A DNA stretch of 36,849 nucleotides, from positions 1 through 36,849 of the forward strand of contig NZ_DAHXOI010000004.1 in assembly GCF_027364955.1 (NCBI RefSeq), read 5' to 3'. Below, one piece after another: positions 1-36,849 of this stretch. Each line of letters opens with the position of its first letter. Position 1 is the stretch's first letter. Origin of the DNA: Ferrimicrobium sp. (GTDB taxonomy: Bacteria > Actinomycetota > Acidimicrobiia > Acidimicrobiales > Acidimicrobiaceae). A model generated the notes under the pieces. It saw nothing but the letters and a program-made list of their open reading frames with translations. It did no database searches and was not told the origin of the DNA. The position numbers and the translations under genes were made by a program.

Positions 1-182
1 ATTGCAGGTGCCCCGGAGCAAGCCGCTTAGCGGTCTTGCGAGGCGATGGAATGGACTACCATGAAATCGCTAACTGTTCGACACCGAAGCGATCATGATC
101 GCCTTCGGGGTGATGCGCTACGTCGATCCTGGCTGCCCTCACGTGGGGGTGGCTATGGTCGAGAGAGGCAAGAGGCGATACT
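1..182. other. Left-edge sequence without a recognisable gene; two hairpin-forming stretches
   Basis: No frame in the first 182 bases reads as a recognisable protein end, so I cannot say what lies upstream. Two self-complementary stretches are visible. At 18-39, GCAAG-CCGC pairs across a TTA loop with GCGG-(T)-CTTGC, giving nine pairs with one bulged T. At 85-107 there is a near-perfect palindrome (CGAAGCGATCA / TGATCGCCTTCG, one extra C). Neither is followed by a T-run. They could be RNA structures at the end of the preceding transcript, or chance. Confidence 0.35.
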
Positions 183-734
183 GTGGTGAGAATTGTCGCA
201 GGCACCTTAGGCGGGCGAAAGTTGAAGCTCCGTGTTCCCGCTGGGGTCCGTCCGACGACGGAGCGCTTACGGGAAGCACTGTTTTCCATTCTCGAGAGCA
301 TGATGTCCCTCGAGGGGACGAGCTGGCTAGACCTCTTCGGAGGATCAGGGGCTGTTGGCTTTGAGGCGATCTCGCGGGGTGCCTCCTCGGTCGTCTACAA
401 CGACTGCAATGCCAGTCTGGCACAGCAGGTACGTGGACAGGCGCTGGTCCTGGGTATCACTGATCAAATGCGTTGGTATGCGATGGAGGCCCTCGGGTGT
501 CTCGATCGTCTGCGTGACGATGCGTTTACGATCGTTTTCCTCGATCCACCCTATCGCTACACAGGGTTTGAAGAGCTTGGCCGGAGGTTGCCATCTGCTC
601 GGTTCGTAGTGGTAGAGTCTACTAGCGAGGTGACGCTTGGTCCACGTTGGAAGGTGTGCTGGTGGCGTCGTTACGGAGACACGCGTCTGGGGCTCTTTGA
701 GCCAGTTGAGCATGAGGGGCAAGAGGTCCGATGA
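183..734 (+). CDS. rsmD: 16S rRNA (guanine-N2)-methyltransferase RsmD
   Basis: Probable S-adenosylmethionine-dependent methyltransferase that makes m2G966 (E. coli numbering) in 16S rRNA during 30S assembly in the cytoplasm. The 183-residue protein has the usual family length. It opens with the typical RIVAGTLGGRKL, followed by RPTTERLREALF. It then has the SAM-binding WLDLFGGSGAVGFEAISRG (about residues 49-67) and the catalytic motif LDPPY near residue 119. Two adjacent GTG codons (183 and 186) are possible starts; GAGG at 172-175 fits the first, while family N-termini fit the second (MRIVAG). It is followed by a 4-base ATGA overlap with a small unknown ORF and then coaD; rsmD-coaD adjacency is common in bacteria. 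Function is known from the family; there is nothing odd in the residues. Confidence 0.93.
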   Translation: MVRIVAGTLGGRKLKLRVPAGVRPTTERLREALFSILESMMSLEGTSWLDLFGGSGAVGFEAISRGASSVVYNDCNASLAQQVRGQALVLGITDQMRWYAMEALGCLDRLRDDAFTIVFLDPPYRYTGFEELGRRLPSARFVVVESTSEVTLGPRWKVCWWRRYGDTRLGLFEPVEHEGQEVR

Positions 735-1051
735 TCGCAGAGTGGTTTTGCGCGAGTCACAAAGGGGACAAAATGATGGGGTGCGAGGCTGGTCAGAGCG
801 CTCGTGGTGCAGAGGTGCATGGTAGGGGCATGCCAGTGATGACGGTTCAAGCTACCTGGATCCTAGGGAAGGTCGCGCAACGGTTGGCCGGTCGCCAAAC
901 CAGTTGCAACTCAGTTGGCGAGAACCTGGCGCGAGCTCACAACAGGGCACGAGTTCATAACAAGGCGCGAGCGCAGAACGGGGTGCGACCCTTGCAGGTG
1001 GTAGCAGCTAAGAATCTACGTAGAGAAGAGAGGGTGGTGACGTTGTCATGA
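731..1051 (+). CDS. Hypothetical small basic protein between rsmD and coaD
   Basis: I do not recognise this 106-residue product. It exactly fills the gap between rsmD and coaD: its ATG overlaps the rsmD stop as ATGA, and its TGA overlaps the coaD start as ATGA. That placement argues for translation. The protein is rich in Arg, Ala and Asn and has no signal peptide or membrane segment that I can see. Residues 67-84 are three copies of a six-residue repeat (ARAHNR, ARVHNK, ARAQNG) from an 18-bp tandem repeat. The composition is low in complexity and no catalytic motif is visible. It could be a lineage-specific small protein, or a spacer kept open only by coupling between its neighbours. Confidence 0.45.
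   Translation: MIAEWFCASHKGDKMMGCEAGQSARGAEVHGRGMPVMTVQATWILGKVAQRLAGRQTSCNSVGENLARAHNRARVHNKARAQNGVRPLQVVAAKNLRREERVVTLS
929..988 (+). repeat. 18-bp tandem repeat, three copies plus a partial fourth
   Basis: Units run 929-946, 947-964 and 965-982, with a partial copy at 983-988. Each has the form GYRCGAGYKCAYAACARG, with a few substitutions, and stays in frame with the small ORF at 731-1051. The length is a multiple of three and most differences are single bases, as expected from replication slippage inside a coding frame. Confidence 0.8.
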
Positions 1052-1530
1052 GGCGCGCGCTGTTTCCTGGGTCCTTTGATCCTTTCCACAACGGTCATCT
1101 TGAGGTCGTCGAACGGGCTAGCCGGCTCTTTGATGAGGTGGTGGTGGCCGCGATGCGCAACCCCCAAAAGGCGGGTCCTCTTTTTTCGCTTGAAGAACGG
1201 ATGGAGCTCGTGCGGCTCGCCGTTGAGGGCATGGAGAACGTTACCGTTGTTGCACTGGCATCGTTAGTCGTCAACCTCGCTCGGGAAGTCGAAGCAACGG
1301 TGATTGTCCGAGGATTACGGGCCGTCTCAGATTTCGAGATCGAGCTCCAGATGGCCCAGATGAACCGGGAGCTCTCCGGCATCGACACCCTGTTTGTGCC
1401 AACCTCCTCAGAGTATTCGTACCTCTCATCGAAACTGATCAGAGAGGTGGCCGCCTATGGGGGTAATGTTGCGTCCTTGGTACCCAAGCCGGTTGATGCA
1501 GCCCTTCGCGAACGGAACCAACGATCGTGA
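1048..1530 (+). CDS. coaD: Phosphopantetheine adenylyltransferase
   Basis: Transfers AMP from ATP to 4'-phosphopantetheine to form dephospho-CoA, the penultimate step of CoA synthesis; a cytosolic hexamer in the family. The 160-residue protein shows the nucleotidyltransferase signature at its N-terminus, PGSFDPFHNGH (the T/HxGH motif), the internal VRGLRAVSDFEIELQMA, and the C-terminal SSKLIREVAAYGGNV that corresponds to the second ATP-binding signature (SSxxIRE). The ATG overlaps the stop of the upstream small ORF, and its stop overlaps the GTG of the next gene (GTGA). CoaD supplies CoA for the acyl carrier protein encoded further down the same block. Length and motifs are canonical. Confidence 0.96.
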   Translation: MRRALFPGSFDPFHNGHLEVVERASRLFDEVVVAAMRNPQKAGPLFSLEERMELVRLAVEGMENVTVVALASLVVNLAREVEATVIVRGLRAVSDFEIELQMAQMNRELSGIDTLFVPTSSEYSYLSSKLIREVAAYGGNVASLVPKPVDAALRERNQRS

Positions 1531-2111
1531 CCGCAGCAGCCGAGCCAGAGTCGATAACTGAACTACTCCAGAAACTACGAGCGATGGTGGCCGATGGCAA
1601 AGGGGTGCCACTTTCGGCATCGGTCATGATCCCCCGTGATCAGGCACTCGAGCTCATCGATCGTTGCCTCGATGCATCCCCTCGGGAGGTCGCCGAGGCT
1701 CGCGAGGTGCTCGCGGAGCGAACCCAAGTGCTAGAGCGAACGAGACTTGAGGCTGAGCAGCTCTTGGCCGAGGCACGTCGGCGAGCGGAGGCGATGATTG
1801 AACAGAGTGAGCTCATGCAGGCCGCGCAGGCCGGAGCGCACAGTATCCGTACACAGGCAAGCGAACAGGCAAATCATTTGAAGCGCCAGACCGAGGACTA
1901 CATTGATCGTCGTCTGGCTAATTTTGAGATTGTCCTCTCGGATCTCTTAGACCAGACGCGACGTGGACGGCAACGACTCGCAGACAGCTCAGAACCCCGA
2001 GCTACAGAACCCCGAGCCGCAGAACCCGAGTCGGCAGGTGATTTTTTCCAACCCGGTGAGCCGGGATCCTCTCCGGACAAGCACGAGGAAGGCGAGGAGA
2101 ACGGTGCATGA
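1527..2111 (+). CDS. sepIVA: SepIVA/DivIVA-like septum coiled-coil protein
   Basis: A 194-residue, largely coiled-coil protein. The N-terminal stretch (ITELLQKLRAMVADGKGVPL... IPRDQALELIDRCLDASP) resembles mycobacterial SepIVA (Rv2927c family), as does the C-terminal DYIDRRLANFEIVLSDLL...RGRQRL. SepIVA is a DivIVA-related factor of septation and polar growth. The neighbourhood matches too: in mycobacteria sepIVA lies just upstream of the DUF177 gene and rnc. Heptad-rich sequence spans about residues 55-150, and a charged, disordered tail carries three EPRA-type five-residue repeats. It is shorter than the mycobacterial protein in the central coil. GTG start, overlapping the coaD stop as GTGA. 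The homology call rests on recalled family sequence; the role in this organism is inferred. Confidence 0.75.
   Translation: MTAAAEPESITELLQKLRAMVADGKGVPLSASVMIPRDQALELIDRCLDASPREVAEAREVLAERTQVLERTRLEAEQLLAEARRRAEAMIEQSELMQAAQAGAHSIRTQASEQANHLKRQTEDYIDRRLANFEIVLSDLLDQTRRGRQRLADSSEPRATEPRAAEPESAGDFFQPGEPGSSPDKHEEGEENGA
1990..2034 (+). repeat. 15-bp tandem repeat in the tail of the SepIVA-like gene
   Basis: Three head-to-tail 15-bp units (about 1990-2004, 2005-2019 and 2020-2034) built on CAGAACCCCGAGCYR encode EPRAT-EPRAA-EPESA in the SepIVA-like frame. The third unit is diverged and one base shorter in its C-run. The repeat sits in the disordered tail just before the DUF177 start. Confidence 0.7.
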
Positions 2112-2595
2112 TTTTGAGATCTCGGTTTCGAATCTGCTTAAAGGCAGTGATCGTGCCTTCGATTTCGTACTGCAGGGAAGTATTCCCGAACTCTTTGTTA
2201 CCTCGTCACGGATCCCTGATGATGCATTGATTCGCGTCGATGGACGCGCCGAGGCGGTGGGAGAGGGCGTCTTTGTCTCACTCGAAGTCCATACGAGCTA
2301 TGTGGGAGAGTGCGTGCGCTGCCTTGGAGAGGTGACTGGCGAGGTGGTCGGTCGGTCGCGAGAACTCTTCGCTGAGGGTGATGATACGGAAGAACACTAC
2401 GGCTTTCGAGGAGAGACCCTTGATCTCCGGGCTGCGGTCAGCGATCTCTGTGTACTAGGCTTACCGCCGGTCCCACTCTGTCGAGACGATTGCAAGGGCC
2501 TGTGCCAGTACTGTGGGGCTGATCTTAACGAGGGACCCTGTGGATGTTCTGGCGATAGCGGTGACCCCCGCTGGGCTGCACTCGACCAGCTCTAG
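2104..2595 (+). CDS. YceD/DUF177 family protein with C-terminal Cys cluster
   Basis: A 163-residue member of the DUF177 (YceD) family, which is almost always encoded just upstream of rpmF and the plsX fatty-acid genes, as here. It has been linked to rRNA/ribosome metabolism, but its molecular role is not settled. The visible family features are a central ECVRCLGEV motif and a C-terminal CRDDCKGLCQYCGADLN ... CGC cluster, probably a metal site. The open frame extends upstream to 1963, but I chose GTG at 2104: GAGGAG at 2094-2099 sits five bases before it and family proteins begin near HDFEISV. It overlaps the SepIVA-like gene by 8 bases. Confidence 0.85.
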   Translation: MHDFEISVSNLLKGSDRAFDFVLQGSIPELFVTSSRIPDDALIRVDGRAEAVGEGVFVSLEVHTSYVGECVRCLGEVTGEVVGRSRELFAEGDDTEEHYGFRGETLDLRAAVSDLCVLGLPPVPLCRDDCKGLCQYCGADLNEGPCGCSGDSGDPRWAALDQL

Positions 2596-2837
2596 TCGAG
2601 CGCGTCGTACTGACAAATGCCCATCGTGCCAGGATCCTTTGTTCTTGCTCGGCGCCCAGGTGGGTCGGATGAGGTGATACGGTGCGTTTTGCACGTGTCG
2701 CAGCTGGCCGGGTCGCTGACATGGTTCGTAGCCAGAGCGATTAGAGTTACTTGGTCAATTTGAATTCCGGAGGGTACGCGCAGTTGGGCGAAGTTGCCCA
2801 GGCGGTGCACATCATAGCAACAGAGGAGTGAGTGGTC
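2596..2837. other. Leader region upstream of rpmF
   Basis: About 240 bases without a convincing gene lie between the DUF177 gene and rpmF. They hold a short hairpin at 2785-2800 (TGGGC-GAAGTT-GCCCA) and a weaker one near 2683-2695 (GTGC-GTTTT-GCAC). I could not identify a promoter with confidence. In an otherwise overlapping operon, a leader this long upstream of a ribosomal-protein gene may carry a promoter or autoregulatory RNA. Confidence 0.4.
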
Positions 2838-3020
2838 ATGGCGGTTCCTAAGCGATCTACGTCGAAGGCAAAGACGAGGAGTCGTAGAGCTTCCTCGTGG
2901 AAGCTGATGGCGCCAGCTGCCAGCCTTTGCCCAACCTGTTCGAGTCCTAAGCGACCGCACTATGTCTGCCCAAGCTGTGGTTACTATAAGGGTCGCCAAG
3001 CGCTCGAGGTAGAAGCGTAA
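2838..3020 (+). CDS. rpmF: 50S ribosomal protein L32, zinc-type
   Basis: Small structural protein of the large ribosomal subunit. The 60-residue product starts AVPKRSTSKAKTRSRRASS, as L32 proteins do, and carries a CPTC ... CPSC zinc ribbon (about residues 32-48), so this is the zinc-binding (C+) form. An in-frame GTG at 2832 would add two residues, but GAGGAG at 2823-2828 is nine bases from the ATG at 2838 and only three from the GTG, so I chose the ATG. plsX follows four bases downstream; rpmF-plsX coupling is conserved widely and links ribosome supply with phospholipid synthesis. Confidence 0.95.
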   Translation: MAVPKRSTSKAKTRSRRASSWKLMAPAASLCPTCSSPKRPHYVCPSCGYYKGRQALEVEA

Positions 3021-3024
3021 CCAC

Positions 3025-4008
3025 GTGAATCCTGTTGCCGTCGACCTCATGGGGGGCGATAGCGGCCCAGCAGTGATCGTTGAAGGTGTCCTTGAGGCAC
3101 TTGACTCCACTGGTGGCGAGATCGTCGTCGTCGGAACTGAAGAGGCATGCCGCCCGTTGGTAGGGGATGCTCGTGTGCGTGTGGTCCACGCGAGCGAGGA
3201 GATCCTCATGAGCGATGACCCAGCGACCGCACCTCGACGCAAACGAGATGCCTCCATGGTGGTTGGTGCCACTCTGCTCAAGGAACAGCAAGTGAGTGCC
3301 TTGATTACCTTTGGCAACTCCGGGGCTGCAATGGCAACCGCCCTGGTCAAGGTTGGGCGTATTCGCGGGGTGGCCCGCCCAGCGATTACGGTAGAGCTCC
3401 CGGTGCCGGGAACCACCTCCACGATCATGTTGGATGCGGGCGCCAACACCGAGGTCACACCAGCCTGGCTCCATCAATTCGCGGTCATGGGTTCGGTGTT
3501 CTGTGCAGCTCGTCTCAATATCGATCGACCCCGCGTCGGACTGCTCTCCATCGGCGAGGAGCCAGGGAAGGGCAACTCGTTGGTGAAGGAGACCTATCAA
3601 CTCCTTGTCGATGAACCATCGATTAACTTTCTGGGTAACGTCGAGGGTCGGGATATCATGAGTGACCGAGTCGACGTTGTCGTCACCGATGGGTTTACTG
3701 GGAATGTTGTACTGAAGTCCCTAGAGGGTGCTGCGCACCTCTTCGCCCAAGCGATCCTCGCTGCCTTATCCTCGGGTGATGACGGGGTGCTCGATCTCGC
3801 ACTACCCAAGTTGTTGCCGCTGTGGAACCAGATGACTCCCGATGACACGGGAGCCGCCGCATTGTTGGGTGTGAATGGATTATTTTTGATCGGTCACGGT
3901 GCCTCCAACACCCGTGCCGTCGCGAGTGGTATCCGCAATGCACGTCAACTCGCCCAGGCCGATGTGGTCGGGACGATTCGAAGATTAGAGGGGAGTACAG
4001 GTGAGTAA
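3025..4008 (+). CDS. plsX: Phosphate acyltransferase PlsX
   Basis: Converts acyl-ACP to acyl-phosphate, the donor for PlsY in phosphatidic acid synthesis; a peripheral membrane enzyme in the family. The 327-residue protein begins with the family signature AVDLMGGDSGP. It continues with GNSGAAMATALVKVGRI (about residues 98-114), LDAGANTEVTP, IGEEPGKGNSLVKET and VTDGFTGNVVLK. GTG start, four bases after rpmF. Its stop lies within an 8-base overlap with the acyl carrier protein gene, its likely direct substrate carrier. Length and motifs are normal. Confidence 0.95.
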   Translation: MNPVAVDLMGGDSGPAVIVEGVLEALDSTGGEIVVVGTEEACRPLVGDARVRVVHASEEILMSDDPATAPRRKRDASMVVGATLLKEQQVSALITFGNSGAAMATALVKVGRIRGVARPAITVELPVPGTTSTIMLDAGANTEVTPAWLHQFAVMGSVFCAARLNIDRPRVGLLSIGEEPGKGNSLVKETYQLLVDEPSINFLGNVEGRDIMSDRVDVVVTDGFTGNVVLKSLEGAAHLFAQAILAALSSGDDGVLDLALPKLLPLWNQMTPDDTGAAALLGVNGLFLIGHGASNTRAVASGIRNARQLAQADVVGTIRRLEGSTGE

Positions 4009-4279
4009 CCCACCAACGAGGGAAGAGATCTTCCAAGTCATTCGTCATCAACTCGCGGAGATACTGGAGATTAGTGAAGACCGCATCAGTGAGGGTTCTT
4101 CTTTTGTCGATGATCTCGATGCTGACTCGCTCGCTTTGATTGAGTTGGTTGAAGCGATCGAGGGTGAGTTCTCGAAAGGGGAACATCAGTTTCGCATTGA
4201 GGACGATGATCTTGAGGATCTTCGCACCATGCGTGATGCGGTCGACTATGTCGTCCAGGTACTCGGAGTTAGCCAGTAA
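4001..4279 (+). CDS. acpP: Acyl carrier protein
   Basis: Carries growing fatty-acyl chains on a 4'-phosphopantetheine arm. The 92-residue acidic, helical protein has the phosphopantetheine site DADSLALIELVEAIE with the modifiable Ser at residue 43, and the typical C-terminal IxxDD...LRTMRDAVDYV helix. It is slightly longer than E. coli ACP (about 78 residues) because of an N-terminal extension and an insertion after EGEFSKG. GTG start inside an 8-base overlap with plsX. rnc follows closely, as in many bacteria. Confidence 0.93.
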   Translation: MSNPPTREEIFQVIRHQLAEILEISEDRISEGSSFVDDLDADSLALIELVEAIEGEFSKGEHQFRIEDDDLEDLRTMRDAVDYVVQVLGVSQ

Positions 4280-4281
4280 CG

Positions 4282-5052
4282 TTGACCGTCCGGCGTGCTC
4301 GGAATTCCCAAGTGAGGATGCTCTCACTACTGCCGACAGATTTTGTCGATGATCCGCTCTTTGCCCAGGCACTCACCCATCGATCGGGAGCTAGCGACAC
4401 GCTCGATTCGAATGAACGACTGGAGCTGCTTGGCGATGCGGTTTTAGAGCTGGTAGTTACCGATCAGCTCTATCATCGTTTCCCCCAGGCCACCGAGGGG
4501 AGGTTGACAAAACTTCGGGCGGCACTCGTGAGTCGTGTCGCCCTTGGGGAGCTCGCCAAGGAGCTCGGTCTCGGAGAACTCTTAGTCGTCGGTCAGACGG
4601 ATGCCAAGAGTGCTAACGCCCTCTCGAACGCCCTTGAGGCCATCGTCGGGGCGGTCTATGAGGCCAAGGGCCTCGATAGCGCGCGTCGTTTTGTGGGAGC
4701 TGTTCTTGAACCGTTGCTAGCCCAAGCCAGCGATGATGAGATCCTTGGTGACTATAAGTCGCATCTCTATGAACTGCTGGCGCAACACCGACGGGGCGCG
4801 CCCCACTATGACGTGGACTGGAGTGGCCCAGACCATGAGCGTCTCTTTCGTGTGCGTCTATCTGTCCCAGATCTTGGGAGTTTCGAGGGGGTCGGCCACT
4901 CCCGCAAGGAGGCTGAACAGGCTGCCTGTCGAGCGGCGCTCGAGCAGCTGGAGGTGGTTGGTTCGTTCGCCTACTCAGCCTCCGAGGAGGAGGCCGCAGA
5001 GGCCGCCAGTGCGCAATCCAATGAGGAAAAGGGGTCACTACCCGGTGCCTGA
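4282..5052 (+). CDS. rnc: Ribonuclease III, with Asn at a conserved catalytic Asp position
   Basis: Double-strand-specific endoribonuclease that processes rRNA precursors and regulates mRNAs. The N-terminal RNase III domain has LTHRS and the signature NERLELLGDAVLEL (Glu45, Glu48 and Asp52 match E. coli Glu38, Glu41 and Asp45). The C-terminal dsRNA-binding domain (about residues 155-225) has GVGHSRKEAEQAACRAALEQL, followed by an acidic Ala/Glu-rich tail. In the second metal-ligand motif the sequence is SNALEAIVGAVY: the Asp expected three residues before the catalytic Glu (Glu119) is Asn116 (AAC at 4627-4629). TTG at 4282 gives 256 residues; GTG at 4312 or ATG at 4318 could be the real start. 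It overlaps mutM by 8 bases. Confidence 0.92.
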   Translation: MTVRRARNSQVRMLSLLPTDFVDDPLFAQALTHRSGASDTLDSNERLELLGDAVLELVVTDQLYHRFPQATEGRLTKLRAALVSRVALGELAKELGLGELLVVGQTDAKSANALSNALEAIVGAVYEAKGLDSARRFVGAVLEPLLAQASDDEILGDYKSHLYELLAQHRRGAPHYDVDWSGPDHERLFRVRLSVPDLGSFEGVGHSRKEAEQAACRAALEQLEVVGSFAYSASEEEAAEAASAQSNEEKGSLPGA

Positions 5053-5881
5053 ACTGCCCGAGGTCGAGACCATCCGACGCCAGCTGGCGGCCAGGATAGT
5101 CGGTGATGTGGCAGAGACGGTTGCACGCTTAGGACCGAGGGTCCTGCGTCGTGGGGATGCGATGGGCGTTGCGCGGATGCGGCCCGAGCGGGTGACACGA
5201 GTCGACCGAGCGGGAAAATTTCTCGCAATCTGTCTGGAGAATGGATCAGCCCTCGTGGTTCATTTCGGCATGTCGGGTTACTTGCGCCTCAGCTGTGGCG
5301 GCGAGCTAGGGCGCCACACCCAGTTTGCTCTGACACTCGCGAGTGGGCGTACACTCGCTCTTGTCGACCCGAGAACCTTTGGTGAGGTGTTCCTGGTTCA
5401 CGAGTGGCTCCCACGGTGGCCATATGCTCCGGAGCTGAATGGACTGGGAATCGATCTGCTCGGCGATCCCCATAGGGTGGCCGAACACGTCACCGATCGC
5501 TTCAACCACACCCAACGCTCGGTGAAGACCTTTATCATGGACCAGAAGGTGATGGCGGGACTTGGCAATATGTACGCAGACGAGGTGCTCTACCGAGTGG
5601 GTATCCACCCTGAAGAGCGCTGTGCCCAGATGGGGAACGACCGATTGTGGTCGTTGACCAGTGCGATTCACCAGGTGCTCGAGGAGGCGATTGACGCTGA
5701 GGGATCGACGTTCATGGATCGCAGCTATCGCAACCTTGAGGGGGTGGGTCGCTACTATCCCTCGCTTCTTGTCTATCAGCGCCAGCAGCGGCGCTGCCTC
5801 TTGTGCTACACGGTGATCGAACGTCTGCGATATCAGGGTAGGTATTCGCATTTTTGCCCAAAGTGCCAACGGAGGTTGTAG
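5045..5881 (+). CDS. mutM: Formamidopyrimidine-DNA glycosylase (Fpg/MutM)
   Basis: Base-excision repair glycosylase/AP lyase that removes 8-oxoguanine and formamidopyrimidines. The 278-residue protein begins PELPEVETIRRQL after the GTG, giving the catalytic Pro2 and Glu3. It keeps the Lys in DRAGKFL (the Lys57 equivalent), HFGMSGYL, DPRTFG, GLGNMYADEVL and the C-terminal zinc finger CLLC...CPKC. The open frame extends upstream to 4733 inside rnc, but catalysis needs Pro at position 2 after Met removal, which fixes the start at 5045. It overlaps rnc by 8 bases, and its stop (TAG) shares one base with the smc GTG. The rnc-mutM-smc order is typical of actinobacteria. Confidence 0.95.
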   Translation: MPELPEVETIRRQLAARIVGDVAETVARLGPRVLRRGDAMGVARMRPERVTRVDRAGKFLAICLENGSALVVHFGMSGYLRLSCGGELGRHTQFALTLASGRTLALVDPRTFGEVFLVHEWLPRWPYAPELNGLGIDLLGDPHRVAEHVTDRFNHTQRSVKTFIMDQKVMAGLGNMYADEVLYRVGIHPEERCAQMGNDRLWSLTSAIHQVLEEAIDAEGSTFMDRSYRNLEGVGRYYPSLLVYQRQQRRCLLCYTVIERLRYQGRYSHFCPKCQRRL

Positions 5882-8800
5882 TGAGACTCCAGCGACTTAA
5901 GATGATGGGTTTTAAATCCTTCGCTGACTCGGTCACGATCGAGTTTGATGCAGGGGTGACCGCGATTGTAGGACCGAATGGTTCTGGTAAGTCCAATGTT
6001 GTTGACGCATTGGCGTGGGTTCTTGGAGCGCAGAGCCCGCGGTTGCTGCGGCTGGCAAAGATGGAGGAGCTGATCTACGCCGGTGGCGATGGCCGCCAGC
6101 CGCTGGGGCGTGCTGAGGTGACCATCGAGTTTGACAATGGGGACCATCAGGTAGCGTTACCGATGGCTGAGATTGCGATGAGTCGCGTGATCACCCGCGC
6201 TGGTGATACCCAATATCGGCTCAATGGCGCGCAGTGCCGTCTGGTGGATCTGGTTGACACGCTGAGCGAGGCGAATCTCGGTAAGACCCAGCACGTGATT
6301 ATCTCTCAGGGGGAGATCGAGTCACTCGCTAACGCGAAAGGGGACGAGCTCCGCGGAGTTCTTGAGGATGCGGCGCAGGTGACCACGCTCCGTCGGCGAT
6401 TGAACCAGTCGCAGCGCCATGTCGAGAGTGTGACCCAGAGTCTCCATGAGGTGTCGGTCAAGGAGAGGGAGTTGCGCCGTCGGATCAAGCCGTTACGTGC
6501 CCAGGTCTCGCTCTATGAACAACGAGCTGAGCTGACCAAGCGAAGGGATGCGGTCGCACTGTGGGTGCTCAGGCGACGGCTTGAGGACTACCGTGCACAG
6601 GCACAACAAGCTGAGGAGGAGCTCGCCAAGGTTGCCGCTCGGCTGAGCGAACTCCAGGAGCCTCAAGGTGACACCCAGGAGCGCCCTTCGATGCTGGAGC
6701 CGCTGCTCCTTCGCCTGCGGGCGACCCGGCAAGAGGCGGCTGACCTGCGTGGGGAGGTGCTCGCGGCGATGTCTCCGCTCACGGAGCTCGAGGCCAGGAT
6801 CGTTCGAAGCGATGCGGAACTGACCATGATGAGCGATGAGATCGGCCGGATTGAGGCGTCCAAACGTGACGTGATCCGACGAATCGATGCACTTGAGCAC
6901 GAAGGCGAGGCGCTCCAAGCACAACGCGTCGAGCTCGGGGTTGAACGACATCACTTTGATGAAGAGGCCCCCGCCCGCCCCGTTGAACTTGAGGCCCAGG
7001 TGGCCGAGCTGCGTGGTCGGCGGTCGCATCTGCTGGCGGAGCAGCGCCGACGATCCGCAGAAGAGCAGCGCCGCCGCACTGAGGAGGAGTCGCGCCAACA
7101 ACGTTGGGCACGAGCGAGTGCCCGCGTCGATGCGATCGAGGCAGAACGCAAAGAGCGGGAGGCTGAACTCGCCAAGGTAGTGCTTGCGCGTCAAGATCTC
7201 GCCGCGGGTTTGGATCCCCAACGACTCGAGCTCGCCAACGCGCGAGAGGAGCTGACGGAGGCGAGTGGTCGGGAACGAGAATTACAGGGTCAGCTGCGCG
7301 CACTTGGCTCCCAGGTAAATTCGTTGCTCAAGCTTGCAGGGAGCGACGCGGCCACCTCGCTAGGTCAGACCCTCGTCCCCCGCGATGGACTCGCACAGGC
7401 CGTCGCAGGGGTGCTTGGGGAGCTCAGTGACGCCCACGTGTATGACACCATCGATGAACTACTCGCTGCCTTGGACGCCCAACAAAGGGATTCCTTTGTG
7501 GGCTATGTACCCGTGAGCGGTGGCTCCGATGATGCGTCGATCTTTCTCGAACAGGCGCCGAGCTGGCTGGGTCCGCGGTTTCATGGGGTTCGTTTGGTGG
7601 AGAGCGTGCTTGCGCACCTTCGCCAGGGCGACTACGAGGGGACGATGGTCGATCGGAGTGGGACCATCTATCGCGAGGGTCTGCTCCGCGTCGGTGCCTC
7701 CCAACGCGCGGTTGCGCAGTTGCAGCTGGCTACGCATCAGCGAGAACTAGCCGAGCTCATGTGTGAGAGCCAAGAGATGGTTGCACAGGTGAGCACGACC
7801 CGATCACGGGTCAAGACCCTGCAGGAATCGTTGGCAGCCGCTGAAGCCCAAGTGGATACGCTTGCCCGACAGGAGGCGCAGATTGCGAGCCGTCTGGCGA
7901 GCTTGGGTTCGGAGGCTGGAACACTCGCCGTCGAACTGGAGTTCTTGCAGGATAGTCCTCAGGACGCCGAAGAGGAGTTCCTCGATGTCGATGCAGAACT
8001 CGCCCAAATCGATGCACAACTCGGAGTCGCAACCGCGCAACTCGAAGAACGCCGACAGACAATGCAAGCGTACGAGAACAAGCGAGGAGAGCTTGAGCGT
8101 CGCGATGTGAGCATTCGTCTCAAAGCGGCGGACCTTGCCGCCCAATCCAAGGCTGCGAGTGAGCGACTCACGGAGTTCGAAGCACGAGAGACGGCTCTCC
8201 AGCAGCGCGTCGAGCGGGTTGGCCAGCACCAGGTGGCACCATTAGCGCGAGTGCGTGCGCTCCTTGGCCAGCTCGGTTCGCTCGCTGACCAACTCCGCGA
8301 ACAGGGCAACCTTCTGCGCCCGCTCGAGGATCGAGTGACCACGGCGCGGGCCGAAGAGGAGCGAGAGTACGCACTTGCAAAGGAGCGACAGGCGCTTCGG
8401 GCGCTCGAGCGTGAAAACCTCGCCAATCTGCGGCTGCACCATGCCACCGAGGAGAGTCGGTTGCGGAGCCGGCTCCTCACCGAGGAGGAGGCGGCGCAGC
8501 GAGCGACAGGTATGCCACTGGCGCATATCCGTCAAGCGGTCTTGCCCGAGGGTATCGCACCAACGGTCGCTGAGGCGATTCTGGTGGAGCTCGAGGGTCA
8601 GATCACCCAGGTGGGCCAGGTGAATTCATTGGCAGCCTTGGAGCTAGCCGAACTCGAGGAGGAGCTGGAGCGGTTTCGTGTGGAGACCACTGACGTACGC
8701 GAGGCCCATGAGCAGGCACAGCGGGCGTTCGTCCTGCTCGAAAACGAGATGTCGGCTCGTATTGGTGCGATGATCGCTGAGGTCACGGTCGAGTTCGATC

Positions 8801-9249
8801 GACTGATGGAGCGCTTGTTTCGTGGAGGCAGCGGAGCGGTGCTCCTCGATGACCCAGAGGCCCCCTTGACGAGTCCGATCAGCCTCGACATCAAGATACC
8901 GGCCAAGCGCGTGCGCCGGCTCGGACTGCTCTCAGGCGGAGAACGATCGCTGGTGTCGTTGGCGTTCCTCTTTGCCGTGCTCAAAGTACGGCCAGTCCCT
9001 TTTGTGGTACTCGATGAGGTTGAGGCCGCTCTTGATGACAAAAATCTCTCTGCCTTTGCAACGTTGATCGAAGATGTGAGTCGCGACTGCCAGGTGATCG
9101 TGGTGACCCACCAACGCAGGACAATGGAGGTCGCGGCGGTGTTGATTGGAATATCGATGTCACCGCGGGGGTCCTCTACGGTCGTTCGCCATGTGCTCAC
9201 CGATGCACCGCAAGACTATATCGAGGGTGAGTTTCCCGACGTTGGTTGA
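5881..9249 (+). CDS. smc: Chromosome segregation protein SMC
   Basis: ATPase of the condensin-like SMC-ScpAB complex that organises and separates chromosomes. The 1122-residue protein has an N-terminal head with Walker A GPNGSGKSN (residues 31-39) after RLQRLKMMGFKSFADSV. Two long coiled coils (about 165-480 and 640-985) flank a hinge near residues 490-640. The C-terminal head has the ABC signature LSGGERS (from residue 1017) and the Walker B-like FVVLDEVEAALDD. The coils are a little shorter than in common ~1180-residue SMCs. GTG at 5881 follows GGAGG (5871-5875) by five bases; an upstream in-frame start would overlap mutM needlessly. ScpA and ScpB are not in this window. Confidence 0.95.
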   Translation: MRLQRLKMMGFKSFADSVTIEFDAGVTAIVGPNGSGKSNVVDALAWVLGAQSPRLLRLAKMEELIYAGGDGRQPLGRAEVTIEFDNGDHQVALPMAEIAMSRVITRAGDTQYRLNGAQCRLVDLVDTLSEANLGKTQHVIISQGEIESLANAKGDELRGVLEDAAQVTTLRRRLNQSQRHVESVTQSLHEVSVKERELRRRIKPLRAQVSLYEQRAELTKRRDAVALWVLRRRLEDYRAQAQQAEEELAKVAARLSELQEPQGDTQERPSMLEPLLLRLRATRQEAADLRGEVLAAMSPLTELEARIVRSDAELTMMSDEIGRIEASKRDVIRRIDALEHEGEALQAQRVELGVERHHFDEEAPARPVELEAQVAELRGRRSHLLAEQRRRSAEEQRRRTEEESRQQRWARASARVDAIEAERKEREAELAKVVLARQDLAAGLDPQRLELANAREELTEASGRERELQGQLRALGSQVNSLLKLAGSDAATSLGQTLVPRDGLAQAVAGVLGELSDAHVYDTIDELLAALDAQQRDSFVGYVPVSGGSDDASIFLEQAPSWLGPRFHGVRLVESVLAHLRQGDYEGTMVDRSGTIYREGLLRVGASQRAVAQLQLATHQRELAELMCESQEMVAQVSTTRSRVKTLQESLAAAEAQVDTLARQEAQIASRLASLGSEAGTLAVELEFLQDSPQDAEEEFLDVDAELAQIDAQLGVATAQLEERRQTMQAYENKRGELERRDVSIRLKAADLAAQSKAASERLTEFEARETALQQRVERVGQHQVAPLARVRALLGQLGSLADQLREQGNLLRPLEDRVTTARAEEEREYALAKERQALRALERENLANLRLHHATEESRLRSRLLTEEEAAQRATGMPLAHIRQAVLPEGIAPTVAEAILVELEGQITQVGQVNSLAALELAELEEELERFRVETTDVREAHEQAQRAFVLLENEMSARIGAMIAEVTVEFDRLMERLFRGGSGAVLLDDPEAPLTSPISLDIKIPAKRVRRLGLLSGGERSLVSLAFLFAVLKVRPVPFVVLDEVEAALDDKNLSAFATLIEDVSRDCQVIVVTHQRRTMEVAAVLIGISMSPRGSSTVVRHVLTDAPQDYIEGEFPDVG

Positions 9250-9450
9250 GATGACTGACCGGCCCGGCAATGACGGGTTTCACCGTTGCGAGGTGGCAGC
9301 TATGACTGGCCGGTGTGCACACACCATGGGTATCTCGGCCCTTGCCAATCGGCTGAGCTAGCCGAGGACACCGGTTTCGCTTCGGCGCTCACGAGTGTGA
9401 CGAAGGTAGATGGCCAAGATGCCATGCCTAGGGGTCTACGATGAGTAGCA
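9250..9450. other. smc-ftsY intergenic region with two small hairpins
   Basis: Two hairpin-forming sequences lie here. GGTGTG and CACACC (9312-9325) are separated by two bases. TCGGCT and AGCCGA (9349-9365) enclose GAGCT. No T-run follows either, so they are not classical intrinsic terminators. A 36-codon frame (9251-9361) right after the smc stop is open but has nothing recognisable. A promoter for ftsY-ffh may lie here; none is obvious. Confidence 0.4.
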
Positions 9451-10644
9451 ATGGAATCACTGCTTATCCTTGTCGTACTCTTTGTCATCCTTGCGTTCGG
9501 GTTGGCGCTTGTTCGGACTCGTTCGCATTCGGGTCGACGCCAGGTTGACGGCTCCGCCGCAACAGCGGTTGCGACCAAGACTCCCGAGATCGACAGCCAA
9601 ACTGGCGATGACCAGGACCCCACTCGTGTCTCCTCTCGGGACGCTCCACCGGAGTCTCTCGTCCCGGATAGAAAGGATGCAGCGCCTGGTGAGGCCGAAA
9701 CAGGCGATGGTTCGCCTTCCACGATTCCACCACCAGCCTCGATCAGCGCCTCACTCACTCGTTCCCGCGGCCCGTTTGCCTCGCTGTTTTCCCGATTGCG
9801 TTCAAGTGATGCGGGCATCGATGCTGCAGAATGGACCCGTCTTGAGGAGACGCTGATCCTTTCTGATATGGGGCCGTCGTTGGCCGCCGAGATCGTCGCC
9901 GAGTTGAGATCCCAGCTCGGGAAAAGCCCATCGCCAAGCGCGCTCCGCCAAGCACTGACCGAACTGCTGGAGTCGAAGTTCTTGGCCACGACGAGGGAGC
10001 TCGAGTTCTCAAAGGAGACAAAACCGAGCGTCATACTGGTGGTGGGGGTGAACGGTACCGGCAAGACCACCACGATCGGCAAGATTGCGAGCTTGTTGAC
10101 CGTAGCTGGGCGTTCGGTCATGATCGCTGCAGGTGACACCTTTCGAGCGGCGGCTACCGAACAGGTCGGTGTCTGGGCAGCCTTAACCGGTGTCGAGGTG
10201 GTCTCGGGCCAGCCGGGAGCGGACCCTGCCTCAGTGATCTTTGACGCCATTGAGCATGCCAGGGCCGTCGGTAGTGACGTGGTGCTCTGTGATACCGCCG
10301 GGCGCTTGCAGACAAAGACCAATTTGATGGAGGAGTTGAAGAAGATTCGTCGTGTGGCGGCAAAGTCCTCTGGCGAAGTCACCGAAGTGCTGTTGGTGAT
10401 CGACGCTACCACTGGTCAGAATGGACTGCGTCAGGCCGAAGTCTTTCACGGTGCCGCGGAGGTGACGGGGATTGTACTGACCAAACTCGATGGGAGTGCC
10501 AAGGGGGGAGTAGCACTCGCTATCGAGTCCCAGTTCGGCCTCCCGATTAAACTGGCGGGGCTCGGAGAGGGGTTGGCGGACCTCGCCCCCTTTGATCCCA
10601 AGGCCTTTGTCGCTGCGCTGCTAGGAGAAGATTCGGATGTTTGA
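9451..10644 (+). CDS. ftsY: Signal recognition particle receptor FtsY
   Basis: SRP receptor GTPase that docks SRP-ribosome complexes at the membrane translocon. The 397-residue protein starts with a hydrophobic segment (LLILVVLFVILAFGLALV), a membrane anchor common in actinobacterial FtsY. A Ser/Pro/Asp-rich acidic linker to about residue 100 and an N domain follow. The G domain has G1 GVNGTGKTTT (from residue 199), DTFRAAATEQ, DTAGRLQTKTNLMEEL, TKLDGSAKGG and GLGEGLADLAPF. The ribosome-binding site is weak. The stop overlaps the start of ffh by 8 bases, so the SRP GTPase and its receptor are made together. Confidence 0.95.
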   Translation: MESLLILVVLFVILAFGLALVRTRSHSGRRQVDGSAATAVATKTPEIDSQTGDDQDPTRVSSRDAPPESLVPDRKDAAPGEAETGDGSPSTIPPPASISASLTRSRGPFASLFSRLRSSDAGIDAAEWTRLEETLILSDMGPSLAAEIVAELRSQLGKSPSPSALRQALTELLESKFLATTRELEFSKETKPSVILVVGVNGTGKTTTIGKIASLLTVAGRSVMIAAGDTFRAAATEQVGVWAALTGVEVVSGQPGADPASVIFDAIEHARAVGSDVVLCDTAGRLQTKTNLMEELKKIRRVAAKSSGEVTEVLLVIDATTGQNGLRQAEVFHGAAEVTGIVLTKLDGSAKGGVALAIESQFGLPIKLAGLGEGLADLAPFDPKAFVAALLGEDSDV

Positions 10645-11971
10645 GACTCTTGGAGAACGCCTCGAGGGGGCATTATCGCGTATTCGCGGGAAGACCAGGC
10701 TTACGCAAGCCGACGTAGACGAGGCGCTCGCCGAGATCCGTCGAGCCCTTCTTGAGGCTGACGTCAACATCGGCGTCGTGAACCTCATCAGCGAACGGGT
10801 CGGCCAGGCAGCCGTTGGTGCCATGAGTTCGCCTTCGTTAACCCCTGGTCAACAGGTGGTCAAAGCCGTACATAACGAGTTGATCGATGTGCTTGGGCAG
10901 GACACCTACCGTATTCGTTTCGCTTCGACACCCCCGACGATTCTGCTTCTCGCGGGTCTGCAAGGATCGGGAAAGACGACTGCTGCGGCCAAGTTAGCCC
11001 TCTTGCTCCGGCGACAGGGACGCTCTCCGTATCTGATCGCCGCTGACCTGGCTCGACCTGGTGCGGTGCGCCAGCTGGAGATCCTCGGCGAGCAGGCGGG
11101 TGTCCCTGTCTTTAGCGAACCCAGCACCCCCGTAGAGGTCGCCACGAAGGGCGTCGCTGAAGCCAAGCGACTCGCCCGCGATGTCGTGATCATCGACACC
11201 GCTGGGCGGCTCGCTATCGACGATGCGTTGATGAACGAGGTGAGCGAGATCCAAAAGGCTACCCAGGCGCATCTGCGCTTTCTGGTAGTTGACGCGATGA
11301 TCGGCCAGGATGCGGTAGTGACGGCGCGAGCCTTTGATGAGCGACTTGAACTCTCGGCGGTCATACTCACCAAGCTCGATGGGGACGCACGTGGTGGTGC
11401 CGCCCTCTCGGTCAAAGAGGTGGTGGGCAAACCGATTGCGTTTGCCTCCGTTGGAGAAAAGCTTGAGGATTTTGAGCCCTTCTACCCAGACCGGATGGCC
11501 TCACGCATCCTTGGGATGGGTGACGTCCTCAGCCTGATCGAACGGGCTCAGGACACCATGGATGAGGAGGTCGCCAAGAAGGGTGCTGACCGTCTTCGCT
11601 CTGGCAACTTCGATCTCGAGGATTTTCTCGAACAGCTCCGACAAGTTCGCAGGATGGGCCCCTTGAAGGGAGTGCTTTCTATGCTGCCAGGTGTGCCAAA
11701 GGAGCTCAAGAATCAGGAGATCGATGAGGGTGAGATCAGTCGCATCGAGGCAATTGTCTCCTCGATGACCAAGGCTGAGCGCAAAAACCCGACGATGATC
11801 GACACCTCCCGGCGGGCCCGCATTGCGGCGGGTTCTGGGACAACCCAATTGCAGGTCAATACGTTGCTCAAACAGTTCCGAGATATGAATAAGATGATGC
11901 GCCAGATGGGGGTAGGGCCACCATCGGCGACACGTAGCCGTGCCAAGAGCAAGCGCAAGAAGCGCAGGTAG
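10637..11971 (+). CDS. ffh: Signal recognition particle protein Ffh
   Basis: SRP54-type GTPase that binds signal sequences and 4.5S RNA. The 444-residue protein has an N domain (FETLGERLEGALSRIRGK...), G1 GLQGSGKTTAAAKLA (about residue 107), DLARPGAVRQLE, DTAGRLAIDDALMNE, TKLDGDARGG and the closing GEKLEDFEPFYPDRMASRILGMGD. A C-terminal methionine-rich M domain includes GPLKGVLSMLPG and FRDMNKMMRQMG, and the tail is very basic. Motifs and length are normal. The 4.5S RNA gene (ffs) is not seen in this window. Confidence 0.96.
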   Translation: MFETLGERLEGALSRIRGKTRLTQADVDEALAEIRRALLEADVNIGVVNLISERVGQAAVGAMSSPSLTPGQQVVKAVHNELIDVLGQDTYRIRFASTPPTILLLAGLQGSGKTTAAAKLALLLRRQGRSPYLIAADLARPGAVRQLEILGEQAGVPVFSEPSTPVEVATKGVAEAKRLARDVVIIDTAGRLAIDDALMNEVSEIQKATQAHLRFLVVDAMIGQDAVVTARAFDERLELSAVILTKLDGDARGGAALSVKEVVGKPIAFASVGEKLEDFEPFYPDRMASRILGMGDVLSLIERAQDTMDEEVAKKGADRLRSGNFDLEDFLEQLRQVRRMGPLKGVLSMLPGVPKELKNQEIDEGEISRIEAIVSSMTKAERKNPTMIDTSRRARIAAGSGTTQLQVNTLLKQFRDMNKMMRQMGVGPPSATRSRAKSKRKKRR

Positions 11972-12043
11972 ATGTCGGCGAGCGCCTACACTTTAGAGGT
12001 TGATCGTTTCCAACGTTGACTAAGTTTGTTGAGGAGAAGTTCT

Positions 12044-12295
12044 GTGGCAGTCAAGTTGCGCCTAGCTCGCACCGGTAAGAAGAAGCAACCGCACTATCGG
12101 ATCGTCGTCGCTGACTCGCGCGTCGCTCGCGATGGCCGATTCCTCGAGATCATCGGTTGGTACTCCCCGCGCAATGAGCCGTCCAAATTCCACGTCGATG
12201 TCGATGCGGCAAAGCGCTGGATCGACAAGGGTGCCACCCCGACCGAGCGTGTCTCCAAGATTCTAGAGCTAGCAAGCAAAGAGGGTGAACAATGA
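12044..12295 (+). CDS. rpsP: 30S ribosomal protein S16
   Basis: Small-subunit assembly and structural protein. The 83-residue product begins AVKLRLARTGKKKQPHYRIVVADSR, the S16 signature, and contains GRFLEIIGWYSPR. GTG at 12044 is the start: GAGGAG at 12031-12036 lies seven bases upstream. The frame stays open 18 bases further up but without family similarity. It heads the rpsP-khpA-rimM-trmD-rplS cluster and overlaps the KH-domain gene as ATGA. Confidence 0.96.
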   Translation: MAVKLRLARTGKKKQPHYRIVVADSRVARDGRFLEIIGWYSPRNEPSKFHVDVDAAKRWIDKGATPTERVSKILELASKEGEQ

Positions 12296-12777
12296 CCGAG
12301 CATGAAGAGGTCATGCATGAAGAACTGGTGGAGACGAGCCAGGAGAATGAAGCTCCTGAGGCTCAAAACACCGTCGCCACTACTGAGGCGAGTAACGCTG
12401 CTGAGCCCGCTGGCTCGGTGACCCAATCAGGCGAGTACATTAGCTCGCTGGTTGGCTACCTGTCGCGTTCGCTGGTACGAGGTGGGCAGGATCAGATCAC
12501 GGTACGCCATGCCGAGGGTGCTCATGAGGGCGAGGTCAAGGTGAGTGTGACCGTACCCCAGGGCGAGCTCGGTAAGGTCATTGGGCGTGGTGGCCGAACA
12601 GCGACGGCTATTCGCACCATCGTCGGGGCTGCTGCTCAGCGTTCTGGCCTGAGCGCCCAGGTTGAGTTCTCCGACGGCCGCCCAGGCGGTGGTCGTGGAC
12701 GTCCTTCGAGGGGTGGAAATAACGGTGGTAGGCGTGGTGGACCACGAAGAGACGACCGACCCCGTCGACAGGGTTGA
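12292..12777 (+). CDS. khpA: KH-domain RNA-binding protein KhpA with long terminal extensions
   Basis: Encodes a KH domain like KhpA, a small RNA-binding protein that in other bacteria acts with KhpB/Jag in sRNA and envelope-growth control. The core (about residues 45-125) includes YLSRSLVRGGQDQITV and the GxxG loop in GKVIGRGGRTATAIRTI. Typical KhpA is under 85 residues; this protein has 161. It has an acidic Glu/Ala/Thr-rich N-terminal extension of about 45 residues and a C-terminal tail of about 35 residues rich in RGG/RGGP/GRG, resembling RGG-box RNA-binding tails. The position between rpsP and rimM is the conserved one. Its 3' end is overlapped by the start of rimM. Confidence 0.88.
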   Translation: MTEHEEVMHEELVETSQENEAPEAQNTVATTEASNAAEPAGSVTQSGEYISSLVGYLSRSLVRGGQDQITVRHAEGAHEGEVKVSVTVPQGELGKVIGRGGRTATAIRTIVGAAAQRSGLSAQVEFSDGRPGGGRGRPSRGGNNGGRRGGPRRDDRPRRQG

Positions 12778-13228
12778 GGTAGCTCAACTCGGACGCAGTC
12801 ATGGACTGGCTGGCGAACTCTACCTACGTCCCTTAAGTGATGTTCCTGGGCGTATTCACCCGGGCCTACGTGTCATCACTCGACTTGATCAAGAACTTGT
12901 AATCTCGGGAGTACGCCCACTGGGTGATCGGCTCTTAGTCCGGCTGGAGGGCGTGAACTCCATGGAGGAGGCCAAACGCTACTCCGGTCTCACGCTCTAT
13001 GCAGAGCCCCTCGATGAGCCACCAGTTACCCTGGTTGGCCAACTCATCGGCAAGTCGGTCATCGATCAGCATCACCTTGCGCATGGGGTCGTTGTTGCCG
13101 TGCAGGCGAATCCAGCGAGCGAGTTGATGGTACTCGAGAGCGGGGCCTTGGTGCCCACTCTGTTCATCCTTGAGGTCGAAGGTGAGCACGTGCTCATCGA
13201 GGCACCTGAGGGGCTCTTCGAGCTATGA
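12737..13228 (+). CDS. rimM: Ribosome maturation factor RimM
   Basis: Binds S19 and helps mature the 3' domain of 16S rRNA. The core starts at VEVAQLGRSHGLAGELYLRPLSD (N-terminal RimM domain) and ends in a PRC-barrel with [25 protein letters not shown]. The start is uncertain: the frame is open from 12662, and GTG codons at 12725, 12734 and 12737 are all possible. I used 12737 (163 residues) because it leaves a short N-terminus before the conserved domain and has GGTAGG just upstream. Any of these starts overlaps khpA by 40-50 bases, more than other junctions here. It overlaps trmD by 4 bases. Confidence 0.88.
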   Translation: MDHEETTDPVDRVEVAQLGRSHGLAGELYLRPLSDVPGRIHPGLRVITRLDQELVISGVRPLGDRLLVRLEGVNSMEEAKRYSGLTLYAEPLDEPPVTLVGQLIGKSVIDQHHLAHGVVVAVQANPASELMVLESGALVPTLFILEVEGEHVLIEAPEGLFEL

Positions 13229-13992
13229 CCTTACGGGTCACGGTTGTGACCATCTTCCCCCAGCTGATCGAGCAGTACCTCGACGCATCGGTGTTGGGGA
13301 GAGCCACCCAGCGCTCCTTGCTTGAGGTCACCGTGCTCGATCTTCGCTCCTACACCGATGATCCTCGTCGTTCCATCGACGATGCCCCCTATGGCGGCGG
13401 TCCGGGGATGTTGATGATGCCCGAGCCGGTGCTGCGGGCTTTGGCTGATCCACGGGTGGTTCGGCCCACCATTGGGCTCAGTCCAGCTGGTGCGACCTTT
13501 CGCCAAGCTGATGCGCTCGAGTTGAGTCAGGCAGATGGTTTCACGCTCATCTGTGGTCGCTACGAGGGTTTTGATGCGCGCATCGAGGACGCGTGTGATC
13601 GACTGATCTCCATTGGTGATTTTGTTTTAGCCGGAGGAGAGCTGGCGGCGCTCATGATCATCGAGGCGACCGCTCGCTTGTTCACTGGTGTGCTCGGCAA
13701 CGAAGAGAGTGCAAGGGAGGAGTCCTTCGCCCTCGACCAGCTGCTTGAATATCCCCAATACACCCGCCCACGGGTCCTTGACGGGCACGAGGTCCCCGAG
13801 GTGTTGTTGTCGGGCAACCATGAAGAGGTGAACCGCTGGCGCTACGCACAACGTCTCGTGCGGACCCTCCAGCGGCGTCCTGACTTGATTGACGCTCGAG
13901 GGGGGATCTCGCCCCAAGAGGTAGAGCTCCTCCATCGCTACGGGTATGATGAACTGTTGCAAACTATGAACAAGGAGCGTTTGGAGCGATGA
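13225..13992 (+). CDS. trmD: tRNA (guanine-N1)-methyltransferase TrmD
   Basis: SPOUT-class enzyme that makes m1G37 in tRNAs and so prevents frameshifting. The 255-residue protein has the N-terminal [47 protein letters not shown], and the knot motif [14 protein letters not shown]. The [10 protein letters not shown] and [10 protein letters not shown]...[14 protein letters not shown] regions carry the catalytic Asp and tRNA-binding residues in the family. The first residues overlap rimM as ATGA, and the stop overlaps rplS by 4 bases. All family landmarks are present. Confidence 0.96.
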
Positions 13993-14330
13993 AGCCCACC
14001 GACATGTTAGACCAGGAGTCCCTCAAGACGGATATCCCCGACTTTGCCCCTGGCGATACGCTCAAGGTTCATGTTCGCGTGGTGGAGGGCTCAAGAGAGC
14101 GTATCCAGGTATTTCAAGGGGCCGTCATTGCCAGGAACGGATCCGGTCTTGGGGAGACCTTCACGGTACGCAAGGTTAGCTTCAGTGTTGGCGTTGAGCG
14201 CATTTTCCCCATCCACTCACCGATTATTGCGAAGATCGAGGTCGTCACACGCGGCGACGTTCGACGAGCAAAGCTCTATTACCTGCGCGACCGAATCGGT
14301 AAGGCGGCGAAGATCAAAGAGAAGCGATGA
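13989..14330 (+). CDS. rplS: 50S ribosomal protein L19
   Basis: Large-subunit protein at the 30S-50S interface. The 113-residue protein contains [26 protein letters not shown], the variant [21 protein letters not shown] and the C-terminal [22 protein letters not shown], all diagnostic for L19. It begins within a 4-base overlap of trmD and closes the conserved rpsP-khpA-rimM-trmD-rplS group. Confidence 0.97.
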
Positions 14331-14364
14331 ACCACTCGCTGTTCGGGCCGAGGTTTTGGTTGGC

Positions 14365-14658
14365 ATGAGTTCCGAGGATCTCGAGCGATTTGAGACCGAG
14401 GTGGAGCTCGCGCTCTATCAGGAATATAAGGCCGTACTTCCCCTGTTTAAGTTCGTAGTAGAGACGGAGCGCCGTTTTTACTTGGCGAATGAAGTACAGG
14501 TCGAGCCAAAACAGCAAGAGGGTGTCAATTTCGTCGATGTGGTGCTCGAAGACGCGTGGGTCTGGGATATGTATCGTCCAGTCCGTTTCGTCGAGCGAGT
14601 CCGAGTCATCTCGTTTAAAGATGTCAACATCGAGGAGATCGCAAAACCGTCTGCTTAG
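14365..14658 (+). CDS. DUF2469 family protein
   Basis: A 97-residue protein of the DUF2469 family (Rv2901c-like), almost confined to actinobacteria; its function is unknown. The family pattern is clear: SSEDLERFETEVELALYQEY, VVETERRFYLANEV, LEDAWVWDMYRPVRFVERV and SFKDVNIEEI. The frame is open from 14044, but the upstream part overlaps rplS and has no family similarity; ATG at 14365 matches family N-termini, with GAGG at 14350-14353. In other actinobacteria lepB and rnhB usually lie between rplS and this gene; here it follows rplS by only 34 bases. Confidence 0.88.
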   Translation: MSSEDLERFETEVELALYQEYKAVLPLFKFVVETERRFYLANEVQVEPKQQEGVNFVDVVLEDAWVWDMYRPVRFVERVRVISFKDVNIEEIAKPSA

Positions 14659-14679
14659 GCTCCGAAGTGATGGGGATAG

Positions 14680-15780
14680 ATGGATACCTTTACGAAGTTA
14701 CAGCTTCCGGTGGTCGAAGATCGCCTGCATGGCCCCAATCCTGCGGTATCGCTGAACGCGACCTACTATGAAGGGCAGCGAGTTGTCTATGGTCGACATT
14801 CCAACTCCACCTGGGAGGCACTCGAAACCCTGATCGGGGAGCTTGAGGGTGGCACCGGGGTCTCCTTTGCCTCAGGTCAGGCGGCGATGTTTGCCTCTTC
14901 ACTGCTGGCGAGCTCTCGGTTGGTCATCTCCGAGGACACCTATGTAGGCTCCCGCGATCTAGCGGATTTCCTCAATCAGCGTGCGCTGATCCCGTGCACG
15001 TACGTCTCGGAGGCCTCCCTGCACCACCCTAGTGGGCTCACCACCCTGCAGGAGGGTGATGTGTTGATGATTGAGTCACCGTCAAACCCCCTCTTGGTCG
15101 CCTACGATATCGCTGCGCTCGCCGAGGCCTGCCACGCGCAGGGTGCCTTGCTCGCAGTTGACAACACCGTCGCCACTCCGATCCTCCAGAGCCCGCTGAG
15201 GCTCGGGGCGGATATCGTCGTGCATTCGGCCACGAAGTTCATCTCTGGGCACTCTGATGTCCTCGCTGGCTTGGTGATTGTCGCTGATGAGGAGCTCGCC
15301 GAGCGGCTCTTTGAGATTCGTGCGGTGGTCGGTTCGATCATCGGCCCCGTTGAGGCCTATCTCTGCTTTCGTGGCGCCAAGACGCTCGGCGTGCGAGTTC
15401 GTCATGCCTCGGCCTCGGCACAATGGCTGGCAAATGCGCTCGTCGAGCGACTTGGTCGCGAGGCGGTCTGTTACCCTGGGTTTGATGAGAAGCTCGTCGG
15501 GGAAGGTCGTCAGCAGAGCGCAGGTGGTGCATTGTTGTCGCTGATTCTCGACACCGCAGACCGCGCAGACCGGTTTGTGACCCAGTTGGGAGTCTTTCAT
15601 CATGCCACCTCCTTAGGTGGCGTGGAGAGTCTTGCTGAACGACGCTCGAAGTACAGCGGTGAGGAGCGACTCCCGGCCGGTCTGGTCCGGCTCAGTATTG
15701 GGCTCGAGGCGACCGAGGACCTCTGGGCCGACATCGATCAGGCATTGCGTGCTGCGGGGGTAGACGACCCCGCCTCGTGA
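14680..15780 (+). CDS. Cys/Met metabolism PLP-dependent enzyme (cystathionine gamma-synthase/lyase family)
   Basis: A 366-residue fold-type I PLP enzyme of the trans-sulfuration family. It has YGRHSNSTWEALETLIGELEGG and SFASGQAAMFASSLL (cofactor phosphate binding), VLMIESPSNPLLVAYDI, AVDNTVATPILQSPLRLGAD and the Schiff-base lysine in VHSATKFISGHSDVLAG (about residue 190). The C-terminal domain includes SLGGVESLAERRSK and GLVRLSIGLEATEDLW. Sequence alone does not separate cystathionine gamma-synthase, beta/gamma-lyase, O-acetylhomoserine sulfhydrylase and methionine gamma-lyase. It lies 21 bases after the DUF2469 gene and is the last gene before a strong hairpin. There is no room for a leader riboswitch. 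Confidence 0.85.
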   Translation: MDTFTKLQLPVVEDRLHGPNPAVSLNATYYEGQRVVYGRHSNSTWEALETLIGELEGGTGVSFASGQAAMFASSLLASSRLVISEDTYVGSRDLADFLNQRALIPCTYVSEASLHHPSGLTTLQEGDVLMIESPSNPLLVAYDIAALAEACHAQGALLAVDNTVATPILQSPLRLGADIVVHSATKFISGHSDVLAGLVIVADEELAERLFEIRAVVGSIIGPVEAYLCFRGAKTLGVRVRHASASAQWLANALVERLGREAVCYPGFDEKLVGEGRQQSAGGALLSLILDTADRADRFVTQLGVFHHATSLGGVESLAERRSKYSGEERLPAGLVRLSIGLEATEDLWADIDQALRAAGVDDPAS

Positions 15781-15811
15781 TGTCTACTGCGACTGCTAGC
15801 AACGATTGCTG

Positions 15812-15843
15812 ACGGTTCAAGCCGTCGGAATGGCTTGAACCGT
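15812..15843 (+). terminator. Perfect 12-bp hairpin after the PLP-enzyme gene
   Basis: ACGGTTCAAGCC (15812-15823) and GGCTTGAACCGT (15832-15843) pair perfectly across an 8-base loop, 31 bases after the stop at 15780. No T-run follows on either strand, so this would be a non-canonical terminator or a 3'-end stabilising hairpin. The position at the end of a ~15-kb co-directional block suits transcript termination. Confidence 0.6.
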
Positions 15844-16503
15844 TGGATGTGATCGCATTGCCAAGCAAGATTGTGCTCATGTTGAATAGCGAAACTCGGT
15901 TGAACCATAGGACGCAATTTGGTGACACGCGGTTTGCGTGGAGCGAATTGAGCCATGAGTTCCCTTATAGGCGCTCCGGTATTGTGATCGCTTATTCGTG
16001 TGTTCCAACGAGCGCTTACCGATTGGCTACTCATCTCAACGGGTAAAGTCCAACAGCGCATCCGACTCCTATCGTCACTGGTGATGATTTACGATGTCTC
16101 GGCTCTGATGGCTAGGGCACTGGAGTCAGTCATAGCAAGTCATTGGTTGGACCCGATCGATTGGGGTGGTGCGAATAAATCGACATAGTGGTGATAAGAC
16201 CACAGGAGCGCGAATATGGTGCCAATCGGGGCTTTGGGATGGAGTCTCATGATGGAATGACAGCAAGCGTTCTATTGGTTCACGATTGCTTATGGTTTGG
16301 CCCATTGCGGCGTGGGACCAGCGGTCACCTATGTGGACGTTCGTGGTAGATGGACGTTAAGAAGGGATCCAGATCTGCCGACAGCTTAGGTAGTCGATTG
16401 ACGCTGACATTTGGAATGGACGGTGAATGCCCTTCTCTCAATGTTTGGGGAGATCGATCAGGTTTATCTTCTTTGAAGATTGAGGTTGCTAGGAGGTTGG
16501 TTG
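15844..16503. other. 660-bp region without a convincing gene
   Basis: Short frames occur on both strands (the longest about 65-85 codons), but none has a good ribosome-binding site and recognisable sequence together. Base composition looks more AT-rich than the flanking genes. At the right end, ATCTTC-TTT-GAAGAT (16466-16480) forms a 6-bp hairpin 10 bases before the AGGAGG of the next gene, so it would lie in its 5' leader. A promoter for the envelope cluster should be here, but I could not fix one; a TTGACG near 16398 has no good -10 partner. Confidence 0.5.
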
Positions 16504-17211
16504 ATGAGAGCTGTGGTGCGGGGAGTAGCCGTTTCGACGGTGGCGGGGTTGGTCGCAGTCTTGGGAATGACACCGGCTGCATGGGCCAGTGGTAGCCCTA
16601 CTCCAAGCAGTCCTTCAGCTCCGGCTCCCATTGCTGGTTTCCAAACCACCGTTCTGAGCCAAAGCGTTGCTCCTTCGTCGAAGACGCAAACGTTTCATGC
16701 AACCTCCAACGTTTCGAACGTAACCATCTCCGTACCCCCAGGTGCCTTCGGGAACGTAGTCGTCCAACTCGTGGTGACCGAGCCCACCCTCTCCTCTCTC
16801 ACCTCTTCCCTCGCGAGCCTAGGGCTCTTTGGGGACACCGTTGGAGCTGGTGTTGGTGTTGAAGTGCTCGACAGTGCCACCGGGCAGGCGCTCTCTGGCA
16901 CGTTCGCGTCAGGCGTGACGGTCACTATTCAGTCGAGTTCGATTACATCAAAGTCCAAGGTGATTGAGTATCCTGTTGTCGGGAATCCTTACATTGTTAA
17001 TAATGCGACGGCAACGAACGGTCAGGCGGTCATCACCGTCACCAGCGACCCGGGCCTTGCGGTGGCAACACCGGCGTCTTCCTCTTCAGTGGTTCCAGGA
17101 GCCACCTCTCCCGTAACGGGAAAGAATTTCCTTCCCGAGGCTGCTGGTGCCGGACTGCTTCTCGTTTTTGGCGGTTCGCTCATGGTTGCATCAAGGCGCC
17201 GACAGGCTTGA
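16504..17211 (+). CDS. Secreted Ser/Thr-rich surface protein with LPxTG-like (LPEAA) sorting tail
   Basis: I do not recognise the central domain. The 235-residue protein has a signal peptide (MRAVVRGVAVSTVAGLVAVLG...), with likely cleavage after Ala28 (AWA-SG). A Ser/Pro/Thr-rich segment (about 29-65) and a compact beta-rich region follow, with the motif ISVPPGAFGNVVVQLVV. The tail carries LPEAA at 210-214, a hydrophobic stretch (LLLVFGGSLMVA) and RRRQA. This is the layout of a sortase sorting signal, but with Ala where LPxTG has Thr-Gly. The start ATG at 16504 has AGGAGG seven bases upstream. It overlaps the next gene as TTGA and heads a four-gene overlapping unit; a sortase gene lies 6.4 kb downstream. 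Sortase anchoring is inferred. Confidence 0.78.
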   Translation: MRAVVRGVAVSTVAGLVAVLGMTPAAWASGSPTPSSPSAPAPIAGFQTTVLSQSVAPSSKTQTFHATSNVSNVTISVPPGAFGNVVVQLVVTEPTLSSLTSSLASLGLFGDTVGAGVGVEVLDSATGQALSGTFASGVTVTIQSSSITSKSKVIEYPVVGNPYIVNNATATNGQAVITVTSDPGLAVATPASSSSVVPGATSPVTGKNFLPEAAGAGLLLVFGGSLMVASRRRQA

Positions 17212-18107
17212 GGTTTAAGTTTTACCAGATCGGAGTGCTGGCGCTGGGCCTTGGCGCGCTACTTGGTGCCTGTGGTGCTGCGACAGCATCTACTGCCCAC
17301 AAGAGTCCTGCGTCTGGTTCAACCCACCAGCGTCCCAGTGAGATTATTCCAGTCTCTTCGGATGCCCTGGCGATGGGGCCATTGCAATCGAATGGTACCA
17401 TTGCGGTGCTTGCTGGGACGGACCATTCGAAGGGGGTGTTCCTTTACGATATCGCTGATCAACAAGAGATTGGGAGCTTTTCTGTTTCGAATCTTGCACA
17501 GTCGATCACTCAGCTGCCCAATGGTGATATCGCGGTTGGCTTTGGGGGCAGCTCGGTAGGAGCGGTGCAACTGTACGCCGAGAGCGGCCGTGAGTTTGCC
17601 TCCGTTCCTGTCGCGGAACCGGTGCTATCGTTGAGCGTGGGTAGCGATGGAGGATCCATTCTCGTCCTCGAGGGTACCAGCCGTGCCCGTGCCGTTGCCC
17701 TCTTAGACGTTGCAACCCGTGAGGCCTCCTCAACTATCCCGGTAGCGTTACAGACCGTTGCGATTGCATCGTCGTTGCAAACCCCGAATGAGTTGTATGG
17801 GCTGGAATCACAGGGGGTCGTGGCTGTGTACACCACGACAACCGGTCAGGAGATTGGAGATTTCATCGTGGGACACTCAGGCCGTGCCCTGGCTATGGGA
17901 CCTGGTGGAAACCATCTCTTTGTACTAAAGGGTTCTGCTCAAATTCGCAATGTGGCTGTCGTGGACCTGGCGACTGAACGCGACGTTCGCGTGCTGCCAG
18001 CACCAAAGGGTGCAGTTGCCATTCAGACTGACCTTACCAGTCAACATCTGATTGAACTCGCGAGCTTGCCAAATGCGGCCAATATTCAGGTGGCGTCGAC
18101 GTCGTGA
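17208..18107 (+). CDS. Predicted lipoprotein, beta-propeller-like
   Basis: A 299-residue exported protein. A signal peptide (FYQIGVLALGLGALLGAC) ends in a lipobox LLGAC with the lipidated Cys at residue 22, then a Ser/Ala/Thr linker. The rest reads as repeated strands of the kind seen in YVTN/WD-type propellers: GTIAVLAGTDHSKGVFLYDI, then GDIAVGFGG...GAVQLYAESG, then ILVLEGTSRARAVALLDVAT, then LFVLKGSAQIRNVAVVDLAT. No catalytic residues are evident. TTG start, overlapping the upstream gene as TTGA; the stop overlaps the next gene as GTGA. It may sit on the outer face of the membrane as an accessory of the envelope system; the function is unknown. Confidence 0.75.
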   Translation: MRFKFYQIGVLALGLGALLGACGAATASTAHKSPASGSTHQRPSEIIPVSSDALAMGPLQSNGTIAVLAGTDHSKGVFLYDIADQQEIGSFSVSNLAQSITQLPNGDIAVGFGGSSVGAVQLYAESGREFASVPVAEPVLSLSVGSDGGSILVLEGTSRARAVALLDVATREASSTIPVALQTVAIASSLQTPNELYGLESQGVVAVYTTTTGQEIGDFIVGHSGRALAMGPGGNHLFVLKGSAQIRNVAVVDLATERDVRVLPAPKGAVAIQTDLTSQHLIELASLPNAANIQVASTS

Positions 18108-20179
18108 AAACCCTCGATGTACTTCCTGCGCGTGAAGTGGCCGAGAAGCGATCAGAGGAGATAAGTCCCAGTCTGGGGGTTGCGGGTGTCGCTCAGGGTG
18201 CGGGTCCCTGGATGCTGGTCGGTGCGGTTCTCGTCCTCTGGGGGCTTCGTTTTGGGTTAGGCGTCGGTGAGGGTGTGTGGTTCAGCGTAGCTGATGTGGG
18301 TGCGGTGGCATCGGGTCTTGGCATCGCTGTTGCATCTCCGTGGCTAGCAAGTTCGCCAAGGGCGCGATTTGTTCACTACGTGATCTTGGCGGTTGTCCTT
18401 GGAGCGTTCGTCGCCTGGGCTTGGCAGCAGATCTTGTTGGCTCCCGCCTACGCGACGGATGAACTCGCATTTGACCAGTATGCAGCCCATCTCCTGTTGC
18501 ATGGAGTCGATCCCTATCGAGCGTCTCTTGCTAACGCCTTTCCTCGCTATCAGGTATCACCAGATGCCTATACCCTGCGTTTCAATGGATCGCCAGTCAC
18601 CAGCCTGTCCTACCCTGCGCTCTCATTCCTTGTCTACGTACCGATGCTGTTGGCCGGGATCCACATGCAGGCGGGGGAGATCGTAGACATTACCGCGTGG
18701 GCTATAACGATTTTGCTCACCTGGGTCACGGTCCGCAACGACTGGCGACCACTGGTCCTTGTCTTAGTAAGTCTCTCTGCCTATATTGCCTATGCGGTTG
18801 GCGGAGTGACAGATGCGCTTTATGTTCCGCTCTTGGTTGGAGTGGCTGCGTCAATGCCCCACTATTTGCGCCGTAGTCGATGGGGCTGGATCGCACCGCT
18901 GCTTCTCGGTACTGCGATGGCGATCAAGCAGACGCCTTGGTTGATCGCTCCGTTTCTCGCTGAAGTCGTGCTCCTTGTCGTTGCTGACAGGGAGGGGTGG
19001 AGGGCTGCGTGGACTCGGTTGGGACTCTTTGTGACGATCGCTGCGTCCGCGTTCATGGTCTGGCAGGTTCCCTTTGTCCTATGGGCTCCACACGCTTGGC
19101 TCGCAGGGGTCCTCACTCCCTTTGATTCCTCCGTGGTGCCGGCGGGTCAGGGACTAATAGCGCTCACCCTGGCGTTTGGAGTTGGCGGCGGCGGCTTCTC
19201 CTGGTTGACGCTTTTATCCATCGTCTATATGGCTGGAGGCCTTGTCATTCTTTGGTTTGCCTGGCCCCAACATGGTTGGTTGGCGTTTGCGTTACCAGTC
19301 TTGGCCCTCTTTTTTGCGACCCGCTCCTTTGGTTCGTACTTCGTCAACCTTATTCCCGCGGCGTTGGTGGCGCTAGGGAGCTGGCCTCGGAGTCGTGTCG
19401 AACTATCGAGACGCCCATTATTGATTACCCTTGCGGCGTTGGGGACGATCACGCTGGGGGCTCTTGTACTCTGGGTAGCCTCCCCTCCACCACTCAGGGT
19501 TCGCATTGTTGGCGTTCATACCTCTGGCCAACTCGCCACGATTGACCGGGTGACTTTGGCGGTTGCAAATTCGTCGAACCACCCGATCACACCTAACTAC
19601 GTGGCCGAATTGGCAGGCTCCTTTAGTTCGCCCTGGGTGCGGTTGTCAGGACCGACGATTATTCCTGCGCACTCCAGCAAAACCGTCGTCGTCGGCGCAC
19701 CGAATTTTCCTGCTCAGCCATCTGTAGCCGGTGGTTTTCAGATGGTGTCCTTTGCAAAGAACTTCGTTGCCCCGTCTGCCCTCTACGAGCCAGGTTTGCT
19801 ACACGTGGTCCTCGTTCCGGATGCACTTAACCACCCGATTTCGTTTGGCAAGACCGTTACCCTGGATGCGGAGTTGGTCAATCGACTCGATGAACGCGTT
19901 CGCGAGGCTGGCGTTCCTGTCTATCTCGGCCAGGCGGTCTATGCCCAGCGAGGTCTACTGTACGGGAGTGCCGCCATCAATCGTTCTGCTCCCGGAGCCA
20001 CTCCGGTGGAGGAGTTGACCGGACCCGGGGGAGTAGCAGTTTTTCGCATCGTTGATCATGGGTCACAACCAGACCCGATCAGCTTTGAGGCAAACCTCGT
20101 GTCGACCCAGGGCTTCTACCCCTACGGCTATTCCCAAATCGTGCCAATTCGCTTTGTCCAGAGGAGAAGTGAACGATGA
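18104..20179 (+). CDS. GT-C-fold-like integral membrane glycosyltransferase candidate
   Basis: A 691-residue protein with about 11-12 predicted membrane segments (residues ~35-460) and a C-terminal extracytoplasmic domain of about 210 residues rich in beta strands (RVRIVGVHTSGQLATIDRV ... PVYLGQAVYAQRG). The first large loop has ATDELAFDQYAAHLLLHGVDPY, with acidic residues where GT-C enzymes keep their catalytic Asp/Glu. AIKQTPWLIAPF and TDALYVPLLVG also resemble GT87/DUF2029-type polyprenyl-phosphate-sugar glycosyltransferases. It probably transfers a lipid-linked sugar outside the membrane; acceptor and sugar are unknown. GTG start, overlapping neighbours by 4 bases on both sides. The family call is by pattern only. 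Confidence 0.7.
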   Translation: MKTLDVLPAREVAEKRSEEISPSLGVAGVAQGAGPWMLVGAVLVLWGLRFGLGVGEGVWFSVADVGAVASGLGIAVASPWLASSPRARFVHYVILAVVLGAFVAWAWQQILLAPAYATDELAFDQYAAHLLLHGVDPYRASLANAFPRYQVSPDAYTLRFNGSPVTSLSYPALSFLVYVPMLLAGIHMQAGEIVDITAWAITILLTWVTVRNDWRPLVLVLVSLSAYIAYAVGGVTDALYVPLLVGVAASMPHYLRRSRWGWIAPLLLGTAMAIKQTPWLIAPFLAEVVLLVVADREGWRAAWTRLGLFVTIAASAFMVWQVPFVLWAPHAWLAGVLTPFDSSVVPAGQGLIALTLAFGVGGGGFSWLTLLSIVYMAGGLVILWFAWPQHGWLAFALPVLALFFATRSFGSYFVNLIPAALVALGSWPRSRVELSRRPLLITLAALGTITLGALVLWVASPPPLRVRIVGVHTSGQLATIDRVTLAVANSSNHPITPNYVAELAGSFSSPWVRLSGPTIIPAHSSKTVVVGAPNFPAQPSVAGGFQMVSFAKNFVAPSALYEPGLLHVVLVPDALNHPISFGKTVTLDAELVNRLDERVREAGVPVYLGQAVYAQRGLLYGSAAINRSAPGATPVEELTGPGGVAVFRIVDHGSQPDPISFEANLVSTQGFYPYGYSQIVPIRFVQRRSER

Positions 20180-22233
20180 CTACCGTCATCAGCGAGGCAC
20201 CACCGATACGCTCTCTTGTAGGATTGCGCAATCGTGGGGCTCGCTTGGTGCGACGACTGGGGGCGCTCGATGGGGTGGTCAAGGTCGCCTGGGGACTTGG
20301 TCTCCTTCAGTTTGTGATCCTCTGCGTTGAGGAGCTGCGGATCGTTGAGGGAGGAGCGTTGAGTTGGGACTATTCCGTCGACGCAAGTGCCTATAGTGCC
20401 ATCGCCCGTGGTGATCTAAATCCTCATTATTTCGTTGGTATTGCATACTCTCCTTTCATGAGGAATCACTATGATCTCCTCACCTGGCCGTTGGCGCTGC
20501 TGCTCGTCGGTCTGCTTCATCTTCCTGTGAAGATCACGTTGTTGATTCTTCTCCAGGCCTTGCCCCTGGCCCTCATTGGTCCGATCGTGGCCACTTATGC
20601 CTGGGTGCGAGGGCGAGAGCGTGGTATCTCAGGCGCGCGCCTTGAGGTGCTCACCCTCGTACCAGCGCTCCTCGGTCTCATCGACATCTGGCTCTACTGG
20701 TCGGCAAGTTTTGACTATCACGATAAGGCCCTCCAAGGATGTCTGTTGGTATTGGCGGCGATCGCCCTCGAGCGACGTCGCACCCTCTGGCTGGTCGTTC
20801 TGGTTACCCTCTTGCTGCTAACTGGCGATACCGGTGGATTGGTGGTGGTGGGGCTTGGGATCGCTGCGCTGTTACGACGACGCTGGCAGGTTGGTGCCGT
20901 CATTATCGTCGCCGGTGGACTCGTCCTAGTGGCACCCGGGAGTATTCTTCCACCGGATGCTTGGGGTGGTGCAGCGGTGCTTTATGGGGCGTTGGCGCCA
21001 GGGCATCATCACTTAGCTGGCATCGCGATCGGGGTTCTGCATCACCCAGCCAGAGCGCTCGATCGCCTATTCAGATCGCTTCCCGACGTCTGGGCCCTGA
21101 TCGGGGCCGCCGGGGTGCTCGGGGTCTTCAGCGCTGAAGGAGTAGGGCAGATGGCATTAGTAGGGTTGGCCGCTTGGCTGACGCCAGTGCAATTCGCGTA
21201 CGCAGGCAACTTTCAGACTGTTCCTGTGAGCGACGCGCTGTTGCTCGGTTCGGTTGGCGTATTACTGTGGCTCTACGGTCCCCGTCACCGACGAGCGGTT
21301 GGGTTAACTGTAGGAATAGCCAGTGTCGTGTGGTCCACCGGTTGGGTGGTGGTCTTTGCCCCACGTCTGGTGGGGAACGTAGTGGGGATCGCCCCCTCTG
21401 CTCAGGCGGGAGCTTCGCTGGCTACGATCGAGGCGGAGATACCCGTTCGCCAAGAGGTCGTTGCTCCGAACGGGATTATCGGTGACTTTGCTACTCGACA
21501 CCAACAATTTCAGCCTCTTAAGTGCAGGTCAAGCACCATTGTTCCAACGCATGGAATTCCGTTAAACGTTGTTGTCGCGCCTGAAGTTGGTGCAGAGTAC
21601 TGTGGTCCAGGTGTGCTGCTCTCGGAAGTCTCAATGGTGGCGCAGCTTCCTGGTGCCCGATTGCAGGTGTTTTCGGGCCCTGTCTACTGGGTTCGTTGGA
21701 ACCCGGGCCCAGGATCGCGCGACGTGCAACTCACACCTGGGGCGACCGGTGTCTGTGGCTCACTCGCTCACAGTCTCACTAGCCGTTCGCCGCTGCATGG
21801 AACGTATGAAGGTTGTGCCGAGTCTTTTCACGGGCCTGGGTTTGCCCTCCAGGATTTTACCGTGGCCTTTCCTCCGAGGACACGCGATGAGGCGATTGTG
21901 TCGCTCTCAGTCTCAGGGCAGGCTTCGCTGCAGGTTTGGGATGATCCGGCCGGTGCCCTTGTCGCTCAGCGCTTCCTCAGCTCCGCGTCGACGGAGCTCA
22001 TCACGATGCCGTTTGTGACTCCGCGTTTGACGCCGCCATCAGCGGCGTTCTCCGATGGCATATTTCCGTTCCAGACCCGATTTGTACCCCCGATTCCCGA
22101 AGATGCCTTCGAGTTGCGAGTCTTTGTGCCCAAGGGTTCCGCCGTCACTCTCGACGGGGTCTGGATGGGGAGTGGCCGAGAGGGTGTGGCGGTTCTGCGA
22201 TCGGCTTTGTTCGCTGGAATTGGCCAGGGCTAA
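20176..22233 (+). CDS. DUF2079-like multi-spanning membrane protein with extracytoplasmic domain
   Basis: A 685-residue protein with about 11 membrane segments in residues ~35-420 and a soluble, beta-rich C-terminal part (~430-685) that should face outside. The early region (DYSVDASAYSAIARGDLNP ... NHYDLLTWPLALLLVGLLHLP ... LLILLQALPLALIGPIVATY) follows the DUF2079 pattern: an acidic first loop, His/Asp near a substrate loop, then an LLxLQA helix. That family is related to GT-C glycosyltransferases. Three Cys in the C-terminal domain (CRSS, YCGPG, VCGS), plus YEGCAE, may form disulfides. It overlaps the previous gene as ATGA, so the pair probably acts together. The enzymatic role is inferred. 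Confidence 0.68.
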   Translation: MTTVISEAPPIRSLVGLRNRGARLVRRLGALDGVVKVAWGLGLLQFVILCVEELRIVEGGALSWDYSVDASAYSAIARGDLNPHYFVGIAYSPFMRNHYDLLTWPLALLLVGLLHLPVKITLLILLQALPLALIGPIVATYAWVRGRERGISGARLEVLTLVPALLGLIDIWLYWSASFDYHDKALQGCLLVLAAIALERRRTLWLVVLVTLLLLTGDTGGLVVVGLGIAALLRRRWQVGAVIIVAGGLVLVAPGSILPPDAWGGAAVLYGALAPGHHHLAGIAIGVLHHPARALDRLFRSLPDVWALIGAAGVLGVFSAEGVGQMALVGLAAWLTPVQFAYAGNFQTVPVSDALLLGSVGVLLWLYGPRHRRAVGLTVGIASVVWSTGWVVVFAPRLVGNVVGIAPSAQAGASLATIEAEIPVRQEVVAPNGIIGDFATRHQQFQPLKCRSSTIVPTHGIPLNVVVAPEVGAEYCGPGVLLSEVSMVAQLPGARLQVFSGPVYWVRWNPGPGSRDVQLTPGATGVCGSLAHSLTSRSPLHGTYEGCAESFHGPGFALQDFTVAFPPRTRDEAIVSLSVSGQASLQVWDDPAGALVAQRFLSSASTELITMPFVTPRLTPPSAAFSDGIFPFQTRFVPPIPEDAFELRVFVPKGSAVTLDGVWMGSGREGVAVLRSALFAGIGQG

Positions 22234-22302
22234 GGATTCACCGTTCTGGTCTTGGTCATTTAGGTCGAAAAGAGGAAAGGATTAGCGTGATGGGGATAGA
22301 TC

Positions 22303-23253
22303 ATGTTAGGGGGGGGTCAACGAGTAGTCGTGGTGGTTCCTGCCTACAGCGCAGAGCGGAACATTGAGGCCACTAGTGCCGAGATTGACTTTGGTGTTGT
22401 GGACCGGGTCATTGTGGTCGATGATGCGAGTCATGATCATACGCTCCAAAGAGCAAAGAGTTGTAATGCGTTGGTCGTTGCCCATAAAATGAATCAAGGT
22501 TATGGTGCCAATCAGCGGACCTGTTATGGGCTTGCGCTAGATGATCATGCAGATATTGTTGTCATGGTGCTTGGGGATTATCAGTATTCACCCCGCTTGA
22601 TTCCGTCGCTTGCTGGTCTCATCGCATCGGGCCACTACGACATGGCACTTGGATCACGATTTCTTGGTAATGGTGCCCGGGAAGGTGGGATGCCTTGGTG
22701 GCGGTACCTGGCTAATCGCGTTCTCACAGCTTTTGAGAATGCTGTGGTGGGACAGAAATTATCTGAGTATCACACAGGCTTGCGCGCCTTCTCGCGAGAT
22801 CTGCTTGTGTCGATGCCCTTCCATCAGTTCTCCAATGATTTCGTCTTTGATAGCGAGGCGTTGGCCTATGCGGTTGCCAGTGGTGCACGCATTGGAGAGG
22901 TTTCCTGTCCAACTCGTTATTCGCCGGACTCGTCCTCGATCAGCTTTCGACGGTCGATCCGTTATGGTCTTGGAGTGGTGCGCACGTCGCTAGCATGTCG
23001 ACGATCTTTCGATGGCCACGGCCGAGGAATTTTTACCGGGGTAACCAAGTCAGTCCATGGTGAGCGGGGCTCTCTTTCACCGGTGGCGAAAACTGTTGAG
23101 TTCCATGCTCCACGACCAATGTCCCAGTCACTTCTTGAGGTGGGTTCGGCGGGAGACGGTGATCGAATAGCCGGACTGATAGCTGATCCACCCGCACTGG
23201 TGGGCACGCCTCATGGCGAGGAGGCTCGGATGCCTTCGACTCAAGCCGTCTGA
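22303..23253 (+). CDS. GT2 glycosyltransferase, polyprenyl-phosphate sugar synthase-like
   Basis: A 316-residue soluble GT-A enzyme of family GT2. The start VVVVVPAYSAERNIE is followed by VIVVDDASHDHT (nucleotide binding), NQGYGANQRTCYGLAL, VVMVLGDYQYSPRLIPSL (DxD-region equivalent), GSRFLGNGAREGG and EYHTGLRAFSRD. This pattern fits Dpm1/UDP-glucose dolichyl-phosphate synthases, so it could load a sugar onto polyprenyl phosphate for the two upstream membrane proteins. There are no membrane helices; the last ~80 residues look disordered. ATG at 22303 is poorly spaced from a purine-rich tract, whereas an out-of-frame ATG at 22290 has a better site (AGGAAAGG, 22273-22280). A run of eight G follows at 22309-22316, so the start is uncertain. 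Confidence 0.82.
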   Translation: MLGGGQRVVVVVPAYSAERNIEATSAEIDFGVVDRVIVVDDASHDHTLQRAKSCNALVVAHKMNQGYGANQRTCYGLALDDHADIVVMVLGDYQYSPRLIPSLAGLIASGHYDMALGSRFLGNGAREGGMPWWRYLANRVLTAFENAVVGQKLSEYHTGLRAFSRDLLVSMPFHQFSNDFVFDSEALAYAVASGARIGEVSCPTRYSPDSSSISFRRSIRYGLGVVRTSLACRRSFDGHGRGIFTGVTKSVHGERGSLSPVAKTVEFHAPRPMSQSLLEVGSAGDGDRIAGLIADPPALVGTPHGEEARMPSTQAV

Positions 23254-23592
23254 TGGTTGCTTTGACGACGCGAAGGGGTGGATCGAAGTAGCTCTAGTTG
23301 CGACTGATATTTCCCTTGGTTGGTGGGAGACGAGTACGAAGTTGATCGATCTTTCCGGAGCGGCTTTCCGGTCGGTAGAGAAGTGGGGTCGGCTCGCATG
23401 CGAAAAGCCGATTGATGTGATTCGTGATACGCGCGGTTGCCTGCTCAATCGGGGGTCCGGGTCGGTAGGAGCGACGTGTATGAAGGTCGAGTCCTGGATT
23501 GACCTCAATGTTTGCGCTGTTCCCGCCGACACAATGGAGAGGAGCGATTGTCGAACGGTGTTTATCTTGATGTGTAATCAACGGCGTTGGTG
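23254..23592. other. 339-bp region between the GT2 and sortase genes
   Basis: Frames are open on both strands (for example 23213-23593 on plus and 23128-23532 on minus) but none shows recognisable sequence. The plus frame has poor codon choice compared with its neighbours and overlaps the GT2 end. A short inverted repeat, TCGGCT...AGCCGA, surrounds an inner CGCATGCG palindrome near 23392-23414. It may hold the sortase promoter. Confidence 0.4.
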
Positions 23593-24651
23593 ATGCTTCG
23601 GTTGCGAGGACGCCACAGCAGGACTGGCCGTGGTCTAAAGTTGCTCTTTGGAATTGGCGCGCTCTGTGTGGCGTTGGGATTGCTTCTCGTCGGCAGGATT
23701 GGGCTGTTCTATGCTCGATCATCGATTGTTGGCGGGGAGAAAATCAGAGCGGTTGTCGATGCCCGACAAGGAAAGCCATGGCCCACCGGGGTGATTGCGT
23801 TGCTCCGGATTCCCGGGATCAGCCTGGTTGCACCGGTGGAGCAGGGAGTTGGCGATAACGTCTTGAATGTTGCGGTTGGACATCTCCCCTCCAGTGTGAT
23901 GCCCGGTGTGGCAGGAACGTCAATCATCGCCGCTCATAACGTGAGTTGGTTCTCTGGTCTCGGAGGTCTGCGACGCGGGAGTCTTGTTGAGGTTGATACT
24001 CCGACACAACAGCAGGTCTATCGAGTGGACTGGCACAAAGTTGTCCATACAGGTTCGCCAGTGGTCGATACTGCAACGCCTAGTGTCGTTCTTGAGGCAT
24101 GCTGGCCACTCAATGCTCTGTACCTCACGTCATATCGATACCTCGTGGGTGCAACACTGGTGGCATCGTCAGCCGTTGACAATGTTCCGAGGATCCCGAG
24201 GGAGGATCACTTTCGGCCCATTGGCATTCCCCCGCCAATTGCGAGCGAGAACCTTAACCTCGATGCCAACAATCTCCCGATGGGTTCTTTCGTTATCACC
24301 GGTGAACCATCCGCGTCATGGTCGGGATCCAGCGCCCCTTACTCGTTGGCTAGTGCTGAGGTGAACTGGTTAATCGCGTTGTTGCACGCAGCGAGTGCTC
24401 AAAGTGTTTCCCAGCTCGTTGCGGTGAGTCATGACTCACCGCGTGAAGTTACTCCGTTACTCCATGGTTATCAAGGATTTGATTCACTTGCGAACTTGTC
24501 AGAAACAATCGATGGTCGACATGCTATCGCTGGAACTGCCGCAGTCAATCTCAAGACGGCGGCTGGACAAGTGCAGGTGGTTCAACATTTTGTTATTCGT
24601 GCGCTCAAGGTGCGGTTGAATGCGACGTCGATCACGCAAGTAGTCAATTGA
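23593..24651 (+). CDS. Sortase family transpeptidase with extra C-terminal domain
   Basis: Predicted membrane-anchored cysteine transpeptidase that cleaves LPxTG-like signals and joins surface proteins to the cell wall or to each other. The N-terminal membrane segment is at about residues 17-40. The catalytic domain has IPGISLVAPVEQG, AVGHLPSSVMPGVAGTS, IIAAHNVSWFSGLG with His115, VVLEACWPL with Cys170, and YLTSYRYLV with Arg182, giving the His-Cys-Arg set. The order and PG-GTS motif resemble class D/E sortases. Unusually, about 160 residues follow the catalytic Arg; most such sortases stop soon after it. ATG at 23593 is chosen; in-frame TTG 23587 and GTG 23590 are alternatives. Its likely substrate is the LPEAA-tailed protein at 16504-17211 (inference). 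Confidence 0.85.
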   Translation: MLRLRGRHSRTGRGLKLLFGIGALCVALGLLLVGRIGLFYARSSIVGGEKIRAVVDARQGKPWPTGVIALLRIPGISLVAPVEQGVGDNVLNVAVGHLPSSVMPGVAGTSIIAAHNVSWFSGLGGLRRGSLVEVDTPTQQQVYRVDWHKVVHTGSPVVDTATPSVVLEACWPLNALYLTSYRYLVGATLVASSAVDNVPRIPREDHFRPIGIPPPIASENLNLDANNLPMGSFVITGEPSASWSGSSAPYSLASAEVNWLIALLHAASAQSVSQLVAVSHDSPREVTPLLHGYQGFDSLANLSETIDGRHAIAGTAAVNLKTAAGQVQVVQHFVIRALKVRLNATSITQVVN

Positions 24652-25362
24652 TTCCCGATGCACAACCATAGATTAGCTCTTTGGAATTCAGGCCTCCTGG
24701 AGCGCAACCAAGGAGTCTTTGAGCAGGTTTAGATCTGCAAGGCCCGTCGTGTCTAGTCCACTTCGTTCGCGCGACGACCCCCGATACTAGCATCTAGGCC
24801 CTATGCCGCTTCGACTCGGAAGTAGGTTTCGCATGTAGGCGTTGTTGCCGGTACTTGGCCGCTGATCGAGTGAGTACCATCCGCTGGGTTGTCACGTCAA
24901 GGGCCAAGAACACTTGCGCAGGTAAGTATCCAAGGGAGCTACACGCTCGGGTTTGGTTGTAGTCCTTGCGCTATTGATTGGTCAACAACTGTGCCTCAGC
25001 GACCGAGCTCAAGAGTTCGCTGTTGAACTGCCTGTCGGGTAGTATCGAGTTCCGCTCGATATATAAGGGAGGGGCCTTCCACTGGATCTCGCCGGCACAG
25101 TTTGCACTGGGGCGATCGGGAGTCCTGGTTGTTCTCCCTCAGGCCCTGGCTGAAGCCTTCGCTGGCGCGACCGGTTAAATCCTTCACCAGGTGCTACCAA
25201 GGGGACGCCTGCACTCTAACCCCCGAGGCGCTTGAAGGCGTATGAATCTATATCTCAACAACTATCCCAACCAGTCCAATTGGCCCCAACCCTCGATGCC
25301 CGGAACCCGTCAAAGATCTTCTCTGGGTCATGGTTGCTGGTCCTTGTATCAATGCTATTGCA
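24652..25362. other. Non-coding stretch with a decayed insertion-sequence remnant
   Basis: About 710 bases without an intact gene. The middle (24902-25081, minus) is a transposase C-terminus fragment listed separately. On either side I see no clear terminal inverted repeats or target duplications, so the element borders are lost or not visible to me. The sequence from about 25180 to 25360 has no recognisable content. Confidence 0.6.
24902..25081 (-). pseudogene. Decayed IS3/IS481-type transposase, C-terminal fragment
   Basis: Reading the minus strand from 25081 gives 60 codons that look like the end of an integrase-core transposase: PLYIERN...RQFNSELLSSVAEAQ, then LLTNQ-stop-RKDYNQTRACSSLGYLPAQVF. 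The family pattern is WRxDYNxxRPHSSLGYxxPxxF. The Trp of that motif is now an in-frame TAG (24973-24971) and RPH has become RAC. No N-terminal half with the DDE motif is recognisable upstream in any frame. The fragment is therefore a dead relic, not an active element. Family assignment between IS3 and IS481 is uncertain. Confidence 0.72.
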
Positions 25363-25581
25363 TTAGATCCGCCCGTGTTCTGCTTCCCAGTTGAGACAAC
25401 GTCGATGCCAATGACGACGTAGTTCGACATTGTCGATCGGTACGACGACAAAGTGCCCGGTTCCCGGTGGGATTTCGGTGTTGCAGCCCGGGCAGAGATA
25501 CCATTTAGTCGCTTGGTAGGGTTGTACGAAACGGATCTCGGCGACTGCTTTGGTGATGGGGTCGATACCCTCTTCGGCCAT
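25363..25581 (-). CDS. Small conserved-looking protein with CxxC/HxxxC zinc-type motif
   Basis: A 72-residue protein on the minus strand, 15 bases downstream of the enoyl-CoA hydratase gene. Visible features are YLCPGCNTEIPPGTGHFVVV and RRHWHRRCLNWEAEHGR, which give CxxC followed by HxH...C, probably a single zinc site. Similar short proteins occur next to fatty-acid genes in actinobacteria, sometimes mislabelled as ATP/GTP-binding; I recall this but cannot verify it here. No known activity. ATG (CAT at 25579-25581) is the start. Confidence 0.68.
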   Translation of the reverse strand: MAEEGIDPITKAVAEIRFVQPYQATKWYLCPGCNTEIPPGTGHFVVVPIDNVELRRHWHRRCLNWEAEHGRI

Positions 25582-25596
25582 CGCAAAAGCCTCGAG

Positions 25597-26331
25597 TTAG
25601 AAGTTGGTGAGGGTCGAGGCGATACTTGGGTCCGACAGTGCGGCCACTTGGGCAATCACTTCAAGGTCGATCGCTTGGGTCAGCGAAGCTGCCGCACGGT
25701 TGAGGAGGGATTTGGTGAGAGCTAGGGCAGTGGGTGAGCGTTGCGCAAGCCGATCGGCCCACTCAAGCGAGGTGGACAGGACGCGGTCGTCATCGACCAC
25801 GGCGTTGACCAGGCCCCAGGCGAGTAACTCTTCACCGACCAGCCGCGTGGCGAAGAAAGCCAGCTCCTTGGCTCGATGGAGTCCAATCCGCTGGACAAGA
25901 AGTGCCGAACCGCCGTAATCGAGCGTGAGACCTCGATCGAGGAAAATCTCGCTTACCATTACCGAGCGACCGGCGATGGCCAGATCGCAGGCGAGTGCGA
26001 GGTTGAGCCCAGCTCCCACGGCGATGCCGTTGATAGCAGCAATGGTTGGTTTTGCCACGGTGGCGAGTGTTCGTGCGCAGCGATGCACCCGTGCGAGATG
26101 GGCAAGGGGGTTCTGCTCGTAGTTGGCGAGTGACTTGAGATCGGCGCCTGCAGAGAAGCTATCTGCGGTGCCAGTGACGACGATCACCCGCACTGCGTGG
26201 TCGTGATCGGCGGTAGTGAGTGCGTCTGCGAGTTCGTCGAAGTCCTCAAGCCTGAGTGCGTTCTTCTTTTGGGCCCGATTGATCCTGAGGATCGCGGTCG
26301 CACAATGGTCTGAGCGCTCGACTACCCCCAC
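25597..26331 (-). CDS. Enoyl-CoA hydratase/isomerase family protein
   Basis: A 244-residue crotonase-fold protein that probably acts on an acyl-CoA thioester. Oxyanion-hole segments are FSAGADLKSL (about residue 60) and AINGIAVGAGLNLALACDLAIA (about 98-119). The active-site region MVSEIFLDRGLTLDYGGSALL keeps one Glu (SEI) and an Asp (LDYGG), which is seen in hydratase/isomerase members such as PaaG-like proteins. The substrate cannot be told. GTG start three bases after the NifU-like stop. It belongs to the minus-strand run ppa-nifU-like-ech-small protein, which is tightly packed and likely co-transcribed. Confidence 0.88.
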   Translation of the reverse strand: MGVVERSDHCATAILRINRAQKKNALRLEDFDELADALTTADHDHAVRVIVVTGTADSFSAGADLKSLANYEQNPLAHLARVHRCARTLATVAKPTIAAINGIAVGAGLNLALACDLAIAGRSVMVSEIFLDRGLTLDYGGSALLVQRIGLHRAKELAFFATRLVGEELLAWGLVNAVVDDDRVLSTSLEWADRLAQRSPTALALTKSLLNRAAASLTQAIDLEVIAQVAALSDPSIASTLTNF

Positions 26332-26334
26332 GGG

Positions 26335-26658
26335 TCAGCTCTTGCGAATCGAGATCGGCACATAGGCGCCAGTGCCAAGGCGCGCGCTCTCCTCGAAGTC
26401 GAGTGACGTGTCAAGATCGCCCTCGACATCGGTGACCCAGGGGAGTTTGGCCTTGAGAACACGTTCCACACCGAGTTTGACCGTGGTCGTCGAGATCGCG
26501 CAACTTGAGCACGCACCTGAGAGGCCAACGACGACCCTGCCGGTCTCGGTATCGACGGAGGCAAGGTACAGATCACCGCCGTCGGCTTGTACGGCAGGTC
26601 GGAGTTTGGTAATCAGCGCTTCGAGTTGGGAACGGCGCTCCTGGTCAACGGTGCTCAT
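26335..26658 (-). CDS. NifU-like C-terminal domain Fe-S scaffold protein
   Basis: A 107-residue stand-alone NifU C-terminal (Nfu) domain. RPAVQADGGDLYLASVD and the cluster-binding CSSCAIS, followed by GVERVLKAKLP, match the family. It probably carries or delivers [4Fe-4S] clusters, relevant in an organism likely to live in iron-rich acid. ATG at 26658 shares one base with the ppa stop (TGATG), which argues for this start rather than the TTG three bases further up. The C-terminal ~25 residues (LDFEESARLGTGAYVPI) are beyond the core domain. Confidence 0.88.
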   Translation of the reverse strand: MSTVDQERRSQLEALITKLRPAVQADGGDLYLASVDTETGRVVVGLSGACSSCAISTTTVKLGVERVLKAKLPWVTDVEGDLDTSLDFEESARLGTGAYVPISIRKS

Positions 26659-27140
26659 CAATGCTGATACCTCTTGACGGAGGCTTCGATTTCGTCATGC
26701 GCTTGGGCGAGGTCGCGCCAACCCTCAATGGTGACTGACTTACCCGGCTCAAGATCCTTATAGTGGCTAAAGAAGTGCTCGACTTCGTCCTGGATATGCG
26801 TCGGCACGTCGTTCAACTCCTGGTAGCGCTCATAACGAACATCCTTGGCGGGGACGCCAAGAATTTTTACATCGCGCCCACTCTCGTCTGACATGATAAA
26901 GCATGCCACTGGTCGGACCTTCACATGGCACCCTGGGAAGGTCGGCACGTCGACGAGGAGCAGGATGTCGAGCGGGTCACCATCCTCTCCAAGGGTGTTA
27001 TCGATAAAGCCGTAATCGAGCGGATAGCTCATCGGTGTAAAGAGGGTGCGGTCGAGCCAGACAGCTCCGGTCTCGTGGTCGACTTCGTACTTGTTTTTGG
27101 ATCCGCGCGGGATCTCGATGATTGCGGTAATCGGGTCCAT
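26658..27140 (-). CDS. ppa: Inorganic pyrophosphatase (family I)
   Basis: Hydrolyses pyrophosphate to phosphate and pulls biosynthetic reactions forward. The 160-residue cytosolic enzyme has the family landmarks EIPRGSKNKYEVD, SYPLDYGFIDNTLGEDGDPLDILLLVD (metal-binding Asp cluster), VRPVACFIMSDE and HFFSHYKDLEPGK. ATG at 27140 is preceded by TAAGGAGC (minus strand, 27155-27148), eight bases away. It leads the minus-strand group and overlaps the NifU-like gene by one shared base. Divergent from the MFS gene; a promoter for ppa is proposed in the gap. Confidence 0.96.
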   Translation of the reverse strand: MDPITAIIEIPRGSKNKYEVDHETGAVWLDRTLFTPMSYPLDYGFIDNTLGEDGDPLDILLLVDVPTFPGCHVKVRPVACFIMSDESGRDVKILGVPAKDVRYERYQELNDVPTHIQDEVEHFFSHYKDLEPGKSVTIEGWRDLAQAHDEIEASVKRYQH

Positions 27141-27171
27141 AGGTCGTGCTCCTTACTCGAGGTACCCTAGA

Positions 27172-27199
27172 AGTCTACCTGTCCTGATAGGCTGGTAAA
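27172..27199 (-). promoter_or_regulatory. Possible sigma-70-type promoter for ppa
   Basis: On the minus strand, TTTACC (27199-27194) and TAGACT (27177-27172) are separated by 16 bases and lie 32-59 bases before the ppa start. The match to TTGACA/TATAAT is moderate. Confidence 0.45.
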
Positions 27200-27211
27200 C
27201 AAAGTAACTCT

Positions 27212-28432
27212 ATGACTCATAAGCGCATACCTACACTCTTGCTCGCGATTGTGGCTGGTGTTGGGGTGGCGAATACCTACTATCTGCAGCCATTGCTGCA
27301 TATCGTGTCAGTCGCGCTCCATCTCTCCGGCGGTAACGCGGGCTTTTTGATCACCGTCACACAGGCCGGCTTCGTCGTCGGTCTCGGCGTCTTGCTTCCG
27401 CTTGGCGATCGCTTCGACCGGCGGTTCTTAATCGTGTTGTCACTGTTGTTGGCTGGCCTCTTCGATGTCGGTGCGGGACTCGTCACCGGTACGATCCCTT
27501 TGGGTGTGTCACTGATAGGGGTTGGCATCTTCTCGGTCGTCGCTCAGCTGGCCGTCACCTACGTGGCGGCGGCAGCCCCGCCGGAGGTGCGATCCTCTGA
27601 GATTGCAAAAGTGATGGCTGGGTTGTTGGCGGGCATCGTGCTCGCGCGCACCTATTCGGGGGCGCTCGCTGATCTCGCTGGTTACCACAGCGTCTTTCTT
27701 GTCGCGGCCCTCGCTTCGGCCATTCTCGCACTCATTGTCTGGCTACGCCTTCCAGCAGAGGCAGACAAACATGCAATTGCCTTTGTTGACATGTGGCGTG
27801 ATGGTTTCCGTCTCTTGCAGAGGGAGCCGATCCTGCGTCTTCGCTCCTTCCTTGGGATGTTGAGTTTTGGCGCGTTTTCGATCTTCTGGACGACGATGGC
27901 CTTTGCGTTGTCAGCGCATCCCTATCACCTCAGTTCGGGCCTGATCGGGCTCTTTGGCTTCGCCGGGTTGGCAGGTGTGCTTTCAGCTCGTGTCGTCGGT
28001 GCCTTAGCGGATAGGGGACATACTGCATTCACGACGGTCGTCTCCTTTTCGCTCATTGCATTGTCGTACTTTGCCTTCTTCCTGACACACGATTCGATCG
28101 TGCTGTTCATCGTCTTGACGGCAACCCTTGACGCTGGCATCCAGGGTGCACAGCTGTCGAATCAGAGTCTGATCTATCAGCTCGCACCAGGAGCGCAAGG
28201 GCGCATCACGATGGTGTACATGGTCTTCTATTTCCTAGGCGGCGTGCTCGGCTCCAGTCTTGCCTCAATACTTTATGGGATCGGCGGTTGGGCAGATGTC
28301 ACGATCGCTGGTACCATTGCTGGCGTGCTGGGCCTCGTGGTGTGGGGTGTGTTGGCGCTTCGCGAGCGCCGATGGATCCAAGCGATCGATCATGTGGATG
28401 TAACGAGTGGGATGGAGCGACAGAGTGAGTGA
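27212..28432 (+). CDS. Major facilitator superfamily transporter
   Basis: A 406-residue integral membrane protein with 12 predicted helices. The first helix has ANTYYLQPLL, typical of one MFS drug/arabinose-efflux-like group, and the loop 2-3 region GVLLPLGDRFDRRFLIV matches MFS motif A (GxxxDRxxRR). AGYHSVFLVAALASAIL resembles helix 6 motifs of the same group. The substrate is unknown; a proton-coupled efflux function is the family norm. It is transcribed divergently from ppa and overlaps the RDD gene by 8 bases, so the two membrane proteins are likely co-expressed. Confidence 0.9.
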   Translation: MTHKRIPTLLLAIVAGVGVANTYYLQPLLHIVSVALHLSGGNAGFLITVTQAGFVVGLGVLLPLGDRFDRRFLIVLSLLLAGLFDVGAGLVTGTIPLGVSLIGVGIFSVVAQLAVTYVAAAAPPEVRSSEIAKVMAGLLAGIVLARTYSGALADLAGYHSVFLVAALASAILALIVWLRLPAEADKHAIAFVDMWRDGFRLLQREPILRLRSFLGMLSFGAFSIFWTTMAFALSAHPYHLSSGLIGLFGFAGLAGVLSARVVGALADRGHTAFTTVVSFSLIALSYFAFFLTHDSIVLFIVLTATLDAGIQGAQLSNQSLIYQLAPGAQGRITMVYMVFYFLGGVLGSSLASILYGIGGWADVTIAGTIAGVLGLVVWGVLALRERRWIQAIDHVDVTSGMERQSE

Positions 28433-28889
28433 TGCAGTACCGGGCGCGGAGCTTGCTTCGATCGGTCGTCGAGTCGAAGCTTTTATCTTTGACGCGCTGA
28501 TCGTTTTCTTTGGTAGTTTGATAGTCGAGCTACTACTCGGAGGCATGGGTGGACTTGAAAACCCGATCTTCTCGGTTGTTCGCTTTGAGATGGGTCCGAT
28601 TATTTACACCATCAACATCGTTCTTGTTGTTGGGTACTTCGTCGTGATGCGAATCATGGTCAACGGTCAGACGCTCGGAGCGCGTGCGGCGCACGTACGA
28701 GTGGTCTCCGCGGACGGCAATGAGCTTGAGACAGGAATTGTCCTCATTCGACTGGTCATCGCCTTTGTCTCGATGGCTGTGATATTCCTTGGCTATTTGC
28801 CAGCGCTCTTTGATCCGGAGCGACGGACGCTACAGGACCGTGTTGCTCGCACCATCGTCGTCCGGGAGTCTGCCACCGTCACCCCGTAG
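28425..28889 (+). CDS. RDD family membrane protein
   Basis: A 154-residue protein with three predicted membrane segments (about residues 22-42, 60-82 and 108-130). It has the RDD pattern: ELASIGRRVEAFIFDALIV at the N-terminus, NGQTLGARAAHVRVV in the middle and DPERRTLQDRVARTIVV at the end. RDD proteins are small membrane proteins, some linked to ion transport, mostly uncharacterised. GTG at 28425 is favoured over GTG 28407: it gives the standard 8-base overlap with the MFS gene and has GGAG eight bases upstream. Confidence 0.87.
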   Translation: MSDAVPGAELASIGRRVEAFIFDALIVFFGSLIVELLLGGMGGLENPIFSVVRFEMGPIIYTINIVLVVGYFVVMRIMVNGQTLGARAAHVRVVSADGNELETGIVLIRLVIAFVSMAVIFLGYLPALFDPERRTLQDRVARTIVVRESATVTP

Positions 28890-29562
28890 ACCATTGCCCT
28901 GGTGATCATCAATACTGCATTCGCTCCTCGGTCCCAAACAGGCTGAAACCGTCGCGACAAGGAACAAGCGGTCTTTAGCAGAGCGTGATGCTCTGCTGGT
29001 GAGCAGGCAACGGCTCCAAGGAGATCAGCCCTTTGTGGGTGATGAGGACGAACCCAACCTATTCGGTGTAGCAGTTGAGCGAGTCAGTGAGAACAAGTGA
29101 CATGGTTTGTTGATCACCCACTGAACGGCTTGGCTCTGATGCATGCTTGCCGTGTTTGCGCGGGTCGCTACCTCTGATAATCCCACTAACCACCCGCAGG
29201 TTACGCCTGTGCGATGGATAACTCTTTGTGGGTTTACCTGTGTCCTGGTTCGTCATCTAGGAAGGGGACGGTCGCTAAAATTGGGGCTCACCAGGCGATT
29301 CTATGCGTAGTGGAATGGAACGCATTCGATGAGAGGGTGCCTTCATCACTCACCCTCGTCTCGTGACCCTCCTTGCTGGCACGTGTACGCCGAGACATCA
29401 GAGCGCTTGCATCCAACGTCGCAGGGTCACTGTGTGTCTCCTCGGTCGCGACGATGCGGAAGAAATCGTCTTCTCTTGGCATCCAGATTCGTTGGCGGTT
29501 TCGAAGGACCAGTGTGATCGGTCTTCTACTGATGCCGGTTGCACCGAGACGAGGAGATGTCA
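28890..29562. other. 670-bp region without a recognisable gene; one perfect hairpin
   Basis: A perfect 8-bp hairpin (AGCAGAGC-GTGAT-GCTCTGCT, 28977-28997) lies 88 bases after the RDD stop. It has no T-run, but its position suits a 3'-end structure. Short frames on the minus strand (for example 29059-29256) are rich in Arg and Ser and could be decayed sequence, but I could not match them to a family. The last 100 bases are the leader of the repeat-protein gene. Confidence 0.45.
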
Positions 29563-30309
29563 ATGAAAGTTCGCCGTGGTGGTTTGATGGCTAGTTTGGG
29601 AGTACTAAGTCTGGCTGGTCTCCTTGGGGTCGCGGTATCTTCTGGCAGCGTCGCTTTGCCAGCTACAAGTTTGACAAGTGCTTCGGTGACAACTGGAATG
29701 CCTGCGGTGGGCTATCACCTCGCTGGCGCTGACGGTGGTGTCTTCAACTTTGGCGCGTCGGGATTCTACGGTACTACCTACAGCGACGGCATTACCGGAC
29801 TCACCGGATCACGGCCGCTTGCAGCTCCGATTGTCGGCGTGGTTGAAGACCCGATGGGCGGTGGATACTGGCTGGTCGGCAAGGACGGCGGAATCTTTAG
29901 CTTTGGCGATGCGAAGTTCTACGGCAACACCTACTCCGATGGCCTCACCGGTCTGGGTGGGAAACACCCCCTCTCTGCCCCGATTGTTGCTATGGCGACG
30001 ACTCCCAATGGCGGTGGATACTGGTTGGTGGGCGCCGATGGTGGTATCTTTAACTTTGGTGATGCTGGCTTCTACGGCAATACCTACTCGCTCGGGCTGA
30101 GTGGGCTAGGTGGTAGCCATCCCCTCGTTTCTCAGGTGGTTGGCATCCTTCCAACGGCCAATGGTGACGGTTACTGGATGGCGACCAAGGCAGGATTCAT
30201 CTACAGCTTCGGTGACGCTGATTTCCTTGGCAACACCTACTCCGATGGCCTCACTGGTCTGAGTGGAACCCACCCTCTCTCTGCCCCGATCGTCGGCATC
30301 GCTCAATAA
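29563..30309 (+). CDS. Secreted protein of four 51-residue Gly/Tyr/Phe-rich repeats
   Basis: A 248-residue exported protein. A signal peptide (MKVRRGGLMASLGVLSLAGLLGVAVSSG) is followed by a short Ser/Thr linker and four repeats of 51 residues from about residue 48 to the end. Each runs GYxLxGxDGGxFxFG, then FYGxTYSDGxxGL, then HPLxAPIVG. Such DGGIF...FGDA repeats occur in many copies in surface or extracellular proteins of Acidimicrobiia and probably build a beta-propeller blade or solenoid; the last unit is the most diverged (AGFIYSFG). ATG at 29563 has GAGGAG (29551-29556) six bases upstream, so it is preferred to the start at 29539. No sorting signal or catalytic residues are seen. The role is unknown. 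Confidence 0.82.
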   Translation: MKVRRGGLMASLGVLSLAGLLGVAVSSGSVALPATSLTSASVTTGMPAVGYHLAGADGGVFNFGASGFYGTTYSDGITGLTGSRPLAAPIVGVVEDPMGGGYWLVGKDGGIFSFGDAKFYGNTYSDGLTGLGGKHPLSAPIVAMATTPNGGGYWLVGADGGIFNFGDAGFYGNTYSLGLSGLGGSHPLVSQVVGILPTANGDGYWMATKAGFIYSFGDADFLGNTYSDGLTGLSGTHPLSAPIVGIAQ

Positions 30310-30759
30310 CGATCGTTGCGCGACCTATCGGGGCTGCCTGCAATCGTGAGCGCGCCATCGATGGTAGGAACGTTGCAATGGTGACGATCGTGCGCTGGTC
30401 TTGGGTACCAACAGATACGGTCGCGCCGAGTGGGAGGTCTGAGCGTGGGAGAAGCTAGCGACTGAGCGTAGGGAGTTCGAAGTCGTCCTCGCTAGCATCT
30501 GCTAGCAATGGCAGCTTCTGATCCTGCTCATTTCGGGATCCAGGGTGCACGTTTTGCTTCAGTTTGTGTCACATGCTGCGGCCCGGCCCAGATGGGGGCG
30601 ATGTGGTGGGGAAGTCAATGAATGGCCGAATGCGTGGTGCGTTATGGTCCTGCAAGAGATGACGACCAACGACGGTCGTCCTAGCGTGGCAATGCTCTTT
30701 CAGCAGCCGATACACTAGTTGGTCGATCGCTTACTCTACGGCATTTAGGAGGCGGTGTG
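30310..30759. other. 450-bp non-coding stretch with a short hairpin
   Basis: No frame with both a ribosome site and plausible sequence is seen. A 7-bp GC-rich hairpin (GACGACC-AACGAC-GGTCGTC) lies at 30661-30680. It could hold the terminator of the repeat-protein gene and the promoter of the small ORF at 30760, or an unrecognised small RNA. Confidence 0.4.
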
Positions 30760-30861
30760 ATGGCTGCATCCCGTACTGCTGTTTCTCACCGATCGTCGCG
30801 GCGTTGTCACGGTTCGCAAGTGGCTCTGCGGCATGCGCGGTCAATGGTCATGGGAAGCTAG
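30760..30861 (+). CDS. Possible 33-residue basic small protein
   Basis: An ATG at 30760 follows a perfect AGGAGG (30747-30752) by seven bases, the best ribosome-binding site in this stretch. The frame encodes 33 residues rich in Arg, Ser and His (MAASRTAVSHRSSRRCHG...) and ends with TAG at 30859-30861. No family is recognised. It could be a translated leader peptide of the zinc-ribbon gene that starts 87 bases later, or a chance motif. Confidence 0.35.
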   Translation: MAASRTAVSHRSSRRCHGSQVALRHARSMVMGS

Positions 30862-30948
30862 TTGCAACGGTTCCTGTCCGTGGTTCCAGAAAGTCTTTGG
30901 ATCGAGGTCGCCGCAAGTCTTGGGGCTAGGGTGCTAGCGTAATTATCT

Positions 30949-31640
30949 ATGCCAGCACTTCGTGAAGTCGTTCAGTTGGAGACGGAGTTACAGCGCACCG
31001 GTTCAGCCCTAGAGGCACCCGGGTTGCGTGATGCGCGAAGGGAGGCCAAGCAGAGTATTTCCCGACTCGAAGAGCAGGTCCGGAGCCTCGAAGCTGCTGA
31101 GGTGGCCGCAACTGCGCGAGCCGAGGAGCTAGCAGCTGAACAGGCTGATCTGGCGGCTCGACTCCACCGGGTTCGGGCCGCAGAGGGTGCGCGTGATTAT
31201 CGTCAAGTAACCCAGATCGAGCATGAGACCGAGGTGCTGCAAGGCAAGCTCGATGCGGTCGAAGAGGCCGAACTTGAGTTGATGGAGGAGTCCGAGGAGC
31301 GCAAGGTCAAACTCGCGGATGCGGTTGCCGAACTCGAACTCAAACGAGCCAGTTACGCTACCCTGTTAGATGATCAGGAGCGACTTCGCGGCGAGCTGAT
31401 GGCCGAGAGTGAGGCAAAACTGACTGAGCTCAATGCGTTGATTGCTCAGTTACCCGAACCTACTGCCCAGCTGATCAGAGCCGCCCATGAGCGAGGGGTA
31501 CGGCCAGCGCTCGCACTGGTGCATGGTGGTTACTGTGGTAATTGCCATATGGCCCTCTCCAGTGCGCTGCGCGGGAGGGTCGCATCGAATCCGTCAGCCT
31601 TGCCACCATGCGAGGAGTGCGGCGCGTTGCTCGTGGCCGA

Positions 31641-31659
<19 letters not shown>
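30949..31659 (+). CDS. Coiled-coil protein with C4 zinc ribbon (DUF164 family)
   Basis: A 236-residue protein. Residues 1-165 form a long Glu/Leu/Ala-rich antiparallel coiled coil (QLETELQRTGSALEA ... VAELELKRASYATLLDDQERL). The C-terminal zinc ribbon has GGYCGNCHMALSS and PPCEECGALLV, four Cys in two CxxC pairs. The family (Rv2229c/CT398-like) is widespread but poorly characterised; proposed roles involve nucleic-acid or secretion complexes. No Shine-Dalgarno sequence lies in the usual window before ATG 30949. The last six codons overlap the 3' end of the convergent rnpB gene, so the C-terminal residues EDEGDL are co-constrained with the RNase P P1 stem. Confidence 0.87.
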
Positions 31660-31990
<331 letters not shown>

Positions 31991-32012
31991 TGTCCATGCT
32001 AGATCGTCGAGT

Positions 32013-32041
32013 TTGCCATCTGGCCCATCGTTGCCTATACT
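32013..32041 (+). promoter_or_regulatory. Near-consensus sigma-70-type promoter upstream of the small membrane protein
   Basis: TTGCCA (32013-32018), 17 bases, TATACT (32036-32041). This is the closest match to TTGACA-N17-TATAAT that I found in the window. Transcription should start near 32048, giving a leader of about 27 bases before GTG 32075. It lies in the 84-bp gap between that gene and the divergent rnpB. Confidence 0.72.
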
Positions 32042-32074
32042 TGGGTCCGTGCAACCAAGGGAAGGTGGGGAGTA

Positions 32075-32281
32075 GTGGACACCGAGATCCATAAGATTCC
32101 AAAGCCGATTGCGGCATTATTGGTGTTGATCGCGATCATTGTGATCGTGATGATCGGCGGAGTGCTCGCCCAGCAAGGATCTCTTGGAGAGCGCTCCTGG
32201 CAGTATCCTGCCGTTGGCCACACGGTGAATGGATACGCTGGGGCACCGGTCGGCTCGCCGATCTATCACTCTCAGCAGTAG
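32075..32281 (+). CDS. Small single-pass membrane protein
   Basis: A 68-residue protein with a short charged N-terminus, one strong hydrophobic helix (about residues 11-31, PIAALLVLIAIIVIVMIGGV) and a polar C-terminal tail containing GERSWQYPAVGHTVNGYAG. No family is recognised. GTG start with AAGGGAAGG upstream; a near-consensus promoter begins 62 bases before it. The strong promoter next to rnpB supports expression. The gene is monocistronic; the next gene is over 400 bases away. Confidence 0.65.
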   Translation: MDTEIHKIPKPIAALLVLIAIIVIVMIGGVLAQQGSLGERSWQYPAVGHTVNGYAGAPVGSPIYHSQQ

Positions 32282-32714
32282 TTCACTCCCTGGGTGCTTG
32301 CCCCATCGTATGGGAGGTGTTCTGAAGGCTGACTTGGTGGATACACGATTGAGGTGGATTGCGCTGGCTCCAACGGGGGTCGGACTGCGCTCTGCCATGG
32401 TGAGCCCTTAGCCCAAGAGGTTCGTGTACGGTCCTCTACCAGCTGGCGCAAGCGCAAAACTAGGCCGTGGAGTTCTCTCTGTCTCATCACTGTCTCGGAG
32501 TCACTCCAATCACCAGTGGGAAGAGAGAGCGTCAGCTCGATTGTCCCGATGGTGATTGTCCCGATGGTGATTATAGATAGATCGTGTCGTGAAGTCGGGT
32601 GTTGACGGAGGTCTCCCTGGCGGTTCTACAAGGCAGGGGACTGAATTGGTGTCGCCGAGGTGGTGGCAGGACATGTTTTGTTGGCAAACGTAACTCTTTG
32701 GGGAAGGTGAATGA
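32282..32714. other. 430-bp region without a gene; contains a 15-bp tandem duplication
   Basis: No convincing frame on either strand; a 72-codon minus frame (32272-32490) has no recognisable sequence. The only clear structure is the tandem repeat at 32541-32570. GGGAAGG at 32701-32707 is the ribosome site of the acetyltransferase gene. Confidence 0.5.
32541..32570. repeat. Perfect tandem duplication of a 15-bp unit
   Basis: TTGTCCCGATGGTGA occurs twice head to tail (32541-32555 and 32556-32570), followed by TTATAGATAG. The copies are identical, pointing to a recent slippage event in non-coding DNA, about 145 bases upstream of the acetyltransferase start. Confidence 0.85.
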
Positions 32715-33338
32715 ATGATGTCGGACCGAGACAGTAGCGAAGGGTTTCAGTTTGCGTTACCTGAGATGCAGAGTGCTGGTTGGCTTCGATGCCGTCTCAT
32801 CGAGGAGAGTGACGTTCCGCGACTCTTTGAGGCGGTCACTGCCTCTCAGGCCCACCTGCGACCATGGATGCCGTGGGCGGCAACTGACTACACCCAAGAA
32901 ATGGCTGAGGAGCTGGTTGCAGCTCAGACACGGCGAGGCGGAGAACTCGTTACCGAGGCAATTTACATTCCATGTAATGACGAGCACCCGTTCCTGGGTT
33001 GCTTTGGTCTTCATGCCCGAGTGGGTAAAGGTGCACTTGAGATCGGATACTGGGTCGATGTTCGGTACACCCGTCGAGGGGTCGCGACCCTAGCTGCCGC
33101 TCTTCTTACTGAAGCGGCCTTCTCCGTCCCAGGTGTTGATCGGGTTGAGATTCACCATGATGAGGCCAACCATGCGAGCGCTGGGGTACCCCAGCGCCTT
33201 GGATATGCCATCATCGGTTCGTGCCAACGTGAGCCTGAAGCGCCTGGGGAGGTCGGGGTCGAGCGTCAGTGGCGAATGCGTGGCCAGGATTGGCCGTCAA
33301 GCGCAGGTGCACAACTTCTGGCTAAGGCTCGCGACTGA
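32715..33338 (+). CDS. GNAT family N-acetyltransferase (RimJ/RimL type)
   Basis: A 207-residue acetyl-CoA-dependent acyltransferase. The start LRCRLIEESDVPRLFEAVTAS and HLRPWMPWA are typical of RimL/RimJ-like enzymes. LEIGYWVDVRYTRRGVATLAAALLTEAAF holds the acetyl-CoA pyrophosphate-binding R-x-x-G-x-A loop, and VDRVEIHHDEANHASAGVPQRLGY is the usual C-terminal core, with APQ/SxxVxxKLGF replaced by SAGVPQRLGY. The substrate could be a ribosomal-protein N-terminus, an antibiotic or a small amine; it cannot be told. ATG 32715 or 32718 follows GGGAAGG. It stands alone. Confidence 0.85.
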   Translation: MMSDRDSSEGFQFALPEMQSAGWLRCRLIEESDVPRLFEAVTASQAHLRPWMPWAATDYTQEMAEELVAAQTRRGGELVTEAIYIPCNDEHPFLGCFGLHARVGKGALEIGYWVDVRYTRRGVATLAAALLTEAAFSVPGVDRVEIHHDEANHASAGVPQRLGYAIIGSCQREPEAPGEVGVERQWRMRGQDWPSSAGAQLLAKARD

Positions 33339-33646
33339 GCGCAGTGACGGTCCCTGGTTCCGGGCCAGGATGTAGTCAGGGTGTAGACAATACTTCGGAT
33401 TGCACGACTTTGCGCTGGTAACCCTGCCGTGTGCGAATGTTGCTCCTTTCGTCATTCGGGTTGATTTTGGGCCTGTCGCCACAACGTGCGAGGCATGATG
33501 GTAGGCCTCTTTGATGGCGCAATTTCTATGGTGCGATGGGAAACTCTCCCAGGGATACAGGTTCCATCTGGTGCAATGGGCTTGTGCAGACATCCCCTGG
33601 CAGGGGTCTGGTGCGGAGATTGTGAGGTCCGGGTCCCCCCAGGTCT
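33339..33646. other. 308-bp convergent intergenic region
   Basis: This is the gap between the acetyltransferase (plus) and purE (minus), where two transcripts meet. Short inverted repeats are present (CCTGG...CCAGG near 33355; CCCC-TGGCA-GGGG near 33594-33606) but none is followed by a T-run. No gene is seen. Confidence 0.45.
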
Positions 33647-34135
33647 TTAAGGCGTCAACGGCAGCGTCTTATTGCGTGATGCCTCGGCGTTCGTCTTGAG
33701 ATAGTGCTCCATTTGCTCTGCGAGTATGGGGTCACTGGTCGCAAGAATGCGGATGGCGAGGAGCGCTGCGTTGGCCGCATTGTTGATTCCTACGGTTGCG
33801 ACTGGTACTCCACGGGGCATCTGCACGATGGAGAGAAGGGAGTCAAGGCCCTCGAGGTTCGCAAGGCGAATGGGCACCCCGATGACTGGCAAAACGGTGG
33901 CTGCTGCGAGCATCCCAGGCAGGTGGGCCGCGCCACCAGCACCCGCGATGATCACTTTGTAGCCTTTTTCGGCTGCAGTGGTTGCGAAGTCGAGCATATC
34001 GTGTGGGGTGCGATGTGCGGAGAGGACCTGTGCGTGGTAGGGGAGCGCAAAGGCGTTACAGACCTCTACCGCTTGGGACATCACCGAGTAGTCGGAGTCC
34101 GATCCCATCACGATTGCGATATGCGCATTACTCAT
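33647..34135 (-). CDS. purE: N5-carboxyaminoimidazole ribonucleotide mutase (PurE class I)
   Basis: Converts N5-CAIR to CAIR in purine synthesis, taking the PurK product. The 162-residue protein has [14 protein letters not shown] at the N-terminus, [12 protein letters not shown] with the catalytic His, [28 protein letters not shown] and [19 protein letters not shown], all class I landmarks. The ATG overlaps the purK stop by 8 bases (ATGAGTAA), so the two consecutive enzymes are translationally coupled. Its downstream neighbour is convergent. Confidence 0.96.
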
Positions 34136-35207
34136 GGATGCAGATCTTATCTCTGGCTCGATGGGCGAGCTGCGCGGCCTCGGCGACGGTTGCCGCCGTC
34201 GCAGTTACATGGCCGACCTTGCGTTCTGGTCGACCCTCTTTGCCATAGAGATGGAGGCGGGTGTTCGGTGGCGGTTCGTAGGCCTCGAGCGGCCCGAGCT
34301 TCCCTAATAGGTTCACCATCGTTGCGGGTGTGGTGAAGTTGGTAGGACCCAGCGGAAGTCCAGCGATCGCACGGAGGTGGTTCTCGAACTGTGATGTCGA
34401 AGCCGCTTCGATCGTCATGTGGCCACTGTTATGTACTCGGGGAGCAATCTCATTCACGTACAGCTTGCCGGCGACTACGAAGAACTCGACGGCCAAGACG
34501 CCGACGTAGGCCAATTCACGGGCGATCGCGGTGGCGATTGCCCGTGCCCTACCCTCGAGTTCGTCGGTTGCTCCAGATGGCCACTGCACCTCCACACAGA
34601 TACCGTCGCGTTGGATTGTTCGCACTGGTGGATAGGTCGTGATGTCTCCTTCGGGCGTGGAGACGGTGAGCACCGCGATCTCCGTGTCCACTTCGAGGAG
34701 TTCCTCAAGGAGCCAGGGGGTATCACTCACGACGAGAGTATCGAGTTCTGCGGGTTCGTTGATCCAACGGACACCACGACCGTCATAGCCGCCGGCGATC
34801 GCTTTCGCGATACAGGGCAGTTCAAAGACGGTGTCAGCATTCAACTTGACAAAACGGGGGATCGGGAGTTTGAGCCGTTGGAAGAGCTCTCGCTGGGCCA
34901 GCTTGTTGGCAGCAATGGCCATTGTGTCAGCAGATGGCCGGAGACAAATACCTCGCTGTTCGAGTTCCTTGAGGGCGTCGACGGGAGTCAACTCGTGTTC
35001 AAAGGTGAGGATGTCGACTTGGCTTGCAAAGCGTTCGAGCGAGGCAAGGTTCAGCTCGTCGACAGTGACGTTGGCGGCTTGGCCTACGATACCTTCGTCG
35101 CCCGGGCGCACCAGGAATGAGATCGCAAGGTCGAGATCGAGGGCTGCGCCAAAGAGCATACGAGCAAGCTGTCCCCCGCCAATGACGCCAATGCGTGGCG
35201 TGGTCAT
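34128..35207 (-). CDS. purK: N5-carboxyaminoimidazole ribonucleotide synthase (PurK)
   Basis: ATP-grasp ligase that adds bicarbonate to AIR to form N5-CAIR. The 359-residue protein starts [17 protein letters not shown] and has [12 protein letters not shown] (FExE region; here EHE), [51 protein letters not shown] and the metal/ATP-binding [17 protein letters not shown]. The C-terminal [20 protein letters not shown] is also typical. It is first in a purK-purE pair. The gap before it (35208-35356) is shared with the divergent ctaG-like gene. Confidence 0.95.
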
Positions 35208-35292
35208 CGTTGACCTGCTCGATCTAGCGGTGCGGAATGGTAGTTATCAAAGATGCCTGCATACATTCAGGGTGGGACCTTTCGTTGTTGAG

Positions 35293-35306
35293 TAGGTTCG
35301 AACCTA
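35293..35306. promoter_or_regulatory. Perfect 14-bp palindrome, possible operator
   Basis: TAGGTTCGAACCTA is fully self-complementary and lies between the divergent purK and ctaG-like genes, about 50-65 bases before the latter. Its position and symmetry suit a dimeric repressor or activator site. No matching regulator is encoded nearby, and the family is unknown. Confidence 0.4.
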
Positions 35307-35356
35307 ACGTTTGCGAGTCTGCTAGCCTACAAGGTAAACGGGTTGAGAGGTTGGGT

Positions 35357-36352
35357 TTGCACGTGTACCTAATGGCGATGTCGATGGTCATTGTGAAGGC
35401 GGGTTCAGTTCTCGGCTACGTCGTTGATAACTGGCACGTCGATTGGTACGCGGTCATTCTTTGTGGGCTGCCTATCGCTGCCTACTGGCGGGGACACATT
35501 CGTCGTATGCGCACCCAGATGTCACCGGAGATTCGGGCGGGTTATGAGCGCAGGGCGCTTGCCATGTTGATCGCGAATGTTTTCATGGTGGTAGGTTTCT
35601 TCTCGCCGATTCCAACGTGGGCGATGGTCTATCAGTGGGTGCACATGATTTGGCACCTCGACCTCATGGTATTTGCCCCACCCTTCCTGATTATCTCCGA
35701 TCCTTGGGCAGAGATGGCCGAAGGAGTTCCAGCTCCACTGATGGAACGCATGCGGCGGGGGTACCGAGGACTTGCTTCTCATGATCGTGTAGCGCGCTTC
35801 GCGCGAGTGGTCAGCTCGCCGTGGGCGGCGGTGATCGCATTCGATAGCGCCATGTGGATCTGGCACGTCCCTGGTCCCTTTGATTGGGCGATGCAGTCGT
35901 CGGGGAGGATGGAGCTGATGATGTTCTCCTTCTTCTTCGCTGGTGTCTTCATGTGGTACGTCGCGATCGATCAGGGACGGCGCCGTTATCACGAAAATGG
36001 CATTCTGAGGTTCGCTCACATCGCTTCGGTCTCGATGTCGTGCATGCTGCTAGCAATCCTACTGGGGCTATCGTCGGGTGCTTGGTACTCAGCCTTTGAC
36101 TGGGCGATGGGTACCTATCGCACCATGTCGCTCTTGGCTGATCAGCAGATCGCTGCCGGCATTCTCTGGGTCTTTGGTGCGGTGCCGTGGTTTATTGCTG
36201 GGATCTATGTTCTGCGTGATGCGCTCACCGATGAAGAGCGTGGTGAGAACAATATCACCGATACCTTCCGTAGTTTTGTCCTTCGGCGAGTCCGCGTGGC
36301 TCGGCCGACTCCATCGGTAGCGAACTACGACAACAATTCGCGGCCGGTTTAG
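35357..36352 (+). CDS. CtaG-family cytochrome c oxidase assembly protein
   Basis: A predicted seven-helix membrane protein (331 residues from TTG 35357) of the caa3-oxidase CtaG type, which helps build the copper centres of haem-copper oxidases. It has WVHMIWHLDLMVFAPPFLI and DSAMWIWHVPGPFDWAM, both close to the family, and LADQQIAAGILWVFGAVPWF near the C-terminus. The family's usual HxxEH after the second motif reads RMELM here, so two His are absent. The start is unsure: TTG 35357 has GAGAGG six bases upstream; ATG 35372 is an alternative without a ribosome site; the frame is open from 35237. An acidophilic iron oxidiser would need a terminal oxidase, but no oxidase subunit gene is in the window. 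Confidence 0.83.
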   Translation: MHVYLMAMSMVIVKAGSVLGYVVDNWHVDWYAVILCGLPIAAYWRGHIRRMRTQMSPEIRAGYERRALAMLIANVFMVVGFFSPIPTWAMVYQWVHMIWHLDLMVFAPPFLIISDPWAEMAEGVPAPLMERMRRGYRGLASHDRVARFARVVSSPWAAVIAFDSAMWIWHVPGPFDWAMQSSGRMELMMFSFFFAGVFMWYVAIDQGRRRYHENGILRFAHIASVSMSCMLLAILLGLSSGAWYSAFDWAMGTYRTMSLLADQQIAAGILWVFGAVPWFIAGIYVLRDALTDEERGENNITDTFRSFVLRRVRVARPTPSVANYDNNSRPV

Positions 36353-36465
36353 ACTCTCGTCGCGCACCGTGCGGTGTCTGCATACCGGGTTCAAGGGGCC
36401 GTCCGTCAACGTAGAGCATCGCTCGCGGCTGTGAACGTCCGTTGCACTTTGGCGGCGAGACCCTG

Positions 36466-36849
36466 CTAGAACGAGACCCTGCTGAGCGCAGGCAGTGCCT
36501 CTCGAGCTAACTCCAAACCCTGATGATACTGCTCGTAGTAGTGCGCCAAGAAGGCGGTGTCTCCAGGCTCGACGATACGCCCTCTCGGGAGAGCTTCTCG
36601 TGGGATGCCGAGCGCAAGACGCGCTGCTCCGAGGGTTGTCGCCTCAGGGCTGGGAGAGAGTACGAGAGGTTGTGGGGTAAGCGCTGCGAGAGCGGAGGCG
36701 ACGATGGTGTTCGAGGCGACCTTGCCATCGAGGCCGATTGATTCCAGTCGTGCACTGCTGTCGTGGGTGAGCGCTCCGATAAGGTCGGCGGCGGCGCAGG
36801 CGATGCCGAGAAGGAATCCATGGACGATTTCCGGTCGACCGGCAGTGGG
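36466..36849 (-). CDS. FGGY-family carbohydrate kinase, C-terminal part (cut by the window edge)
   Basis: The minus strand from 36849 reads without interruption for 127 codons to TAG at 36468-36466. The sequence is the ATPase domain of an FGGY kinase. HGFLLGIACAAADLIGAL, then SIGLDGKVASNTIVASALAA (the family's DGG.S.N motif, here LDGKVASN), then SPEATTLGAARLALG (the E-T-x-x-G-A-A motif) follow the family order. The last ~45 residues are a helical tail (FLAHYYEQYHQGLELA). Glycerol kinase or another sugar kinase is possible; the substrate domain lies outside the window. It converges on the ctaG-like gene with a 113-bp gap. Confidence 0.82.
   Translation of the reverse strand, partial: PTAGRPEIVHGFLLGIACAAADLIGALTHDSSARLESIGLDGKVASNTIVASALAALTPQPLVLSPSPEATTLGAARLALGIPREALPRGRIVEPGDTAFLAHYYEQYHQGLELAREALPALSRVSF

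What the first reader, a model, noticed from the sequence alone, without database searches (positions are those of the whole stretch)
16504..24651. Candidate glycosylate-and-anchor surface system: LPEAA protein, lipoprotein, two GT-C-like proteins, GT2 and sortase
Four genes (16504-22233) overlap by 4 bases each and encode a secreted Ser/Thr-rich protein with a sorting-like tail, a lipoprotein and two multi-spanning membrane proteins with large extracytoplasmic domains. A Dpm1-like GT2 and a sortase follow. The GT2 could charge polyprenyl phosphate, the GT-C-like proteins could transfer the sugar outside, and the sortase could anchor the acceptor. I know of no described system with exactly this set; novelty is not proven.
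Basis: partly seen in the sequence, partly recalled or inferred. Interest (0 to 1): 0.75.

Follow-up and report, generated by a model that had tools for sequence, protein, structure and literature searches.

The report
Sortase-linked surface glycosylation gene cluster
A conserved set of genes, shared by many acid-loving bacteria, appears to build a sugar structure outside the cell membrane and to fasten a small partner protein to the cell wall; no description of it was found in the papers searched, and the sugar and its target are still unknown.

Summary
In detail: six same-strand genes lie at 16504-24651, the first four overlapping by 4 bases. The reading is partly supported, with corrections.

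(1) The sorting motif is not LPEAA, which varies; it is the SPVTGK just upstream, whose T-G is invariant in 11 of 11 aligned homologues.

(2) Both membrane proteins look like GT-C. The model of the fourth matches Pmt4, PglB and ArnT and ends in a carbohydrate-binding-like domain. The third relates to GT87 by profile (E 1e-8) and ends in Ig-like domains.

(3) The set is conserved: all six (of 42) family genomes with the lipoprotein have the unit. Full-type third proteins occur in 54 loci, 49 with other cluster genes, including Conexibacter, Sulfobacillus and Alicyclobacillus.

(4) The sortase is optional and tied to the tail: 20 of 27 tailed versus 0 of 13 tailless clusters carry it; 6 of 7 independent contrasts agree, 1 tie.

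(5) GT2 is often not linked; flippase-like genes accompany it in some lineages.

Against the acceptor idea: tailless partner proteins are Ser/Thr-poor (14.5% versus 27.5%) though the GT-Cs mostly remain. Best reading: a polyprenyl-phosphate-sugar-dependent GT-C module coupled to a wall-anchored partner; the acceptor is undecided.

The parts
16504..17211 (+). P1: small secreted protein, signal peptide ending AWA (by eye), tail GATSPVTGK + hydrophobic stretch + RRRQA
   Evidence: no Pfam family at E up to 1
17098..17208 (+). C-terminal sorting region of P1 (residues 199-235; S-P-V-T-G-K at 202-207)
   Evidence: T201, T205, G206 invariant in 11 of 11; consensus PGATSPVTGKPFLxEG; LPEAA itself not conserved
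17208..18107 (+). P2: lipoprotein with a propeller-like repeat domain
   Evidence: Lipobox by a loose pattern in 39 of 45 homologues; weak WD40/propeller hits in relatives
18104..20179 (+). P3: GT-C-like multi-spanning protein (GT87-related, invariant Asp119 in YxTDE) with two C-terminal Ig-like domains (about residues 462-690)
   Evidence: hhalign to ten GT87 proteins prob 95.6, E 1.1e-8; model pLDDT 83.9; Ig-like matches
20176..22233 (+). P4: DUF2079 GT-C protein with C-terminal carbohydrate-binding-like beta-sandwich (about residues 538-668)
   Evidence: Pfam; model pLDDT 72.4 versus Pmt4 Z 19.3, PglB 17.0, ArnT 16.7; CBM 8xmz Z 11.4
22303..23253 (+). P5: GT2, polyprenyl-phosphate sugar synthase-like
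   Evidence: Pfam 48.8 bits; best NCBIfam PpgS 55.3 and AglJ 55.4 bits, both far below equivalog cut-offs
23587..24651 (+). P6: sortase with His117, Cys172, Arg184 and a C-terminal extension of about 150 residues
   Evidence: Pfam 60.1 bits; these residues invariant in 10 of 10; 40 distinct PDB sequences matched at E up to 0.01, nearly all named sortase

Best explanation
This is a conserved cell-surface module. Proposed course: P5 (GT2) loads a sugar on polyprenyl phosphate; the carrier is flipped (no flippase gene was recognised in the cluster here; relatives carry GtrA- or EamA/SMR-type genes beside the GT2); two GT-C proteins, P3 (GT87-like with Ig-like domains) and P4 (DUF2079 with a CBM-like domain), transfer sugar outside the membrane, assisted by the membrane-anchored propeller-like protein P2; the small secreted partner P1 is cleaved between T and G of SPVTGK and joined to peptidoglycan by the dedicated sortase P6. 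Shown here: gene conservation, domain relationships, the sorting signal and its co-variation with the sortase. Inferred: enzymatic activity, flipping, sugar identity, the cleavage itself, and whether P1 carries the glycan (about 0.35) or only holds or organises it at the wall (about 0.35). The first two rivals below are these two sub-cases.
For: Family: P2 in 6 of 42 genomes, and those six have P1-P2-P3-P4-P6 in one block. Wider: of 54 non-redundant loci with full-type P3, P1 in 40, P2 in 40, P4 in 38, sortase in 20, close GT2 in 11; any GT2 within 6 kb in 20 of 54. The search models were built from some of these loci, which match by construction. Tail versus sortase: 20 of 27 against 0 of 13; with adequate flanks 13 of 14 against 0 of 10; 7 independent contrasts, 6 same way, 0 opposite, 1 without difference, sign test p 0.031. 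P4 fold: 38 of the 50 listed matches (ranks 1-32 and 34-39, judged by entry titles; rank 29 is a GPI-transamidase chain) are GT-C enzymes or GT-C-like subunits. P3: GT87 profile match E 1.1e-8; controls 0.81, 0.057, 0.31 and 0.0011 for P4 against the same GT87 set. The Pfam GT87 model also reaches the P3 orthologue in G030 at E 3.8e-4, below cut-off. Flippase-like genes: GtrA beside GT2 (L072), GT2-GtrA fusion (L108), EamA in L083 and L122, with the EamA relative in five loci L081-L084 and L122.
Against: No activity, glycan or anchoring has been measured. No GT2 was found within 6 kb of P3 in 34 of 54 loci (some contigs are cut). Five P3 loci have no other cluster gene in the held flanks. Ser/Thr content of P1 falls from 27.5% (32 tailed) to 14.5% (15 tailless), although P4 stays in 10 of the 13 tailless clusters; this speaks against P1 as a general O-glycosylation acceptor. 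The TM part of the P3 model was not tested by fold search because Ig domains filled the list. A second, four-protein GT87-like set gave weaker support (prob 76.6; 72.8). P3 and P4 profiles show no relation to each other (E 0.035).
Confidence: 0.65

Rival explanations
1. Sub-case A: the GT-C pair builds a cell-wall or surface polysaccharide, as Emb/Aft enzymes do, and P1 is a wall-anchored accessory or glycan-binding protein, not the acceptor.
For: P4 has a CBM-like domain and lists AftB, AftA, Emb and AftD entries among its fold matches; tailless P1 are Ser/Thr-poor while GT-Cs mostly persist; one tailless P1 analogue has a PG_binding_1 domain (30.9 bits, cut-off 23) and another an OmpA hit below cut-off.
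Against: P1 stays beside P3 in eight loci where neither P2 nor P4 was found (some contigs are cut), so P1 seems closer to the reaction than an accessory would be.
Confidence: 0.35
2. Sub-case B: P1 is O-glycosylated by P3/P4 and then anchored.
For: Tailed P1 are Ser/Thr-rich (27.5%); P4's best fold match is the protein O-mannosyltransferase Pmt4, Z 19.3, 300 residues, 4.3 A; loci with only P1, P3 and P6 exist (5 of 54).
Against: Ser/Thr-richness follows the tail, not the GT-C genes; fold resemblance within GT-C does not tell the acceptor.
Confidence: 0.35
3. The genes are neighbours by chance or shared regulation only.
For: Homologues of DUF2079, sortase and GT2 do occur alone in family genomes.
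Against: Orthologues keep order across genera and in Bacillota records, and the tail follows the sortase.
Confidence: 0.03
4. LPEAA is the sorting motif.
For: It sits before the hydrophobic stretch.
Against: Not conserved: LSEG, LPVG, LPEG, IPEG, LAEG, LGES in homologues, while T-G upstream is invariant in 11 of 11.
Confidence: 0.02

Closest known systems
Actinomyces oris LcpA-GspA-sortase (PMC6381275, abstract and outline seen)
   Same: An actinobacterial wall-anchored protein that is glycosylated by an extracytoplasmic enzyme.
   Different: The transferase is an LCP phosphotransferase there; here two GT-C-like proteins, a propeller-like lipoprotein and a GT2 lie in one cluster with their own sortase.
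PEP-CTERM/EpsH exosortase system (PMC1569441, passages seen)
   Same: A C-terminal sorting tail and its presumed processing enzyme tied to glycosyltransferase-rich loci.
   Different: EpsH is not a sortase homologue; here a true sortase and a TG-type tail.
Mycobacterial Emb/Aft arabinosyltransferases (mechanism recalled; PDB titles)
   Same: GT-C enzymes with extracytoplasmic beta-sandwich/CBM domains using polyprenyl-phosphate sugar.
   Different: No PDB sequence matched the P3 or P4 profile at E up to 1; sugar unknown; sortase partner.
Pmt/PglB/ArnT GT-C enzymes (PDB titles)
   Same: Fold of P4's membrane part.
   Different: Acceptor unknown; 10-12% identity in those rows.
GT87 and DUF2079 Pfam families
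   Same: P4 meets DUF2079; P3 is profile-related to GT87.
   Different: P3 carries Ig-like domains and is not hit by GT87 at cut-off.

Membership tests
Sortase (C60, Pfam PF04203) | Score over family cut-off and His-Cys-Arg triad | tested here: met
   60.1 bits versus 26.6; H117, C172, R184 invariant in 10 of 10; their role as triad is by position and recall
Class D sortase (NCBIfam NF033746/NF058671) | Curated subfamily score | tested here: not met
   52.3 versus 165 and 57.2 versus 140 bits; classes C, E, F and GN also below cut-off
LPXTG-type sortase substrate | Signal peptide, xxxTG motif, hydrophobic stretch, basic end | tested here: met
   by alignment and pattern; signal peptide read by eye
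LPXTG-type sortase substrate | Leucine at the first motif position | tested here: not met
   S 18, T 11, A 2, R 1 of 32 tails at that position
LAVTG tail domain NF058582 | Score over cut-off | tested here: not met
   20.7 versus 27 bits, match at residues 213-233 only
DUF2079 (P4) | Score over cut-off | tested here: met
   33 versus 28.2 bits; 9 of 12 members match at E up to 1
GT-C fold (P4) | Structural match of the membrane domain to GT-C enzymes | tested here: met
   Z 19.3, 300 residues, 4.3 A (Pmt4); model pLDDT 72.4
GT87 (P3) | Score over Pfam cut-off | tested here: not met
   No GT87 hit in 17 members; 20.4 bits versus 25 in the G030 orthologue
GT-C fold (P3) | Structural match of the membrane domain to GT-C enzymes | tested here: inconclusive
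   Fold lists filled by Ig-like domains; profile relation to GT87 E 1.1e-8
Polyprenyl-phosphate GalNAc synthase PpgS (P5) | Equivalog score | tested here: not met
   55.3 versus 370 bits; general GT2 met, 48.8 versus 23.3
LcpA-type protein glycosylation | LCP phosphotransferase paired with the sortase substrate | not tested
   The six cluster proteins carry no LCP hit; the rest of the genome was not searched for LCP

The most novel reading that the evidence does not exclude
An undescribed surface system of acidophilic Actinobacteria, Sulfobacillus and Alicyclobacillus in which a glycan made by a paired GT-C machine is carried by a small partner protein, and that protein, not an LCP phosphodiester link, ties the glycan to peptidoglycan; the anchoring part is exchangeable (dedicated TG-specific sortase, peptidoglycan-binding domain, basic tail or none).
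Probability: 0.25. Interest if true: 0.8.

Novelty: new variant of a known kind. Interest (0 to 1): 0.62.

Why it matters
If right, it links two textbook processes, GT-C glycosylation and sortase anchoring, in one dedicated and widespread cluster, gives a working hypothesis for a DUF2079 protein, names a dedicated sortase with a non-leucine TG motif, and offers a possible basis for surface properties of bioleaching acidophiles. Sulfobacillus thermotolerans Kr1 carries it by record title, and so does a genome whose length equals that of the Acidimicrobium ferrooxidans type strain, so it is testable in isolates.

Tried and rejected
LPEAA as motif: rejected by alignment. First named-genome scan with the P3 protein alone found nothing; a six-sequence profile then found 49 loci. 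PDB sequence search: no match at E up to 1 for P3 or P4 and one weak nucleoporin match for P1, E 0.087, taken as chance. Fold search of the P3 model: no GT-C chain among the 50 rows shown in either list, which does not exclude the fold. Profile comparisons without a convincing match: P3 versus PIG-V-like E 0.81, P4 versus P3 0.035, P4 versus the four GT87-like proteins 0.051, GT87 versus PIG-V-like 0.057, GT87 versus the window's transporter at 27212-28432 0.31; GT87 versus P4 gave prob 20.3, E 0.0011 over 55 columns, so values near 1e-3 should not be trusted here. NCBIfam on the P3 membrane part: no family better than E 0.038. Promoter and terminator scans: no clear excess over shuffles (5 versus mean 3.9; 9 versus mean 11.0). 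Ser/Thr-richness as support for P1 as acceptor: rejected as general evidence. Literature, PMC open library only: sortase+glycosyltransferase+Acidimicrobium 0, DUF2079 0, sortase+GT-C+polyprenyl 0, a five-term glycosylation/LPXTG query 0; Acidimicrobium ferrooxidans+sortase 2 and Sulfobacillus+sortase 3 papers, judged unrelated from the listing alone; one search listed 5, of which I saw passages of one; one search listed 5, of which I saw the abstract and outline of one; one search matched 324 papers, 15 listed, none opened. Subscription journals are not covered.

Rows dropped before the 54-locus count: L079, L080, L101, L110, L118, L121, L123, L124 as second copies of contigs already held or of split genomes; L016-L021, L077, L078 (no P3); L048, L051, L052, L074, L075, L076 (split pieces of G320, G426 and G299, three genomes not counted at all); L125, L126 (truncated P3); L053-L061, L073, L127 (short-type P3, E not below 1e-180). 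The short search loci L001-L009, L022-L041 and L062-L071 were not scanned. The tail was recognised by a pattern that itself demands TG, so the 32 of 32 with TG is by construction; the independent count is the 11 of 11. In L046 the P6 hit lies on an over-long ORF, so its printed order is not reliable. In the tree I set tail = 0 by hand for L042, L043, L045, whose P1 analogues were read but are not hit by the P1 model; of 54 rows 43 had a tail state and 34 bore both traits. The tree is the quick method and the long branch L049 is unsure. For the GT87 set I used ten of the fifteen loci (L128, L136, L140-L142 left out).
Full report
What is there. I call them P1 (16504-17211), P2 (17208-18107), P3 (18104-20179), P4 (20176-22233), P5 (22303-23253) and P6 (23587-24651). 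Pfam recognises P4 (DUF2079), P5 (GT2) and P6 (sortase); P1-P3 have no Pfam match at E up to 1.

Conservation in the family. Among 42 genomes of the window's family, matches at E <= 0.001 were found for P1 in 10, P2 in 6, P3 in 7, P4 in 18, P5 in 41 and P6 in 26. The six genomes with P2 (G000, G019, G018, G001, G021, G030) all hold P1-P2-P3-P4-P6 in one block. The GT2 is in the block only in G000, G019 and G018. G025 has only P1, P3 and P6, near a contig start. G001 is one contig of 2,158,157 bases, the genome length printed for the type strain of Acidimicrobium ferrooxidans in PMC3035218 (passages seen); the identification rests on length alone. Within the window's own genus 3 of 7 genomes have the block, so it is sporadic. 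Weaker P4, P5 and P6 matches lie elsewhere as paralogues, for example the second sortase of the window genome (C35), which has a different substrate-like neighbour.

Wider distribution. P3 matches occur in 26 of 395 genomes of the class (this includes shorter relatives) and in 20 of 396 of the phylum, 14 of those 20 only at E 5.6e-9 or weaker. A scan of named genomes gave 49 loci, with titles including Sulfobacillus thermotolerans Kr1, Alicyclobacillus sp. ALC3, Conexibacter sp. DBS9H8, Solirubrobacterales, Acidimicrobiales and Bacillota MAGs. After removing duplicates, 54 loci carry full-type P3: P1 in 40, P2 in 40, P4 in 38, P6 in 20 and the close GT2 in 11. The models were built from part of these loci. 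Any GT2 within 6 kb is found in 20. The commonest order is P1 P2 P3 P4 (12 loci); five loci hold only P1, P3 and P6; five show P3 alone. Many contigs are cut, so absences are upper bounds. In the P3 tree (quick method) eight Bacillota records, Sulfobacillus among them, form one supported clade among actinobacterial ones, with Alicyclobacillus elsewhere; this fits transfer, though the root is not inferred.

The sorting signal. LPEAA is not conserved; GAT(S/T)PVTGK before it is. T201, T205 and G206 are invariant in 11 of 11 aligned homologues. Among 32 tails found by a pattern that requires TG, K follows in 24 and P precedes T by two in 18; the first motif position is S 18, T 11, A 2, R 1, never L. 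The tail goes with the sortase: 20 of 27 tailed P1 clusters have P6 near, 0 of 13 tailless do (Fisher p 1.3e-5); where flanks reach at least 3.5 kb left and 5.5 kb right it is 13 of 14 against 0 of 10, p 5.6e-6. These tests ignore relatedness; with relatedness, 7 independent contrasts give 6 same way, 0 opposite and 1 without difference, p 0.031. A sortase elsewhere in a genome would not be seen. Tailless P1 end in various ways: PG_binding_1 in L043 over cut-off, an OmpA hit below cut-off in L045, Thr/Lys-rich or basic ends in some, and plain ends in others.

The enzymes. P4's model (pLDDT 72.4) matches GT-C enzymes over residues 31-404 or more: Pmt4 Z 19.3, rmsd 4.3, 300 aligned; PglB Z 17.0, 4.9, 403; ArnT Z 16.7, 5.1, 391; AftB Z 12.9, 4.8, 371. 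Residues 538-668 match a carbohydrate-binding module, 8xmz Z 11.4, 2.9, 105. Asp65, His98, Asp180 and His182 are invariant in 12 of 12. P3 was harder: its fold lists show only the two C-terminal Ig-like domains (InvE Z 10.7, rmsd 10.2, 189 aligned; one domain against 5dmy Z 10.2, 2.5, 99). Its membrane profile matches ten GT87 proteins with E 1.1e-8 and probability 95.6 over 271 columns. Controls with the same GT87 set gave 0.057 (PIG-V-like), 0.31 (a transporter) and 0.0011 (P4). Against four GT87-like neighbours of short P3 relatives it gave probability 76.6 and E 2.1e-5. The Pfam GT87 model reaches the P3 orthologue of G030 at E 3.8e-4, 20.4 bits, below its 25-bit cut-off. Thr118-Asp119 is invariant in 17 of 17, in a place where GT-C enzymes keep their catalytic acid (recalled). 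P5 is nearest to PpgS and AglJ but below their cut-offs.

The flippase. None was recognised in the window cluster, but relatives have candidates: EamA-type genes between P3 and the GT2 in L081-L084 and L122 (three of the five built the model, the other two match at E 7e-58 and 3e-55), confirmed by Pfam in the two tested (L083, L122), GtrA beside the GT2 in L072, and a GT2-GtrA fusion in L108. A polyprenyl-phosphate-sugar pathway needs such a step; this was not part of the first finding. Their role as flippases is inferred.

How it most likely works. Charging of polyprenyl phosphate (P5), flipping, transfer outside by P3 and P4, help from P2, and anchoring of P1 by P6. The first four are inferred from families; anchoring is inferred from motif and co-variation. 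The acceptor is open. Tailed P1 have 27.5% Ser/Thr in the 150 residues before the tail region (32 proteins), tailless 14.5% in their last 150 (15 proteins), Mann-Whitney p 4e-8 without correction for kinship. P4 stays in 10 of the 13 tailless clusters, so O-glycosylation of P1 is unlikely to be the general purpose; it may still occur in the tailed group, or the glycan may be a wall polymer.

Known or new. The parts are known kinds. The nearest case I found of a glycosylated wall-anchored protein uses an LCP enzyme (PMC6381275, abstract). The searches named in Tried and rejected found no description of this cluster and no paper naming DUF2079; the library lacks most subscription journals. I file it as a new variant of a known kind.

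Noticed in passing
G000:C35 (L020:4705-6926), L017:6727-11738, L078:2-7663: A second sortase in the window genome and in relatives lies near large secreted proteins with a different tail (EPW or TGEP followed by WW), so sortases of this family may be paired with their own substrates.
   Followed up: partly
16504-17211 and homologues: The mature N-terminus of P1 is strikingly conserved (AAGSGYxP... up to PGGF) in tailed and tailless forms, 27 of 48 by a strict pattern, while the rest diverges; the window's own copy lacks the Tyr. Purpose unknown.
   Followed up: partly
L100:6300-6932 and L094:1-336: P1 in two related MAGs stops exactly after PVPVTG with no hydrophobic tail: a sorting motif left without its membrane part, and no sortase near.
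   Followed up: partly
L056, L057, L058, L061: Shorter P3 relatives lie beside other multi-spanning proteins; in L057, the one scanned, these are GT87-like (24.5 bits, just under cut-off) and PIG-V-like (35.7 bits): a different context without P1.
   Followed up: partly
L115:6400-7950, L119:6324-7796: P3 without P1, P2 or P4 has directly upstream a protein starting with a WYDEAYT- or WYDESYT-like stretch, perhaps another GT-C (by eye only).
   Followed up: no
L050 (G316:C39): One cluster holds two P2 genes, a GT2 at one end and the sortase reversed at the other.
   Followed up: no
L014:2785-4371 (-) in G030: A 528-residue membrane protein with a PMT hit just below cut-off (19.7 versus 22.7 bits) follows the sortase: a possible third GT-C in that cluster.
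   Followed up: partly
31641-31986 (-): Bacterial RNase P RNA class A, 266.9 bits.
   Followed up: no
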